DNA of 64,000 nt from Buttiauxella agrestis (GTDB lineage: Bacteria > Pseudomonadota > Gammaproteobacteria > Enterobacterales > Enterobacteriaceae). The notes below the pieces were generated by a model, which was given only the letters and a program-made list of their open reading frames with translations, had not been told where the DNA came from and did not search any database. A program made the position numbers and the translations under genes. Where the stretch lies: assembly GCF_900446255.1 (NCBI RefSeq), contig NZ_UIGI01000001.1:770763-834762 (forward strand). Reading direction: 5' to 3'. Positions 1 through 64,000 of the stretch are shown here, one piece after another. Position 1 is the first letter of the stretch, and each line of letters opens with the position of its first letter.

Positions 1-834
1 CTGACTATTTGGTCTGGCTCTAAAGCCATCAACGAAGATCTGGCCGGTAACTACATCCATTACGGTGTACGTGAATTCGGTATGACCGCGATTGCGAACG
101 GTATCGCGCTGCACGGTGGTTTCCTGCCGTACACCTCTACCTTCCTGATGTTTGTTGAATATGCCCGTAACGCGGTGCGTATGGCAGCATTAATGAAGCA
201 ACGCCAGGTGATGGTCTACACTCACGACTCAATCGGTCTGGGCGAAGATGGTCCAACTCACCAGCCAGTAGAGCAGCTTGCTGCCCTACGCGTGACGCCA
301 AACATGAGCACATGGCGCCCATGTGACCAGGTTGAGTCTGCGGTGGCGTGGAAATACGCTGTAGAACGTCACGACGGCCCGACCGCGCTGATCTTCTCCC
401 GTCAGAACCTGGCACAGCAGGATCGTACTGAACAGCAACTGGCAGATGTTGCCCGTGGCGCATACGTTCTGAAAGATTGTGCAGGCCAGCCTGAGCTGAT
501 TCTGATTGCAACCGGTTCTGAAGTTGAACTGGCTGTTGCAGCCTGGGATCAACTGACTGCCGAAGGCATCAAAGCGCGTGTGGTTTCCATGCCGTCTACT
601 GATGCATTCGACAAACAAGATCCAGCTTACCGTGAAGCCGTGCTGCCGAAAGCGGTTGCTGCGCGTGTTGCTATCGAAGCGAGCATCGCTGACTACTGGT
701 ACAAATACGTTGGCCTGAATGGTGCAGTAGTGGGTATGACCACCTTTGGTGAGTCTGCTCCAGCTGAGCAGCTGTTCGAAGAGTTTGGTTTCACTGTAGA
801 AAACGTCGTGAAACAAGCTAAAGCCGTTCTGTAA
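1..834 (+). CDS. tktA: Transketolase, C-terminal part (5' truncated by window edge)
   Basis: Cytoplasmic thiamine-diphosphate enzyme that transfers two-carbon units between ketose and aldose phosphates in the non-oxidative pentose phosphate pathway. The frame is open from base 1 without a start codon, so 277 residues are present and roughly 385 N-terminal residues lie left of the window. Visible family motifs are YGVREFGM (fragment residues 21-28), [14 protein letters not shown] (from residue 79) and TGSEVELA. The position ahead of the cmt/ygg genes and epd-pgk-fbaA matches the E. coli tktA neighbourhood, not tktB. It ends in TAA and is followed by a strong terminator. Confidence 0.97.
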
Positions 835-851
835 AACGTAATACGACTAAG

Positions 852-882
852 GCCAGCAAACGTTGATTGCTGGCTTTTTTTT
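852..882 (+). terminator. Rho-independent terminator of tktA
   Basis: Inverted repeat GCCAGCAA / TTGCTGGC with a 7-nt loop, followed directly by eight T residues, 18 bases after the tktA stop codon. Confidence 0.93.
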
Positions 883-890
883 ACCCACTA

Positions 891-919
891 TTGATAACGC
901 GAGTGAAAATCATTATCAT
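891..919 (+). promoter_or_regulatory. Sigma-70 promoter of the yncE-like gene
   Basis: TTGATA (891-896) and TATCAT (914-919) are separated by 17 bases. The expected transcription start near 926 leaves a leader of about 25 bases before the ATG at 952. The -10 element lies inside the Fur box, so Fur-Fe(II) would occlude RNA polymerase. Confidence 0.7.
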
Positions 920-923
920 TCAC
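903..923 (+). promoter_or_regulatory. Fur box
   Basis: A near-symmetric AT-rich element running GTGAAAATCA..TTATCATTCAC. It closely matches the 19-bp Fur consensus GATAATGATAATCATTATC on either strand and covers the -10 element of the promoter. This predicts iron-repressed expression of the downstream pair. Confidence 0.82.
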
Positions 924-951
924 ATTCGTAAATAAATGTGAATCTAAGTAA

Positions 952-2022
952 ATGAATCGACATACTTTGTACGGATACCAGAAATCGGGCTTCATTGCTT
1001 TAACCGTCGCACTATTAATGAACTCACTAAGCGCGAGCGCTAAACCGCTCCCTGAAAAGGACTTTCTTACCGTCCCTATGGGAAATGGCGTGTATGAGTT
1101 GGCATATGACGCCTCTCAAAACGTGTTGTTTGCCGCCTCTGCGCCTTCATTTGATAAAGATAAGACTGATGGTCTGATCTACAAACTTAACCCGGATACG
1201 CTTAAGGCCACCGGAAAAATCACCACTGAGCGACGCGCATTCGCTGCGGTGCTCGATGCTAAAAATCACATTCTGTATATTGGCAACACCCTCGAAGGCT
1301 CTGTCACGCTGATGGATACCCGCAGCGGCAAAGAGATTAAGACCGTACAACTGAGTGACCTGAGCAATCCCAAAGAGATTATTCACACCCGCGAAATGGT
1401 GCTTGATAAAAAACGCCAGCGTTTATATGTATCGGGTGTGACTCAGAAAGGAATTATTTGGGTTATCGATACACAAAAACAGCAGCATATTGGCACCATT
1501 GAAAATATGGGGGAATATCCAACCGGGTTGGCAATCGATGAAGAAAAGGGAAGAGTTTATGCGGTTAACGGCAGCGGAGAGTTAATTACACTTGATGCCA
1601 GCGATAATAAAATACTGTCCCGTATTAAAGTCGAACCGCAGAAAAAACATTTCTTCTTAAATATTGCTGTGGATGATAATAAAGAACGTGCCTTTATTAC
1701 CGATCCAGATTTACCGAATGTACTGGTGGTTTCGCTTAAAGATGGGAAAATCATTCATCAGATTGATGTCATCAACTCTTTGGCTGTGATGTACAACGCG
1801 ACACGTAACGAAATTTACATTACCCATCGTAATGCACAGCTGATCAGCATCGTTGATAGTAAAACCTATAAAGTCAAAGCCAGCATTTCAACAACGGCGC
1901 TTCCCAATAGCCTTGCGCTCTCAGCGGATGGAAACACGCTGTATGCCAGTGTGAAACAAGGCGAAAAAGAGATGGGCAAGCAGCCGGACTATATAATTAA
2001 AATCGATCTCAACAAAATATAA
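952..2022 (+). CDS. YncE-like secreted beta-propeller protein
   Basis: 356-residue exported protein. A signal peptide covers about residues 1-30 (basic start, hydrophobic FIALTVALLMNSL, then SASA before KPLPEK). The remainder is a repeat-built beta-propeller resembling E. coli YncE (YVTN-type repeats), with shared stretches such as GELITLDASDNKILSR and NSLALSADGNTLYASVKQ near the end. YncE is periplasmic and iron-regulated in E. coli; its exact role is unknown. Here it is first in a Fur-controlled pair with a TonB-dependent receptor, which suggests a part in iron-chelate uptake or handling. The start is the ATG just after the promoter; its Shine-Dalgarno (CTAAG) is weak. It is not the E. coli yncE locus, so this may be a paralogue. 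Confidence 0.85.
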   Translation: MNRHTLYGYQKSGFIALTVALLMNSLSASAKPLPEKDFLTVPMGNGVYELAYDASQNVLFAASAPSFDKDKTDGLIYKLNPDTLKATGKITTERRAFAAVLDAKNHILYIGNTLEGSVTLMDTRSGKEIKTVQLSDLSNPKEIIHTREMVLDKKRQRLYVSGVTQKGIIWVIDTQKQQHIGTIENMGEYPTGLAIDEEKGRVYAVNGSGELITLDASDNKILSRIKVEPQKKHFFLNIAVDDNKERAFITDPDLPNVLVVSLKDGKIIHQIDVINSLAVMYNATRNEIYITHRNAQLISIVDSKTYKVKASISTTALPNSLALSADGNTLYASVKQGEKEMGKQPDYIIKIDLNKI

Positions 2023-2045
2023 TTTTAATAACAAAGAACAATACA

Positions 2046-2070
2046 GCCCTGTGGTGAGAATTCACAGGGC
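2046..2070 (+). other. Hairpin between yncE-like gene and TonB receptor
   Basis: Perfect 8-bp inverted repeat GCCCTGTG / CACAGGGC with a 9-nt loop in the 92-base gap between the two genes. No T-tract follows. It could be an mRNA stability or processing element, or a weak attenuator that sets the ratio of the two products; this is inference. Confidence 0.5.
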
Positions 2071-2114
2071 CAGCAGGCTATTTTCAATTTTTCAATATCT
2101 CAGGTAATTAAAAA

Positions 2115-4118
2115 ATGAGAAACAATAAACGTTTGGCATTGGCAGGAATAGTAGTTCTCGCTGGAGGCACAATGCTTCCGGCACTCGCAGAAGAAAATAA
2201 CGCAACGCTCAGTGAGTCTGAAGATCAAATGGTCGTGACGGCATCGGGTTTTTCTCAACAGAAAAAAGAAGCCCCCGCGACTATTTCAGTTGTTGACCGT
2301 AAACAGCTTGATGAAAAGCCTAACCGTAATGTCGCCGAGGCTATTCAGGATTTGCCCGGCGTGAATGTCGGTTCAGGTTCAAGTGATATGTCATCCGGCA
2401 GTATTATGATGCGTGGTATGGACTCAAGCTACACCGCATTTATGGTCAACAGTGTGAAACAAAACACCGGTGAAGCACGCCCGTATGGCCAGGATCTCGG
2501 CTCTGAAGTTAACTTCTTGCCCCCGATGGAAGCTATCGAACGCATCGAAGTGATTCGTGGGCCAATGTCATCACTTTATGGCTCCGATGCGATTGGCGGT
2601 GTGGTTAACGTTATCACCAAAAAACCTTATGGCTTGCAAGACTGGACCGGCGCTCTGGCGGCCAATACCTTCATCCAGGAAGACAGTTCATTCGGCAACA
2701 CCAACCAGATGAATTTGTTCGCCATGGGGCCGATTGTGCCCGACGTGCTAGGTGTGAGCGTCGCCGCCGACTGGCTCAATCGTCGCGATGACGAACGTAA
2801 CAACTATTTCAGCAAAAACGATCGTAAATCTCTTGATATGACCGTCGGTCTTGCGGCAAACGAAACCAACCTTTTTGACCTGAATGTGGTGACGGGTAAA
2901 CAGAAGAAAAATCGTGATGAAGCGCCGTGGATGTGGACCTTTGATCGCGATGCGGTCACGCTCAGCCATAGCGGTTGGTATGCCGAAGATACGATCGCGA
3001 CGAGCAACTACCTCAACTATGAGAAGGGACGCTCTAAATACAACCTGGACGGCGATGCCCCGCAGTACATCGAAACCGAAAACTATGTTGCGAATAGCCA
3101 GACCACTTTCTCGTTCGAGAATCACAAACTCACCGTTGGGGCTAACTTCACGCGTGAAGAACTCAACGACCAGTTTGCGGTTTCGAGTAAAGAAGCACCG
3201 GGAGTAGAACCCGTGACAAAAATCAGCCGTGATGGCTGGGCTTTGTTCGCTGAAGACGGCTGGCAGATTGGGGAGTTCACGCTCACCACATCCGCGCGTC
3301 TGGATCGCGATAATTATTTCGGCACTCATATCACGCCAAAACTCTATGGCAACTGGGCGATAACCGATGCGTGGGCGCTGAAAGGCGGGGTATCGGCGGG
3401 CTATAAAAAACCTGAGTTGCGCGAAACGTCTGCTAATTTCGTGACGCCACGCGGTTCATTGCCGCCATACCCGTATTTGACCGTGGGTAACGATGACCTG
3501 AAACCAGAGAAAAGCGTTAACTCCGAATTAGGTCTGTATTGGGCAGGAGAAAAACTGGCATTAGACGGCACCATTTTCTACACCCAATTCAAAGACAAAA
3601 TCTCTGAAGAAACGATTTGTGAGACGACGGCGACCAATCAGTGCCAGATGAACGGCTATCAGGCCGATTCCATCAGCAAGTATTTCAACGTGGGCGAAGC
3701 GGATGTCTACGGGCTGGAGCTGAATGCTGACTGGCAGATGACTGAAACGGTAAAAGCTAATGCCAACTACACCTATAACCACAGCGAGCAGAAAACAGGC
3801 GTAAATAAAGGCTACGCGCTCAATGATTACCCGCGCCATATGGCAAACGTGTCGCTGACCTGGTCGGCCACTGAGGCGTTGGATTTGTGGAGCAAAGCGA
3901 ATTTCCGCAGCAGCAACCGCGATACGGGCGATCATATTGATTACGAAGCCTGGACGATGGTTGATCTCGGAGCGCGTTATCAGTTGAACAAACACACCCA
4001 GTTGATGGCTGGCGTCTACAACCTGTTTGATGTTGATCCGCAGCGTATCAGCCCATGGGGTGATTACGGCCTGGTCGAAGGGCGTCGCTATAATCTGGGC
4101 GCGCGTATTGAGTTTTAA
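2115..4118 (+). CDS. TonB-dependent outer-membrane receptor, CirA/FepA-like
   Basis: 667-residue outer-membrane receptor that would import an iron chelate or similar ligand with energy from TonB-ExbBD. A signal peptide (about 1-25, ending PALA) precedes a TonB-box-like segment (DQMVVTAS, about 38-45). The plug domain contains the conserved RIEVIRGPMSSLYGSDAIGG (about 149-168) and is followed by a 22-strand barrel ending in the aromatic terminus ARIEF. The plug resembles CirA, a catecholate siderophore and colicin I receptor, but barrel loops differ and the ligand cannot be read from sequence. It is the second gene after a Fur box, probably co-transcribed with the beta-propeller gene. The ATG at 2115 has a weak Shine-Dalgarno (CAGGTAAT). 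Confidence 0.9.
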   Translation: MRNNKRLALAGIVVLAGGTMLPALAEENNATLSESEDQMVVTASGFSQQKKEAPATISVVDRKQLDEKPNRNVAEAIQDLPGVNVGSGSSDMSSGSIMMRGMDSSYTAFMVNSVKQNTGEARPYGQDLGSEVNFLPPMEAIERIEVIRGPMSSLYGSDAIGGVVNVITKKPYGLQDWTGALAANTFIQEDSSFGNTNQMNLFAMGPIVPDVLGVSVAADWLNRRDDERNNYFSKNDRKSLDMTVGLAANETNLFDLNVVTGKQKKNRDEAPWMWTFDRDAVTLSHSGWYAEDTIATSNYLNYEKGRSKYNLDGDAPQYIETENYVANSQTTFSFENHKLTVGANFTREELNDQFAVSSKEAPGVEPVTKISRDGWALFAEDGWQIGEFTLTTSARLDRDNYFGTHITPKLYGNWAITDAWALKGGVSAGYKKPELRETSANFVTPRGSLPPYPYLTVGNDDLKPEKSVNSELGLYWAGEKLALDGTIFYTQFKDKISEETICETTATNQCQMNGYQADSISKYFNVGEADVYGLELNADWQMTETVKANANYTYNHSEQKTGVNKGYALNDYPRHMANVSLTWSATEALDLWSKANFRSSNRDTGDHIDYEAWTMVDLGARYQLNKHTQLMAGVYNLFDVDPQRISPWGDYGLVEGRRYNLGARIEF

Positions 4119-4140
4119 TTGAAGGTTGTCAACTAAAACA

Positions 4141-4176
4141 GCCAGTCGGCGCTACCACCGACTGGCCGTTCTCTTT
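4141..4176 (+). terminator. Terminator after TonB receptor
   Basis: GCCAGTCGG / CCGACTGGC stem with an 8-nt loop, followed by CGTTCTCTTTT, 22 bases past the stop codon. Confidence 0.85.
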
Positions 4177-4239
4177 TGATATTGTCAGATTTAAGCCACT
4201 GCGTAATATCTCAAAAACAAACCCAATCAAGTCCTTTAA

Positions 4240-4255
4240 TGTGATCCCAATTACA
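4240..4255 (+). promoter_or_regulatory. Probable CRP site upstream of cmtB
   Basis: TGTGATCCCAATTACA matches TGTGA-N6-TCACA in 9 of 10 conserved positions. A second, weaker element starts TGTGAATCAAAT at 4284. Both lie in the 355-base gap between the receptor gene and cmtB. Apart from the terminator at its left end, this gap is AT-rich and shows no gene. CRP control fits a PTS operon; the transcription start is not resolved. Confidence 0.55.
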
Positions 4256-4473
4256 AATATTGCATTCATCTGAGTTGTATATATGTGAATCAAATCAAAT
4301 TATGCATATTGACAAGATGAATTAATTGAAATCGATCTGTCTAATTGTTTGAATTAATTCAGTAAATCATTTTCGCGTAAAAACCCTCGCCTTTCCATCA
4401 CCCATTTGATTTATTTTTCCCGCCGTCATACTTTAATTGAAAATAAAAAACACCCTACAACGAGGAAGTCAGT

Positions 4474-4917
4474 ATGCGGTTAATAGATTATTTCCCTGAT
4501 GCTGCCATATCTATAAAAGACTCTGCCGATGACTGGCATCAGGCAATAGATTATTCAATGGAAGTGCTATTGCAGAAAGGATATGTCACCTCTTCTTACA
4601 TCGATGCAATAAAATTCACCACCCAAGAAACTGGGCCGTATTATATTCTGGCGCCGTTTGTTGCAATGCCTCATGCCCGACCGGAGTGTGGCGCAATTAA
4701 AACGGGTTTATCACTCACGCTATTAAAAAACAGCGTGGATTTTGGCGAAAGTAAAGAACCCGTAAAATTACTAATAGGATTGTCGGCAGCTGATTCTGAT
4801 GAGCATATAGGTGCGATTCAGGCATTAAGCGAAATGTTTTGCGAAGAAGAAAAAATTGAAGCTTTGCTAAACGCGGATACCGCACGGCAACTCATGGATA
4901 TTATCACTCAAGAGTAA
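4474..4917 (+). CDS. cmtB: PTS EIIA component, CmtB-like (mannitol/fructose family)
   Basis: 147-residue cytoplasmic phosphocarrier that accepts phosphate from HPr and passes it to the IIB domain of CmtA. The single-domain EIIA fold of the mannitol/fructose family is recognisable, with the phosphorylatable histidine in AMPHARPE (His67). Length equals E. coli CmtB. The start is ATG preceded by CGAGGAA 6 bases upstream. It is first in the cluster cmtB-cmtA-yggP-yggF-yggD-yggC. E. coli CmtAB was called a cryptic mannitol system on homology; the true substrate here is unknown. Confidence 0.92.
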   Translation: MRLIDYFPDAAISIKDSADDWHQAIDYSMEVLLQKGYVTSSYIDAIKFTTQETGPYYILAPFVAMPHARPECGAIKTGLSLTLLKNSVDFGESKEPVKLLIGLSAADSDEHIGAIQALSEMFCEEEKIEALLNADTARQLMDIITQE

Positions 4918-4939
4918 TCATTCTCTCGTCAGGATAAAT

Positions 4940-6325
4940 ATGAAAAATAAATCGGCTCGTGCCAAAGTCCAGGCTTTCGGCGGATTTCTTACAGCTATGG
5001 TTATCCCCAATATTGGCGCTTTTATTGCGTGGGGTTTTATTACCGCGTTATTTATTCCAACCGGTTGGATGCCTAATGAGCATTTCGCCAAAATAGTTGG
5101 CCCGATGATTACCTATTTGCTTCCGGTGATGATTGGTTCAACCGGCGGCCATTTAGTGGGTGGCAAACGTGGCGCTGTTATGGGCGGGATTGGCACCATC
5201 GGTGTGATTGTCGGCGCCGATATTCCGATGTTTATTGGCGCGATGATCATGGGGCCATTGGGCGGTTGGATTATTAAAGTCATCGACACCAAACTGGAAA
5301 GGCGCATCCCACCTGGTTTTGAGATGGTTATCAATAACTTCTCGTTGGGTATTTCCGGGATGTTGTTGTGCTTGTTTGCCTTCGAAATTATCGGCCCGGC
5401 GGTTCTGGTGGCTAACAATTTCGTGAAGGAATGTATTGAAGCGCTGGTGAGTACGGGGTATTTGCCGCTTTTATCACTGATTAATGAACCGGCAAAAATT
5501 CTGTTTCTGAATAACGCTATCGACCAGGGGGTGTACTATCCGCTTGGCATGCAGCAAGCGTCTGACACCGGGAAATCCATCTTCTTTATGGTGGCGTCGA
5601 ACCCAGGACCTGGACTCGGCTTGCTGCTTGGATTTGCTGTGTTTGGCAAAGGAATGGCAAAAAAATCCGCACCGGGCGCCATGATTATTCACTTCCTCGG
5701 CGGCATTCACGAACTCTATTTCCCGTATGTGTTGATGAAACCATTGACGCTGATTGCCATGATTGCAGGCGGTATGTCCGGGATTTACACCTTTAACCTT
5801 CTGGGTGGTGGCCTTGTCGCAGGGCCGAGTCCGGGTTCTATCTTTGCTTATCTGGCGCTGACACCGCGCGGAGCCTTCTTCGCCACTATCGCTGGGGTCA
5901 CCGTTGCAACGGTCGTGTCATTTGTTATCACCTCGCTGATCCTGAAAATGGACCGTAGCAAAGAAGTCGAGAAAGAAGACAACTTTGATGAGACAGCCAG
6001 CGCCATGAAAGCGATGAAACAGGAAGGCGCGTGGAGTGCTGCACCTGTGAAACTGGTCGCTTTCGTCTGTGATGCAGGAATGGGGTCTAGCGCTATGGGG
6101 GCGACAACCTTCCGTAAGCGCCTGCAAAAGCAGGGCATGGAAACAGAAGTAAAACATTACGCGATTGAAAACGTTCCTGAGAATGCAGAAATTATTGTGA
6201 CTCACGCAAGTCTTGAAGGCCGCGTAAAACTAGTCACTAACAAACCGCTGATACTGATTAATAACTATATCGGTGATCCTAAACTTGACGCGTTATTTAA
6301 TGAATTAACCGCTAAGGCTAAATAA
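4940..6325 (+). CDS. cmtA: PTS EIICB component, CmtA-like
   Basis: 461-residue inner-membrane sugar (polyol) permease. The N-terminal IIC domain (about 1-345) consists of many hydrophobic segments (for example GAFIAWGFITALFIP near residue 20) and carries the HELYFPYVLMKP segment typical of mannitol-type IIC proteins. A charged linker leads to a IIB domain with the phosphorylatable cysteine in FVCDAGMGSSAMGA (Cys377). There is no IIA domain; CmtB supplies it. The gene begins 22 bases after cmtB with AGGA before the ATG. Length matches E. coli CmtA (462). Substrate uncertain. Confidence 0.92.
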   Translation: MKNKSARAKVQAFGGFLTAMVIPNIGAFIAWGFITALFIPTGWMPNEHFAKIVGPMITYLLPVMIGSTGGHLVGGKRGAVMGGIGTIGVIVGADIPMFIGAMIMGPLGGWIIKVIDTKLERRIPPGFEMVINNFSLGISGMLLCLFAFEIIGPAVLVANNFVKECIEALVSTGYLPLLSLINEPAKILFLNNAIDQGVYYPLGMQQASDTGKSIFFMVASNPGPGLGLLLGFAVFGKGMAKKSAPGAMIIHFLGGIHELYFPYVLMKPLTLIAMIAGGMSGIYTFNLLGGGLVAGPSPGSIFAYLALTPRGAFFATIAGVTVATVVSFVITSLILKMDRSKEVEKEDNFDETASAMKAMKQEGAWSAAPVKLVAFVCDAGMGSSAMGATTFRKRLQKQGMETEVKHYAIENVPENAEIIVTHASLEGRVKLVTNKPLILINNYIGDPKLDALFNELTAKAK

Positions 6326-6336
6326 TAAGGATTCTT

Positions 6337-7611
6337 ATGAAAACTAAAGTTGCAGCCATTTATGGTAAGCGGGATGTCCGTATCCGTGAGTTCGAATTAC
6401 CCGCGATTACCGATGATGAATTATTAGTGAGTGTTATTTCTGACAGCGTTTGTTTATCAACATGGAAAGCCGCGTTACTGGCAAGCGAGCACAAACGTGT
6501 ACCGGACGATTTAATTAATCATCCGGTTATTACCGGGCATGAATGCGCTGGCGTGATTGTTGAAGTCGGGAATAATCTACGTGATAAATATAAGACAGGT
6601 CAGCGTTACGTTCTGCAACCGGCAATGGGTTTGCCAAGCGGGTATTCGGCAGGATACAGCTATGAATATTTCGGTGGTAATGCCACCTATATGATTATTC
6701 CTAAGCTGGCGATTGATATGGGTTGTGTTTTGCCTTATAGCGGTTCCTATTTTGCTGCCGCCTCTTTAGCCGAACCGATGTGCTGCATTATTGGTGCCTA
6801 TAAAGCTAACTACCACACCACGCAATATGTTTATGAACATCGCATGGGAATTAAACCCGGCGGTAACCTGGCATTATTAGCGTGTGCCGGGCCGATGGGC
6901 ATCGGTGCCATTGATTATGCAATTAACGGAAATATTAAACCGGCTAAAGTCGTTGTGGTAGATATCGATGAAGCCCGACTGGAGCAGGCGCAAAAACTTT
7001 TGCCGGTAGAGCTGGCGGCAAAAAATGGCATTGAGCTGGTTTATGTGAACAGCAAAAATCTGGATGATCCGGCTGCTGCGCTGCGAGATATGACAGGGGG
7101 CGCAGGTTTCGACGATGTCTTTGTCTACGCCGCCGTGCCTGCGGTTATTGAGCTTGGTGACGATCTGCTGGCGGATGATGGCTGCCTGAACTTCTTTGCC
7201 GGGCCAACCGACAAAAACTTTAAAGTGCCGTTCAACTTCTACAACGTTCACTACGGCAGCACGCATATCGTTGGGACTTCAGGCGGTTCCACGGACGACA
7301 TGCTGGAAGCCATCGAACTTGCCGCCAGCGGGCGATTGCAGCCTTCATTTATGGTCACGCATGTTGGCGGTTTAGATGCGGTGCCTGAAACCGTGTTGAA
7401 CCTGCCGGATATCCCAGGCGGTAAAAAGCTGATTTACAACGGTGTGACTATGCCACTGACTGCGATCACCGATTTCGCCCGCCTGGGAGAAACCGATCCG
7501 TTATTCCGCCGCCTGGCTGAGCTGGTGAGCGAAACTCACGGCGTGTGGAACGAAGCCGCTGAAAAATATTTGTTGGCGCATTTTGGCGTCGATACCGGCA
7601 TGGAGGCTTAA
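6337..7611 (+). CDS. yggP: Zinc-type medium-chain alcohol dehydrogenase, YggP-like
   Basis: 424-residue cytoplasmic oxidoreductase of the medium-chain dehydrogenase family. The GroES-like catalytic domain carries GHECAGVIVEVG (67-78), and the nucleotide-binding part has a glycine-rich ACAGPMGIGAI segment. The family includes L-sorbose-1-phosphate and polyol-phosphate reductases, so oxidation of a PTS-delivered polyol phosphate is the natural inference. It starts 11 bases after cmtA (TAAGGA before the ATG) and its stop is followed after 2 bases by the yggF ATG, a tight operon arrangement. No reaction can be assigned from sequence alone. Confidence 0.88.
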   Translation: MKTKVAAIYGKRDVRIREFELPAITDDELLVSVISDSVCLSTWKAALLASEHKRVPDDLINHPVITGHECAGVIVEVGNNLRDKYKTGQRYVLQPAMGLPSGYSAGYSYEYFGGNATYMIIPKLAIDMGCVLPYSGSYFAAASLAEPMCCIIGAYKANYHTTQYVYEHRMGIKPGGNLALLACAGPMGIGAIDYAINGNIKPAKVVVVDIDEARLEQAQKLLPVELAAKNGIELVYVNSKNLDDPAAALRDMTGGAGFDDVFVYAAVPAVIELGDDLLADDGCLNFFAGPTDKNFKVPFNFYNVHYGSTHIVGTSGGSTDDMLEAIELAASGRLQPSFMVTHVGGLDAVPETVLNLPDIPGGKKLIYNGVTMPLTAITDFARLGETDPLFRRLAELVSETHGVWNEAAEKYLLAHFGVDTGMEA

Positions 7612-7613
7612 GC

Positions 7614-8585
7614 ATGAAAACGTTGGCTTATCCTTTTTTCCGCACCACAGAACAGGCCGCGCTGGCTGCCTGGCCCCTGATTGGTTGCGGCGACAAGAAT
7701 CGTATTGATGGTGTCGCGGTACAGGCCATGCGCGATGCCCTGAATCAAATCGAGATGCAGGGGAAAATCGTCATTGGTGAAGGGGAGATCGACCATGCGC
7801 CCATGCTGTATATCGGCGAAATGCTAGGCAACGGGCAGTCTCCAAAAATCGATATTGCGGTTGACCCTATCGAAGGCACACGCATGGTCGCAATGGGGCA
7901 AAACAACGCGCTAGCAGTGATGGCCTGCGCGCCCGAAGGTTCACTGCTTCATGCGCCGGATATGTATATGAAGAAGCTGGTCGTCGGCAAAAAGGCGAAA
8001 GGGGTGATCAACCTGGCGGCAACGCTTGAAGATAACCTGCGCAATATTGCCAAAGCCCTGGGTAAACCGCTCGAACGGCTGCGAATGGTTACGCTCGATA
8101 AGCCGCGCCATCAGGATGCGATAGCGGTAGCCACAAGTCTTGGGGTGAAAGTGATTGCTCTACCAGATGGCGATGTTGCCGCCAGCGTGATGACGTGTTT
8201 GATGGAAAACCAGTACGACGTGATGTACAGCATTGGCGGTGCGCCAGAAGGCGTGATTTCAGCCTGCGCGGTGAAAGCGCTGGGGGGCGAAATGCAGATT
8301 GAGCTATTAGATTTTTGCCAGGCGAAAGGGGAGTCTCATGCGAATCGCCAGATTGCGGATTCTGAACATCGCCGCTGCGCTGAAATGGGCGTCGAAGTGA
8401 ACCGCATTTATAGCCTGAATGAAATCGTCCAAAGTGAGGAAGTTTTATTTTCCGCAACCGGTGTGACGGGAGGCGATATTCTGCAAGGTGTGCGTGAAGA
8501 AGGTGAGGTAGTACGCACACAAACGCTCTTGATTAATGGTATAGAGCGCACTTGTAATATTATAGACTCCCTACATCACCTTTAA
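7614..8585 (+). CDS. yggF: Class II fructose-1,6-bisphosphatase (GlpX-like), YggF
   Basis: 323-residue cytoplasmic sugar bisphosphatase of the GlpX/class II FBPase family, hydrolysing fructose 1,6-bisphosphate or a related sugar bisphosphate with a divalent metal. Metal-binding motifs are clear: GEGEID (55-60) and DPIEGT (84-89). E. coli YggF has demonstrated FBPase activity. The gene starts 2 bases after the yggP stop, so translation is likely coupled. A bisphosphatase inside a PTS and dehydrogenase cluster suggests that the imported sugar ends in a bisphosphate intermediate that is trimmed here; this is inference. Confidence 0.92.
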   Translation: MKTLAYPFFRTTEQAALAAWPLIGCGDKNRIDGVAVQAMRDALNQIEMQGKIVIGEGEIDHAPMLYIGEMLGNGQSPKIDIAVDPIEGTRMVAMGQNNALAVMACAPEGSLLHAPDMYMKKLVVGKKAKGVINLAATLEDNLRNIAKALGKPLERLRMVTLDKPRHQDAIAVATSLGVKVIALPDGDVAASVMTCLMENQYDVMYSIGGAPEGVISACAVKALGGEMQIELLDFCQAKGESHANRQIADSEHRRCAEMGVEVNRIYSLNEIVQSEEVLFSATGVTGGDILQGVREEGEVVRTQTLLINGIERTCNIIDSLHHL

Positions 8586-8600
8586 TGTACTGAGCTATTG

Positions 8601-9110
8601 ATGACCACGTTGAACGAAGATGATGTGCTTGAGCGGCTGGAAGCGCAAAATTCACTGGCCTCGTTTATGAGTGTCGCTCACGATATTTTGCTTTCAGGAA
8701 TCAGGCAATTTCTGCCTTCGTTATTTGTTGATAATGATGAAGAGATAGTCGAGTACGCCGTTAAGCCTTTACTTGCCAGAAGCGGGCCGCTTGATGATAT
8801 CGACGTTGCGCTGCGCTTGATTTACGCCCTGGGGAAAATGGATAAATGGCTGTATGCCGATATTACCTGTTTTAGCCAGTTTTGTGATTTCGTGCAGCAC
8901 AGCAAAGAAACCATACAGTTTCATGATGATGTTACTTACGATTTCATTGCGAACCTTAATTCAATTACCCAAAACGCAACGCTGTTTAATGCAATTAAAA
9001 GCATGAAGTATTCGGACTTCTCTATTTATTCCGAAGTGCGTTATGGGAATCTGGTGAAAACGGCGTTATCTCTGGCAGTGACTTCATTATTGAAGGAGCT
9101 AGTCTGGTGA
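8601..9110 (+). CDS. yggD: MltR-family regulator, YggD-like
   Basis: About 169-residue protein of the MtlR/YggD family. E. coli MtlR (mannitol operon repressor) is the known member and has no classical helix-turn-helix, so the family may act as a repressor or through protein contacts. A mostly helical acidic protein is predicted, with LPSLFVDNDEEIVEYAVKPL near residue 35. ATG at 8601 is preferred over the adjacent TTG at 8598. It sits 15 bases after yggF, and its stop overlaps the yggC GTG start by 4 bases. The likely role is control of the cmt-ygg cluster. Confidence 0.8.
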   Translation: MTTLNEDDVLERLEAQNSLASFMSVAHDILLSGIRQFLPSLFVDNDEEIVEYAVKPLLARSGPLDDIDVALRLIYALGKMDKWLYADITCFSQFCDFVQHSKETIQFHDDVTYDFIANLNSITQNATLFNAIKSMKYSDFSIYSEVRYGNLVKTALSLAVTSLLKELVW

Positions 9111-9814
9111 ATGTCACATTGATAATAAATGGATTAGAAACTCAAGCCCATTTTAACGACGAAGAAGTCGACGCATTGCATAAGCCGTTGCTTAAGCAAT
9201 TAGCCGAGAAGCAAAAGCAGTTAAGCCGCCGACTGGTGGTGTTTTTAGCCGCCCCGCCGGGAACCGGAAAATCGACGCTGGTGGCATTTTGGGAATATTT
9301 GTCCGCACAAGAACCTGGATTGACTGCCATTCAGGCGTTGCCGATGGATGGATTCCACCACTACAACGATTATCTACAGGCATTCAATCTCAGGCAGCAT
9401 AAAGGTGCGCCGCAGACCTTTAATGTGCAGAAACTGACGGATGCGTTGCGTGATTTGCATAAGCCCGAAAGCCATTGGCCGCAGTACGATCGTAATTTGC
9501 ACGATCCGGTGGAAAACGCGATTGCGGTAACAGCGCCGATTGTGGTGGTCGAAGGAAACTGGTTGCTGCTCAATCAGCCAGAATGGCAAGCGCTACGCGA
9601 ACATTGCGATTACTCAGTCTTCATTTCAGCTGCGCCTGACATGCTCTCAGAGCGCCTGATTGGCAGAAAAGTCCGTGGGGGTTTGACCCGGGAACAAGCC
9701 GAAGCCTTTTTCCAGGCGACTGACGGGCCGAATGTATTGCGTGTGCTGGAAAACAGCCAGCCCGCAGACATGCCGTTACGTATGGACGATCAGGGCGGCT
9801 ATCATCGAAGCTGA
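9107..9814 (+). CDS. yggC: P-loop kinase of the uridine/pantothenate kinase-like group, YggC
   Basis: 235-residue predicted cytoplasmic kinase. A Walker A motif APPGTGKST lies at residues 49-57 (Lys55) and a Walker B-like PIVVVEGNWLLL follows near 145. The fold is that of the PRK/UdK/PanK superfamily, whose members phosphorylate sugars, nucleosides or pantothenate; E. coli YggC is uncharacterised. The GTG start overlaps the yggD stop (GTGA), showing translational coupling. As last gene of the cmt-ygg operon it may phosphorylate the sugar intermediate that YggF later dephosphorylates, which is speculative. Confidence 0.85.
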   Translation: MNVTLIINGLETQAHFNDEEVDALHKPLLKQLAEKQKQLSRRLVVFLAAPPGTGKSTLVAFWEYLSAQEPGLTAIQALPMDGFHHYNDYLQAFNLRQHKGAPQTFNVQKLTDALRDLHKPESHWPQYDRNLHDPVENAIAVTAPIVVVEGNWLLLNQPEWQALREHCDYSVFISAAPDMLSERLIGRKVRGGLTREQAEAFFQATDGPNVLRVLENSQPADMPLRMDDQGGYHRS

Positions 9815-9821
9815 AAGGGAA

Positions 9822-9849
9822 CGGGTCTTTAAAACGGCCCGGCCTTTTT
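9822..9849 (+). terminator. Probable terminator of the cmt-ygg operon
   Basis: Stem CGGGTC / GGCCCG with a T-G pair and a 7-nt loop, followed by GCCTTTTT, 8 bases after the yggC stop. Confidence 0.7.
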
Positions 9850-9919
9850 ATCACGCTTGATTCTCCCTGGTTATTATTCGTCCTTTGCGCATTTGTCGTT
9901 GCAGTTATTCCATCAAAAA

Positions 9920-9935
9920 TGTGACCTGCGTCAGA
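9920..9935 (+). promoter_or_regulatory. CRP site upstream of epd
   Basis: TGTGACCTGCGTCAGA matches TGTGA-N6-TCACA at 9 of 10 positions. The E. coli epd-pgk operon is known to be activated by cAMP-CRP. It lies in the 314-base yggC-epd gap, which otherwise holds the cmt-ygg terminator on the left and the Cra site on the right. Confidence 0.7.
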
Positions 9936-9992
9936 AGATCGGTTGCCTGTACTGGGGTAACGTTCCATTTATTCCGCTTATCGCTTAACATG

Positions 9993-10008
9993 GCTGAAGC
10001 GTTTCAGT
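9993..10008 (+). promoter_or_regulatory. Cra (FruR) operator upstream of epd
   Basis: GCTGAAGCGTTTCAGT is an almost perfect palindrome matching the Cra consensus GCTGAAWCGWTTCAGC (one end base differs). Cra represses glycolytic genes, including the epd-pgk region in E. coli, when fructose phosphates are absent. It lies about 120 bases before the epd start. Confidence 0.85.
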
Positions 10009-10128
10009 CGAATGAATGTTCGACAATTGAGCAAACAATTGCAGTTTCGAGAGTGCGAGGATTCCCCTCAGGCGATAGCTGGATTACTCTGTCAGCCACT
10101 TAGTCTCAGGGATTCTGGCAGGAGAGAT

Positions 10129-11148
10129 ATGACCGTTCGCATAGCAATTAATGGCTTCGGTCGCATTGGGCGCAACGTGGTACGTGCATTGTACGAATCC
10201 GGGCGCCGTGCGGAAATTACCGTCGTGGCAATCAATGAACTGGCTGATGCTGCGGGTATGGCGCATCTGTTGAAATACGACACCAGCCATGGTCGCTTCG
10301 CCTGGGACGTGCGTCAGGAACGCAGCCAGTTATGGGTCGGTGATGACACCATCCGTATTTTGCACGAACCGGAAATCGAAAATTTACCGTGGCGTGAACT
10401 GGGTGTAGATGTGGTGCTGGATTGTACCGGTGTGTTTGGCTCCCGTGCAGACGGTGAAGCGCATCTGGCAGCCGGGGCCAAAAAAGTCCTCTTCTCCCAT
10501 CCTGGCGGTAACGACCTCGACGCCACCGTCGTTTACGGTGTGAATCATGAAAGTGTGGTTGCTGAGCATCGCATTGTTTCCAATGCTTCCTGCACCACAA
10601 ACTGCATTATTCCGATTATCAAATTGCTTGATGATGCCTGGGGTATTGAGTGGGGAACCGTCACCACGATTCATTCCGCCATGCATGATCAACAAGTTAT
10701 CGACGCCTATCACCCGGACTTGCGCCGCACCCGTGCAGCCAGCCAGTCTATTATTCCTGTTGATACGCGTCTTGCTGCCGGTATCACACGTATTTTCCCG
10801 CAATTTGACGACTGTTTTGAAGCAATTGCGGTACGTGTTCCGACCATTAATGTCACGGCAATCGATTTAAGCGTGACGGTGAAAAATGCAGTTAATGCCA
10901 ATGAAGTCAACAAGTTGCTGCAAAAAGCAGCACGGGATTCATTTCATGGTATAGTTGACTATACGGAATTACCGTTGGTCTCGACTGATTTTAACCACGA
11001 TCCGCACAGTGCCATTGTTGACGGCACACAAACCCGGGTCAGTGGGCAACATCTGATTAAAACTCTAGTCTGGTGTGATAACGAATGGGGCTTTGCTAAC
11101 CGAATGCTCGACACGACGTTAGTCATGGCCGCAAGTGGTTTCAGGTAA
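10129..11148 (+). CDS. epd: D-erythrose-4-phosphate dehydrogenase
   Basis: 339-residue cytoplasmic NAD-dependent enzyme oxidising erythrose 4-phosphate to 4-phosphoerythronate, first step of the pyridoxal-phosphate (DXP-dependent) branch. It is GAPDH-like: the Rossmann motif [10 protein letters not shown] lies at 7-16 and the catalytic cysteine in SNASCTTN is Cys155. Start chosen at ATG 10129 because AGGAGAG precedes it and the length then equals E. coli Epd; an in-frame ATG 117 bases upstream would add a non-conserved leader. It is followed by pgk and fbaA in the conserved order; CRP and Cra sites lie upstream. Confidence 0.96.
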
Positions 11149-11197
11149 GGCGCATAAAGCGTCCGCAAAACTTTAAGAATCAACGAGAGGATTCACC

Positions 11198-12361
11198 ATG
11201 TCTGTAATTAAGATGACCGATCTGGATCTGGCTGGAAAGCGTGTTCTGATCCGTGCAGATTTGAACGTACCAGTTAAAGAAGGGAAAGTGACATCTGACG
11301 CACGTATCCGTGCATCTTTGCCTACTATCGAACTGGCCCTGAAGCAAGGCGCTAAAGTGATGGTAACTTCTCACCTGGGTCGTCCGACTGAAGGCGAGTA
11401 CAACGAAGAATTCTCTCTGCTGCCGGTTGTTAACTACCTGAAAGACAAATTGTCTGCTCCGGTTCGTCTGGCTAAAGATTACCTCGACGGCGTTGAAGTT
11501 GCTGCGGGTGAACTGGTTGTTCTGGAAAACGTTCGCTTCAACAAAGGCGAAAAGAAAGACGACGAAACCCTGTCTAAAAAATACGCTGCACTGTGTGACG
11601 TATTCGTAATGGACGCTTTCGGTACTGCGCACCGTGCACAGGCTTCTACTCACGGCGTTGGCAAATTTGCAGACATCGCTTGTGCAGGCCCACTGCTGGC
11701 TGAAGAGCTGAGCGCACTGGGTAAAGCACTGAAAGAACCAGCTCGCCCAATGGTTGCTATTGTTGGCGGTTCTAAAGTTTCTACCAAACTGACCGTTCTT
11801 GATTCCCTGTCTAAAATCGCTGACCAACTGATTGTTGGCGGTGGCATCGCGAACACCTTCGTTGCTGCTCAAGGCCACAACGTGGGTAAATCCCTGTACG
11901 AAGCAGACCTGGTTGACGAAGCTAAACGCCTGCTGACTATCTGTGATATCCCGGTTCCTGCTGACGTGCGCGTTGCGACTGAGTTCTCAGAGACTGCTAC
12001 TGCAACTCTGAAATCTGTAAACGACGTTAAATCTGACGAGCAGATTCTGGATATCGGTGATGCTTCTGCAGCTCAACTGGCTGAAATCCTGAAGAATGCA
12101 AAAACCATTCTGTGGAACGGCCCGGTTGGCGTGTTCGAATTCCCTAACTTCCGCAAAGGGACTGAAATCGTTGCTAATGCAATCGCAGACAGCGAAGCAT
12201 TCTCTATCGCAGGCGGCGGTGACACTCTGGCAGCAATCGACCTGTTCGGCATTGCTGACAAGATCTCCTACATCTCCACTGGTGGTGGCGCATTCCTCGA
12301 ATTCGTGGAAGGCAAAGTTCTGCCAGCAGTAGCGATGCTCGAAGAGCGCGCTAAGAAGTAA
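11198..12361 (+). CDS. pgk: Phosphoglycerate kinase
   Basis: 387-residue cytoplasmic glycolytic enzyme transferring phosphate from 1,3-bisphosphoglycerate to ADP. The two-domain Rossmann-like fold is evident: the N-terminal [11 protein letters not shown] substrate-binding motif (residues 20-30), VTSHLGRP, and the C-terminal nucleotide site with GGGDTLAA near residue 334. Same length as E. coli Pgk. ATG preceded by GAGAGGA. Strong bias toward highly expressed codons is visible. It lies 49 bases downstream of epd, with a hairpin then fbaA following. Confidence 0.98.
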
Positions 12362-12366
12362 TGATT

Positions 12367-12397
12367 ACGGGCAGGGTTTCCTGCCCGTTTGTTTTTT
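12367..12397 (+). terminator. Terminator between pgk and fbaA
   Basis: ACGGGCAGG / CCTGCCCGT stem with a GTTT loop, followed by TTTGTTTTTT. It probably ends a share of epd-pgk transcripts, with fbaA receiving read-through or its own promoter. Confidence 0.82.
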
Positions 12398-12463
12398 GCT
12401 GCCGCTCAGTCTTAGGTGGCACAAACGTTTTTTCTAACGGCCGACGATACAGGACAACCAAAC

Positions 12464-13543
12464 ATGTCTAAGATTTTTGATTTCGTAAAACCTGGTGTAA
12501 TCACTGGTGATGACGTACAGAAAGTTTTCCAGGTAGCAAAAGAAAACAACTTTGCTCTGCCAGCAGTTAACTGCGTAGGCACCGACTCTATCAACGCCGT
12601 ACTGGAAACTGCTGCGAAAGTTAAAGCACCAGTCATCGTTCAGTTCTCTAACGGTGGCGCTGCGTTCATCGCGGGTAAAGGCGTGAAAACTGACGTTCCT
12701 CAGGGTGCTGCAATCCTGGGCGCAATCTCTGGCGCACACCACGTTCACCAGATGGCTGAACATTACGGCGTGCCAGTTATCCTGCACACCGACCATTGCG
12801 CTAAGAAACTGCTGCCATGGATCGACGGCCTGTTGGACGCTGGCGAAAAACACTTCGCGGCAACGGGCAAACCACTGTTCTCTTCCCACATGATCGACCT
12901 GTCTGAAGAGTCTCTGGAAGAAAACATCGAGATCAGCTCTAAGTATCTGGCTCGTATGTCCAAAATGGGCATGACTCTGGAAATCGAACTGGGTTGCACC
13001 GGCGGCGAAGAAGATGGCGTAGATAACAGCCATATGGACGCATCTGCTCTGTACACTCAGCCAGAAGACGTTGATTACGCTTACACCGAACTGAGCAAAA
13101 TCAGCCCACGTTTCACCATCGCGGCTTCCTTCGGTAACGTGCACGGTGTGTACAAACCAGGTAACGTGGTTCTGACCCCGACTATCCTGCGCGATTCTCA
13201 GGATTATGTTTCTAAGAAACACAACCTGCCGCACAACTCTCTGAACTTCGTATTCCACGGCGGTTCCGGTTCTACTGCTCAAGAAATCAAAGATTCCGTG
13301 AGCTACGGTGTTATCAAAATGAACATCGATACCGATACTCAGTGGGCAACTTGGGAAGGTATCCTGAGCTACTACAAAGCTAACGAAGCTTACCTGCAGG
13401 GCCAGTTGGGCAACCCTAAAGGCGAAGACCAGCCGAACAAGAAATACTACGATCCACGCGTATGGCTGCGTTCTGCACAGACTTCTATGATTACCCGTCT
13501 GGAGCAGGCTTTCAAAGAACTGAACGCAGTAGACGTTCTGTAA
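12464..13543 (+). CDS. fbaA: Class II fructose-bisphosphate aldolase
   Basis: 359-residue cytoplasmic zinc-dependent aldolase interconverting fructose 1,6-bisphosphate with dihydroxyacetone phosphate and glyceraldehyde 3-phosphate. The zinc and catalytic motif HTDHCAKK covers residues 108-115 (Asp110, His111); the phosphate-binding NFVFHGGSGS and the NIDTDTQ segment follow toward the C-terminus. ATG 12464 is chosen, with AGGA upstream and E. coli length; the frame is open to 12416 but that extension is not conserved. Strong codon bias. Followed by an efficient terminator that closes the glycolytic block. Confidence 0.98.
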   Translation: MSKIFDFVKPGVITGDDVQKVFQVAKENNFALPAVNCVGTDSINAVLETAAKVKAPVIVQFSNGGAAFIAGKGVKTDVPQGAAILGAISGAHHVHQMAEHYGVPVILHTDHCAKKLLPWIDGLLDAGEKHFAATGKPLFSSHMIDLSEESLEENIEISSKYLARMSKMGMTLEIELGCTGGEEDGVDNSHMDASALYTQPEDVDYAYTELSKISPRFTIAASFGNVHGVYKPGNVVLTPTILRDSQDYVSKKHNLPHNSLNFVFHGGSGSTAQEIKDSVSYGVIKMNIDTDTQWATWEGILSYYKANEAYLQGQLGNPKGEDQPNKKYYDPRVWLRSAQTSMITRLEQAFKELNAVDVL

Positions 13544-13568
13544 TTTGAAGCAGTGAATGCTTGAATCA

Positions 13569-13592
13569 AGCCCGCCTCGTGCGGGCTTTTTT
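13569..13592 (+). terminator. Terminator of fbaA
   Basis: AGCCCGC / GCGGGCT stem, CTCGT loop, then TTTTTT, 25 bases past the stop codon. Confidence 0.93.
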
Positions 13593-13930
13593 GTACCCTT
13601 AATAAATTTTTATCTGCAATCCAGGCTTAAAAAGCCAGCATATTGCTTTTAAATAAACTGATGGCATAAATGATATTTTCTGATACGAGTATTTTCTGAA
13701 CGCTATTTATTTCGGCAATTTTATAAGATTATTTTAGTTTTATTATAAGTACCTATAAAAGTGGGAGTTATTTGTACAGATATGATTTTATTATCACCAT
13801 AACTTTATTTTATTACTCCTGCTAAGGTTGACCTCTGTCATGTAAAATGCAAATGACCAATGCTTAACATTATGATTTGAAAGGATTAAATTTGTTTGCT
13901 TGATTTGCATACGATTAGCGGTCTGGTAAT

Positions 13931-13974
13931 TGTGAGTCACTGCACACTACAACTGATGCATAATTCGATATGAT
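13931..13974 (+). promoter_or_regulatory. CRP-dependent class II promoter of tdcA
   Basis: CRP site TGTGAGTCACTGCACA (13931-13946, 9 of 10 conserved positions) centred about 42 bases before the start expected from the -10 element TATGAT (13969-13974). That is class II geometry, as known for E. coli tdcA. The rest of the 465-base fbaA-tdcA gap (13593-13930) is very AT-rich, suited to bending proteins such as IHF that act on E. coli tdc. No gene is seen there. Confidence 0.75.
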
Positions 13975-14008
13975 CTGCTGCATGGGACGTTAATAGGCGC
14001 AGATTTAA

Positions 14009-14947
14009 ATGGATAATAATACCTTACCAAAAACACAACACCTGCTTGTCTTTCAGGAAGTGGTGAGAAGTGGATCATTTGGTTCTGCGGCGAAACAACT
14101 GAGCCTGACCCAGCCTGCTGTCAGTAAAATTATAAGCGACATGGAATCGTATTTTGGTTTAGAGCTTATTATCAGAAAAAATACCGGCGTTAAATTAACT
14201 GAAGCAGGCAAAGTATTGCTGACTCACGCTGAATCCATCACACGTGAATTGCGCAATATGTGTAGTGAAATGAATCGCATGGTGGGTAACAGCGTGGTGG
14301 ATGTGTCATTTGGCTACCCATCGCTTATCGGCTTTACTTTTTTACCCGGCATGATGAAAGAGTTTAAAGAGCTTTTCCCACAGGCTCAGGTTTCGATGTT
14401 CGAAGCCCAACTTTCTTCTTTCTTGCCTGCAATCCGTGATGGCCGCCTGGACTTTGCTATTGGCACATTGAGCGACGAAATGTTGCTACAAGATTTGCAC
14501 ATTGAGCCACTGTTCGAGTCAGAGTTTGTACTGGTTGCCAACCGAACACGGGTAGTTAAAGGGACGACCACACTCAGCGCATTAAGTCATGAGCAATGGG
14601 TTTTACCACAAACGGAAATGGGATATTACAGCGAACTGCTGACGACACTGCAAAAGAACAATATTAAAAGTGAAAATATCGTAAAAACGGACTCAGTAGT
14701 AACCATTTATAATCTGGTGCTCAATGCAGGTTTTCTGACAGTTATTCCGCGCGATATGATTTCCCCATTTGGCTCTAACCAATTTATTAAAGTCCCAGTT
14801 GAGGATAAATTACCTGTCGCGCGATATGCTGCCGTTTGGTCTAAGAATTATCGAATTAATAGATCTGCTGCCACATTAGTTGAGCTAGCCAAAAAACATT
14901 CATTACGAATTAAATTTCAATCTGACAAATTAACTGAAGTTGCTTAA
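14009..14947 (+). CDS. tdcA: LysR-family activator of the tdc operon
   Basis: 312-residue cytoplasmic LysR-type regulator, activator of the threonine dehydratase operon; same length as E. coli TdcA. The N-terminal winged helix-turn-helix spans about residues 10-68 (GSFGSAAKQLSLTQPAVSK is the recognition region), and the effector domain about 95-300. First gene of tdcABCDE, so it is autocontrolled with the operon. The ATG follows a poor Shine-Dalgarno (GCAGATTTAA), suggesting low translation. No inducer can be read from the sequence. Confidence 0.95.
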   Translation: MDNNTLPKTQHLLVFQEVVRSGSFGSAAKQLSLTQPAVSKIISDMESYFGLELIIRKNTGVKLTEAGKVLLTHAESITRELRNMCSEMNRMVGNSVVDVSFGYPSLIGFTFLPGMMKEFKELFPQAQVSMFEAQLSSFLPAIRDGRLDFAIGTLSDEMLLQDLHIEPLFESEFVLVANRTRVVKGTTTLSALSHEQWVLPQTEMGYYSELLTTLQKNNIKSENIVKTDSVVTIYNLVLNAGFLTVIPRDMISPFGSNQFIKVPVEDKLPVARYAAVWSKNYRINRSAATLVELAKKHSLRIKFQSDKLTEVA

Positions 14948-15044
14948 CTTAAATAAGTAACCAATAAAATATTACTCATTCAAAGTGGTGGCTTAATAAA
15001 AGTCACCCCATAAATCATTCTTGCTTTTAAATGTTGAGGTCAAC

Positions 15045-16034
15045 ATGCATATCGACTATGAACTTCCTGTTACTATTATTGATGTTCTTGAAGCGAAAAA
15101 AAGACTCGCAGGATATATCTATAAAACTGGAATGCCTCGTTCAAATTATCTCAGCGAATGTTGTAAAGGTGAGATATTTCTAAAATTTGAAAATATGCAG
15201 CGCACGGGGTCATTTAAAATTCGTGGTGCATTTAATAAACTCAGTTCTTTAACTGAAGAAGAAAAAAGAAAAGGTGTGGTTGCTTGTTCTGCGGGCAACC
15301 ACGCTCAGGGCGTTTCACTCTCCTGCGCCATTCTTGGCATTGATGGCAAAGTCGTCATGCCTAATGGCGCACCAAAGTCCAAAGTCGCGGCGACCTCTGA
15401 CTACTCTGCACAAGTCGTGATGCACGGCGATAATTTCAACGACACCATCGCTAAAGTGAGTGAAATTGTTGAGATGGAAGGGCGCATCTTTATTCCACCC
15501 TATGACGATGAAAAAGTGATTGCCGGCCAAGGGACTATCGGCCTGGAAATCCTTGAAGATTTATACGATGTCGATAACGTCATTGTGCCAATTGGCGGCG
15601 GCGGATTAATTGCGGGTATTGCACTGGCGATTAAATCTATAAACCCGACTATTAATATTATCGGCGTGCAGGCAGAGAACGTACATGGTATGGCTGCCTC
15701 GTTTTATAAAGGCGAATTAATGGCCCATCGTACGACCGGGACGTTAGCCGATGGTTGCGATGTTTCTCGCCCTGGCAGAATAACCTATGAAATTGTGAAG
15801 AAGCTCGTTACTGATATTGTATTAGTCAGTGAGGATGAAATTCGCAACAGTATGGTAGCCCTTATTCAACGTAATAAAGTTGTCACTGAAGGCGCAGGTG
15901 CATTAGCGACTGCTGCATTATTAAGCGGTAAATTAGATCATTATATTAAAGGGCGTAAAACAGTTAGTATTATCTCCGGCGGTAATATTGACCTGTCTCG
16001 CGTCTCACAAATTACAGGCTCCGCAGATATTTGA
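15045..16034 (+). CDS. tdcB: Catabolic threonine dehydratase
   Basis: 329-residue cytoplasmic PLP enzyme deaminating L-threonine to 2-oxobutanoate (and serine to pyruvate) during anaerobic growth, AMP-activated in E. coli. The PLP lysine lies in [12 protein letters not shown] (Lys58) and the phosphate-binding glycine loop is [13 protein letters not shown]. Unlike biosynthetic IlvA there is no C-terminal ACT-like domain. ATG 15045 is chosen because TGAGGT lies 5 bases upstream and the length equals E. coli TdcB. Its product feeds TdcE. Confidence 0.97.
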
Positions 16035-16058
16035 TAGAATCTCTCGAGGAACTTTATT

Positions 16059-17390
16059 ATGAGCAATACTGATGCAACCCTGGTTGGCCAAAAAGCGGAA
16101 TCGCAATGGCGCAAATCTGACACCACCTGGACTCTTGGTTTATTTGGAACGGCTATCGGTGCGGGAGTTTTATTCTTCCCCATCCGTGCAGGTTATGGCG
16201 GCTTAATTCCGATATTGATTATGCTGTTCCTGGCATTTCCGATTGCGTTTTACTGCCACCGTGCGCTGGCGCGTCTGTGTCTTTCCGGCAGCAATCCTTC
16301 TGGAAACATTACAGAAACGGTTGAAGAACATTTTGGTAAAACGGGCGGCGTGGTCATCACCTTCCTGTACTTTTTCGCAATCTGCCCGCTGCTGTGGATT
16401 TATGGTGTCACGATAACCAATACCTTCATGACATTCTGGGAAAACCAGCTCCAGCTTATGCCGTTAAACCGCGGAATTGTGGCGCTGTTCCTGTTGCTGT
16501 TGATGGCTTTTGTTATCTATTTTGGCAAAGACCTGATGGTCAAAGTCATGAGCTATCTGGTGTTCCCGTTCATTGCCTGCCTGGTGCTGATTTCAGTCTC
16601 GCTGATCCCTTACTGGAACTCTGCGGTTATCGATCAGGTGAGCCTCAGCGACATTTCGTTCACTGGCAGTGATGGCATTCTGGTCACGGTATGGCTGGGT
16701 ATTTCCATCATGGTGTTCTCCTTTAACTTCTCGCCGATTGTCTCCTCGTTTGTGGTTTCCAAACGCGAAGAGTACGAGCAGGACTTTGGCAAGCAGTACA
16801 CTGAAGACAAATGTTCAAAAATCATTTCTCGCGCCAGCATGTTGATGGTTGCGGTGGTGATGTTCTTCGCCTTTAGCTGCCTGTTCACGCTTTCCCCACA
16901 GAACATGGCTGAAGCTAAAGCACAGAATATTCCAGTGCTCTCGTATCTGGCGAACCACTTCTCCTCGATGTCTGGCACCAAATCGACGTTTGCCACCACA
17001 CTGGAATATGGCGCATCGATTATTGCCCTGGTCGCAATCTTCAAATCCTTCTTCGGCCACTATCTTGGCACCCTTGAAGGGCTAAACGGTCTGGTTCTGA
17101 AGTTCGGCTACAAAGGGGATAAAACCAAAGTTTCTGGCGGAAAACTCAACCTTATCAGCATGGTCTTCATTATGGGATCAACCTGGGTTGTGGCTTACGC
17201 TAACCCGAACATCCTCGATTTAATTGAAGCGATGGGTGCTCCGATTATTGCTTCCTTACTTTGTCTGCTGCCGATGTATGCCATTCGTAAAACTCCGGCT
17301 CTGGCGAAATATAAAGGTAAAACTGAGAATATTTTTGTCACAGTCATTGGTTTGCTGACCATTCTTAATATTGTCTACAAACTTATCTAA
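16059..17390 (+). CDS. tdcC: Threonine/serine:H+ symporter
   Basis: 443-residue inner-membrane transporter of the hydroxy/aromatic amino acid permease family, 11 predicted membrane segments. It imports L-threonine and L-serine for TdcB. The first membrane segment carries the family motif [17 protein letters not shown] (about 30-46). Same length as E. coli TdcC. Starts 24 bases after tdcB with GAGGAA before the ATG. Confidence 0.97.
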
Positions 17391-17431
17391 TAACTTTGGG
17401 TAGATTGACTCAGGATGAGTGGGATTTAAAC

Positions 17432-18640
17432 ATGAATGATTACCCGGTAGTGTTGACGATTAACTGTGGTTCTTCTTCGGTAAAGTTTTCAGTATTAGAT
17501 GCAGAAACATGTGATGTGCTGTTGTCCGGAATTTGTGAAGGTATTAATACAGATAAAGCATTTATAACGGTCAATGATGGGGAGCCAGTTATTCTGGCTC
17601 GCCAGAATTATGAAGAAGCACTCGCCGCAATATCTCATGAGCTTGAAATGCGCGATTTAATTGATAGCGTTGCATTTGTAGGCCATCGGATTGCTCACGG
17701 CGGATCGTTATTTAGCGAGTCGGTATTAATTACCGATGAGGTTATCGAACAGATTCGCCAGGTTTCACCGTTGGCACCCCTGCATAATTACGCCAATTTG
17801 CACGGAGTGGAATCTGCGCGAACCCGCTTCCCGGACGTCCCACAGGTCGCGGTATTCGATACCAGCTTTCACCAGACCCTGAAACCAGAGGCCTATTTAT
17901 ACGGTCTACCGTATCGCTATTTTGAAGAGTACGGGGTGCGCCGTTACGGATTCCACGGCACGTCGCATCGCTACGTTTCTCAGCAAGCGGGTGAGTTACC
18001 CGGCCTGAACTCAGTAGATTCGGGGTTGGTGATTGCTCACTTAGGAAATGGCGCATCGGTCTGCGCGGTCCAGAATGGTGAAAGTGTTGATACCTCGATG
18101 GGCATGACGCCGCTTGAAGGGCTGATTATGGGTACGCGCTGTGGTGATGTCGATTTCGGTGCCATGTCCTGGCTCGCCCGCCAGACTGAGCTGTCGATGG
18201 ATGACCTGGAACAAGTCGCTAATAAAGAGTCCGGGCTATTAGGCCTTTCGGGTTTGTCTTCAGATTTACGGACTCTGGAAAAAGCCTGGCATGAAGGTGA
18301 TATGCGTGCGCAATTAGCTATCAGAACGTTTGTTCATCGCATTGCCCGAACGATTGGCGCGCACGCTGCTGCATTAAATCGTCTGGACGGGATTATTTTT
18401 ACCGGTGGTATTGGCGAGAACTCAATACTTATTCGCCGTCTGGTTGCCGAGCGTTTGCGTGTATTTGGTGTTGAGCTGGATATTGATAAAAATAACCAGC
18501 CTAACCGAATAGGGCAGAGAATAATTTCCAGTGAGAGTTCATCAATAATTTGTGCCGTTATTCCCACTAACGAAGAGAAAATGATTGCGCTTGATGCTTT
18601 GCAATTAGGAAAGCAATGTCATCTTGCGGAATATGCCTGA
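17432..18640 (+). CDS. tdcD: Propionate/acetate kinase
   Basis: 402-residue cytoplasmic ASKHA-fold kinase making ATP from propionyl phosphate (or acetyl phosphate) and ADP, the energy-yielding last step of threonine fermentation. The N-terminal phosphate loop is [12 protein letters not shown] (from residue 10), and the acetokinase signatures [13 protein letters not shown] and FTGGIGENS are present. ATG 17432 gives the E. coli length; the frame is open to an ATG at 17396 but that extension is not conserved. Gap to tdcC is 41 bases. Confidence 0.96.
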
Positions 18641-18670
18641 ATTAATAATGTGGTTTAAAGGAATGATGTA

Positions 18671-20965
18671 ATGAAAGTAGATGTTGATATTACCAACGAT
18701 AATTATTCCCATGCCTGGCAAGAATTTTCAGGCGATGAATGGAAAACCAACATTAATGTTCGGGATTTTATCCAACAAAACTACACCCCGTATGAAGGTG
18801 ATGAATCATTTTTAGCGGGAGCAACCACGGCGACGACGGCGCTGTGGGAAAAGGTCATGGATGGCATTCGTATCGAAAACGCCACACATGCGCCGGTAGA
18901 TTTCGACACCAACATTGCGACGACCATTACTGCACATGCGCCGGGATATATTCTCAAAGACCACGAAAAGATTGTCGGCTTGCAAACGGATAAACCGCTG
19001 AAACGTGCGCTGCACCCTTATGGCGGTATCAACATGATCAAAAGCTCTTTTGAAGCTTATGGTCGTGAAATGGACCCGGATTTTGAATACCAGTTTACGT
19101 CTTTGCGTAAAACCCATAATCAGGGCGTGTTTGACGTTTATTCACCGGATATTCTGCGCTGCCGTAAATCGGGCGTGTTGACCGGTTTGCCGGACGGTTA
19201 CGGGCGTGGACGCATTATCGGCGACTATCGCCGTGTCGCGCTGTACGGCATCGCCTATCTGGTGCGGGAACGTGAATTGCAGTTTGCCGATTTACAAGGT
19301 GCACTGGAGCGCGGTGAAAATCTCGAATCGGTCATTCGTCTGCGTGAAGAGTTGTCTGAGCATCGCCGGGCTCTGCTGCAAATTCAGGAGATGGCAGCAA
19401 AATACGGGTTCGATATTTCTCGCCCGGCTCGCAATGCGCAAGAAGCGTTGCAGTGGCTCTATTTTGCCTATCTGGCGGCGGTGAAATCGCAAAATGGTGG
19501 GGCGATGTCACTGGGCCGCACCACCTCGTTTATCGATATTTATATCGAGCGCGACCTCAAAGCCGGCGTGTTGACGGAGCTTCAGGCGCAAGAGTTGGTC
19601 GATCATTTCATTATGAAGATTCGCATGGTGCGTTTCCTGCGTACGCCGGAGTTTGATTCGCTGTTCTCAGGCGATCCTATCTGGGCGACGGAAGTTATCG
19701 GCGGTATGGGTTTAGACGGGCGCACGTTAGTCACCAAAAACGCCTATCGCTACCTGAACACGCTGTACACCATGGGGCCAGCGCCAGAGCCGAATCTGAC
19801 CATTCTCTGGTCGGAAGCGTTGCCGAAACCTTTCAAAGTTTATGCAGCAAAAGTGTCCATCGAAACGTCATCGTTGCAGTATGAAAATGATGACCTGATG
19901 CGCTGTGATTTTGACAGCGATGACTACGCGATCGCCTGCTGCGTCAGTCCGATGGTCATCGGCAAACAGATGCAGTTCTTTGGCGCGCGAGCCAACCTCG
20001 CAAAAACGCTGCTGTATTGCATCAATGGCGGGATGGACGAAAAGCTCAAAATCCAGGTCGGGCCGAAAATGCCGATGCTGCTCGATGACGTGCTGGATTA
20101 TGAAAAGGTGATGAGCAGCCTCGACCACTTTATGGATTGGCTGGCGGCGCAGTACGTTACGGCGCTCAATCTCATCCATTATATGCACGATAAATACAGC
20201 TACGAAGCCTCGCTGATGGCGCTGCACGACCGGGACGTTTATCGCACGATGGCGTGTGGGATTGCCGGGTTGTCGGTGGCGGTGGACTCACTTTCCGCGA
20301 TCAAGTACGCCACGGTGAAACCGGTGCGCGACCAAAACGGGCTGGCGGTAGATTTCGTGATTGAAGGTGAGTATCCGCAATACGGCAATAATGACGATCG
20401 TGTTGATGCGATTGCCTGCGATCTTGTTGAACGCTTTATGAAGAAGATCCAGGCGCTGCCAACTTATCGCAACGCGGTACCGACCCAGTCGATCCTGACG
20501 ATCACCTCAAACGTGGTTTACGGACAAAAAACCGGTAACACGCCGGATGGCCGCCGCGCGGGGATGCCATTTGCACCGGGTGCTAACCCGATGCACGGAA
20601 GGGATCGTAAAGGCGCTGTTGCTTCATTAACCTCGGTTGCCAAACTGCCGTTCAGCTATGCGAAAGACGGGATTTCATACACCTTCTCAATCGTTCCTGC
20701 GGCGCTCGGCCGAGATGATGCGATACGACAGTTAAATCTGGTGGGCTTGCTGGATGGTTATTTCCATCACGATGTGAAAACTGAAGGCGGGCAGCATTTG
20801 AACGTGAACGTGATGAATCGTGAAATGTTACTGGATGCGGTTGAACATCCAGAAAAATATCCGACGCTCACCATTCGCGTTTCGGGCTATGCGGTGCGCT
20901 TTAATGCTCTGACGCGTGAGCAGCAACAGGATGTGATATCTCGCACCTTTACTCACTCGATCTGA
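18671..20965 (+). CDS. tdcE: 2-Ketobutyrate formate-lyase / pyruvate formate-lyase (glycyl radical enzyme)
   Basis: 764-residue cytoplasmic oxygen-sensitive enzyme cleaving 2-oxobutanoate with CoA to propionyl-CoA and formate. Tandem catalytic cysteines are in AIACCVSPM (Cys423-Cys424) and the glycyl radical site in [10 protein letters not shown] (Gly739) near the C-terminus; both are intact. Radical installation needs the PFL-activating enzyme PflA, which is not in this window. E. coli continues with tdcF (RidA-like) and tdcG (serine dehydratase), but here a terminator and mscS follow, so the operon is tdcABCDE. Confidence 0.96.
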
Positions 20966-20994
20966 TGAATCTGTAGGTTTGCCATTCCCCCTAA

Positions 20995-21017
20995 ACCCGC
21001 CTCGGCGGGTTTTTTTC
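20995..21017 (+). terminator. Terminator of tdcABCDE
   Basis: ACCCGC / GCGGGT stem with a CTCG loop followed by TTTTTTT, 30 bases after tdcE. It shows that the operon ends here without tdcF or tdcG. Confidence 0.9.
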
Positions 21018-21122
21018 GCCCAAATTTGTGACTAACTTGGCACATTCGCTTGTTTTGTTTACCCTTTAAAGTTCTGTTGTGCCTTCGGGGTGCAGAATTT
21101 CAGTAATGACAAGGAACCGTGA

Positions 21123-21983
21123 ATGGAAGATCTCAACGTAGTAGACAGTATCAATAATGCTGGGGGCTGGTTGGTGCGCAACCAGGCGTTACTGCTGAGC
21201 TATGCGGTCAACATTGTGGCGGCGATTGCGATTATTATCGTCGGGATGATCGTGGCTCGTATCGTGTCCAACGCCATTAACCGTGTGATGGTCGCTCGAA
21301 ATATTGATGCCACCGTCGCTGATTTTCTCTCCGCACTGGTGCGTTATGGCATCATCGCCTTTACGTTAATTGCCGCTCTGGGGCGCGTGGGGGTACAGAC
21401 TGCGTCCGTTATCGCTGTACTCGGTGCCGCAGGTTTGGCCATTGGTCTCGCGTTGCAAGGTTCGCTCTCAAACCTCGCCGCAGGCGTGTTGCTGGTGACT
21501 TTCCGCCCATTCCGCGCGGGTGAATACGTTGACCTTGGCGGTATCGCGGGTTCCGTACTTAACGTGCAGATTTTCTCCACCACATTGCGCACGCTGGATG
21601 GCAAAATCGTCGTGGTGCCAAACGGTAAAATTATCGCCGGTAATATCATTAATTTTTCCCGTGAACCGGTGCGCCGTAATGAGTTTATTATTGGCGTGGC
21701 ATATGACTCCGACATCGACAAAGTTAAGCAAATCCTGACCGACATCATCACCAGCGATGAACGCGTTTTGAAAGACCGCGATATTACTGTGCGGCTCAAT
21801 GAACTGGGGCCTTCCGCGATTAACTTTGTGGTGCGCGCCTGGAGCAACAGTAGCGATCTGCAAAACGTTTATTGGGATGTGCTGGAACGCATTAAACGCG
21901 AGTTTGATGCGCAGGGGATCAGCTTCCCGTATCCACAAATGGACGTGAACTTCAAACGTGTGAAAGAACCCGCACAAGAATGA
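21123..21983 (+). CDS. mscS: Small-conductance mechanosensitive channel
   Basis: 286-residue inner-membrane channel that opens on membrane tension during hypo-osmotic shock. Three N-terminal membrane segments (about 25-125) end in the glycine/alanine-rich pore helix [20 protein letters not shown] (about 100-119). The cytoplasmic beta and alpha/beta vestibule follows. Length is as in E. coli (286). ATG preceded by AAGGAAC. Flanked by terminators, so a single-gene unit. Confidence 0.97.
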
Positions 21984-21990
21984 TTGTTCG

Positions 21991-22018
21991 AGGCCAGCTT
22001 CGGCTGGCCTTCTTTTTA
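21991..22018 (+). terminator. Terminator of mscS
   Basis: AGGCCAGC / GCTGGCCT stem with a TTCG tetraloop and TCTTTTTA tract, 8 bases past the stop. Confidence 0.93.
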
Positions 22019-22117
22019 TTAGTAATTCTTATAAACCATTAAAATTATCCATTTCCGCTAATAATTTTTCCCTATTACACTCTTCCTCAGTCGCTAAATA
22101 CTGAAGAGTGAATCATC

Positions 22118-22756
22118 GTGTTATCTTATTTCTTTCAAGGCCTTACATTGGGTGCAGCGTTAATCCTGCCACTCGGTCCGCAAAATGCTTTTGTGATGAA
22201 CCAGGGCATTCGCCGCCAATACCATCTGATGATTGCTTCTCTTTGCGCGATTAGCGATTTGATACTGATCTGCGGAGGTATTTTTGGTGGCAGCGCGCTT
22301 CTGATGCAGTCGCCATGGTTGCTGGCGATTGTGACCTGGGGCGGCGTGGCGTTTTTGCTGTGGTACGGCTGGGGCGCGCTGCGTACCGCAATGAGCAGCA
22401 GCGTTGAATTGGCCTCCGCTGAAGTGATGAAGCAAGGGCGCTGGAAAATTGTCGCCACCGTGCTGGCGGTGACCTGGCTTAATCCGCATGTGTATCTGGA
22501 TACGTTTGTAGTGCTGGGGAGTCTCGGTGGGCAACTCGCCGACGAACCAAAGCGTTGGTTTGCGTTAGGGACGGTGAGCGCCTCTATTCTGTGGTTTTAC
22601 GGCCTGGCATTGCTGGCGGCATGGCTTGCACCGCGCCTGCGCACCGCGAAAGCCCAGCGTATTATCAATGGCGTCGTGGGCCTGGTGATGTGGGTTATCG
22701 CGTTGCAACTTGCGTCAGATGGGGTTCGCCATATCGGTTCACTCATGGCTAATTAG
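22118..22756 (+). CDS. argO: Arginine exporter ArgO
   Basis: 212-residue inner-membrane amino acid exporter of the LysE family, expelling L-arginine (and canavanine). It is almost entirely hydrophobic with about six membrane segments, and the N-terminal LysE motif [17 protein letters not shown] is present. Starts with GTG, as in E. coli argO, preceded by AGAGTGAATCATC with a poor Shine-Dalgarno. In E. coli ArgP activates argO with arginine; argP lies 1 kb downstream on the other strand. The 134-base upstream gap is AT-rich and should hold the ArgP site, though I cannot delimit it. Confidence 0.95.
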
Positions 22757-22860
22757 CCTTAATCCGATAGACAAGTTACCATTCCAGGCTAAGCTTGCTG
22801 CCAGACGTCCGTGTATTTTACGGGCGTAATGACAGTGGAATGTAGCATGGAGGAATTACA

Positions 22861-23595
22861 GTGAAGTTTAAAACCCTGGCATTAGCCGCTTTAGTGGGAT
22901 TAGGTTCGGTTCCGGCATTGGCCGATGAGTTACCCAACGGTCCGCATGTCGTGACATCCGGCACCGCAAGCGTGGATGCGGTTCCTGACATTGCCACACT
23001 CGCTATCGAAGTGAATGTGTCAGCCAAAGATGCGGCATCAGCAAAAAAACAGGCTGACGACCGTGTGGCACAATATCTGACATTCCTGCAGCAAAGCGGT
23101 GTCGAGAAGAAAGACATCAATGCCGCTAACCTGCGCACTCAACCAGAATATGAATACCTGAAAGACGGCAAAACGCAGCTGAAAGGCTACCGTGCCGTGC
23201 GTCAGGTTGATGTCACCCTGCGCAAGCTCGACAAAATGAACGAGCTGCTTGATGAAGCATTGAAAGCGGGGCTTAACGAAATTCGCTCTGTTTCCCTGGG
23301 TGTTGCAAACCCGGAGCAATATAAAGATAAAGCGCGTAAAGCAGCCATCGACGATGCCGCCCGCCAGGCGAAACTGTTAGCTGAAGGCTTTAACAGCAAG
23401 CTGGGACCTGTTTATAGCGTGCGTTACCACGTTTCTAATTACCAGCCAGCGCCAATGGTGCGGATGATGAAAGCAGACGCCGCAGCGCCAGTATCGGCCC
23501 AGGATACCTACGATCAGCAAACTATTCAGTTTGATGACCAGGTTGATGTGGTGTTTGAGCTGGAACGCGCTAAGACTGAACAGCCTGCACAATAA
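22861..23595 (+). CDS. yggE: Periplasmic SIMPL-domain protein YggE
   Basis: 244-residue exported protein with a SIMPL/DUF541 domain. The signal peptide covers residues 1-21 (cleavage after ALA), the mature part is a single domain. E. coli YggE is implicated in lowering oxidative stress; its mechanism is unknown. GTG start at 22861 chosen because GGAGGA lies 7 bases upstream and the signal peptide begins there. An imperfect hairpin (ACGTCCGT / ACGGGCGT, 22804-22827) lies in the 104-base gap after argO. The gene is convergent with argP, sharing a bidirectional terminator. Confidence 0.92.
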   Translation: MKFKTLALAALVGLGSVPALADELPNGPHVVTSGTASVDAVPDIATLAIEVNVSAKDAASAKKQADDRVAQYLTFLQQSGVEKKDINAANLRTQPEYEYLKDGKTQLKGYRAVRQVDVTLRKLDKMNELLDEALKAGLNEIRSVSLGVANPEQYKDKARKAAIDDAARQAKLLAEGFNSKLGPVYSVRYHVSNYQPAPMVRMMKADAAAPVSAQDTYDQQTIQFDDQVDVVFELERAKTEQPAQ

Positions 23596-23599
23596 AATG

Positions 23600-23673
23600 G
23601 TGGATGGCGCTTGCGCTTATCCACTCTACAAAGCTGTAAATTGTAGGTTGGATAAGCGTTAGCGTCATCCAAC
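23600..23673. repeat. Pair of inverted REP-type elements
   Basis: Two head-to-head copies of an approximately 30-base palindromic unit: GTGGATGGCGCTTGCGC..ATCCAC and GTAGGTTGGATAAGCG..GTCATCCAAC. Each folds as a hairpin. A third relative (GTAGGGTGGATAAACG..CCATCCACC) lies at 35447. This fits extragenic REP/BIME elements after a coding end. Confidence 0.8.
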
Positions 23674-23678
23674 AAAAC

Positions 23679-23708
23679 AAAAAGGCCGCTAAATTTAGCG
23701 GCCTTTTT
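23679..23708. terminator. Bidirectional terminator between yggE and argP
   Basis: Perfect palindrome GGCCGCTAAA / TTTAGCGGCC flanked by an A-run on the left and a T-run on the right, so it serves both convergent transcripts. The argP stop codon lies immediately to its right. Confidence 0.9.
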
Positions 23709-24608
23709 CTATTCAGCATCCTGGCGTAAAACTTTATGCCCATATTCCAGCAGCGCATCGGTGACATTGCGCATCATGCGGCTTTCCGGCGCAAAGCGGT
23801 GCCAGTACAACATGCGGCGTTGCATCAGGCCGGGTGTCAGGTCAATCAGCTCACCGCTGTTAATCTCTCTTTCAATTTGCAAATGCGGGATCATGCAGCA
23901 CGTTGTGCCCTGGCGCGCCAGTTGCACGAAGGCTTCTGAAGAGTTAACGATATGGCACGGCACGCTGCCCGGTGACAAATCAAAATTCTGCTGTAAAAAC
24001 GCCTGGTGCATATCGTCGAGATGGTCAAACGCGACAGCCGGGGCTTTCAACAGCGCTGAACGCGTGACGCCATTCGGGAAATAGCGAGCGGCAAAATCTT
24101 TCGACCCGACAAACAGATAATCGAGCGCACCGAGCCTGTCGACCAGGCAGCTTGGCAGCGGCTGTGGTTGAATGGACACCGCACCGACCACTTCACCGCG
24201 GCGCAGGCGTTCTTGCGTGCGGGTTTCATCTTCAACCTGAAGATTCAGGCGGATAGGGGAGTCGGCAAGCACAGGCGCAAGTGCTGGCAGCAACCAGGTT
24301 GCCAGACTGTCGGCGTTCACCGCAAGCGACAGCAACAGAGGCGTGGAGCCGGTTTGTTCATCCCCCAGCCACTCTTCTTCCAGCAGTTCAACCTGGCGTA
24401 ATAATGCCAGTAACTTTTGCCCTTGTTCGGTTGGGCGCGGTGGAACTGTGCGCACTAACAATGGCTGGCCGAACATATTTTCCAGTTGCTTGATACGCTG
24501 TGAAACCGCTGATTGAGTAATGCAGAGCTTTTGTGCTGCTCGCTCAAATCCTCGTTCACGAATCACTGCATCCAGCGCCTGTAGCGTTCTGTAGTCCGGG
24601 CGTTTCAT
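23709..24608 (-). CDS. argP: LysR-family regulator ArgP (IciA)
   Basis: 299-residue cytoplasmic LysR-type regulator. With arginine it activates argO; lysine-bound ArgP traps RNA polymerase there. It also acts on other amino acid genes and was first described as IciA, an inhibitor of initiation at oriC. N-terminal helix-turn-helix at about residues 5-60 ([18 protein letters not shown]), effector-binding domain after residue 90. Two residues longer than E. coli ArgP (297). Divergent from rpiA with 165 bases between starts; the conserved order argO-yggE-argP-rpiA is intact. Confidence 0.95.
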
Positions 24609-24711
24609 TGTTGTTAGCTAACTCCTGTTTTTGTTATTTCAGCACTATGACATAAATTTGCAGTCGATCCAGACCAAATCGACAAAGATCGGATGAGTTC
24701 TGCCATTCCCT

Positions 24712-24741
24712 GGGACAACCTCGCGGCGCTTGCACTATAAT
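24712..24741 (+). promoter_or_regulatory. Promoter of rpiA
   Basis: A perfect TATAAT (24736-24741) with GGGACA 18 bases upstream as a moderate -35. It places the start about 25 bases before the rpiA ATG. Confidence 0.6.
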
Positions 24742-24773
24742 GCGCGTCAGTTTTCACAGCACAGGCAAAAACC

Positions 24774-25433
24774 ATGACGCAGGATGAACTGAAAAAAGCA
24801 GTCGGCTGGGCAGCATTACAATACGTGCAACCAGGCACTATCGTTGGCGTGGGTACTGGCTCCACTGCCGCGCATTTTATTGATGCTCTCGGGACTATCA
24901 AACATCAAATTGATGGTGCCGTTTCTAGCTCCGACGCTTCTACCGCCAAACTGAAAAGCCTTGGCATCACTGTTTACGATCTCAACGAAGTCGACTCTCT
25001 GGGTATTTATGTTGATGGCGCCGATGAGATCAACGGCCAGATGCAAATGATCAAAGGCGGAGGTGCCGCGTTAACCCGCGAAAAAATCATCGCTTCCGTG
25101 GCGGAAAAGTTTATCTGTATCGCCGATGCGTCCAAACAAGTGGGTATTTTGGGTAACTTCCCGCTGCCGGTTGAAGTGATTCCTATGGCGCGTAGCTGTG
25201 TGGCGCGTGAGCTGGTCAAACTCGGTGGCCGCCCGGAATATCGCCAGGGTGTAGTGACTGATAACGGCAACCTGATTCTGGATGTTCACGGTCTGAGTAT
25301 CGTTGACCCTATCGCGCTGGAAAATGCCATCAACGGCTTGCCAGGCGTGGTGACTGTGGGTCTGTTTGCCAACCGCGGTGCGGACGTCGCGCTGATTGGT
25401 ACGGCTGATGGCGTGAAAACCATAGTGAAATGA
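24774..25433 (+). CDS. rpiA: Ribose-5-phosphate isomerase A
   Basis: 219-residue cytoplasmic enzyme interconverting ribose 5-phosphate and ribulose 5-phosphate in the pentose phosphate pathway. Conserved motifs are [13 protein letters not shown] (residues 28-40), the acidic GADEIN active-site region (about 83-88) and [12 protein letters not shown] (about 94-105). Length as in E. coli (219). ATG preceded by a CAGGC-type Shine-Dalgarno. Confidence 0.98.
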
Positions 25434-25441
25434 TCTGACCG

Positions 25442-25458
25442 GGGCGCTTCTTGCGCCC
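25442..25458 (+). terminator. Weak hairpin after rpiA
   Basis: GGGCGC / GCGCCC with a TTCTT loop 8 bases after the rpiA stop, but no T-tract follows. It may be a weak or Rho-assisted end. Confidence 0.4.
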
Positions 25459-25600
25459 TGATTACTGAATAAAAAATGACAAAATAATCTAACGGCAAAT
25501 TTGGTGACATATGTCACATTCTGAACAACTCCCTGTGATTCATTCCTGGTTCTTTCTTTAGCTCAGCATTTTCTGCTGCCCACTGTGGCTTATTCCTTTC

Positions 25601-25631
25601 TTGCACTGACGACTGCGCAATCGTTTATATT
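25601..25631 (+). promoter_or_regulatory. Candidate serA promoter
   Basis: TTGCAC (25601-25606) and TATATT (25626-25631), with a 19-base spacing that is longer than ideal. The 281-base rpiA-serA gap is otherwise AT-rich. E. coli serA is activated by Lrp, but no Lrp site can be delimited by eye. Confidence 0.4.
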
Positions 25632-25714
25632 GCCCCGCCCGTATTTTTTGATATTTTGGCAGAAGGGTGTCTTATCACACAGCACAACATCAGTTCTAAA
25701 AATAGGGTCGGGAA

Positions 25715-26953
25715 ATGGCAAAAGTATCACTGGATAAAGACAAGATTAAATTCCTGCTGGTGGAAGGTGTACACCAGAAAGCCGTGGATAACCTCCGCGC
25801 GGCAGGCTATACCAATATCGAATACCATAAAGGTGCGCTGGACAGCGATGCCCTGAAAGAGTCGATCCGTGATGCGCATTTCATTGGTCTGCGTTCCCGC
25901 ACTAACTTAACTGAAGAGATTTTGGCTGCGGCTGAGAAACTGGTTGCTGTAGGTTGTTTCTGCATTGGTACTAACCAGGTCGATCTGGATGCTGCGGCCA
26001 AACGCGGTGTGCCGGTGTTTAATGCGCCGTTCTCTAACACGCGTTCCGTTGCTGAGTTGGTTATCGGCCAACTGTTATTACTGATTCGTGGCGTGCCTGA
26101 AGCTAACGCGAAAGCACACCGTGGCGTGTGGAATAAGCTGGCGGTCGGTTCTTATGAAGCACGCGGCAAAAAACTTGGCATTATCGGATATGGCCATATC
26201 GGGACTCAGTTAGGGATTCTGGCTGAAGCGCTGGGCATGAATGTCTTCTTCTACGATATCGAAAACAAGCTCCCGCTGGGTAACGCGACTCAGGTACAGC
26301 ATCTGTCTGATTTGCTGAACATGAGCGACGTGGTCAGCCTGCATGTTCCTGAAAATGCCTCAACTAAAAATATGATTGGTGTCAACGAACTGGCGCTGAT
26401 GAAACCGGGTGCGCTGCTGATCAACGATGCGCGTGGCACGGTCGTGGATATTCCGGCATTGTGCGATGCGCTGGCGCGTAAACATCTGGCAGGCGCGGCA
26501 ATCGACGTGTTCCCAACCGAGCCTGCAACCAACAGCGATCCATTCACTTCCCCGCTGTGTGAGTTTGATAACGTGATCCTGACGCCGCACATCGGCGGTT
26601 CAACTCAGGAAGCGCAGGAAAATATCGGCCTGGAAGTGGCTGGCAAACTGGCGAAATATTCCGACAACGGTTCTACCCTGTCAGCAGTGAATTTCCCTGA
26701 GGTTTCCCTGCCTTTACACGGTGGTAGCACCAGCCGTTTGCTGCACATTCACGAAAACCGCCCAGGTATTTTGACCGCGCTGAACCAGATTTTTGCCGAG
26801 CAAGGTATCAACATCGCCGCTCAGTATCTGCAAACTACGCCGCATATGGGTTACGTGGTGATTGATGTGGATGCAGAAGAAGATGTGGCTGAAGCTGCGT
26901 TGAAATCTATGAAGGCGATTCCAGGCACTATCCGCGCTCGTCTGCTGTACTAA
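25715..26953 (+). CDS. serA: D-3-phosphoglycerate dehydrogenase
   Basis: 412-residue cytoplasmic NAD-dependent enzyme, first step of serine synthesis (3-phosphoglycerate to 3-phosphohydroxypyruvate). Domain order is substrate domain, Rossmann domain with GIIGYGHIGTQLG (about 157-169), catalytic Arg/Glu/His region ending in TPHIGGSTQEAQ, then a C-terminal ACT domain (from about residue 340) that binds serine for feedback inhibition. Two residues longer than E. coli SerA because of a short insertion (GGSTSRLLHIHENRP) at the linker into the ACT domain. ATG preceded by GGGTCGGGAA. Confidence 0.97.
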   Translation: MAKVSLDKDKIKFLLVEGVHQKAVDNLRAAGYTNIEYHKGALDSDALKESIRDAHFIGLRSRTNLTEEILAAAEKLVAVGCFCIGTNQVDLDAAAKRGVPVFNAPFSNTRSVAELVIGQLLLLIRGVPEANAKAHRGVWNKLAVGSYEARGKKLGIIGYGHIGTQLGILAEALGMNVFFYDIENKLPLGNATQVQHLSDLLNMSDVVSLHVPENASTKNMIGVNELALMKPGALLINDARGTVVDIPALCDALARKHLAGAAIDVFPTEPATNSDPFTSPLCEFDNVILTPHIGGSTQEAQENIGLEVAGKLAKYSDNGSTLSAVNFPEVSLPLHGGSTSRLLHIHENRPGILTALNQIFAEQGINIAAQYLQTTPHMGYVVIDVDAEEDVAEAALKSMKAIPGTIRARLLY

Positions 26954-26963
26954 TTCCAAATTT

Positions 26964-26989
26964 GAGGAGTCCAACAGGACTCCTCTTTT
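26964..26989 (+). terminator. Terminator of serA
   Basis: GAGGAGTCC / GGACTCCTC stem with an AACA loop and a TTTT tail, 10 bases past the stop. Confidence 0.88.
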
Positions 26990-27069
26990 AGTCTGAAACT
27001 CCACGCCCTCAGTTGTATTTTTCTTATACTCCACCGATAGTGACGTTTTTAGCGAGACGGCGAAGCATT

Positions 27070-27681
27070 ATGACGAGTACGTTATTAAAATCCGGCGCAT
27101 TTTTACTTCTGTTGATTCTTATCTACACGGGTATCAGCACCGCAGACCGCGTTACCTGGCTGATGGAAGTCACACCAGTCATCATTATTGCCCCTGTACT
27201 TTTAGCGACTTATTCGCGCTACCCGCTGACACCGCTGCTCTATTTTTTGATTTTCCTGCACGCCATCATTCTGATGGTGGGTGGCTTGTATACCTACGCC
27301 AAAGTACCGATTGGATTTGAGGTTCAGGAATGGCTGAATTTGAGCCGTAATCCATACGACAAACTCGGCCACTTTTTCCAGGGATTAGTTCCGGCACTGG
27401 CTGCGCGCGAAATCCTGATTCGTGGCGGCTATGTTCGCGGGCGCAAAATGGTCGCATTTCTGGTGTGCTGTGTCGCCCTGGCCATCAGCGCACTGTATGA
27501 ACTCATTGAATGGGCCGCCGCGCTGGCATTAGGGCAGGGTGCGGATGAATTCTTAGGGACGCAGGGGGATGTTTGGGATACGCAATCAGATATGTTCTGC
27601 GCGCTTCTCGGTGCGCTGACTACCGTTTTGGTTCTGCAATATTGGCATACAAAGCAGCTGCTTAAACTGCGTGTGGCGTGA
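27070..27681 (+). CDS. YjdF-like inner-membrane protein (DUF2238)
   Basis: 203-residue polytopic membrane protein, about six hydrophobic segments, resembling E. coli YjdF (DUF2238 family; function unknown). Conserved features are the EWLNLSRNPYDKLGHFFQGLVPALAARE loop region near residue 95 (first residues EWLNLSRNPYD) and SALYELIEWAAAL. The start is ATG 27070, after which the first membrane segment begins at once. The gene lies between serA and fau, tail to tail with fau (2 bases apart). E. coli K-12 has yjdF elsewhere. No function is proposed. Confidence 0.82.
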   Translation: MTSTLLKSGAFLLLLILIYTGISTADRVTWLMEVTPVIIIAPVLLATYSRYPLTPLLYFLIFLHAIILMVGGLYTYAKVPIGFEVQEWLNLSRNPYDKLGHFFQGLVPALAAREILIRGGYVRGRKMVAFLVCCVALAISALYELIEWAAALALGQGADEFLGTQGDVWDTQSDMFCALLGALTTVLVLQYWHTKQLLKLRVA

Positions 27682-27683
27682 TG

Positions 27684-28280
27684 CTACCACTGCCAGATTC
27701 GCGAAGGCGTGACCACGGCGGGCAAGGGAATATCCCATTCTTCGGCGGGTAACGCCGGAACGTGCTGGCAATCATGTGCCAGCCCAACCGGCCACAAACC
27801 GTGCTGCTGCCAGTTTTGCAACGTGCGGTCATAGAAACCACCACCCATTCCCAACCGTTGCCCTTGCTCATCAAACGCTACTAATGGCGCTACCAGCACA
27901 TCCAGTTTATCCAGCGGCAATACATCACGCACATCAAGCTTAGGCTCAAGGATTTTCAAACGATTCATGATCAGATGACTATTTTCGGCGTAGCGCAGAA
28001 ACAGCAAATTACCCTGACTGAATGGATGAAGGACCGGCAGGTAAACGGTTTTTCCCGCTTGCCATAACGCGCGAATAAGCGGCGTGGTATCCAGCTCGCC
28101 ATCAAACGACAAAAACATCGCAACCGTTGAAGCATTCACAACAGGTTCGTACGCGAGCATGCGTTCGGCAGCAAGTTCTGCAAAAAAATGTTGTTCAGAG
28201 GGCGTGAGTTGACGCCGACGTTGGCGAATTTGTTGTCGGATTTCCTGGCGAAGCGATGGGATTAGCTGAATTTTTGTCAT
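27684..28280 (-). CDS. fau: 5-formyltetrahydrofolate cyclo-ligase
   Basis: 198-residue cytoplasmic enzyme (YgfA/Fau, MTHFS family) converting 5-formyl-THF to 5,10-methenyl-THF with ATP. The family signature LGMGGGFYDRTL lies near residues 142-153, and an arginine-rich N-terminus (RQQIRQRRRQL) precedes it. Lies 25 bases downstream of the 6S RNA gene on the same strand, the conserved ssrS-fau arrangement. In E. coli the two are co-transcribed and fau affects persister formation. Confidence 0.96.
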   Translation of the reverse strand: MTKIQLIPSLRQEIRQQIRQRRRQLTPSEQHFFAELAAERMLAYEPVVNASTVAMFLSFDGELDTTPLIRALWQAGKTVYLPVLHPFSQGNLLFLRYAENSHLIMNRLKILEPKLDVRDVLPLDKLDVLVAPLVAFDEQGQRLGMGGGFYDRTLQNWQQHGLWPVGLAHDCQHVPALPAEEWDIPLPAVVTPSRIWQW

Positions 28281-28305
28281 GGTGATGACTGGTTTGGTAG
28301 GAAGA

Positions 28306-28490
28306 GGGAATCTCCGAGATGCCGCCGCAGGCTGTAACCCTTGAACCCTTGGTTCAAGGTGAATGCAGCGTCAGAATCATCAGGCTTCTCGGACGGACCG
28401 AGCATGCTCACAGACTCTGGAGCACCACACTCTTGTGGTATGAAATATCGGCTCAGGGGACTGGCCCGCTTGCAAACATCTCAGAGAAAT
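28306..28490 (-). ncRNA. ssrS: 6S RNA
   Basis: 185-nt RNA reading on the minus strand from ATTTCTCTGAGATGTTTGCA to the complementary 3' end CATCTCGGAGATTCCC. It is nearly collinear with E. coli 6S RNA, including the GCGGGCCAGTCCCCTGAGCC arm, the GAGCATGCTCGGTCCGTCCG segment and the long TTGAACCAAGGGTTCAAGGG hairpin. The open central bubble mimics promoter DNA and sequesters sigma-70 RNA polymerase in stationary phase. Most differences from E. coli are in the apical arm. Flanked by zapA upstream and fau downstream, as usual. Confidence 0.97.
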
Positions 28491-28531
28491 TTGGTCTTCA
28501 AAGTTACTCTACCATAGGTAACTGGGAAGTG

Positions 28532-28861
28532 TTATTCAAAATTTGGACCCTGTCTTTCAGTTATGCGACCTTGCTCAAGCAACGCTTGTTCGATGGTCTG
28601 CTGTAACATCCGAATACGTTCTTCCATGTTGGAAGCGTAGTCGCGGGTTTTCGATTTTTCCTGAGCCAGCTCGTAGCAAATATTCAGTGCTGCGATAAAA
28701 ACTAACTGCTCAGTATTTGTGACTCTAGTGCGAACTTTTAAATCTTGCAACCGCTGATCAAGCTCTTGAGCCGCAAGATTCAGTGCATCCTGTTGTTCAG
28801 GCGGACAATTCACGCGCAATGAACGACCGAAAATTTGGATATCGACTGGTTGTGCAGACAT
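28532..28861 (-). CDS. zapA: Cell division protein ZapA
   Basis: 109-residue cytoplasmic FtsZ-associated protein that bundles Z-ring filaments. The N-terminal head ([15 protein letters not shown]) is followed by a long alpha-helical coiled coil (about 25-100). Same length as E. coli ZapA. ATG preceded on the minus strand by GGAAGGTGGC. Divergent from ygfB; ssrS lies 41 bases downstream on the same strand. Confidence 0.96.
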
Positions 28862-29029
28862 GCCACCTTCCTGCTGTTAACTCGCCTGCCTCTCGCTAAC
28901 CTATGCCAGGCTACGAAAGGGGCGTCACTATAGCTATCCCGAAATGAAGATACAAGCCCTTTTCTGGTGCCTTGGGGTCCCTGGTGGTAGCATAACATGA
29001 ACTATCCCTGCCAACGATGGCGAATGCGC

Positions 29030-29608
29030 ATGTCTATACAGAACACTATGCCTGACTACGACTTAGTCGGCCAACTATTGAATCAGCAAGGCGTAGGCCT
29101 CACGGCCTCGGAAATGCACGGCTTAATCAGCGGAATGCTGTGCGGCGGCAACAAAGACACCACCTGGCAACCGCTGTTACATGATTTGACTAACGAAGGC
29201 TTAGCCTTTGGTCAAAACCTTGCCGACACCCTGCGTCAGATGCACGGCGCCACCAGCGATTCGCTGGAAGATGACGGCTTTATGTTCCAGCTTTATCTGC
29301 CTGAAGGCGATGAAGCGACGGTATTTCATCGTGCCGATGCGCTGGCGGGTTGGGTAAACCACTTCCTGCTGGGCCTCGGTGTGACGCAACCGAAGCTTGA
29401 TAAAGTCACTGGCGAAACCGGTGAAGCAATCGACGATTTGCGTAACATCGCGCAACTGGGCTACGACGAAGACGAAGATCAAGAAGAGTTGGAAATGTCT
29501 CTCGAAGAGATAATCGAGTACGTGCGCGTTGCTGCACTACTGTGCCACGACAACTTTACTCGCCCGGCTCCAACGGCACCAGAAGTGCAGAAACCAACAC
29601 TACACTAA
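29030..29608 (+). CDS. ygfB: YgfB/YecA-family (UPF0149) protein
   Basis: 192-residue cytoplasmic helical protein of the UPF0149 family with the conserved [12 protein letters not shown] (near residue 28) and an acidic tail ([17 protein letters not shown]). Molecular role is not well established in Enterobacteriaceae. ATG 29030 (MSIQN) is selected because E. coli YgfB starts there; earlier in-frame ATGs at 28997 and 29024 lack conservation. First gene of ygfB-pepP-ubiH-ubiI; gap to pepP is 27 bases. Confidence 0.92.
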
Positions 29609-29635
29609 TAACAAAGTTAAGCTTCAGGAGGTGTG

Positions 29636-30952
29636 ATGAATCAGCACGAATTTCTCCGGCGCCGTCAGGCGTTGTTAGCCAAAATGGCACCGGCGAGCGC
29701 CGCGCTCATCTTTGCCGCTCCCGAGGTAACACGCAGTGCAGACAGCGAATACCCGTATCGCCAGAACAGCGATTTCTGTTATTTCACTGGTTTCAACGAA
29801 CCTGAAGCCGTGCTGGTGCTGATTAAAAGCGATGAAACCCACAACCACAGCGTGCTGTTTAACCGTTTACGCGATAAGACGGCAGAAATCTGGTTCGGTC
29901 GCCGTCTTGGGCAGGAAGCCGCACCAGAAAAACTGGGCGTTGACCGTGCGCTGGCGTTCTCCGAAATTGGCGAACAATTACATCAATTGCTGAACGGTCT
30001 GGATGTGGTTTACCACGCACAAGGCGAATACGCTTATGCCGATAGCATTGTTTTTTCGGCACTTGATAAACTCCGCCGCGGTTCTCGCCAGAACCTCACC
30101 GCTCCGGCCACGCTGACGGACTGGCGCCCGTGGGTTCACGAGCAGCGCCTGTTCAAATCAGAAGAAGAAATCATCGCGCTGCGTCGCGCCGGGGAAATCA
30201 CCGCGCTGGCGCATACCCGTGCGATGGAAAAATGCCGTCCGGGCATGTTTGAATATCAGCTTGAAGGCGAAATCCTTCACGAATTTAACCGTCACGGCGC
30301 GCGCTTCCCGGCTTACAACACGATTGTCGGCAGCGGCGAAAACGCCTGCATTTTGCATTACACCGAAAACGAGAGCCAAATGCGCGATGGCGATTTGGTG
30401 CTGATCGACGCCGGTTGCGAATACAAAGGGTACGCAGGCGATATCACCCGTACCTTCCCGGTCAACGGCAAATTTAGTGCGCCGCAGCGTGAAATTTACG
30501 ACATCGTGCTCGAATCTCTCGAAACCGCGCTTCAGCTTTATCGCCCAGGAACTTCCATGCAGGAAGTCACCGCGCAAGTCGTACGCATCATGGTGACTGG
30601 CCTTGTGAAGCTCGGTATTCTCAACGGTGAAATCGATAAACTGATTGCTGAGAACGCCCATCGCCCCTTCTTTATGCATGGTTTGAGCCATTGGCTGGGG
30701 CTGGATGTGCATGATGTTGGCGTTTATGGGCAGGATCGTTCACGGGTGCTTGAGCCGGGGATGGTGATAACCGTTGAACCGGGTCTGTATATTGCGCCTG
30801 ATGCCGATGTGCCTGCGCAATACCGTGGAATCGGCATTCGTATCGAAGACGATATTCTGATCACCGCCGGCGGTAACGAAAATCTGACGGCAAGTGTGGT
30901 GAAATCGGCGGACGCTATCGAAGCATTAATGGCGGCGGCGCGTCAGTCATGA
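29636..30952 (+). CDS. pepP: Xaa-Pro aminopeptidase P
   Basis: 438-residue cytoplasmic di-manganese peptidase (M24B) removing N-terminal residues before proline. An N-terminal creatinase-like domain (about 1-170) precedes the pita-bread catalytic domain, with metal ligands in LIDAGCEYKGYAGDITRTFP, the HGLSHWLGLDVHDVG histidine region, and glutamates in TVEPGLYI and GIRIEDD. AGGAGG (29626-29631) lies only 4 bases before ATG 29636 and 1 before GTG 29633, so ATG is preferred. The last 4 bases overlap the ubiH start (ATGA). Confidence 0.96.
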   Translation: MNQHEFLRRRQALLAKMAPASAALIFAAPEVTRSADSEYPYRQNSDFCYFTGFNEPEAVLVLIKSDETHNHSVLFNRLRDKTAEIWFGRRLGQEAAPEKLGVDRALAFSEIGEQLHQLLNGLDVVYHAQGEYAYADSIVFSALDKLRRGSRQNLTAPATLTDWRPWVHEQRLFKSEEEIIALRRAGEITALAHTRAMEKCRPGMFEYQLEGEILHEFNRHGARFPAYNTIVGSGENACILHYTENESQMRDGDLVLIDAGCEYKGYAGDITRTFPVNGKFSAPQREIYDIVLESLETALQLYRPGTSMQEVTAQVVRIMVTGLVKLGILNGEIDKLIAENAHRPFFMHGLSHWLGLDVHDVGVYGQDRSRVLEPGMVITVEPGLYIAPDADVPAQYRGIGIRIEDDILITAGGNENLTASVVKSADAIEALMAAARQS

Positions 30953-32127
30953 GTGTAATTATTGTCGGTGGCGGTATGGCTGGCGCGACTCTCGCGCTGG
31001 CGATTTCGCATTTGACCCACGGAAAACTGCCGGTTCATTTGATTGAAGCGGCAGCGCCAGAATCGGCGGCGCATCCTGGTTTTGATGCCCGCGCTATCGC
31101 GATTGCTCAGGGAGCCTGCCAGCAATTAACGCGCATTGGCGTGTGGCCAGCCATAAAAGACTGCGCGACCCCGATTACCACGGTTCATGTCAGCGATCGC
31201 GGTCATGCGGGTTTTGTCACTCTCGAAGCGCAGGATTATCAAATCCCGGCATTAGGGCAAGTCGTCGAACTGCATGATATCGGTTTGCGTTTATTCGCGC
31301 TGTTACGCAAAGCACCGGGTGTGACGGTGCATTATCCGCAGCGCGTAGCCTCGTTTACCCGTGAAACCGATAACGTCAGCGTTACGCTTGATAGTGGCGA
31401 GCTGATCGAAGGCAAATTGCTGGTGGCTGCTGATGGTTCACGCTCGCCACTGGCTGCGCAATGTGGCATGACCTGGCAGCAGCAGGATTACCAGCAAGTC
31501 GCGGTAATCGCCAACATCACTACATCGCAACCGCATAACGGGCGTGCGTTTGAGCGTTTCACCGAGCATGGCCCGCTGGCGATGTTACCGATGTCGAATG
31601 GGCGCTGTTCGCTGGTTTGGTGCCAGCCGCGAGACGCTCAGGCTGAAATCGCGCAGTGGAGTGACGAGAAATTCTGCAATGAGCTGCAACGGGCCTTTGG
31701 CTGGCGGCTTGGGCGAATCACTCACGCTGGCGCGCGTTCGCAATACCCCCTCGCGTTGACCACCGCTTCGCAGCCGGTTTCGCACCGCGTTGCGCTGGTG
31801 GGCAATGCCGCGCAAACTCTGCATCCGATTGCCGGGCAGGGCTTTAACCTCGGCCTGCGCGATGTGATGTCACTGGCTGAAGATTTAGCGGCAGCACACG
31901 AAGCCTCTCAGGACCCAGGCAGTTATGCGGTGCTGGCCCAGTATCAGCAGCGACGTCAGGAAGATAAAAATGCCACCATTGGCGTGACCGATGGTTTAGT
32001 TCAGTTGTTTGCCAATCGTTGGGCACCGCTTGTTGTGGGGCGCAATCTTGGTTTGATGGCAATGGAACATTTAACTCCGGCACGTGATTTGCTGGCACAG
32101 CGAACTCTCGGTTGGGTTGCGCGTTAA
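30949..32127 (+). CDS. ubiH: 2-octaprenyl-6-methoxyphenol hydroxylase
   Basis: 392-residue FAD monooxygenase of ubiquinone synthesis. FAD-binding GGGMAGATLALAIS lies at 5-18, the DG motif VAADGSRSPLA near 160, and the second FAD motif LVGNAAQTLHPIAGQGFNLG near 283. Acts on the membrane-associated quinone head group within the Ubi complex. Same length as E. coli UbiH. Start overlaps the pepP stop by 4 bases, so translation is coupled. Paralogous to the next gene, ubiI. Confidence 0.96.
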   Translation: MSVIIVGGGMAGATLALAISHLTHGKLPVHLIEAAAPESAAHPGFDARAIAIAQGACQQLTRIGVWPAIKDCATPITTVHVSDRGHAGFVTLEAQDYQIPALGQVVELHDIGLRLFALLRKAPGVTVHYPQRVASFTRETDNVSVTLDSGELIEGKLLVAADGSRSPLAAQCGMTWQQQDYQQVAVIANITTSQPHNGRAFERFTEHGPLAMLPMSNGRCSLVWCQPRDAQAEIAQWSDEKFCNELQRAFGWRLGRITHAGARSQYPLALTTASQPVSHRVALVGNAAQTLHPIAGQGFNLGLRDVMSLAEDLAAAHEASQDPGSYAVLAQYQQRRQEDKNATIGVTDGLVQLFANRWAPLVVGRNLGLMAMEHLTPARDLLAQRTLGWVAR

Positions 32128-32151
32128 AACAGGTTTTTAAGGAGAGTCAAT

Positions 32152-33354
32152 TTGCAAAGCGTTGATGTGGCGATTGTTGGTGGTGGCATGGTCGGACTGG
32201 CAGTGGCCTGTGGTTTGCAAGGGAGTGGCTTACGTGTCGCGGTGCTTGAGAACCATCTCCCGCAGCCGCTGGCCTCGGATTCTGCGCCAGCTTTGCGTGT
32301 CTCAGCCATCAATGCCGCCAGTGAAAAACTGCTGACTCATCTTGGTGCGTGGCCGAAAATTATCGCCCAACGTGCCAGTTGCTATCACGGCATGGAAGTG
32401 TGGGATCAAGACAGCTTCGGGCATATCGCTTTTGATGATAAATCCTTTGGATTTAGTCACCTGGGCCACATTATTGAAAATGCGGTCATTCACCATGCTT
32501 TATGGCAGCAGGCTGAACAGTGCAGCGACATCACATTGATGGCTCCTGCCGAATTGCAACAAGTCGCATGGGGCGAAAACGAAGCGTTTATCACCCTTAA
32601 AGATGGCGCAATGCTCACTGCCCGCCTGGTGATTGGCGCGGATGGTGCAAACTCCTGGGTGCGTAAACAGGCTGATATCCCGCTGACATTTTGGGATTAT
32701 CGCCACCACGCTCTGGTTGCCACCATTCGTACGACTGAACCTCATCAGGCAGTGGCCCGCCAGGTGTTTCATGGCGAGGGTATTCTGGCATTTCTGCCGT
32801 TAAGCGACCCGCATTTATGCTCCATTGTCTGGTCGTTGCCACCGCTGGAAGCCGAACGTTTGCAGCAGGTGAGTCGTGAAGAATTTAACCAGGCGCTCAG
32901 TGTGGCCTTCGATATGCGCCTGGGTTTGTGCAATGTTGAAAGCGAGCGTCAGGTGTTCCCGTTGACGGGGCGTTATGCGCGTAATTTTGCCGCTCACCGT
33001 CTGGCGCTGGTGGGCGATGCTGCACATACGATTCATCCGCTGGCCGGGCAGGGCGTGAACCTGGGCTTTATGGACGCCGCTGAGTTGATTGATGAAGTGC
33101 GCCGTTTGCACAGTCAGGGCAAAGACATCGGGCAGTATTTGTATCTGCGCCGCTACGAACGTAGCCGCAAACACAGTGCCGCAATGATGCTCGCCAGCAT
33201 GCAGGGTTTCCGGGACTTGTTTGCCGGGACTCATCCGGCGAAGAAACTGCTACGCGATATTGGTCTGAAACTGGCTGATACGTTGCCGGGTGTGAAACCG
33301 CAATTGGTTCGCCAGGCGATGGGCCTACACGATCTTCCAGATTGGTTAAGATAA
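32152..33354 (+). CDS. ubiI: 2-octaprenylphenol hydroxylase (C5 hydroxylase)
   Basis: 400-residue FAD monooxygenase (formerly VisC) that carries out the aerobic C5 hydroxylation in ubiquinone synthesis. FAD motifs are VDVAIVGGGMVGLAVA (4-19), VIGADGANSWVR (about 159-170) and LVGDAAHTIHPLAGQGVNLG (about 285-304). The start is the rare TTG at 32152, supported by AAGGAGA 6 bases upstream, conservation of the first residues (MQSVDVAIVGGG) and equal length to E. coli UbiI. Confidence 0.95.
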   Translation: MQSVDVAIVGGGMVGLAVACGLQGSGLRVAVLENHLPQPLASDSAPALRVSAINAASEKLLTHLGAWPKIIAQRASCYHGMEVWDQDSFGHIAFDDKSFGFSHLGHIIENAVIHHALWQQAEQCSDITLMAPAELQQVAWGENEAFITLKDGAMLTARLVIGADGANSWVRKQADIPLTFWDYRHHALVATIRTTEPHQAVARQVFHGEGILAFLPLSDPHLCSIVWSLPPLEAERLQQVSREEFNQALSVAFDMRLGLCNVESERQVFPLTGRYARNFAAHRLALVGDAAHTIHPLAGQGVNLGFMDAAELIDEVRRLHSQGKDIGQYLYLRRYERSRKHSAAMMLASMQGFRDLFAGTHPAKKLLRDIGLKLADTLPGVKPQLVRQAMGLHDLPDWLR

Positions 33355-33364
33355 CTGTGTCACA

Positions 33365-33392
33365 TTTCCCTTTCTTTTATTAGAAAGGGAAA
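33365..33392 (+). terminator. Hairpin after ubiI (probable transcript end)
   Basis: Perfect 10-bp inverted repeat TTTCCCTTTC / GAAAGGGAAA with an 8-nt loop, 10 bases past the stop. No T-tract follows, so intrinsic termination is uncertain; it may protect the 3' end. Confidence 0.5.
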
Positions 33393-33670
33393 CGCCTCCT
33401 CTCATTTGAAAAATTCTAATCTCACCTCATATTTCGGATTACTTTTTCTTATCCCACGTTTTTAGCGATGTAGTGAATTTGTTTCTGAAATGGTGGTAAA
33501 TGTTAGCTAACGCTAAATTCTGACTAAAACACTTCCTGTTTATGCGCGGTGTCTCGCATTTTTCCAGATGAATGCTCTGCATCATGTGCCTCTCATTTTG
33601 GTCATAAGCTAATGCAATGACCGTTTGTACCTTATGGTTTACTCCCTCATTCAATGGTAAGTTCAGGCAA

Positions 33671-33686
33671 AAGGTAACGTTTGCGT
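33671..33686 (+). promoter_or_regulatory. PurR box upstream of gcvT
   Basis: AAGGTAACGTTTGCGT matches the PurR palindrome ACGCAAACGTTTGCGT in 13 of 16 positions. PurR represses gcvTHP in E. coli, where GcvA, Lrp and CRP also act. It lies 90 bases before gcvT in a 421-base gap. The gap also holds the ubiI-end hairpin and a small AAAAGCG / CGCTTTT hairpin (about 33738-33750) in the leader. No gene and no glycine riboswitch pattern was seen. Confidence 0.72.
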
Positions 33687-33775
33687 CGCTATCGGGATCG
33701 GTGGCGATGCTGGGTTTCGTCTGACGAAAAGAAAAGCGAACCGCGCTTTTCAACCAGATGGTTAAAGAGGAACAA

Positions 33776-34873
33776 ATGACTCAAAAGACCCCTTTGTTTG
33801 AACAGCACAATCTCTGCGGTGCGCGCATGGTGGATTTCCATGGCTGGATGATGCCATTGCACTATGGCTCGCAGATTGATGAGCACCACGCGGTGCGTAA
33901 CGATGCCGGGATGTTTGATGTTTCCCACATGACCATCGTTGACCTGAAAGGCAGCCGTACCCGCGAATTCCTGCGTTACTTAGTGGCAAATGACGTTGCC
34001 AAACTCACCCAACCGGGTAAAGCCCTCTACACCGCAATGCTCAACGCCTCCGGCGGTGTTATCGATGACCTGATTATCTATTTCCAGACCGAAGACTATT
34101 TCCGCCTGGTGGTGAATTCTGCGACCCGTGAAAAAGACCTGGCCTGGATTAACCAACACGCCGAGCCGTTCTCCGTTTCCGTTACCGTGCGTGATGACCT
34201 GTCGCTGATTGCCGTTCAGGGGCCAAACGCACAGGCCAAAGCCGCGCAGCTGTTTACCGCAGAACAACGTGCTGCTGTTGCTGGCATGAAGCCATTCTTT
34301 GGCGTTCAGGCGGGTGATTTGTTTATTGCGACAACCGGTTATACCGGTGAAGCAGGTTACGAAATCGCGATGCCTAACGAAAAAGCCGCTGAGTTTTGGG
34401 CGCAACTGGTCGAGATTGGCGTCAAACCTTGTGGACTGGGCGCACGCGATACGCTGCGTCTGGAATCTGGCATGAACTTATACAGCCAGGAAATGGACGA
34501 AGGCGTTTCACCTCTTGCCGCCAACATGGGTTGGACTATCGCCTGGCAGCCTGAAGACCGCGATTTCATTGGCCGCGAAGCGCTTGAAGCCCAGCGTGAG
34601 AAAGGCACCGACCAACTCGTTGGTTTGATCATGACGGAAAAAGGCGTATTACGTAATGAGCTGCCAGTCCGTTTTACTGACGAATCAGGCAACATCCACG
34701 AGGGTGTCATTACCAGCGGAACTTTCTCGCCGACATTGGGCTACAGCATCGCTCTGGCTCGCGTGCCGGCAGGCATTGGTGAAACCGCGATTGTGCAAAT
34801 TCGTAACCGCGAAATGCCGGTCAAAGTAACCAAACCCATTTTTGTTCGCGGCGGTAAAGCTGTCGCGCAGTGA
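33776..34873 (+). CDS. gcvT: Glycine cleavage T protein (aminomethyltransferase)
   Basis: 365-residue cytoplasmic T protein of the glycine cleavage system. It takes the aminomethyl group from lipoyl-H protein, releasing ammonia and forming 5,10-methylene-THF. Motifs include [12 protein letters not shown] (about 48-59), the folate region, and the catalytic-Asp area [12 protein letters not shown] 33776 is preferred (AGAGGAAC just upstream, first residues conserved with E. coli) to the upstream in-frame ATG 33758. First gene of gcvTHP, 22 bases before gcvH. Confidence 0.96.
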
Positions 34874-34895
34874 TTTTGAAATCAGGAGAAAAACA

Positions 34896-35285
34896 ATGAG
34901 CAATGTGCCGAACGAATTGAAATACAGCAAAGAGCACGAGTGGTTGCGTAAAGAATCTGATGGAACTTACACCGTGGGTATCACCGAGCATGCGCAAGAA
35001 CTGCTGGGTGACATGGTGTTTGTCGATCTGCCTGAAGTGGGCGCAACCGTAAGCACTGGCGATGACTGCGCCGTTGCTGAATCGGTAAAAGCCGCTTCTG
35101 ATATTTACGCGCCAATCAGCGGTGAGATCATCGCAGTAAACAACGATCTTAGCGACTCACCAGAGCTTATCAACAGCGAGCCGTACGCGGCGGGTTGGAT
35201 CTTCAAGATCAAAGCGAGCGACGAGTCCGAACTGGATGGTTTGCTGGATGCGACTGCGTACGAAGCTTTGCTAGAAGACGAATAG
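34896..35285 (+). CDS. gcvH: Glycine cleavage H protein (lipoyl carrier)
   Basis: 129-residue cytoplasmic carrier whose lipoyl group shuttles the aminomethyl intermediate from P to T protein. The lipoylated lysine lies in AESVKAAS (Lys65). Same length as E. coli GcvH. ATG 34896 has AGGAGA 8 bases upstream. The stop codon TAG is at the outer edge of the ERIC element that separates gcvH from gcvP. Confidence 0.97.
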
Positions 35286-35412
35286 ATTCCCTTCATCCTT
35301 CGTGTTGCTGGGGTGTTGGCGTCGCTCAAACACCCCAGTCACGTACTTATGTACGCTCCTGGGGGATGCTTTCACTTGCCGCCTACCAGCAACACAAATG
35401 ATTTTGGGAATC
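35285..35412. repeat. ERIC (intergenic repeat unit) element
   Basis: About 128-base imperfect palindrome, the size of a full-length ERIC. Outer arms are GATTCCC / GGGAATC, inner arms GTGTTGCTGG (35302-35311) / CCAGCAACAC (35386-35395). The centre reads CACCCCAGTCACGTACTTAT then GTACGCTCCTGGGGG, the hallmark ERIC core. It is transcribed inside gcvTHP and widens the gcvH-gcvP gap to 225 bases. Confidence 0.88.
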
Positions 35413-35446
35413 GAAATTTTCGGGTGTGCTGTACCAGCCCGGTTTT

Positions 35447-35476
35447 GTAGGGTGGATAAACGTAGTGCCATCCACC
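35447..35476. repeat. REP-type palindromic unit
   Basis: GTAGGGTGGATAAACG followed by TAGTGCCATCCACC, an imperfect palindrome of the same family as the pair at 23600-23673. It lies between the ERIC element and the gcvP start. Confidence 0.7.
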
Positions 35477-35510
35477 GCTAAAGCCCCACATGTTTCAGGA
35501 ATCACCGCTC

Positions 35511-38384
35511 ATGACCCAGTCTTTACGTCAGCTTGAAAATCACGAAGCGTTTATCGACCGCCACATTGGACCAGACGCACAGCAGCAACACGAAATGCTG
35601 GAGGCGGTGGGCGCTCGTTCGTTAAACGACTTAATCGCTTCGATCGTTCCGGCTGATATCCAGCTTGCCGAGCCACCACAGGTGGGGGAGGCTGCAACAG
35701 AATTCGCGGCCCTGGCTGAATTAAAGACCATTGCCAGCCGTAACAAGCGTTTTAAAACTTACATCGGCATGGGTTATACCGCGGTGCAAACTCCCCCGGT
35801 GATCCTACGAAACATGCTGGAAAACCCAGGTTGGTACACCGCGTACACTCCGTATCAGCCTGAAGTCTCACAAGGCCGCCTTGAAGCACTGCTGAACTTC
35901 CAGCAAGTGACGCTGGACCTGACCGGTCTGGACATCGCTTCTGCATCCTTGCTGGACGAAGCGACTGCCGCAGCCGAAGCCATGGCTATGGCAAAGCGCG
36001 TCAGCAAACTGAAAAACGCCAACCGTTTCTTTGTTGCCGCCGACGTACATCCGCAAACGCTGGATGTAGTGCGTACCCGCGCTGAAACCTTCGGCTTTGA
36101 CGTGATTGTCGACGACGCCGCCAAAGTGCTGGATCATCAGGATGTGTTTGGTGTGCTGCTGCAACAAGTCGGCACCACCGGCGAAGTCCATGATTACAGC
36201 GCCCTGATTACCGAACTGAAAAGCCGCAAAGTCATCGTGAGCGTTGCCGCTGACTTTATGACGCTGGTTCTACTGACTGCACCTGGCAAACAGGGTGCTG
36301 ACATCGTATTTGGTTCCGCGCAGCGTTTTGGCGTGCCAATGGGTTACGGTGGCCCGCATGCTGCATTCTTTGCCGCACGTGACGAATTCAAACGTTCCAT
36401 GCCTGGCCGTATTATCGGCGTTTCCCGCGATGCTGCGGGTCGCACCGCGCTGCGCATGGCGATGCAAACTCGCGAGCAACATATTCGCCGCGAAAAAGCG
36501 AACTCCAACATTTGTACTTCCCAGGTTTTGCTGGCAAATATCGCCAGCCTGTATGCGGTGTTCCACGGCCCGGCTGGCCTGAAACGCATTGCAGGGCGAA
36601 TTCATCGCCTGACCGATATTCTGGCGGCTGGCCTGCAACAAAAAGGGCTGGTGCTGCGCCACAAACATTGGTTCGATACGCTGTGCGTTGAAGTGGCTGA
36701 TAAAGCCGCTGTGCTGTCGCGTGCTGAAGCCAATGAAATCAACCTGCGCAGCGACATTCTCAACGCGGTGGGTATTACGCTGGATGAAGCGACCACGCGT
36801 GAAGACGTGCAGGCGCTGTTCGATGTCTTGTTGGGCGATAACCACGGTCTGGATATCGACAAACTGGACCAAAACGTGGCGGGCGATAGCCTGTCTGTTC
36901 CGAAAGGCATGCTGCGTGAAGACGCGATCCTGACGCACCCAGTGTTTAATCGCTACCACAGCGAAACCGAAATGATGCGTTACATGCACTCGCTTGAACG
37001 CAAAGATCTGGCGCTGAATCAGGCGATGATCCCGCTCGGTTCCTGCACCATGAAGCTGAATGCCGCAGCTGAGATGATCCCAATCACCTGGCCTGAATTC
37101 GCTGAACTGCACCCGTTCTGCCCGGCAAACCAGGCGGAAGGTTATCATCAGATGATTTCTCAGCTATCCGACTGGCTGGTGAAACTGACCGGTTACGACG
37201 CGCTTTGTATGCAGCCAAACTCTGGCGCACAAGGTGAATACGCAGGCCTGCTGGCGATTCGTCGTTACCATGAAAGCCGCAACGAAGGCAGCCGTAACCT
37301 GTGCCTGATCCCAAGTTCTGCGCACGGTACCAACCCGGCATCAGCGCAAATGGCGGGCATGGAAGTGGTCGTTGTCGCGTGCGATAAGCAAGGCAACATC
37401 GATCTTCACGATCTGCGTGTGAAAGCCGAACAAGCGGGCGATGCGCTGTCTTGCATCATGGTGACGTACCCGTCCACTCACGGTGTATACGAAGAAACCA
37501 TCCGCGAAGTGTGCCAGATTGTTCACCAGTTCGGCGGCCAGGTTTACCTGGATGGGGCGAACATGAACGCACAGGTGGGGATCACTTCCCCAGGTTATAT
37601 CGGCGCAGACGTTTCTCACCTTAACCTGCATAAAACCTTCTGCATTCCACACGGTGGTGGCGGCCCAGGCATGGGGCCAATCGGTGTGAAAGCTCACCTG
37701 GCACCGTTTGTTCCAGGCCACAGCGTAGTGCAAATTGAAGAGATGCTGACCCAGCAGGGCGCCGTTTCTGCGGCACCGTTTGGTAGCGCATCGATTCTGC
37801 CAATCAGCTGGATGTATATCCGCATGATGGGCGCGCAGGGGCTGAAAAAAGCCAGCCAGGTAGCCATCCTGAATGCTAACTACATTGCGACCCGCCTGAA
37901 ATCTGCATTCCCGATTCTGTATACCGGGCGCAGTGGGCATGTGGCTCATGAATGTATTCTTGATATTCGTCCTCTGAAAGAAGAAACCGGGATTAGCGAG
38001 CTGGATATTGCTAAACGCCTGATTGATTTCGGCTTCCATGCGCCGACCATGTCGTTCCCGGTTGCGGGTACGCTGATGGTTGAGCCGACAGAATCCGAAA
38101 GCAAACTGGAACTGGATCGCTTTATCGACGCGATGCTGACTATCCGCACTGAAATCGACCGTGTTGCACGGGGTGAATGGCCGCTGGAAGATAACCCGCT
38201 GGTTAACGCCCCGCACACCCAGGACGAAATCGTGGCTGACTGGACGCACCCGTACACCCGCGAACTGGCGGTGTTCCCGACAGGCCATAGCAATAAATAC
38301 TGGCCAACCGTGAAACGCCTGGACGATGTGTTCGGCGACCGCAATCTTTTCTGTTCTTGCGTGCCGATGAGCGAATATCAGTAA
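35511..38384 (+). CDS. gcvP: Glycine decarboxylase (P protein)
   Basis: 957-residue cytoplasmic PLP enzyme decarboxylating glycine and loading the aminomethyl group onto lipoyl-GcvH. The single chain combines the N- and C-terminal halves of the two-subunit P proteins. The PLP lysine is in [17 protein letters not shown] (Lys708) and the preceding [10 protein letters not shown] and [10 protein letters not shown] segments are intact. Start ATG 35511 ([10 protein letters not shown]) matches the E. coli length of 957; AGGAA lies 10 bases upstream. Separated from gcvH by an ERIC and a REP unit, so its relative expression may differ from gcvTH. Confidence 0.97.
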
Positions 38385-38396
38385 GTTCTAAAACAA

Positions 38397-38476
38397 CCCT
38401 CACCCTCTCCCCCAGGAGAGGGAGAGGGGATAGCCCGGTTTTCTCCCTCTCCTGGGGGAGAGGGTTGGGGTGAGGG
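38397..38476. repeat. Long inverted repeat between gcvP and ygfF
   Basis: A perfect 23-bp inverted repeat (38403-38425 with 38442-38464, core CTCCCCCAGGAGAGGG) is extended outward by CCCTCACC / GGTGAGGG with a 5-base bulge, giving one large very stable hairpin. C/T-rich on one arm and G/A-rich on the other, it looks like a dispersed intergenic palindrome. It ends 9 bases before the ygfF Shine-Dalgarno sequence. Confidence 0.85.
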
Positions 38477-38491
38477 GTTCCAGGAGGTAAA

Positions 38492-39235
38492 ATGTCCGTC
38501 GCATTAGTCACCGGTGGCAGCCGTGGAATCGGCCGAGCCACCGCCATCCTGCTGGCGCAATCCGGCTACAAAGTCGTCGTTAACTTCCTGCAAAACAAGC
38601 AAGCCGCTGATGAAGTCGTCAGCATTATTCGTGCCCACAGCGGCGAGGCGATAGCCATCAAAGCGGATATTGCCGACGAGCTGCAAGTAATGGCGATGTT
38701 TGCAGAAATCGACAAGGTTTACGGCCCTGTGACCGCACTGGTCAACAATGCCGGGATTTTGTTCCAGCAATCTACAGTCGAAGAACTCACGGCTGAACGT
38801 ATTAATCGCGTGATGGCAACCAACGTAACGGGCTATTTTCTTTGCTGCCGTGAAGCGGTAAAACGCATGGCATTGCGCCACGGTGGAAACGGTGGGGCGA
38901 TTGTGAATGTCTCATCGGCGGCATCACGCTTAGGTGCACCAGGGGAATATGTTGATTACGCAGCGTCAAAAGGGGCTGTGGATTCGCTAACCATCGGGCT
39001 TTCTTTGGAAGTTGCTGCCCAGGGTATTCGCGTTAATGGTGTGCGTCCTGGATTAATTTATACCGACATACATGCTTCGGGCGGCGAAGCCGGACGCGTT
39101 GACCGCGTCAAAGATCTCTTGCCGATGAAACGCGGTGGGCAACCGGAAGAAGTGGCGGAAGCTATCGTCTGGTTACTGAGTGAAAAAGCCTCATACGTGA
39201 CGGGCAGTTTCCTCGATTTAGCGGGTGGCAAATAA
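38492..39235 (+). CDS. ygfF: Short-chain dehydrogenase/reductase YgfF
   Basis: 247-residue cytoplasmic NAD(P)-dependent classical SDR. Cofactor motif TGGSRGIGRA lies at 7-16, NNAG near 85-88, catalytic Ser in VNVSSAASR and the YxxxK motif in YVDYAASK. Equal in length to E. coli YgfF, also beside gcvP; substrate unknown. ATG preceded by CCAGGAGGTAAA. A large hairpin lies just upstream, and the minus-strand terminator of the next operon overlaps its final bases. Confidence 0.93.
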   Translation: MSVALVTGGSRGIGRATAILLAQSGYKVVVNFLQNKQAADEVVSIIRAHSGEAIAIKADIADELQVMAMFAEIDKVYGPVTALVNNAGILFQQSTVEELTAERINRVMATNVTGYFLCCREAVKRMALRHGGNGGAIVNVSSAASRLGAPGEYVDYAASKGAVDSLTIGLSLEVAAQGIRVNGVRPGLIYTDIHASGGEAGRVDRVKDLLPMKRGGQPEEVAEAIVWLLSEKASYVTGSFLDLAGGK

Positions 39236-39273
39236 AAATGGCAGTCGCCTAAAGTTAGAGACGAACTGCCATT
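39231..39273 (-). terminator. Terminator of the MxKDx operon
   Basis: Read on the minus strand: AATGGCAGTTCG / CGACTGCCATT (one bulged base, 14-nt loop) followed by TTTTATTTG. It ends the cytochrome b - oxidoreductase - MxKDx transcript 23 bases after the last stop. Confidence 0.72.
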
Positions 39274-39295
39274 ATCCTGGTGTTAGCTTAGATTA

Positions 39296-39586
39296 TTATT
39301 TTTTATCCATTTCGCCTTTAGACATGCTGTCTTTGGACATACTATCCTTGGCCATTCCATCTTTAGACATATCATCTTTCTTCATTCCGTCTTTGGACAT
39401 GTGGTCCTTAGACATATTATCTTTATTCATACAGTCTTTTTTCATGCTGTCCTTAGAACAGTCATGGGACATTTTCCCCATATTATCTTTAGACATATTG
39501 TCTTTAGCCATATTATCAGCAGCGTTTGCTGCCGTTACGCCAAAGAATAATGCCGAGCACATCAAAGCAGTGTAGAGTTTTTTCAT
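39296..39586 (-). CDS. Secreted Met-rich MxKDx pentapeptide-repeat protein
   Basis: 96-residue precursor with a clear signal peptide (1-22, MKKLYTALMCSALFFGVTAA then NA, cleaved before ADN). The mature 74 residues are almost entirely repeats of the form M-x-K-D-x (for example NMSKD, HMSKD, GMKKD, DMSKD), with 14 methionines, two cysteines and no large hydrophobic residues, so it is probably unfolded and periplasmic. Proteins of this repeat type are annotated as MxKDx repeat family without known function. GAGGAA precedes the ATG. Last gene after a molybdopterin oxidoreductase (41-base gap). I infer a sacrificial, repairable methionine sink for oxidants; metal binding is an alternative. Confidence 0.85.
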   Translation of the reverse strand: MKKLYTALMCSALFFGVTAANAADNMAKDNMSKDNMGKMSHDCSKDSMKKDCMNKDNMSKDHMSKDGMKKDDMSKDGMAKDSMSKDSMSKGEMDKK

Positions 39587-39627
39587 TTTGTATTTCCTCG
39601 TCGTTTTAATAACTACATGGTCAGAAA

Positions 39628-40416
39628 CTAGCTGCCGCCGAACCAGTTATAACCCTGGTCCTCCCAATATCCACCGGGATAGCGATTTGTGACTTCTATA
39701 ACTTGAATATGTTTTGGGTTTTTATATCCCAACTTGGTTGGCATTCTTAATTTCATCGGAAAGCCATATTTACGCGGTAATATTTCGCCGTCGTAAGTCA
39801 ATGCAATGATGGTCTGTGGATGTAATGCCGTCGCCATATCAATGCTGGTGTAGTAATCGTCGGCACATTTAAAACTCACGTAACGGGCATTTAAATCAGC
39901 ACCAATGCCTTTAAGAAATAGCGAAAACGGCACGCCTCCCCATTTTCCAATGGCGCTCCAACCTTCGACGCAAATGTGGCGTGTTACCTGGCTGACCTGC
40001 GCCATCTGGTGCAGTTGTGCCAGCGACCATGGCCGCTTATCTGCCACTAAGCCTGCAACCTCCAGCCGATAATCATCGCCATTAATCGTTGGCGCTTCAT
40101 CCTCGCTATAAAAGGCATTAAACGGGAAAGGACGCGTCATCATGCTTTCGGGATAAACCGGAGCCAGATCGTTGGCATTAAATAACCAGCCCTGGATTCT
40201 GTCGTTAAAGCGCGAAATACCGCTTAATGTAGACTCGACGGATTCATTACTGCTGATATCGCAGCCGGTCAGCATCATTAAACCGCCAAGGGTTAAACCT
40301 TGTTTTAAAAAACGTCGCCGTCCCTCAGATGATAACTGTTTATTAATTTGTTCAGAGGCATCCTGAATAATGACCGCTTTGTCGGAATCCGAAAAAATCT
40401 TCGTTTTATTAGACAT
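39628..40416 (-). CDS. Tat-exported molybdopterin oxidoreductase, sulfite oxidase/MsrP-like
   Basis: 262-residue predicted periplasmic molybdoenzyme. The N-terminus has a twin-arginine motif GRRRFLKQG (residues 32-40) before a hydrophobic stretch ending in LTGC (49-52), which looks like a lipobox; it could be a Tat-exported lipoprotein. The single sulfite-oxidase-type molybdopterin domain follows, with the probable Mo-ligand cysteine in RHICVEGWSAIGKWGG (Cys149). It is shorter than E. coli MsrP (334). AAGGAA precedes the ATG; the gene lies 9 bases after the cytochrome b gene, its likely electron donor. Substrate unknown; methionine sulfoxide reduction is inferred from the Met-rich neighbour. 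Confidence 0.88.
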   Translation of the reverse strand: MSNKTKIFSDSDKAVIIQDASEQINKQLSSEGRRRFLKQGLTLGGLMMLTGCDISSNESVESTLSGISRFNDRIQGWLFNANDLAPVYPESMMTRPFPFNAFYSEDEAPTINGDDYRLEVAGLVADKRPWSLAQLHQMAQVSQVTRHICVEGWSAIGKWGGVPFSLFLKGIGADLNARYVSFKCADDYYTSIDMATALHPQTIIALTYDGEILPRKYGFPMKLRMPTKLGYKNPKHIQVIEVTNRYPGGYWEDQGYNWFGGS

Positions 40417-40425
40417 TATTTTTCC

Positions 40426-41037
40426 TTAGCGCCCACGCAGCATAGCGAGTAAAGTTTTCGGCACCAGCGCGACCATAATTAAATGAATGACGATAAATCC
40501 CACCATGCCGGACATCGCAAAGAAATGGATGAGCCGGGCACTTTCATAGCCGCCGAGTAATTCACGCAGCAATGGAAATTGCACCGATTTCCACACCACA
40601 AAGCCGGAGCACACCAGAATGATCCCGTCGATCATCACGAATAAATACGCCAGCTTTTGCACTGTGTTGTAATGGTTAAGATCGTTATGAGCGAGCTTCC
40701 CACGCAATGCTGAAATAAAATCGCTGATTAATTCACGTGGCGAAAGCGGCCAGAATTTGCGTTTCAGGCGTCCGCTGAAGATATTTATCAGCAAATAAAT
40801 CACGCCATTTATGCCAAATAACCACATCCCCGCAAAATGCCATTGCAACGCGCCGCCTAACCAACCGCCGAGCGTTAACTCATTCGGAAAGCTGAAATTA
40901 AACAGCGGCGAAGCGTTATAAATTCGCCAGCCACTGCTCACCATAATGAGCATGGCAAGGGCATTCAGCCAGTGACAAAGCCTTAGCCATAATGGATGCA
41001 CTATGGCGGGTTTAACCTGAAACGTTGGCGTATCCAT
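40426..41037 (-). CDS. Membrane cytochrome b (b561/thiosulfate reductase type)
   Basis: 203-residue inner-membrane di-haem cytochrome b with four main hydrophobic segments. Candidate haem-ligand histidines are in RLCHWLNALAML, LQWHFAGMWLFG, HFFAMSGM and FIVIHLIMV. Start at 41037 (MDTPTFQVKP) is chosen with GGAAAT upstream; the frame extends to 41100 but the extension is not hydrophobic or conserved-looking. First gene of the three-gene minus-strand operon, it probably passes quinol electrons to the periplasmic molybdoenzyme, as MsrQ does for MsrP. It belongs to a different cytochrome family from MsrQ. Confidence 0.85.
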   Translation of the reverse strand: MDTPTFQVKPAIVHPLWLRLCHWLNALAMLIMVSSGWRIYNASPLFNFSFPNELTLGGWLGGALQWHFAGMWLFGINGVIYLLINIFSGRLKRKFWPLSPRELISDFISALRGKLAHNDLNHYNTVQKLAYLFVMIDGIILVCSGFVVWKSVQFPLLRELLGGYESARLIHFFAMSGMVGFIVIHLIMVALVPKTLLAMLRGR

Positions 41038-41180
41038 CGTTTTATTTCCGGTTATTGCGTTGAAATGAGTGTGGCTCAAATCTGTTCGCCAAAGTCTCAC
41101 GAAAAGTTAAATTAAATGTGATAACTCCACGCTCGAATGTTGTATAGACTCCTTCTAAGAGAGGCAGATAAGGCAAAGCA

Positions 41181-41891
41181 ATGAAGCCGAAAAAGTTGTT
41201 AATCGTTGAGGATGACGAAAATATTGCTGAACTCCTGCAACTGCATTTGCGGGAAGAAGGTTATGAAATTGTCCATGCGGCAGATGGTTCGCAGGGGCTG
41301 GAATTGCTAAAACAGGGCGGATGGGACGCTCTGATTCTGGATTTGATGCTCCCCGGTGTCGATGGCCTGGAAATATGTCGCTACGCCCGCACCATGACGC
41401 GTTATACGCCGATTGTGATGATTAGCGCGCGTTCCAGCGAAACGCACCGGGTTCTGGGGCTGGAACTGGGGGCTGATGACTACCTGGCAAAACCGTTTTC
41501 AATGCTGGAGCTAGTGGCACGCGTCAAAGCGCTATTTCGCCGCCAGGAAGCAATGAGCCAGAACCTGATGCAGGATGCCGGAACGCTCACCTTTGAAAGG
41601 CTGACTATCGACCCCCTTGCCCGTGATGTGCGGCTGAGAAATCAGCCTGTTGAACTGACACCGCGTGAGTTTGATTTGCTATGGTTTTTTGCCAAGCACC
41701 CCGGCAAAGTTTTCTCGCGGCTTAATCTGCTTAACCAGGTGTGGGGTTATCAACACGAAGGCTACGAACACACCGTAAACACCCATATCAACCGCTTACG
41801 TATCAAGATTGAAGATAACCCCGCAGAGCCTGAATTCATTCTGACGGTGTGGGGAAAAGGGTATAAATTCATTGCACCTCGACACGAGTAA
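41181..41891 (+). CDS. OmpR/PhoB-family response regulator
   Basis: 236-residue cytoplasmic regulator. The receiver domain (1-120) has the acidic pair Glu10-Asp11-Asp12, phosphoacceptor Asp54 in LILDLMLPG and the conserved lysine in DDYLAKPF. The C-terminal winged-helix domain (about 135-232) carries LTPREFDLLWFF and the HINRLRIKIEDNP recognition region. Divergent from the cytochrome b operon (143 bases between starts), so that operon is the obvious target. The sensor gene follows after 3 bases. The specific E. coli orthologue is not clear. Confidence 0.93.
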   Translation: MKPKKLLIVEDDENIAELLQLHLREEGYEIVHAADGSQGLELLKQGGWDALILDLMLPGVDGLEICRYARTMTRYTPIVMISARSSETHRVLGLELGADDYLAKPFSMLELVARVKALFRRQEAMSQNLMQDAGTLTFERLTIDPLARDVRLRNQPVELTPREFDLLWFFAKHPGKVFSRLNLLNQVWGYQHEGYEHTVNTHINRLRIKIEDNPAEPEFILTVWGKGYKFIAPRHE

Positions 41892-41894
41892 ACC

Positions 41895-43361
41895 ATGCGA
41901 AAACTCACGCTTTCCCAGCGCCTGACACTGGTTTTTGCGTTGCTGCTAATCACCTCTTGTTCATTGTTGGGGTGGCTGCAAATTCGCACCAGCACGCAAT
42001 ATAGCCAGGCGGTGATACAACAACTTTCTGGTTCGCTCGCGGAGCACATCAACCAAAGCTACCCGCTGCTTGGTCAGGATGGTCTGAACAATGATTCTGT
42101 GCGCAGTCTGTTTGATCACCTGATGACGGTAAACCCAAGTGTTGAGGTTTATCTGCTTGATCAAAAAGGCAATATTATTGGTGATGCAGCGCCACCGAAT
42201 CATATTAAACGCCATCATGTGGATTTGGAGCCGATTCAGGCCGCTCTCGATAAACAACAATTTCCACTCTACGGCGACGACCCGCGCAGTGCTGACGGCA
42301 AAAAAGTGTTTAGCGTCGCGGCAATGATGCAAAACGGCGAGGTTAAGGGTTACTTGTACATCATTTTGCTGGGTGAAAATTACAATGCCCTGGCAAACGA
42401 TGCGCGATTTAATACCATTTCAAAAGTAGTGCTGCTGACCATAGGCCTGATTGCATTATTAGGTCTGATTGTCGGTGGCCTGGCATTTCGCTGGATAACG
42501 CGGCCTCTGCGTTCGCTTTCACGCCAGGTGAACGCACTGGAAACGGGCGGCATGGCTGAGATGCAGGCCATGGCGGCACTACCGCTTGATAAATCAAGCA
42601 GTAACGATGAAATTAGCCTGCTGCGCCAGGGGGTTATCACGATGGCGCGCCGTATTTCAGAACAGTGGCATCGGCTTTCACAGCAAGATCAACTGCGCCG
42701 AGAATTCATTGCCAATATTTCCCATGACTTACGCACGCCATTGACGTCGATGCACGGTTATCTTGAAAGCTTATCTGTGATGTCGGCGACGCTTTCGGAA
42801 GCTGAGAAAAAACGTTATCTGGAAATCGCTTTAGCGCAGAGCCAGAAAGTCCGCACCCTTGCGCAATCATTGTTTGAGTTAGCGCGTCTGGAATATGGCG
42901 TTGTGAAGCCGCAAAAAGAACGCTTTTGTCTCGGTGAGTTATTGCAGGATGTCTTCCAGAAATTTGAGTTGATGACCCAGACACGGCAATTACAGCTGGT
43001 CGCTGATATCCAGCCAGGTTTGCCGCTGATCGATGCAGATTTGGGGATGATTGAGCGGGTGCTGACTAATCTGCTGGATAATGCGATTCGCCATACCCCG
43101 GAGCAGGGAGCCGTTGCGGTTCGCTTGTGGAAAGAGGGCGAAAAAGTCATGGTGCAGATAAGCGATAACGGGCCTGGTATTCCGCAGGAACTCAAGGAAG
43201 GTTTGTTTGTGCGTCCGTCGATAGTCAGCCAGTCTCATGTCAGAGTCGGCGGTTTGGGGCTGATGATTGTGCGCCAGATGCTGCAACTTCATGGCAGCGA
43301 TATTGCGCTGGTGGAAGGACCCGAAACCGGAGCCTGCTTCCGTTTTGGATTGCCGACTTAA
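41895..43361 (+). CDS. Membrane sensor histidine kinase
   Basis: 488-residue inner-membrane kinase partnered with the preceding regulator. TM1 spans about 8-28, a periplasmic sensor domain of about 150 residues follows, TM2 about 178-199, then a HAMP linker (RWITRPLRSLSRQV). The HisKA box NISHDLRTPLTSMHGYL (His277) and the ATPase N, G1 and G2 boxes (NLLDNAIRHT, ISDNGPGIP, GGLGLMIV) complete it. The periplasmic domain has no strong recognisable signature. As HprS senses oxidants for MsrPQ, it may sense periplasmic oxidation; this is inference. Confidence 0.93.
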   Translation: MRKLTLSQRLTLVFALLLITSCSLLGWLQIRTSTQYSQAVIQQLSGSLAEHINQSYPLLGQDGLNNDSVRSLFDHLMTVNPSVEVYLLDQKGNIIGDAAPPNHIKRHHVDLEPIQAALDKQQFPLYGDDPRSADGKKVFSVAAMMQNGEVKGYLYIILLGENYNALANDARFNTISKVVLLTIGLIALLGLIVGGLAFRWITRPLRSLSRQVNALETGGMAEMQAMAALPLDKSSSNDEISLLRQGVITMARRISEQWHRLSQQDQLRREFIANISHDLRTPLTSMHGYLESLSVMSATLSEAEKKRYLEIALAQSQKVRTLAQSLFELARLEYGVVKPQKERFCLGELLQDVFQKFELMTQTRQLQLVADIQPGLPLIDADLGMIERVLTNLLDNAIRHTPEQGAVAVRLWKEGEKVMVQISDNGPGIPQELKEGLFVRPSIVSQSHVRVGGLGLMIVRQMLQLHGSDIALVEGPETGACFRFGLPT

Positions 43362-43365
43362 GAAA

Positions 43366-43392
43366 AACACCGCTCGCGTTGCAAGCGGTGTT
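43366..43392 (-). terminator. Terminator of ccp (possibly shared with the kinase gene)
   Basis: AACACCGCT / AGCGGTGTT stem with a 9-nt loop in the convergent gap. On the minus strand it is followed by TTTTC; on the plus strand only a weak TTCATGATTTTT follows. Confidence 0.75.
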
Positions 43393-43400
43393 CATGATTT

Positions 43401-44792
43401 TTAAGGAATCGGATAAGGAGTATACACGCCGTTTAGCGTGTGCAGGAACGCCACAATATCATCGACTTCGTTTTGTGGGAGCGTAGTCCCCACCTGATAT
43501 TTCAGCATTTGTTTTACCGCTTCATCCAACGTCTTAACATCCCCACGGTGGAAATATGGCGCTGTCAGCGCAACGTTTCGTAGTGTTGGAACCTTCTGGC
43601 GCAGGCGATCCCTGATATCTTTAGTGACATTCATACGCCCAATATCCGCAGAAGTGACTTCTCCAAACCCAAAATCTTTTTTCAACCCGAGTGGTTCAAA
43701 AGAGCGACCGCCGAGAATTTTACCGGTGTGGCAGGTGGCGCACTTGTTCTCTTTAAATAGCCTGTAGCCCTGTTTTTGCTGTGCGGTGAGGGCGTTTTCA
43801 TCGCCACGTAGATAATTATCAAAAGGAGCGTTTGGCGTGATCAGTGTCTTTTCAAATTCAGCAATGGCATCGGTAATGGTCGTGCCTGAGAAACCCTGCG
43901 GATAGACGGCCGTGAAATCGCGGGTCAGGATTGGGTCTTGCTTGAGTTTGTCAGTAATTTGATCCCAGGATTTTGATGCCATCTCAATCGGATTGAGCGG
44001 GGGACCACCCGCCTGGGCCTGAAGGTCGGCGGCACGCCCGTCCCAAAACTGCTCAATATTAAAGACGGAGTTAAACACGGTTGGCGCATTGATTGGACCA
44101 ATTTCCCCGCCCACGCCCTGTGAGGTTTTTAGCCCGTCAACACCACCGGCACCCAGCTGATGGCAATGCGCGCAGGAAATTGAATTATCACCAGACAAAC
44201 GCGGGTCGTGATAAAGCCGCATGCCTAACGCGACTTTCTGCCCGTCGACAGGAATAGAGCGTGGAATCGGTTGAACCGGTTCATTGCGACGATTTTCGGC
44301 CATATCAGGGGCGGCGTAATATTCAAGGCGCTGTTTTTGGATCCACTCCAGAAGCGTGGCGCGCTCCTGTTCATTCATGTGGCCCGCCCAGTGCAGCGCG
44401 GTATAGCGAGTCGGCGGCATGGTTTCATGTTCCATAACCCACTCGATTTTATTGAGATCGCTTTGCGGCGCAGCACTGCTTTCAAGCAGACTTTCGCGGA
44501 TATCGGTCAGATTGAAAGATTTGTAACCAAGCTGGATATCGTACTCCATCAGCTGTTTTGCCACCGGGAAGGTCGCATAAAAAGGTAGCTTTGCCTCCGG
44601 GGTATGGCAGTAATCACAGCCCTTTTCATTGAGGATGCCGAGTACGCTGGCACTGAGTGGGGGAAGATTGGCGGTTGTTGCAGCTAACTGATTACGGTCG
44701 GTGTCGTGGTAATGCACATACCCGACCAGACTGAGATATCCCACAATACCGAGACTTATAGCTGCGGTGAGCAACCTGGTAGTTTTTCTCAT
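43401..44792 (-). CDS. ccp: Tri-haem cytochrome c peroxidase (YhjA/Ccp-like)
   Basis: 463-residue membrane-anchored periplasmic peroxidase reducing H2O2 with quinol-derived electrons. An uncleaved N-terminal anchor (about 7-25) is followed by three CxxCH haem sites: CDYCH (59-63), CAHCH (207-211) and CATCH (351-355). The extra N-terminal haem distinguishes it from classical di-haem peroxidases and matches E. coli YhjA/Ccp, which supports anaerobic H2O2 respiration and is OxyR/FNR controlled. Start 44792 (MRKTTRLLTA) has GGAAAGGA upstream; the open frame to 44843 adds a non-conserved leader. In E. coli the gene is elsewhere; here it is next to the oxidant-module genes. Confidence 0.94.
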   Translation of the reverse strand: MRKTTRLLTAAISLGIVGYLSLVGYVHYHDTDRNQLAATTANLPPLSASVLGILNEKGCDYCHTPEAKLPFYATFPVAKQLMEYDIQLGYKSFNLTDIRESLLESSAAPQSDLNKIEWVMEHETMPPTRYTALHWAGHMNEQERATLLEWIQKQRLEYYAAPDMAENRRNEPVQPIPRSIPVDGQKVALGMRLYHDPRLSGDNSISCAHCHQLGAGGVDGLKTSQGVGGEIGPINAPTVFNSVFNIEQFWDGRAADLQAQAGGPPLNPIEMASKSWDQITDKLKQDPILTRDFTAVYPQGFSGTTITDAIAEFEKTLITPNAPFDNYLRGDENALTAQQKQGYRLFKENKCATCHTGKILGGRSFEPLGLKKDFGFGEVTSADIGRMNVTKDIRDRLRQKVPTLRNVALTAPYFHRGDVKTLDEAVKQMLKYQVGTTLPQNEVDDIVAFLHTLNGVYTPYPIP

Positions 44793-44888
44793 GCTGTTGT
44801 CCTTTCCAGAGATAAAAGCCGAATCAAGGCGATTCGTAACCACACTGTTTTTGTGGCCTTATCATCTGCAATGACAACGAAAGGATTG

Positions 44889-44902
44889 TTGCGTCTTATC
44901 AA
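44889..44902 (-). promoter_or_regulatory. Candidate FNR site upstream of ccp
   Basis: TTGCGTCTTATCAA matches TTGAT-N4-ATCAA at 8 of 10 positions, about 100 bases before the ccp start. FNR activation is known for E. coli ccp. Confidence 0.5.
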
Positions 44903-44950
44903 AGAGAAAGCGCGAGGTTGCCTATCATTCGGATAGGTTTCACCGATGTC

Positions 44951-44978
44951 AAAAAAACAAAGGGCGCCGAAGCGCCCT
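44951..44978 (-). terminator. Terminator of bglA
   Basis: On the minus strand GGGCGC / GCGCCC with a TTCG tetraloop followed by TTTGTTTTTTT, just after the bglA stop codon. Confidence 0.92.
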
Positions 44979-44986
44979 TAAATCAT

Positions 44987-46504
<1,518 letters not shown>

Positions 46505-46533
46505 CTAACAAATGAGAATTAATTGTCACGATA

Positions 46534-46562
46534 TAACAAATCACGGTTATTGTGATTTGTTA
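46534..46562. promoter_or_regulatory. Perfect palindrome between bglA and its regulator (operator candidate)
   Basis: TAACAAATCAC / GTGATTTGTTA is an 11-bp perfect inverted repeat with a 7-base spacer, about 115-140 bases before the bglA ATG and 24 bases after the rpiR-type stop codon. No T-tract follows on the minus strand, so an operator is more likely than a terminator. The neighbouring SIS-domain regulator is the obvious ligand. Confidence 0.6.
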
Positions 46563-46585
46563 CATGTAAAAAACAGCCTGTTTTT

Positions 46586-47314
46586 TTACGCCATTTTCTT
46601 AACCAGTTTGCGGCCAATGGTTTCTAAAATATAAATAACAGGAATTTGTGTGGTGATGTCATAAACTCCGCCGACACGGGTAAGTGGAATGTGCCAGGAG
46701 ATATTAAAATCGGCGAACCTTGCCAGCGCTGAGTTTTCGTGGCTGGTGATGGAGAGTACCTTGCAGTTATGCAGACTGAACTGGCTGGCAAAGCGCAGGA
46801 TTTCTTCGGTTTCGCCGGAAACGGAAAGCACAATCGCCAGCGCGTTTTTCGCCATGTCATTGGTGACAGGGAAATAAGGGTCATCAATATGGTTGCTAAA
46901 TTTACCGACGTTAGAGAAGAAGCGAGCGCCATATTTCGCTAATGCGCCAGAGGTGCCTGCGCCAACAAATATAATTCGTTCTGATGAACAAATAATATCA
47001 ACGGCCTGGTCAATTAAATTATCAAACTCTTCATTATTAGTGCTTTTAAAAAAGCTGATGATTTCGCTTGGGCCAAAATTAACTAACTGCTCATCATTTT
47101 GTTCAAGATATAATTTAAAGCGCACACGAAATTCAGAATAACCTTCACAGTTTAATTTGCGACAAAAGCGCAGCACCGTGGTTGTGGAAACGCCCGCCGC
47201 ATCGGCTAACTCGCGAATAGTCATGTACATCACTTTGTCGCGATTTTTGATGACAAAGTTATAGACCATCATTTCCAGGCCGTTTAGCCTGGCAATTGCT
47301 GCATGAGTGAACAT
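46586..47314 (-). CDS. RpiR/MurR-family transcriptional regulator
   Basis: 242-residue cytoplasmic regulator. The N-terminal helix-turn-helix (about 25-75, ELADAAGVSTTTVLRFCRKL) is followed by a SIS sugar-phosphate-binding domain (about 100-235, FVGAGTSGALAKYGARF and VLSVSGETEEIL). The family senses phosphosugars. Position directly upstream of bglA on the same strand suggests that it controls bglA in response to a phosphorylated beta-glucoside. E. coli K-12 lacks such a gene here. Confidence 0.9.
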   Translation of the reverse strand: MFTHAAIARLNGLEMMVYNFVIKNRDKVMYMTIRELADAAGVSTTTVLRFCRKLNCEGYSEFRVRFKLYLEQNDEQLVNFGPSEIISFFKSTNNEEFDNLIDQAVDIICSSERIIFVGAGTSGALAKYGARFFSNVGKFSNHIDDPYFPVTNDMAKNALAIVLSVSGETEEILRFASQFSLHNCKVLSITSHENSALARFADFNISWHIPLTRVGGVYDITTQIPVIYILETIGRKLVKKMA

Positions 47315-47456
47315 TAAATTAACCAGCCTTTTTCGTGCGCACGAGAGTGATAACTAACGACATAGTGCCATATTTCGCCTCAGCTTTCGCCCCCGTAGGG
47401 ACTTCGTCCGCCAGGCAAATGTGTCTGTGGTGTATGAGTATGGTTATCAACGCTGA

Positions 47457-48206
<750 letters not shown>

Positions 48207-48210
48207 TCAA

Positions 48211-48237
48211 CCGTCGCCCGCGTGAGCAGGGCGACGG
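48211..48237. terminator. Hairpin between yqfA and ygfZ
   Basis: CCGTCGCCC / GGGCGACGG with a 9-nt loop in the 40-base convergent gap, followed on the plus strand by CGGGTTCTTTT. It probably ends yqfA. Confidence 0.7.
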
Positions 48238-48246
48238 CGGGTTCTT

Positions 48247-49233
48247 TTACTCGTCTTCTAATGAATAAGGCAGTCGCTCAATAACAAGCTCACTGCCCAC
48301 ATCATCACGGACACGTAGCACGCTGTCGGCTTCCAGATCGTTATTCATCACTACCTGCACCAATACGCGCCCATCATCAAGCTGACTTGCAGCCAGCACA
48401 GTGCCGGTACGACGCCAGTTTTCGCCCATTTTCAGCTCGAGATCTTCGCCCGCTTCCGGCAGACGGCTGGCTTTGCCTGCAAGGAACCACAGCGCACGTT
48501 TATTCGCGCCACGGAACTTCGCGCGGGCAACCATTTCCTGGCCTGTGTAACAGCCTTTTTTGAAGCTGATACCGCCAAGTGCCTGAATATTGGTGGCCTG
48601 CGGGATGAACTGCGCACTATTTGGAGCATCAATGACCGGAATACCGGCTTCGATCTCTAGCGCCAGCCATTGTTGGCTATCATTGCGCTGCGCTTCACCG
48701 TGTAACTTTTCAGCCAGCGCCTGCGCGGTAGCCTCATCGGTGACCAGCATGAAACGCTCGGCAGGGAGGTTAAACCACAGAAGGGTGGTTGCGCCTTCTT
48801 GAACGACCGGGTTTGCTTCATCAGGCAGAGCGGTAAACACATTTGCCAAAGCGGCGCGAGCCTGGAAACCTGCCACGCCCAGCAGCACGCTTTCGTCATC
48901 AGGTGTGATGGTGACTTTGGAAAACACCGCGTATTTTTTCAGTTCGACAAGTTGCGCGTCGCGCAGATTACGGCGCTCAATCAGCGAAAACCCTTCGCCG
49001 CGGTGGAACAGGCGCAGGTTACTCCACATTTTCCCTTTCGCGTCGCAGTGGGCGCAAAGTGTGTGCTGATTTGGTGTCAACTGCGCAACGTCAGCAGTGA
49101 CCTGGCCTTGCAGGTAGTTTTCTGCATCTTTGCCCGTCACGTTTGCCAAAGCCCAATCATCAAGAGTCATGAGAGTTAGCGGCAGGCGGGCTGCGGCCGT
49201 AGGCTGACGTGGAGGAAATGGAGTGAAAGCCAT
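48247..49233 (-). CDS. ygfZ: Folate-binding Fe-S cluster protein YgfZ
   Basis: 328-residue cytoplasmic protein of the GcvT-like fold that supports maintenance or assembly of certain Fe-S enzymes (for example MiaB) in a folate-dependent way. The family signature [17 protein letters not shown] (Cys near residue 228) is present. Start 49233 ([12 protein letters not shown]) agrees with the E. coli N-terminus; the longer open frame to 49404 is not conserved. Divergent from sdhE with about 250 bases between. Confidence 0.94.
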
Positions 49234-49479
49234 AGAGATGTCCCAGGTTATTGAGCAGAGATATGGCTCAATGGTAAAAGAGCCATTTGGCAATGCAAGC
49301 AGTTTGATCATGCGAATTGTGCGCTTACGGGAATTCTCGCAAGGTGAATGCAACGACAACACGTTGCAAATTATTCTCTCGAGAAAGTGCGCAAACGGTA
49401 ACATTCAGTTAATGCGTGCAATAAAAACACGTTACACTAAGATTTGTATCTTCTTTATCAGATAACCAGGAAAGAGCAC

Positions 49480-49746
49480 ATGGATATCAATAACAAAGCC
49501 CGAATTCATTGGGCGTGCCGCCGGGGAATGCGCGAGCTGGATATTTCGATTATGCCATTCTTTGAATATGAATATGACTCGTTAAGCGCTGAGGATAAAC
49601 AATTGTTTGTTCGCTTGCTGGAAAGCGATGATCCAGACCTGTTCAATTGGTTAATGAATCATGGCAAACCGGCAGATACAGAGCTGCAACGGATGGTGAC
49701 ACTGATTCAGACACGGAATAAAGAACGTGGTCCTGTGGCAATCTGA
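49480..49746 (+). CDS. sdhE: FAD assembly factor SdhE
   Basis: 88-residue cytoplasmic protein promoting covalent FAD attachment to SdhA and FrdA. The essential RGxxE motif is present as RGMRE (15-19), and the usual ALWNWLM-like region appears as LFNWLMNHG. Same length as E. coli SdhE. ATG preceded by AGGAAAG. Its last 20 bases overlap the GTG start of ygfX in another frame, so they are co-translated. Confidence 0.95.
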
Positions 49747-50149
49747 TCTTCGCGTCTCCTGGCGTGCACAATGGCTTTCACTATTGGCCCACGGTCTGGT
49801 CGCACTGTTTGTGCTGCTGATGCCGTGGCCGATGAGCTACACGCTAATCTGGATGCTACTGCTTTCGCTGGTGGTTTTTGACAGCGTACGTAGCCAGCGC
49901 CGTATACATGCCTGCCAGGGCGAAATGAAAATCCTGACCGACTACCACCTGCGTTGGCAAAATCAGGAATGGGAGATCGTGGGTTCACCCTGGATGCTGC
50001 GTAGCGGAATGATGTTGCGCTTACGCCGCGTTGGCCGTAAACGCTGCCAGCATTTATGGTTGTCTGCCGACAGCATGGATACAGGCGAATGGCGTGATTT
50101 GCGCCGCCTGATGCTGCAACAGCAAGCCAGCGGCAGAGGTCAAGCCTGA
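49727..50149 (+). CDS. ygfX: Inner-membrane protein YgfX (CptA)
   Basis: 140-residue membrane protein with two adjacent helices (about 17-55) and a soluble C-terminal part; partner of SdhE, reported as an inhibitor of FtsZ/MreB polymerisation (CptA) in E. coli. GTG start inside the end of sdhE (20-base overlap); the first residues [16 protein letters not shown] are conserved with E. coli. Convergent with fldB, only 7 bases between stop codons. Confidence 0.92.
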
Positions 50150-50156
50150 GCGGTTT

Positions 50157-50678
50157 TCAGGCAAACTTCTCGGCCATTTCTACGAGAATTTGATCACACC
50201 AGTTTTCGATTCGCTCATCGCTTAAATCGTATTGATTGGTTTCATCAAGTGCCAGGCCTACAAACAGTTGTCCGTCAGCAATCACCGGTTTTGGGCTAGT
50301 AAATTCATAGCCTTCAGTTGGCCAGTAGCCAATAAACTGAGCGCCGCGTGGGGCAAGTTTGTCGTGCAACATACCCAGCGCATCCAGGAACCATTCGCCG
50401 TAGCCAAGCTGATCGCCCATGCCATAAAGCGCAACCGGTTTGCCTTCAAGATTCAGATTATCCAGTTGATCCCAGACGGCTTCCCAGTCTTCCTGTAATT
50501 CGCCGAAATCCCAGGTTGGGATACCGAGAATCAGCACATCGTACTGTTCCATCATGGCCGGTGAATCATCTTTCAGATTGTGAAGTGTCACCAGTTCCGG
50601 GCCAATGATGTCACGAATTTTTTCGGCAGCCATTTCGGTGTAACAAGTGCTGGAGCCATAAAAAAGGCCAATGTTCAT
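50157..50678 (-). CDS. fldB: Flavodoxin 2
   Basis: 173-residue cytoplasmic FMN electron carrier. The FMN phosphate loop is [15 protein letters not shown] (4-18), and isoalloxazine-contacting loops IPTWDFGE and [11 protein letters not shown] follow. Long-chain flavodoxin type; in E. coli fldB is SoxRS-induced. ATG 50678 matches the E. coli N-terminus and length. Divergent from xerD. Confidence 0.95.
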
Positions 50679-50791
50679 CGCGTTAATAACTCTTTTAAAA
50701 ACGTGCAGACTGGCAATTGTATCAGATCCCATTGTGCATCATGCATAATGGACACAATTCGCCAAACGCGGGGCAAGTAAGTGAGGCAGCA

Positions 50792-51688
50792 GTGGAACAA
50801 GATCAGGCCCGAATCGAACAATTTCTTGATGCGCTCTGGCTTGAGCGGAATCTGGCACAGAACACATTAGACTCCTACCGCCGGGATTTAAAGATGGTGG
50901 CGGAGTGGCTTGAACGCCATGATTTAGATTTGCTGAATGTCCAGACGGGCGATTTGCAGTCGCTATTTGCTGAGCGTCTTGAAGGCGGCTATAAAGCAAC
51001 AAGTTCGGCAAGAATGTTAAGTGCGATGCGCCGATTGTTTCAGTATCTCTATCGTGAAAAACTTCGCGATGACGACCCCAGCGTGATGTTGTCATCGCCA
51101 AAATTACCGCAGCGTTTGCCGAAAGATTTAAGCGAAGCGCAGGTCGAACGCTTGCTACAAGCACCTTGTATCGACCAGCCTATCGAGTTACGTGATAAAG
51201 CCATGCTCGAATTATTGTATGCTACCGGGCTGCGTGTTTCTGAATTAGTCGGCCTGACAATGAGTGATATGAGTCTGCGTCAGGGCGTGGTGCGAGTTAT
51301 CGGTAAAGGTAACAAAGAGCGCCTGGTGCCGATGGGTGAGGAAGCGGTTTATTGGGTAGAAAACTACCTTGAGCACGGTCGCCCGTGGCTGCTTAATGGC
51401 GTGTCGATTGATACCGTTTTCCCCAGTAATCGCGCGCAACAAATGACGCGACAGACATTCTGGCACCGCATCAAACATTACGCGGTGCAGGCGGGAATCG
51501 ACAGCGAGAAGCTGTCCCCCCATGTTCTCAGGCATGCTTTTGCGACGCATTTACTGAACCATGGCGCAGATTTACGAGTCGTACAAATGTTGCTTGGGCA
51601 TAGTGATTTGTCCACCACACAAATTTATACGCATGTAGCGACTGAGCGGTTACGCAAGCTACATCAACAGCACCACCCACGTGCGTGA
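50792..51688 (+). CDS. xerD: Site-specific tyrosine recombinase XerD
   Basis: 298-residue cytoplasmic recombinase acting with XerC at dif to resolve chromosome dimers. N-terminal SAM-like core-binding domain (about 1-90), catalytic domain with Arg in ATGLRVSELVGL, HxxR in LSPHVLRHAFATH, and nucleophile Tyr279 in TTQIYTHV. Start assigned to GTG 50792 (VEQDQARIEQ) because the length then equals E. coli XerD and GTGAGG lies upstream. First gene of xerD-dsbC-recJ-prfB-lysS. Confidence 0.95.
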   Translation: MEQDQARIEQFLDALWLERNLAQNTLDSYRRDLKMVAEWLERHDLDLLNVQTGDLQSLFAERLEGGYKATSSARMLSAMRRLFQYLYREKLRDDDPSVMLSSPKLPQRLPKDLSEAQVERLLQAPCIDQPIELRDKAMLELLYATGLRVSELVGLTMSDMSLRQGVVRVIGKGNKERLVPMGEEAVYWVENYLEHGRPWLLNGVSIDTVFPSNRAQQMTRQTFWHRIKHYAVQAGIDSEKLSPHVLRHAFATHLLNHGADLRVVQMLLGHSDLSTTQIYTHVATERLRKLHQQHHPRA

Positions 51689-51712
51689 GTGGCAGAAGAT
51701 AAAGGAATCATC

Positions 51713-52429
51713 ATGAAAAAGCGTTTGTGGCTGCTCCCATTATTAGCGGCCTCTGTGTCCGGTTTTGTTCATGCTGACGACGCAGCAATCAAGCAGTCTC
51801 TTGCGAAGTTAGGTGTGCAAAACGCTGACATTCAGCCAGCACCTGTTGCGGGCATGAAAACGGTACTAACCGATAGCGGTGTTCTGTATGTGACTGAAGA
51901 CGGTAAACATTTCATTCAAGGGCCGCTGTACGATGTCAGCGGTGCGCAGCCGGTTAACGTCACCAACAAACTGCTGGTGGGTAAACTGAACGCGCTCGAA
52001 AAAGAGATGATCGTCTATAAAGCGCCACAGGAAAAACACGTTATTACTGTGTTTACCGACATCACTTGCGGCTATTGCCACAAGTTGCACGAAGAGATGA
52101 AAGACTACAACGCGTTGGGGATTACCGTGCGTTATCTGGCTTTCCCGCGTCAGGGTCTGCAAAGTCAGACAGAAAACGACATGAAAGGCATCTGGTGCGC
52201 AAAAGACCCTAAAAAAGCCTTCGATGCGGCGATGAAAGGTGAAGCCGTTGCCGGTGGAACGTGTGACATGAACATCGCCAATCATTACAACCTCGGCGTG
52301 CAGTTTGGTATCCAGGGAACGCCGGCAATTGTACTGAGCAATGGTACCGTGATTCCTGGCTATCAAGGGCCGAAAGAGATGAAACAAATGCTGGATGCGC
52401 ACCAGCAGCTTACGAATATTGGCGGGTAG
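51713..52429 (+). CDS. dsbC: Periplasmic disulfide isomerase DsbC
   Basis: 238-residue periplasmic homodimeric thiol isomerase that reshuffles wrong disulfides and is kept reduced by DsbD. Signal peptide 1-21 (cleaved before DDAAIK), N-terminal dimerisation domain, then thioredoxin domain with active site CGYC (119-122) and the cis-proline GTPAIV. A second cysteine pair (IWCAKD and GGTCDM) is retained. ATG 51713 has AAAGGAA upstream. The recJ GTG is 8 bases past its stop. Confidence 0.96.
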   Translation: MKKRLWLLPLLAASVSGFVHADDAAIKQSLAKLGVQNADIQPAPVAGMKTVLTDSGVLYVTEDGKHFIQGPLYDVSGAQPVNVTNKLLVGKLNALEKEMIVYKAPQEKHVITVFTDITCGYCHKLHEEMKDYNALGITVRYLAFPRQGLQSQTENDMKGIWCAKDPKKAFDAAMKGEAVAGGTCDMNIANHYNLGVQFGIQGTPAIVLSNGTVIPGYQGPKEMKQMLDAHQQLTNIGG

Positions 52430-52436
52430 TGGACGG

Positions 52437-54170
52437 GTGAAACAGCAAACACAACTTCGCCGTCGTACCGTTGATGAATCCGTCGTGCTGCCTCAGCAAC
52501 TGCATCCACTCTTAAAGCGCCTGTACGCCAGTCGCGGTGTGCAGGGTGAGCAAGACCTCGAACGTAGTGTGAAAGGTATGTTGCCCTGGCAGCAACTCAA
52601 CGGCATGGATAAAGCCGTTGAGTTGTTACACAACGCTTTCCGCGAAGGTTTGCGCATTATCGTGGTCGGCGATTTTGATGCTGATGGTGCAACCAGCACC
52701 GCACTGAGCGTGCTGGGGCTGCGCAGCCTTGGTTGCCAAAATATCAGTTACCTCGTTCCAAACCGCTTTGAAGATGGTTACGGTTTAAGCCCTGAAGTGG
52801 TGGATCAAGCTCATGCGCGCGGCGCGCAAATGATTTTGACCGTCGATAACGGCATCTCATCTCATAGCGGCGTTGAACGCGCTCATGAGCTGGGAATTCC
52901 TGTGGTGGTGACTGACCACCACTTACCGGGGCCTGAGTTGCCAGCGGCAGAAGCCATCATCAACCCGAATCTGGTCGATTGTGAGTTTCCATCAAAGTCC
53001 CTTGCAGGTGTTGGCGTCGCTTTTTATCTGATGCTGGCGCTGCGCGCGCATTTACGCGAATGCGGCTGGTTTGAACAGCAAGGTTTGGCGATTCCCAACC
53101 TGGCAGAACTGCTGGATTTAGTGGCGTTAGGTACGGTGGCCGATGTCGTGCCGCTGGATACCAATAACCGGATTTTGACCTGGCAGGGCCTGAGCCGAAT
53201 TCGTGCGGGGAAATGCCGTCCGGGCATCAAAGCGCTGCTCGAAGTCGCGAACCGTGAACCTCAAAAACTGGCAGCCAGCGATTTAGGTTTTGCTTTAGGG
53301 CCGCGTCTGAATGCGGCGGGGCGTCTGGATGATATGTCAGTCGGCGTTGCGTTGCTGCTCAGTGAAAACATCGGCGAAGCGCGCATGCTTGCCAATGAAC
53401 TTGACGCGCTAAATCAGACGCGCAAAGAAATTGAGCAGGGGATGCAGGTCGAAGCGCTGACGCTATGCCAGCAGCTCGAACACAGTAACGATGAATTGCC
53501 GTATGGTCTCGCAATGTATCACCCGGAATGGCATCAGGGGGTGGTCGGCATCCTGGCATCACGGATAAAAGAGCGCTTTAACCGCCCGGTTATCGCCTTT
53601 GCGCCAGCGGGTGACGGCACGCTGAAAGGCTCCGGGCGTTCAGTGCAAGGTTTGCATATGCGTGATGCTCTCGAGCGTCTTGATACCCTGCATCCTGGTT
53701 TGATGCTGAAATTCGGTGGCCATGCGATGGCTGCGGGTTTGTCGTTGGAAGAAGCCAAATTTGAAGAGTTCCGTAAGCTGTTTGGCGAACTGGTGGGTGA
53801 ATGGCTCGACCCTGCGCTGCTGCAAGGTGTGGTGTGGTCAGATGGTGCTATTACTGCGCAAGAAATGACGCTGGAAATCGCAGAAATGCTGCGTGATGCC
53901 GGGCCGTGGGGGCAGATGTTCCCCGAGCCACTGTTTGACGGCAAATTCCGTTTATTACAGCAACGGCTGGTGGGTGAACGCCATTTGAAAGTCATGGTGG
54001 AGCCCGTTGGCGGCGGCCCGCTTATCGACGGGATTGCCTTTAACGTCGACACCGCATACTGGCCGGATAACGGCGTGCGTGAAGTCGAACTGGCTTTCAA
54101 GCTTGATGTGAACGAGTTTCGCGGCAACCGCAGTGTTCAATTACTCATCGATCATATCTGGCCGATCTAG
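52437..54170 (+). CDS. recJ: Single-stranded-DNA 5'-3' exonuclease RecJ
   Basis: 577-residue cytoplasmic nuclease of recombination and repair (RecFOR pathway, mismatch repair). DHH phosphoesterase motifs are [12 protein letters not shown] (about 75-86), the DNGISSHSG segment and [15 protein letters not shown]1-type [13 protein letters not shown] and FGGHAMAAG follow. GTG start 52437 chosen on length and first residues ([10 protein letters not shown]) equal to E. coli RecJ. Confidence 0.96.
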
Positions 54171-54298
54171 CCCCGTTATCACCTCAATTACTTGGCTATA
54201 AGCCAGACAAAACTATAAAAAGCGGCGTAATTCCGGTAAACTTTCCGGTTTACGACCGCATTTTCGTCTTCTGTCATCAACATAAGATAATACAGACC

Positions 54299-55397
54299 AT
54301 GTTTGAAATTAACCCGGTAAAAAACCGCATCCAGGACCTCACCGAACGCAGCGACGTTCTTAGGGGGTATCTTTGACTACGATGCCAAGAAAGAGCGCCT
54401 GGAAGAAGTAAACGCAGAGCTGGAACAGCCTGATGTGTGGAACGAACCTGAGCGCGCGCAAGCGTTAGGTAAAGAGCGTTCTGCACTGGAAGCCATTGTC
54501 GATACCTTAGACCAAATGACTCAGGGGCTGGAAGATGTTAACGGCTTGCTGGAATTGGCCGTCGAAGCCGACGACGAAGATACCTTCAATGAAACCATTG
54601 TTGAGATAGACCAACTCGAAGCCAAACTGGCGCAGTTGGAATTCCGTCGTATGTTCTCCGGCGAATACGACAGCGCGGATTGCTATATCGACATTCAGGC
54701 AGGTTCTGGCGGCACCGAGGCGCAAGACTGGGCCAGCATGTTGATGCGTATGTATCTGCGTTGGGCAGAAGCGCGTGGTTTCAAAACTGAAATCATTGAA
54801 GAGTCTGAAGGTGAAGTCGCCGGGATTAAATCCGTGACTATTCGCATTCAGGGTGAATATGCCTTTGGCTGGTTGCGTACCGAAACTGGCGTGCATCGCC
54901 TCGTGCGTAAAAGCCCATTCGATTCCGGTGGCCGTCGCCATACCTCCTTTAGCTCCGCTTTCGTGTATCCAGAAGTGGATGACGACATTGATATCGAAAT
55001 CAATCCAGCGGATCTGCGTATCGACGTTTACCGTGCATCGGGCGCTGGTGGTCAGCACGTTAACCGTACAGAATCTGCGGTACGTATTACCCACCTTCCG
55101 ACCAATACCGTGACTCAGTGCCAGAACGATCGTTCGCAACATAAGAACAAAGATCAGGCGATGAAGCAGATGAAGGCGAAGTTATACGAGCTGGAAATGC
55201 AGAAGAAAAATGCTGAGAAGCAGTCGCTGGAAGACAACAAATCGGATATCGGCTGGGGCAGCCAGATTCGTTCTTACGTACTGGACGACTCCCGTATCAA
55301 AGACTTGCGTACTGGTGTAGAAACCCGTAACACGCAGGCGGTACTGGATGGCGATCTGGACAAATTTATCGAAGCAAGTTTGAAAGCAGGGTTATGA
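54299..55397 (+). CDS. prfB: Peptide chain release factor 2 (programmed +1 frameshift)
   Basis: Release factor for UGA and UAA stop codons. The first 25 codons (ATG 54299 to CTT 54373) are followed by in-frame TGA 54374-54376; a +1 shift continues from GAC 54375 to the TAA ending 55397, giving 365 residues, the E. coli length. The GGQ hydrolysis motif lies in [13 protein letters not shown]; the UGA-recognising SPF tripeptide appears in [10 protein letters not shown]. lysS follows after 9 bases. The break is normal autoregulation, not a pseudogene. Confidence 0.97.
54362..54377 (+). other. prfB programmed frameshift site
   Basis: AGGGGGTATCTTTGAC: an internal Shine-Dalgarno (AGGGGG), three bases, then the slippery CTT-TGA-C, identical to the classical E. 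coli RF2 site. Slow reading of UGA when RF2 is scarce allows the +1 slip. Confidence 0.97.
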
Positions 55398-55406
55398 GGA
55401 ACCAAC

Positions 55407-56921
55407 ATGTCTGAACAACAAGAGCAGGGCACCGAAGCGGTTGATCTTAACAATGAACTGAAAGCACGCCGCGAGAAGCTGGCAGGCCTGCGTGAGCAGG
55501 GCATCGCTTTCCCAAATGATTTCCGTCGCGATCACACCTCTGACCAACTGCACGCTGACTTCGACGCTAAAGAGAACGAAGAGCTGGAAGAGCTGGGCAT
55601 CGAAGTTGCCGTTGCGGGCCGTATGATGACGCGCCGTATTATGGGTAAAGCGTCTTTCGTGACTCTGCAAGATGTCGGTGGCCGCATTCAGCTTTACGTT
55701 GCCCGTGATGATTTGCCTGAAGGCATCTACAACGAGCAGTTCAAAAAGTGGGATCTTGGCGATATCCTGGGCGCTCGCGGCAAGCTGTTCAAAACCAAAA
55801 CCGGTGAGCTTTCAATTCACTGTACTGAGCTGCGTCTGCTGACCAAAGCATTGCGTCCGCTGCCAGACAAATTCCACGGTTTGCAGGATCAAGAAGCGCG
55901 TTATCGTCAGCGTTATTTGGATTTGATCTCCAACGATGAATCCCGCAAGACCTTTAAAATTCGCTCTCAGATCATGGCTGGCGTCCGTAACTTCATGGTT
56001 AACCGTGGCTTTATGGAAGTTGAAACCCCAATGATGCAAGTCATCCCTGGTGGTGCTTCTGCGCGTCCTTTCATCACCCACCACAATGCGCTGGACATCG
56101 ATATGTACCTGCGTATAGCGCCGGAACTGTATCTGAAACGTCTGGTTGTAGGTGGCTTCGATCGCGTCTTCGAAATCAACCGTAACTTCCGTAACGAAGG
56201 CATTTCTCCACGTCATAACCCAGAGTTCACCATGATGGAACTCTATATGGCGTATGCGGATTACAAAGATCTGATCGAGCTGACCGAATCTCTGTTCCGT
56301 ACTCTGGCACATGACGTGCTGGGTACAGCACAGGTTCAGTACGGCGAAGAGGTGTTTGACTTCGACCAGCCGTTCGCAAAACTGACCATGCGCGAAGCTA
56401 TCAAGAAATACCGCCCGGAAACCGATATTGCGGATCTGGACGATATGGCTAAGGCTCTGGAAATCGCAGCGGCTATCGGCATCAAAGTTGAGAAGAGCTG
56501 GGGCCTGGGCCGCGTAGTGACAGAAATCTTTGAAGAAGTGGCTGAAAGCCATCTGATTCAGCCGACCTTCATCACCGAATACCCGGCAGAAGTTTCTCCA
56601 CTGGCGCGTCGTAACGACGAAAATCCAGAAATCACTGACCGCTTCGAGTTCTTCATCGGTGGCCGTGAAATCGGTAACGGTTTCTCCGAGCTGAACGATG
56701 CAGAAGATCAGGCTCAGCGCTTTGCAGACCAGGTTTCTGCAAAAGACGCAGGCGACGACGAAGCGATGTTCTTCGACGAAGACTACGTGACGGCTCTGGA
56801 GCACGGCTTGCCGCCAACAGCGGGTCTGGGCATTGGTATCGACCGTATGGTTATGCTGTTCACAAACAGCCACACCATCCGCGACGTTATCCTGTTCCCG
56901 GCACTGCGCCCGGTTAAGTAA
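55407..56921 (+). CDS. lysS: Lysyl-tRNA synthetase (class II)
   Basis: 504-residue cytoplasmic class II aminoacyl-tRNA synthetase. N-terminal OB-fold anticodon-binding domain (about 60-150), then the catalytic core with motif 1 ([13 protein letters not shown]), motif 2 ([14 protein letters not shown]) and motif 3 ([13 protein letters not shown]). One residue shorter than E. coli LysS. Follows prfB after 9 bases, the conserved prfB-lysS operon. Confidence 0.97.
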
Positions 56922-56930
56922 GTGGTACTC

Positions 56931-56970
56931 GTTCCTCCCTGCGTCACTGCGGGGAGGAACATCTTCTTTT
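56931..56970 (+). terminator. Terminator of prfB-lysS
   Basis: GTTCCTCCC / GGGAGGAAC stem with a 12-nt loop followed by ATCTTCTTTT. Confidence 0.82.
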
Positions 56971-56995
56971 CAGTTAATGTATTCCGAGGATTAGT

Positions 56996-57757
56996 TTGCG
57001 CAAGGAAAGCACAGTCAGAAAATGGTCACTCAACGCCATCGTCCTGCTCCTGGGCCTGTTTCTCGTCGCTTGCTCATCAAACAAAGCGAGCACTTCTAAA
57101 GCCTCCGCAGGAAACTATAGCGGGCCGGTTTACACCGTTAAACGTGGCGACACACTCTATCGAATTTCACGCATAACCGGCTCAAGTGTTGGCGAGTTGG
57201 CGCGTCTTAATGGCATTTCCGCGCCTTATACCCTGGAAGTCGGGCAAAAGCTTCGCGTCAAAGGCAGCTCCGGTTCTTCCTCGAAGAAAACGGCGGTGGC
57301 AAAAACATCCAAACCACGTTCATCTTCGACCAGCAGCGTTGCTAAAGTGGCAGCACCTCCTGTGGGATCAAAATGCTGGCGCTGGCCGACAACGGGCAAA
57401 GTGATCGTGCCGTTCTCTAATAGCGATGGCGGCAACAAAGGCATTGATATCGCGGGCAAACGCGGGCAACCCATTTACGCCTCTGCCGCTGGAACCGTGG
57501 TTTATGTCGGCAACCAGCTTCGTGGCTACGGCAATCTGGTGATGATTAAACATAATGAAGACTACATCACCGCCTACGCGCACAACGAAACGACGCTTGT
57601 GAACACCAGCCAAAAAGTGGCTGCCGGGCAGAAAATTGCCACCATGGGCAGCAGCGGTTCAGATTCTGTGAATCTACATTTCCAGATTCGCTATCGCGCG
57701 ACCGCCATTGATCCGCAGCGTTATTTGCCTCCTGCGGGCAGTAAACCTTCCTGCTAA
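56996..57757 (+). CDS. actS: LysM-M23 lipoprotein, ActS/YgeR-like amidase activator
   Basis: 253-residue predicted outer-membrane lipoprotein. Signal with lipobox LVAC (Cys about 26), then a Ser/Lys-rich stretch, a LysM peptidoglycan-binding domain (YTVKRGDTLYRISRITGSSV, about 46-90), a low-complexity linker, and a LytM/M23 domain (about 130-250). The M23 zinc ligands are degenerate: the usual HxxxD is GNKGIDI and the HxH is LHFQ, as in EnvC/NlpD-type amidase activators. E. coli YgeR/ActS activates AmiC. TTG start at 56996 with GAGGATTA 6 bases upstream. Confidence 0.88.
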   Translation: MRKESTVRKWSLNAIVLLLGLFLVACSSNKASTSKASAGNYSGPVYTVKRGDTLYRISRITGSSVGELARLNGISAPYTLEVGQKLRVKGSSGSSSKKTAVAKTSKPRSSSTSSVAKVAAPPVGSKCWRWPTTGKVIVPFSNSDGGNKGIDIAGKRGQPIYASAAGTVVYVGNQLRGYGNLVMIKHNEDYITAYAHNETTLVNTSQKVAAGQKIATMGSSGSDSVNLHFQIRYRATAIDPQRYLPPAGSKPSC

Positions 57758-57760
57758 TGA

Positions 57761-57789
57761 TTAAAAGCCAGAGTTAATCTGGCTTTTAA
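57761..57789. terminator. Terminator after actS
   Basis: 12-bp palindrome TTAAAAGCCAGA / TCTGGCTTTTAA with a 5-nt loop, a few bases past the stop codon. Confidence 0.85.
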
Positions 57790-57978
57790 TAAATCCCCTC
57801 GCGCTTGATCTCTGTCACGCATTACCCTGCGTTCATGACTAATAATGCTAAACACTTCGATTCATAATATGAATGGTTAATATTTTGCAAAATAATAACT
57901 GAGTTATAACGAATATAACGAGGTTGATGCAGTTATGATATTTACCAGCCATTCAATGTTAATGGTGAGTAGCAAATA

Positions 57979-59226
57979 ATGACAATACGTATTAACGCAG
58001 ACCAAATAATAGATACCTTTATCCGGTATACAAAAATCAACACCACATCCGTTCCAGATAATCTACAACTCCCAAGCTGTGAAAATCAGTACCAATTAGC
58101 GCAACTTGTCGCCAGCGAATTTGCTGATGTTAGCGATATTCAAGCCACGGTTCATGATAACGCGATTACCGTTTTGAGCCTGCCGGCAAACAGCCCTGAT
58201 ATGCCAGCCATCGTGTTCTTTGCGCATCTCGATACCGCGCCGGATAACGCGAATGACACCCACGCTGTACGCGTGAAAAACTATGACGGCACAGATATCG
58301 TGCTGCCTGCCACGGGTGAAGTGATTGCCGTTGAGGCGTTCCCGGAACTGTTGAACTATGTCGGCCAGGATATCATTACTACTGATGGTACCAGCCTGCT
58401 GGGCGCTGACGATAAAGCGGCGATTGCGGCGGCGGTTGAAGCCATTCGCTATATGATTGCGACGCCTGACTTTAAGCATGGTGATATCAAACTGGTGTTA
58501 TTGCCAGATGAAGAAATAGGTATTCGCGGTGCTAAAGCATTAAACGTTGCCGAATTAAATGCAGACTTTGGTATTTGCCTCGATTGCTGCGGTATCGGTG
58601 AATATGTGATTGAAAACTGGTATGCGGGCAGTGCAAAAATGACCTTTAAAGGCGTCACTGCCCATCCCATGAGTGCAAAAGGGAAACTGGTTAATGCATT
58701 ATTAATCGCAAATGAAGTTATTAATGCACTACCTGAAACCGAACGCCCTGAATTAACTGAAGGTCGTGAAGGGTATTTCTGGGTGAATAAATTCACGGGT
58801 AACACCGTCAGCGCAACACTTGAAATTGCACTGCGCGATTTTGAATTCGATGGCTACCAGAATAGAAAATCCACACTGCGCTTAATTACCAAACAGCTTC
58901 AAAATCGCTTCGGCCAGGACAATATTACTCTGGAGTTATCTGATACCTACGACAACGTCAAAGCGGGTCTGGATAAAAAGCCGGAGATTATTGCCAGCGT
59001 GCAACAGGCGATGCGTAACCTGAATATCGAACCGAAGCCACTCATTATGCGTGGCGGTTATGATGGCAGCGTTATCACGCCAGCGGGTCTACCGACGGTG
59101 AATATCTTTACCGGTGCCCATAATTTCCACTCAACTAAAGAATTTCTGCCCGCAGAATCTTTGCGCCTGGCCAGTGAAATGCTGTTGGAAATTATCGCCC
59201 TAAGTGCTCAAGAGGTTTGCGCGTGA
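57979..59226 (+). CDS. PepT-like M20 metallopeptidase
   Basis: 415-residue cytoplasmic M20B peptidase resembling peptidase T (tripeptidase). Zinc ligand motifs are FFAHLDTAPD (about 78-87), TSLLGADDKAA (about 136-146), the catalytic glutamates in LLPDEEIGIRG, and the C-terminal GAHNFHSTKEF. It is clearly a divergent homologue of E. coli PepT, likely a paralogue, so specificity may differ. The 221-base upstream gap is AT-rich with no clear operator. Its stop overlaps the GTG start of a transporter gene, suggesting joint import and hydrolysis of a small peptide or amidated compound. Confidence 0.88.
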   Translation: MTIRINADQIIDTFIRYTKINTTSVPDNLQLPSCENQYQLAQLVASEFADVSDIQATVHDNAITVLSLPANSPDMPAIVFFAHLDTAPDNANDTHAVRVKNYDGTDIVLPATGEVIAVEAFPELLNYVGQDIITTDGTSLLGADDKAAIAAAVEAIRYMIATPDFKHGDIKLVLLPDEEIGIRGAKALNVAELNADFGICLDCCGIGEYVIENWYAGSAKMTFKGVTAHPMSAKGKLVNALLIANEVINALPETERPELTEGREGYFWVNKFTGNTVSATLEIALRDFEFDGYQNRKSTLRLITKQLQNRFGQDNITLELSDTYDNVKAGLDKKPEIIASVQQAMRNLNIEPKPLIMRGGYDGSVITPAGLPTVNIFTGAHNFHSTKEFLPAESLRLASEMLLEIIALSAQEVCA

Positions 59227-60422
59227 ATAAGTGGATAATCGAGTTTGTTCTGTACGCCGTGTATATGGTTTTTGGTGCCGCCTGGGCCACCACCGGTGCG
59301 GTAATGCCGCAAATCATGGCCGATTTTAATATTGATGTATCGCATGCGGCGTTAATGTCTAACGTGATTCTATGGGCGAAGATTTTAGGTGCTTTTTGTA
59401 CTTCAATTCTTACCGCACAGTTAGGCGCTAAGAAATCGTATTTACTCGGCTGTGTGCTGACGGGGTTATCGGTATTAATTCCGTGGACCAATAATTTCGA
59501 TTTATTGCTGATGATTCGCTTTATGGGCGGCCTGGGCGGCGCAATTTGCCTGGTATCACTGGTGCCGACCGTGGCGCGTTTCTTCGACAATAAAACGGCA
59601 TCTGCGCTAAACAGTCTGAACTGCACTTCTAATATTATCGGCACGATTATCGCGCTGACGTTAGCCGCGAGCTTGTCGGTATATTTCGGCGGCTGGAGAA
59701 ATCTGCTGGCGGTGTATGGTCTGATTACTTTAGTACTCGGCGCGGTTTGGTTCATCTTCTTTACTGATGAAGACGTTGTCGTGAGCAAAGCCAGTCACGA
59801 TGCCAGCGCGGATAAAATGCGCATCCTGAAAGATGCCATTTTCAACCGCGTGGTGTGGGGGATGATTGCCCAATACACCGGGGCAATGATCATGATGATT
59901 TTCATGTTCACCTTCCTGCCGTTGTATTACGCGAAATACGCGCACCTGCCGCCAGAATCTCACGCTCATCTGAGCGGGACGGTGAACCAGGTGGGGATTA
60001 TGCTCGGGGCGATAGCGGGCCCGTTCTGCAAAGCGCGTGGCTACCACTATAAAAACTGGCTGTTTAGCTCCAGCATTGTGATGGCGATGACCACCTTTAT
60101 TATGCTGTTCGCGACCAATGACATCCTGATTCTGGTTTGTTCGTTCCTGACCGGTTTTGTATTTGCGACCTGGTTTGCCTTTATCTTCTCGATTCCAAAA
60201 GAGACGTTAAAAGGCGCAAATACTCAAACCGTGACCTACACCATGTCGACATTTTGGGTGTGTACGTTTGTTATCGCCACCGCAAACAGCCAGCTAATTG
60301 GCTGGTCTATCGATGCAACCGGTGGGTTCACCATGGGCTTCATTTGGGTATTTGCGTTAATGGTCGTTTCCCCAATTGTGGCGCTGTTTGTGTTCCCGAA
60401 AAAAGCGCTGAGTCAGGCTTAA
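59223..60422 (+). CDS. Major facilitator superfamily transporter
   Basis: 399-residue inner-membrane carrier, 12 predicted helices. The family-like loop between helices 2 and 3 is TAQLGAKKSYLLG, and a central cytoplasmic loop (DEDVVVSKASHDASADK) divides the two halves. GTG 59223 overlaps the peptidase stop by 4 bases (GTGA) and has AGAGG 7 bases upstream, better than the in-frame TTG 59217. Coupling suggests that it brings in the peptidase substrate or exports a product. The substrate cannot be read from the sequence. Confidence 0.85.
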   Translation: MNKWIIEFVLYAVYMVFGAAWATTGAVMPQIMADFNIDVSHAALMSNVILWAKILGAFCTSILTAQLGAKKSYLLGCVLTGLSVLIPWTNNFDLLLMIRFMGGLGGAICLVSLVPTVARFFDNKTASALNSLNCTSNIIGTIIALTLAASLSVYFGGWRNLLAVYGLITLVLGAVWFIFFTDEDVVVSKASHDASADKMRILKDAIFNRVVWGMIAQYTGAMIMMIFMFTFLPLYYAKYAHLPPESHAHLSGTVNQVGIMLGAIAGPFCKARGYHYKNWLFSSSIVMAMTTFIMLFATNDILILVCSFLTGFVFATWFAFIFSIPKETLKGANTQTVTYTMSTFWVCTFVIATANSQLIGWSIDATGGFTMGFIWVFALMVVSPIVALFVFPKKALSQA

Positions 60423-60427
60423 TGAAG

Positions 60428-60456
60428 CAGGGGAAACCGATGGTTTCCCCTGTTTA
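60428..60456 (+). terminator. Terminator of the peptidase-transporter operon
   Basis: CAGGGGAAACC / GGTTTCCCCTG stem with a GAT loop and TTTAAT tail, 5 bases past the stop. Confidence 0.88.
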
Positions 60457-60501
60457 ATAAAAACAATCGCTTAATAATCCATCACATAACTTAAAAGGCG
60501 C

Positions 60502-60529
60502 TTGCCAGTAAAAGCTGAACGTCTATAAT
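60502..60529 (+). promoter_or_regulatory. Promoter of tRNA-Gly
   Basis: TTGCCA (60502-60507) and TATAAT (60524-60529) with a 16-base spacer. The start would lie about 10 bases before the mature tRNA. Confidence 0.8.
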
Positions 60530-60545
60530 GCCTACGCACTTCAAA

Positions 60546-60619
60546 GCGGGTGTAGTTCAATGGTAGAACGGCAGCTTCCCAAGCTGCATACGAGGGTTCG
60601 ATTCCCTTCGCCCGCTCCA
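60546..60619 (+). tRNA. glyU: tRNA-Gly (anticodon CCC)
   Basis: 74 bases including the encoded CCA. Acceptor GCGGGTG pairs with CGCCCGC, D-arm GTTCAATGGTAGAAC, anticodon stem-loop GCAGCTTCCCAAGCTGC with anticodon CCC, and T-arm GAGGGTTCGATTCCCTT. It is close to E. coli glyU, which lies near ygeR there as here. Its 3' end is a typical integrase target; accessory DNA follows. Confidence 0.98.
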
Positions 60620-60625
60620 GTTCTC

Positions 60626-60654
60626 CTGAATAATCAACAAGTTAGATTATTCAG
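60626..60654 (+). terminator. Hairpin after tRNA-Gly
   Basis: Perfect 10-bp inverted repeat CTGAATAATC / GATTATTCAG with a 9-nt loop, 6 bases past the tRNA. No clear T-run follows; it may be the transcript end or processing signal. Confidence 0.5.
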
Positions 60655-61106
60655 TTAGTTACGTTGCCCTGCAAAGCAGGTACAACTTAAACTACCCATT
60701 GTACTACGCCCGCACCTGCCGCGTGTGTGGTCAGTGGTATAAGGGGAGCATACCACCACGCTGGCAGTAGTTCCAAGTTCATACTGCGACAGTCCAACAT
60801 GAACAGCAGATGCCTTCACCAGGGCTTTAAAACTCTCCCAAAACTTTTAACTGTTCCACACTTAGCGCGGTGTCCCGTACCAGCCTGTCGTGATGACACG
60901 CCACGGATAAACGAGCAAATGTTGGGAAGCCTAACCAGTCCGGGAAAGGGACTGGCTCTGCCGTGGTGTTCACCGAGCCATAAATGATCGGTACTCGATA
61001 AGAGAGCGGTTAACTGACAATCTGATGATACGCCTTCGGCGCTTTCTGTTGGTGTGCCCAACACGGCGCTAAATGATCTCTATTGCCTTTCACTGGCTGT
61101 TACTTT
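60655..61106. other. Unrecognised accessory DNA between glyU and the ars locus
   Basis: About 450 bases without a recognisable gene. Short open frames exist on both strands (about 86 codons plus, 82 codons minus, overlapping) but neither has a convincing Shine-Dalgarno or family likeness. No integrase gene, no repeat of the tRNA 3' end and no insertion-sequence ends were seen. It may be the degraded edge of a mobile island. Confidence 0.5.
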
Positions 61107-61808
61107 TTAAATTTTTTGTTGATTCACTCGGGCGGAGAGTTGCTCGTGGTTTTCTTTTCTTTCGCTATAACGATCTGCAAGGTACTCAGTGTGGCCTTTC
61201 AAAATCAGTGTGATTTTGAATAGTTCCTCCATCACATCAACAATGCGGTCGTAATAAGAAGATGGTTTCATTCGTCCATCATCATCAAACTCTTGCCAGG
61301 CTTTTGCCACCGATGATTGGTTAGGGATAGTAAACATCCTCATCCAGCGCCCAAGGACACGCATCTGATTAACGGCATTAAATGATTGAGAGCCGCCACA
61401 AACCTGCATCACTGCCAGAGTTTTTCCTTGAGAAGGGCGGATCGCTCCTTCTGTTAAAGGAATCCAGTCTATTTGGGCTTTCAGAATGCTACTCATCGCA
61501 CCGTGCCTTTCTGGAGAACTCCACACCATACCATCACACCATCGAACCAGGCTCCGTAGCTCCTGCACCTTTGGGTGAGTTTCTGGTGCATCATCAGGAA
61601 GTGGTAAACCTGATGGATTAAAGATTTTCACCTCAGCCCCCATTTCCGTAAGCAATCGCCCGGCTTCTTCGGCACTAAATCGACTAAATGATCGCTGACG
61701 TACTGAGCCGTAAAGGATGAGAAAGCGAGGAGAGATAGCTGAACCTCCGATCCTTTCAGCTATGGTTGCATCAAAGCAATCAGTATCAAGGGCAGGGAAT
61801 GTCTTCAT
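61107..61808 (-). CDS. arsH: Organoarsenical oxidase / NADPH:FMN oxidoreductase ArsH
   Basis: 233-residue cytoplasmic flavoprotein of the NADPH-dependent FMN reductase family. ArsH oxidises trivalent methyl or aromatic arsenicals and can reduce quinones or metals. The FMN phosphate loop is [14 protein letters not shown] (about 31-44), and the [17 protein letters not shown] segment is typical of ArsH. Divergent from arsR with 89 bases between starts, sharing the ArsR operator region, which predicts arsenite induction. K-12 ars lacks arsH. Confidence 0.93.
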
Positions 61809-61849
61809 GTCGTTACTCCAGAGTTTTTACGCTATGCTTTACTTTTAAC

Positions 61850-61869
61850 ACATATGAATTAACATATGT
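61850..61869. promoter_or_regulatory. ArsR operator candidate
   Basis: ACATATG / CATATGT inverted repeat with a 6-base AT spacer, centred between the divergent arsH and arsR starts, followed by ATTCGTTTTTGAC. ArsR operators in E. coli contain similar ATATG-centred half-sites, so it probably represses both directions. Confidence 0.65.
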
Positions 61870-61897
61870 ATTCGTTTTTGACTGGGGCTGCTCACAG

Positions 61898-62218
61898 ATG
61901 TTACCTGTTCAACTTTTCAAGCTACTTGCAGACGAGACACGCACGACGATTATTCTGTTACTGCGTGAGGCTGGGGAACTTTGTGTTTGCGAGCTATGTT
62001 CGGTCACTAACCAATCTCAGCCAAAGGTTTCAAGGCACATAGCTTTGCTACGAGATGCCGGACTGGTGCTGGATCGCCGTGAAGGAAAATGGATTTATTA
62101 TCGACTTTCACCACACATGCCAGCATGGGCGGCTTCAATCATCGACACAGCCTGGAGTAGCCAGCGCGATGAAGTACGACAATCTTTGAATAACGTAAAC
62201 ACCGCTGTTTGCGGATGA
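61898..62218 (+). CDS. arsR: Arsenite-responsive repressor ArsR
   Basis: 106-residue cytoplasmic winged-helix repressor released by As(III)/Sb(III). The metal site is ELCVCELC (Cys29, Cys31, Cys34) at the start of the recognition region, followed by [20 protein letters not shown] 61898 is chosen because the domain begins directly there and the operator lies upstream; a frame open to 61766 would read through the operator and is rejected. First gene of arsRBC, 46 bases before arsB. Confidence 0.93.
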
Positions 62219-62264
62219 TAACAAAAATACATTCACCAAATCGAATGTGTTTAAGGGGTTCGGA

Positions 62265-63554
62265 ATGTTATTGGCAGGAGCAATCTTCGTACTAACCATT
62301 GTCTTTGTTATTTGGCAACCTCGCGGCCTTAGTATTGGCTGGACTGCCTCAATTGGTGCGGTGCTGGCTTTAGTTACGGGGGTTATACAGATAAATGACA
62401 TCCCGGTTGTATGGCACATTGTCTGGAATGCTACCGCAGCTTTTATCGCGGTTATCATCATCAGCTTACTGCTTGATGAGTCTGGCTTCTTTGAATGGTG
62501 CGCTTTACATGTTGCCCGGTGGGGTAATGGACATGGGCGGCTGCTATTCACTTATATAGTGTTACTGGGGGCGGCTGTTGCTGCTCTGTTTGCTAATGAT
62601 GGCGCAGCGCTGATTCTTACGCCGATTGTCATTGCTATGCTATTGGCGCTGGGATTCAGTAAAGGAACAACGCTGGCTTTCGTTATGGCAGCGGGGTTTA
62701 TTGCTGATACGGCAAGTTTACCGCTGATCGTATCTAATCTTGTGAATATTGTTTCTGCTGACTTCTTCAAACTGGGGTTCAGTGATTACGCTTCTGTGAT
62801 GGTTCCGGTGGATTTTGCCGCTATTGCAGCCACTCTTGCTGTACTTCACTTGTTCTTCCGTAAAGACATTCCAGCCGTTTACGAACTTTCCCGACTGAAA
62901 GCACCAGCAGAAGCTATTAAAGATCCGGCAACATTCAGAACAGGCTGGATAGTGTTATTGCTTCTCTTGATAGGTTTTTTTGTGCTCGAACCTCTTGGAA
63001 TCCCTGTAAGTGCTATTGCGGCAGTTGGGGCGTTAATACTCTTCCTCGTTGCTAAACGAGGGCATTCGATCAATACGGGCAAGGTGTTGCGTGGTGCGCC
63101 TTGGCAGATTGTAGTGTTCTCGCTCGGTATGTACCTGGTTGTTTATGGTCTGCGTAATGCAGGACTCACCGAACATCTTTCGGGTGTTCTAAACCAGTTT
63201 GCGGATAGAGGTCTCTGGGCCGCAACGCTGGGAACCGGCTTCTTATCTGCATTCTTGTCATCCATCATGAACAACATGCCTACTGTTTTGATTGGCGCTT
63301 TGTCGATTGATGGGAGTACGGCATCAGGGGTTATCAAGGAAGCGATGATCTATGCCAACGTGATTGGCTGCGATCTGGGGCCAAAAATCACACCTATAGG
63401 GAGCCTTGCTACGCTGCTTTGGTTACATGTCCTTGATCAGAAAAGCATAAAAATAAGTTGGGGGTATTACTTCCGGGTGGGCGTGATTATGACGCTGCCT
63501 GTGCTGTTCGTTACCCTCAGTGCGCTGGTGTTGCGCTTGTCGTTTTCCCTGTAA
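62265..63554 (+). CDS. arsB: Arsenite efflux permease ArsB
   Basis: 429-residue inner-membrane As(OH)3/H+ antiporter, 12 membrane segments. It is almost collinear with E. coli ArsB, including DESGFFEW and the [15 protein letters not shown] and [11 protein letters not shown] segments. ATG 62265 has AAGGGG 6 bases upstream; the upstream in-frame GTG at 62247 has no such support. It works without an ArsA ATPase, as no arsA gene lies between arsR and arsC. Confidence 0.96.
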
Positions 63555-63569
63555 GTTAAGAGAAGAACC

Positions 63570-63995
63570 ATGACTGATATAACCATTTACCACAATCCAG
63601 CATGTGGAACATCCCGTAATACGCTGGCTTTGATTCAGAATAGCGATGTTGAACCGACCGTGATTCTCTACCTGGAAAATCCACCAAGCAGAGATCAACT
63701 TTCAGAGTTGATCAGCGCAATGGGGATCAGTGTTCGAGCATTACTGCGGAAAAATGTAGAACCATACGAGCAACTTGGTTTAGCAGAGGATCGTTTTACC
63801 GATGAAGAAATGATTGAGGCAATGCTGAGCCACCCTATTTTGATCAATCGTCCGATTGTCGTTACACCACTTGGAACGCGCCTCTGCCGTCCATCTGAGG
63901 TTGTGTTGGAGATTCTACCAAATCCTCAAAAAGGCGAGTTTATTAAAGAAGATGGTGAAAAGGTCGTTGATAAGGATGGCAAGCGACTGATTTAA
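63570..63995 (+). CDS. arsC: Glutaredoxin-dependent arsenate reductase ArsC
   Basis: 141-residue cytoplasmic enzyme reducing arsenate to arsenite for export by ArsB. The catalytic cysteine is Cys12 in HNPACGTSRNT, and the arsenate-binding arginines of RPIVVTPLGTRLCRP are present. Same length as E. coli ArsC. Starts 15 bases after arsB. The stop lies 5 bases from the window end, so genes after it are not visible. Confidence 0.97.
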   Translation: MTDITIYHNPACGTSRNTLALIQNSDVEPTVILYLENPPSRDQLSELISAMGISVRALLRKNVEPYEQLGLAEDRFTDEEMIEAMLSHPILINRPIVVTPLGTRLCRPSEVVLEILPNPQKGEFIKEDGEKVVDKDGKRLI

Positions 63996-64000
63996 CCATA

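Follow-up and report, generated by a model that had tools for sequence, protein, structure and literature searches.

Periplasmic repair systems matter for surviving oxidative conditions because the proteins of the envelope cannot use cytoplasmic repair. The closest described counterpart of the locus presented here is the OrhK/OrhR two-component system of uropathogenic Escherichia coli (UPEC) CFT073 with its target genes C3566-C3568, published in 2021 (PMC8550376). In this strain c3566-c3568 are cotranscribed and activated by OrhK/OrhR, the regulator binds their promoter region in EMSA, and the operon, which is induced by tert-butyl hydroperoxide, is needed for peroxide resistance, its mutants being sensitive; the oxidants used were tert-butyl hydroperoxide and host-derived H2O2 (PMC8550376). 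The products C3567 and C3566 were named homologs of MsrP and MsrQ, with identities of 27.6 and 23.1% (PMC8550376). MrpX-YedYZ of Azospira suillum (PMC8550376, PMC8315932) and BcrXQP of Brucella melitensis (PMC8315932) combine MsrP/MsrQ homologs with an ECF sigma/anti-sigma pair and are induced by oxidants.

Our analysis concerned a 64,000-nucleotide stretch of the Buttiauxella agrestis genome (hereafter the window, to which all coordinates refer). Judged by its gene content, the locus examined is a chromosomal, Buttiauxella-type ortholog of UPEC OrhK/OrhR and C3566-C3568, with which it shares all five genes, their order and orientation, and the operator. The sequence-only reading had regarded it as an independent, undescribed assembly, a view which must be abandoned, since a five-gene UPEC counterpart with identical order and orientation has been published (PMC8550376).

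Genes and signals of the locus

The location and strand previously given for the five genes were both confirmed by the open reading frames, as was their arrangement: three minus-strand genes run towards one terminator and diverge from a response regulator of the OmpR family and a histidine kinase.

The first gene of the operon (40426..41037, minus strand) encodes a C3566-like, four-helix membrane subunit of the cytochrome b561/FdnI type, with conserved His14, 22, 67, 117, 171 and 185. Its coordinates are given from the ATG; the frame stays open to a GTG at 41100. The protein belongs to PF01292 (81.2 bits, gathering cut-off 30.1), the only model whose cut-off it and its E. coli counterpart exceeded. 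The MsrQ model NF003831 (cut-off 130) listed neither of them up to an E value of 10, and a genuine MsrQ used as a control scored 224.8 bits with this model and 57.9 bits with PF01794 (ferric-reductase-like).

The second gene (39628..40416, minus strand) encodes a C3567-like, Tat-exported molybdopterin oxidoreductase (PF00174), 64% identical to its E. coli ortholog. It contains the twin-arginine motif RRRFL (residues 33-37), the lipobox LTGC-D (LTGC, residues 49-52) and the motif RHICVEGWS (146-154). R33, G51, C52 and C149 are invariant in all 39 aligned sequences, which is consistent with a conserved Tat-lipoprotein box, a predicted inner-membrane lipoprotein and Cys149 as the predicted Mo ligand. 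With the MsrP equivalog model NF003767 the enzyme reached 79.3 bits against a cut-off of 207, and its E. coli ortholog 73.4; each of 12 same-genus genomes searched also carries a genuine MsrP (482.9-508.8 bits). Scores with the sulfite dehydrogenase models were likewise far below the cut-offs (SorA, 50.3 bits against 600; SoxC, 47.6 against 420). The earlier statement that the enzyme is not MsrP, nor the cytochrome MsrQ, is thus borne out by the family models. The fold proved uninformative as a discriminator between MsrP and sulfite dehydrogenase; the model of the molybdoenzyme has a pLDDT of only 64.2. A clade of paralogs shares 57-61% identity with the enzyme; in both of its loci that were read, the enzyme gene follows that of a DUF5666-like protein.

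The third gene (39296..39586, minus strand) encodes a secreted, Met-rich peptide of 96 aa with MxKDx pentapeptide repeats (C3568/MrpX/BcrX-like), assigned by composition and by TIGR02953 (88.6 bits, cut-off 41; the E. coli ortholog, with 35.2 bits, falls below this value). If the signal sequence is cleaved after residue 22, a site judged by eye, the mature form contains 14 Met in 74 residues, as had been counted before (P of about 4e-9, given 2.5% Met).

The association of peptide and enzyme exceeds chance: among 99 related genomes, an MxKDx match lies within 1 kb of all 18 close homologs of the molybdoenzyme (at least 69% identity), and none was found within 5 kb of the nine members of the paralog clade. 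In a survey of 80 loci, a same-strand cytochrome gene was present in all of them and the peptide in 77; the peptide is therefore not obligatory. These values were obtained with a wider distance limit, as stop-to-stop frames, some beginning inside the neighbouring gene, undercount both (peptide 72/80, cytochrome 78/80).

On the plus strand lie the genes of an OrhR-type response regulator of the OmpR/PhoB family (41181..41891; PF00072 and PF00486, i.e. Response_reg and Trans_reg_C) and an OrhK-type sensor histidine kinase (41895..43361; HAMP, HisKA and HATPase_c), respectively 65 and 47% identical to their E. coli orthologs. The kinase has a putative periplasmic domain between two hydrophobic segments, in which Met77 is conserved. 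The regulator scored below the cut-offs of the heavy-metal models (TIGR01387, 176.3 bits against 279.2; HprR, 166.5 against 353), and it is this pair, not an ECF sigma/anti-sigma arrangement, that adjoins the operon in the window. An ECF-type sigma factor gene adjoins the operon in one of the relatives.

The terminator common to the minus-strand genes (approx. 39237..39273, minus strand) is a hairpin with a U-rich tail, with a folding energy of -19.2 kcal/mol (z -4.84; none of 200 shuffled sequences was as stable); it was absent from the list of a simple terminator scan. The locus is flanked by an SDR gene adjoining gcvP on one side and a cytochrome c peroxidase gene (43401-44843) on the other. 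The latter was considered as a sixth member and rejected: its presence and placement vary within the genus (found near three loci, with no match in the stretch viewed at five others), and no OrhR site lies nearby in the window.

The OrhR operator at unrelated reductase systems

A predicted OrhR operator (41095..41128, plus strand; core TCACG-N15-TGTGA at 41097-41121) precedes the ATG of the cytochrome gene by 58-91 bases. It equals the published repeat of UPEC c3566 (TCACA-N15-TGTGA) in all but one arm base, at which relatives commonly have G. Of 53 distinct intergenic regions between the regulator and cytochrome genes, 50 contain a site with 9-10 of the 10 arm bases, against a mean of 0.37 for shuffled sequences, and 76 of 80 loci have a single site; the extended operator occurs about 1-2 times per genome. 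A pattern scan of 394 Enterobacterales genomes allowing up to 3 mismatches gave 72 matches in 62 genomes; a reversed control pattern matched about as many genomes (~66), so that most of these matches are noise. Eleven were placed at OrhR or Msr loci, namely all nine with at most one mismatch and two of the six with two, and their weight-matrix scores (29-base core) were at least 26.6, those of the other 61 at most 24.1.

The operator was retained where the regulator is no longer linked. In Pseudomonas it is present at 36 of 37 loci and in 11 of the 12 genomes examined; of the 37, 12 genomes were searched for the kinase, and each encodes one OrhK ortholog elsewhere (50-53% identity). In all 12 the regulator gene and msrB point away from each other, and a further operator precedes msrB; msrA follows in all seven wider stretches, dipZ in five of them. 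In Citrobacter sp. On2M the regulator gene diverges from genes whose products score as genuine MsrP and MsrQ (499.6 and 224.8 bits, cut-offs 207 and 130), again with an operator. The pattern scan also placed a further site before an msrB-msrA pair that is unlinked in genome G335 (Enterobacteriaceae), and its score of 26.6 barely exceeds the best noise across the 394 genomes; an msrB site in G816 (19.0 on the same scale) is below it. In G016, msrB-dipZ-msrA adjoins the kinase gene, and the weak site upstream of msrB (score 9.2, reached by none of 2000 shuffles and far below typical sites) is suggestive only. An MsrA/B fusion gene adjoins the operon in another locus.

OrhR orthologs thus appear, from their predicted sites, to control three periplasmic methionine-sulfoxide reductase (Msr) systems that are unrelated to one another. 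Because such sites precede other Msr systems, the shared operators constitute a strong but indirect argument that the molybdoenzyme repairs methionine sulfoxide. Among the titles and abstract openings that searches of an open-licence library listed, we recognised no paper linking OrhR orthologs with msrAB or msrPQ. A bolder reading, somewhat more probable than not, is that these orthologs act across lineages as master switches of methionine repair in the periplasm, one conserved operator having been passed among the molybdenum-dependent MsrPQ, the thiol-dependent MsrB-DipZ-MsrA and a third type; the latter (a four-helix quinol cytochrome, a Tat-lipoprotein molybdoenzyme and a sacrificial Met-rich peptide) would form an Msr class distinct from MsrPQ.

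Proposed function and alternatives

The genes, operator, terminator, export and lipid signals and their conservation, as established from the sequences, are best explained by an OrhRK-type module for periplasmic methionine repair, a reading to which we assign a probability of about 0.78. The kinase would sense an oxidant in the envelope and phosphorylate the regulator, which would then bind the operator at 41095-41128 and switch on the cytochrome-enzyme-peptide operon. Electrons, presumably from quinol, would pass through the four-helix cytochrome to the molybdoenzyme, which would be held by its lipid anchor on the periplasmic side and probably reduces the methionine sulfoxide of envelope proteins. 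The peptide, rich in Met, may serve as a sacrificial oxidant sink and is probably one of the enzyme's substrates. Cotranscription, regulator binding, peroxide induction and peroxide sensitivity of mutants have been demonstrated for the E. coli ortholog (PMC8550376). The oxidant-repair role proposed earlier, involving peptide, enzyme and dedicated regulator, is supported.

The strongest competitor, though an unlikely one, is a periplasmic reductase of another S- or N-oxide or of a reactive oxyanion; candidates would include chlorate, products of hypochlorite and a small sulfoxide. The peptide would then be no more than a bystander sink, and any repair of protein methionine incidental. The substrate is a predicted one, the fold is common to sulfite dehydrogenase and nitrate reductase, and the paralog clade without nearby MxKDx (0/9) would fit such an activity; however, OrhR sites before three different Msr systems suggest that methionine sulfoxide is what links them. 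Less probable still is a role in protection against copper, in which the peptide would bind Cu(I) and the enzyme would prevent its methionines from staying oxidised, much as MsrPQ acts on CusF. MsrPQ is indeed reported to be induced by copper via CusSR and to repair CusF (PMC9302797), and the one paralog-clade locus scanned adjoins a CusRS/HprRS-like pair (regulator 334 bits with TIGR01387, cut-off 279). The window regulator, however, lies outside this model, the methionines of the peptide are spaced by about 5 residues, 37 of the 72 peptides counted have no Cys, and no copper genes were recognised on inspection of the neighbouring frames listed for relatives. That the genes merely cluster by chance or hitch-hiking, without joint function, is hardly credible: the two-component system and the operon each occur alone in some genomes, but the constancy of peptide (18/18) and cytochrome (80/80), and the operator kept after unlinking of the regulator, contradict it.

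If the methionine-repair regulon is real, OrhR and its operator could be used to detect genes for periplasmic methionine repair in other genomes. What was described as “MsrPQ” on a UPEC pathogenicity island would then belong to a third type of reductase, widespread among environmental bacteria, which in UPEC is coupled to a toxin operon.

Comparison with known systems

The window proteins share 48/64/57/65/47% identity with those of another urinary E. coli isolate. Megablast revealed no near-identical E. coli copy; at lower identity, 351 of 5426 genomes matched in part, with 60-80% identity, but no match extended over 80% of the query. The UPEC locus forms part of the pheV island, where it is transcribed together with the adjacent hemolysin operon, whereas that of the window ends at a strong terminator.

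E. coli MsrP-MsrQ (YedYZ) resembles the window system in several respects (PMC8550376): its molybdoenzyme is exported by Tat and has the sulfite-oxidase fold, the Mo-ligand Cys lies in a CVExWS motif, the membrane partner carries haem, and two-component control is linked to oxidants. It differs in that the window enzyme is a predicted lipoprotein far below the MsrP cut-off, and the cytochrome a four-helix, FdnI-like member of PF01292, not of PF01794. MrpX-YedYZ and BcrXQP likewise encode an MxKDx Met-rich peptide with a molybdo-Msr system, but the enzyme and cytochrome of the window locus are not MsrP and MsrQ by family models, and a regulator-kinase pair stands in place of the ECF pair. Periplasmic MsrA/MsrB with a DipZ-like thiol donor share operator and regulator in Pseudomonas, and the operator at the unlinked pair of G335, yet they are thiol-based, free of molybdenum and unrelated to the window enzyme. 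To the system known from UPEC, our analysis adds an enzyme pair for which the MsrP/MsrQ label is unsupported by family models, and an operator shared with other Msr systems.

The locus and its proposed function

The five genes of the system were found exactly at the positions assigned to them by the sequence-only reading. Three of them, on the minus strand, form an operon which ends at a strong hairpin terminator (about 39237-39273): the cytochrome b gene at 40426-41037, the gene of a molybdopterin oxidoreductase at 39628-40416 and that of a secreted MxKDx peptide at 39296-39586. Divergent from it, on the plus strand, are a regulator gene of the OmpR/PhoB family (41181-41891) and the gene of a kinase with HAMP and HisKA domains (41895-43361). 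A minus-strand cytochrome c peroxidase gene (43401-44843; CCP_MauG, Haem_bd and Cytochrom_C domains), whose presence and placement vary within the genus, is convergent to the kinase gene; with a family-1 glycosidase it flanks the locus on one side, and on the other lies an SDR gene, beside a frame which we take, from its sequence, to be gcvP. The sequence belongs to a genome of the Buttiauxella type: the best named matches of the enzyme, among those listed, were from Buttiauxella (91-96%).

In the mechanism that we favour (probability about 0.78), OrhK/OrhR, named after the UPEC kinase and regulator, would switch on the cytochrome-enzyme-peptide operon, electrons would pass from quinol through the cytochrome to the lipid-anchored molybdoenzyme, and this enzyme would reduce methionine sulfoxide both in proteins of the envelope and in the peptide itself. 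Methionine sulfoxide is the likely substrate because of the OrhR regulon. By analogy with work on Azospira, on which these two roles are reportedly based, the peptide may be a sink that is recycled by the enzyme. Met77, in the putative periplasmic domain of the kinase, is conserved in 17/17 aligned sequences and is a possible sensor, a suggestion offered as an idea only. The original guess of periplasmic oxidant repair was broadly right.

The OrhR operator and Msr genes

OrhR binds the promoter of the UPEC operon C3566-C3568, in which the -35 element is closely preceded by an inverted repeat, TCACA-N15-TGTGA (PMC8550376); the window contains it as TCACG-N15-TGTGA (41097-41121). At least 9 of the 10 arm bases were present in 50 of 53 distinct regulator-cytochrome intergenic regions (shuffles: mean 0.37, maximum 3), and the conserved block, CCTCACGCAAAGTTAAATTAAATGTGATAACTC (28 distinct sites), exceeds the published length. 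Of the best 80 loci, 76 carried a single site by matrix scoring; L056, L060, L089 and L104 carried none. The matrix was trained on linked-locus sites, and only the 41 unlinked loci constitute an independent test; the site was found in 37 of them (36/37 Pseudomonas loci and the Citrobacter locus L102). For 15 of the unlinked loci, the genome was searched for the kinase. A single OrhK ortholog was located elsewhere in the genome in 12 Pseudomonas (50-53% identity) and in Citrobacter (49% identity), and none was detected at E 1e-40 in G818 (a MAG) and G819, both of which are also devoid of the site. The operon carried the site in 12 of the 13 kinase-bearing genomes searched, the exception being G807 (L060).

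OrhK/OrhR is divergent from a Tat-type msrB in 12/12 of these Pseudomonas genomes, with the operator in between (scores 23.3-46.6); wider stretches were available from 7 of them, in all of which msrB is followed by msrA, and dipZ intervenes in 5. The pair of Citrobacter sp. On2M is divergent, with an operator, from genuine msrP (499.6 bits) and msrQ (224.8 bits), and a separate site is present at the cytochrome operon elsewhere in this genome. In genome G335 a site precedes two unlinked genes, msrB-msrA, for secreted proteins, with the orientation seen in the window and a comparable distance. In G016 the OrhK/OrhR pair adjoins an msrB-dipZ-msrA cluster whose msrB site is weak. At L142 an MsrA/B fusion adjoins the operon independently of OrhR. 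Because the Pseudomonas cases share descent, all these cases together amount to about five distinct arrangements rather than dozens.

Forty-eight matches came from a pattern scan of 45 genomes that had been selected for carrying the kinase or the operon. Classified by hand, 45 of the matches, among them the G335 site, fell at loci of OrhR, the cytochrome operon, the peptide, msrB or msrP, and the other 3 did not. The reversed control pattern gave 3 matches. Among 72 matches in 394 Enterobacterales genomes, the 11 at OrhR or Msr loci scored at least 26.6 and the remaining 61 at most 24.1.

Distribution of the operon, the pair and their paralogs

The survey covered the best 80 loci from a scan of 84,980 species, with one genome each; record titles assign these loci to Enterobacterales, Pseudomonas (37 loci), Achromobacter and further Burkholderiales. 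The enzyme is accompanied by a same-strand cytochrome in 80/80 and by a Met-rich peptide in 77/80 (missing from L056, L060 and L101), such frames being scarce elsewhere at those loci (6 of 9715 examined). A linked regulator was identified in 39 and a linked kinase in 38. At L036 (Raoultella planticola) the regulator is present with no kinase match at the locus, and the kinase is possibly broken or missing. The record of L106, titled Chryseobacterium, is probably mislabelled or contaminated, because it has almost the same promoter region as L016, an Enterobacteriaceae genome.

In G038 the peptide alone is divergent from the two-component system, with the operator in between, and G034 retains the system and a strong site with the operon absent. 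Operon copies without a linked regulator or site occur at L123, L125 and L056. The copy at L123:6073-8148 is the second in G012 (also found in G011); it lies beside a YdgH/BhsA-like protein, with neither two-component system nor operator within the stretch examined. In two loci a sigma factor gene (L140:50-613, L141:63-623; ECF type by a family scan of L140 alone) replaces the regulator, divergent from the operon, as likewise in the Azospira/Brucella type, where a sigma factor gene accompanies the operon.

Counter-evidence, besides G034, these operon copies and the sigma-factor loci, comes from OrhRK orthologs without the operon or a clear operator in G002, G010, G013, G021 and L130-L135 (six genomes of one genus), L132 having a weak site (9.1). 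The same was observed at L119 and L120; the genes adjoining OrhRK there and in L130-L135 are presumably rlmC and artJ-like. Within 99 related genomes, an MxKDx match was located at most 1 kb from the enzyme in 18/18 close homologs and within 5 kb in 0/9 members of a paralog clade (57-61%). The paralog operons L121:5107-9332 and L126:1377-5614, from which the MxKDx peptide is absent, encode a DUF5666-like secreted protein (match below the family cut-off), a cytochrome b and a Tat-lipoprotein molybdoenzyme, and are transcribed away from a two-component pair, which in L121 is CusRS/HprRS-like. A copper link is plausible for this clade, since MsrPQ itself is copper-induced via CusSR (PMC9302797).

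Relation to the UPEC system

The sequence-only reading had proposed that the locus would be an independent assembly. This was an error, as it is the known OrhK/OrhR-C3566-C3568 system (PMC8550376). What the present analysis adds is a reclassification of the enzyme pair and a proposed OrhR regulon across lineages, neither of which was found in a search of open-licence papers (listings and abstract openings). A partial match to the module (60-80% identity) occurs in 351 of 5426 E. coli genomes; of 366 E. coli places that match some part of it, 74 are on plasmids.

As described in PMC8550376, OrhK/OrhR correspond to C3564/C3565 of UPEC CFT073, and the C3566-C3568 operon, reported with them, is cotranscribed; its genes show the strongest decrease when the kinase or the regulator is mutated. 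tert-Butyl hydroperoxide induces this operon through the two-component system, and mutation of orhK, orhR, c3566 or c3567 causes sensitivity to the compound (PMC8550376). The window locus is the counterpart of this system: in L031, an orthologous locus from a different urinary isolate, gene order and orientation are identical to those in the window, with identities of 48% for the peptide, 64% for the enzyme, 57% for the cytochrome, 65% for the regulator and 47% for the kinase.
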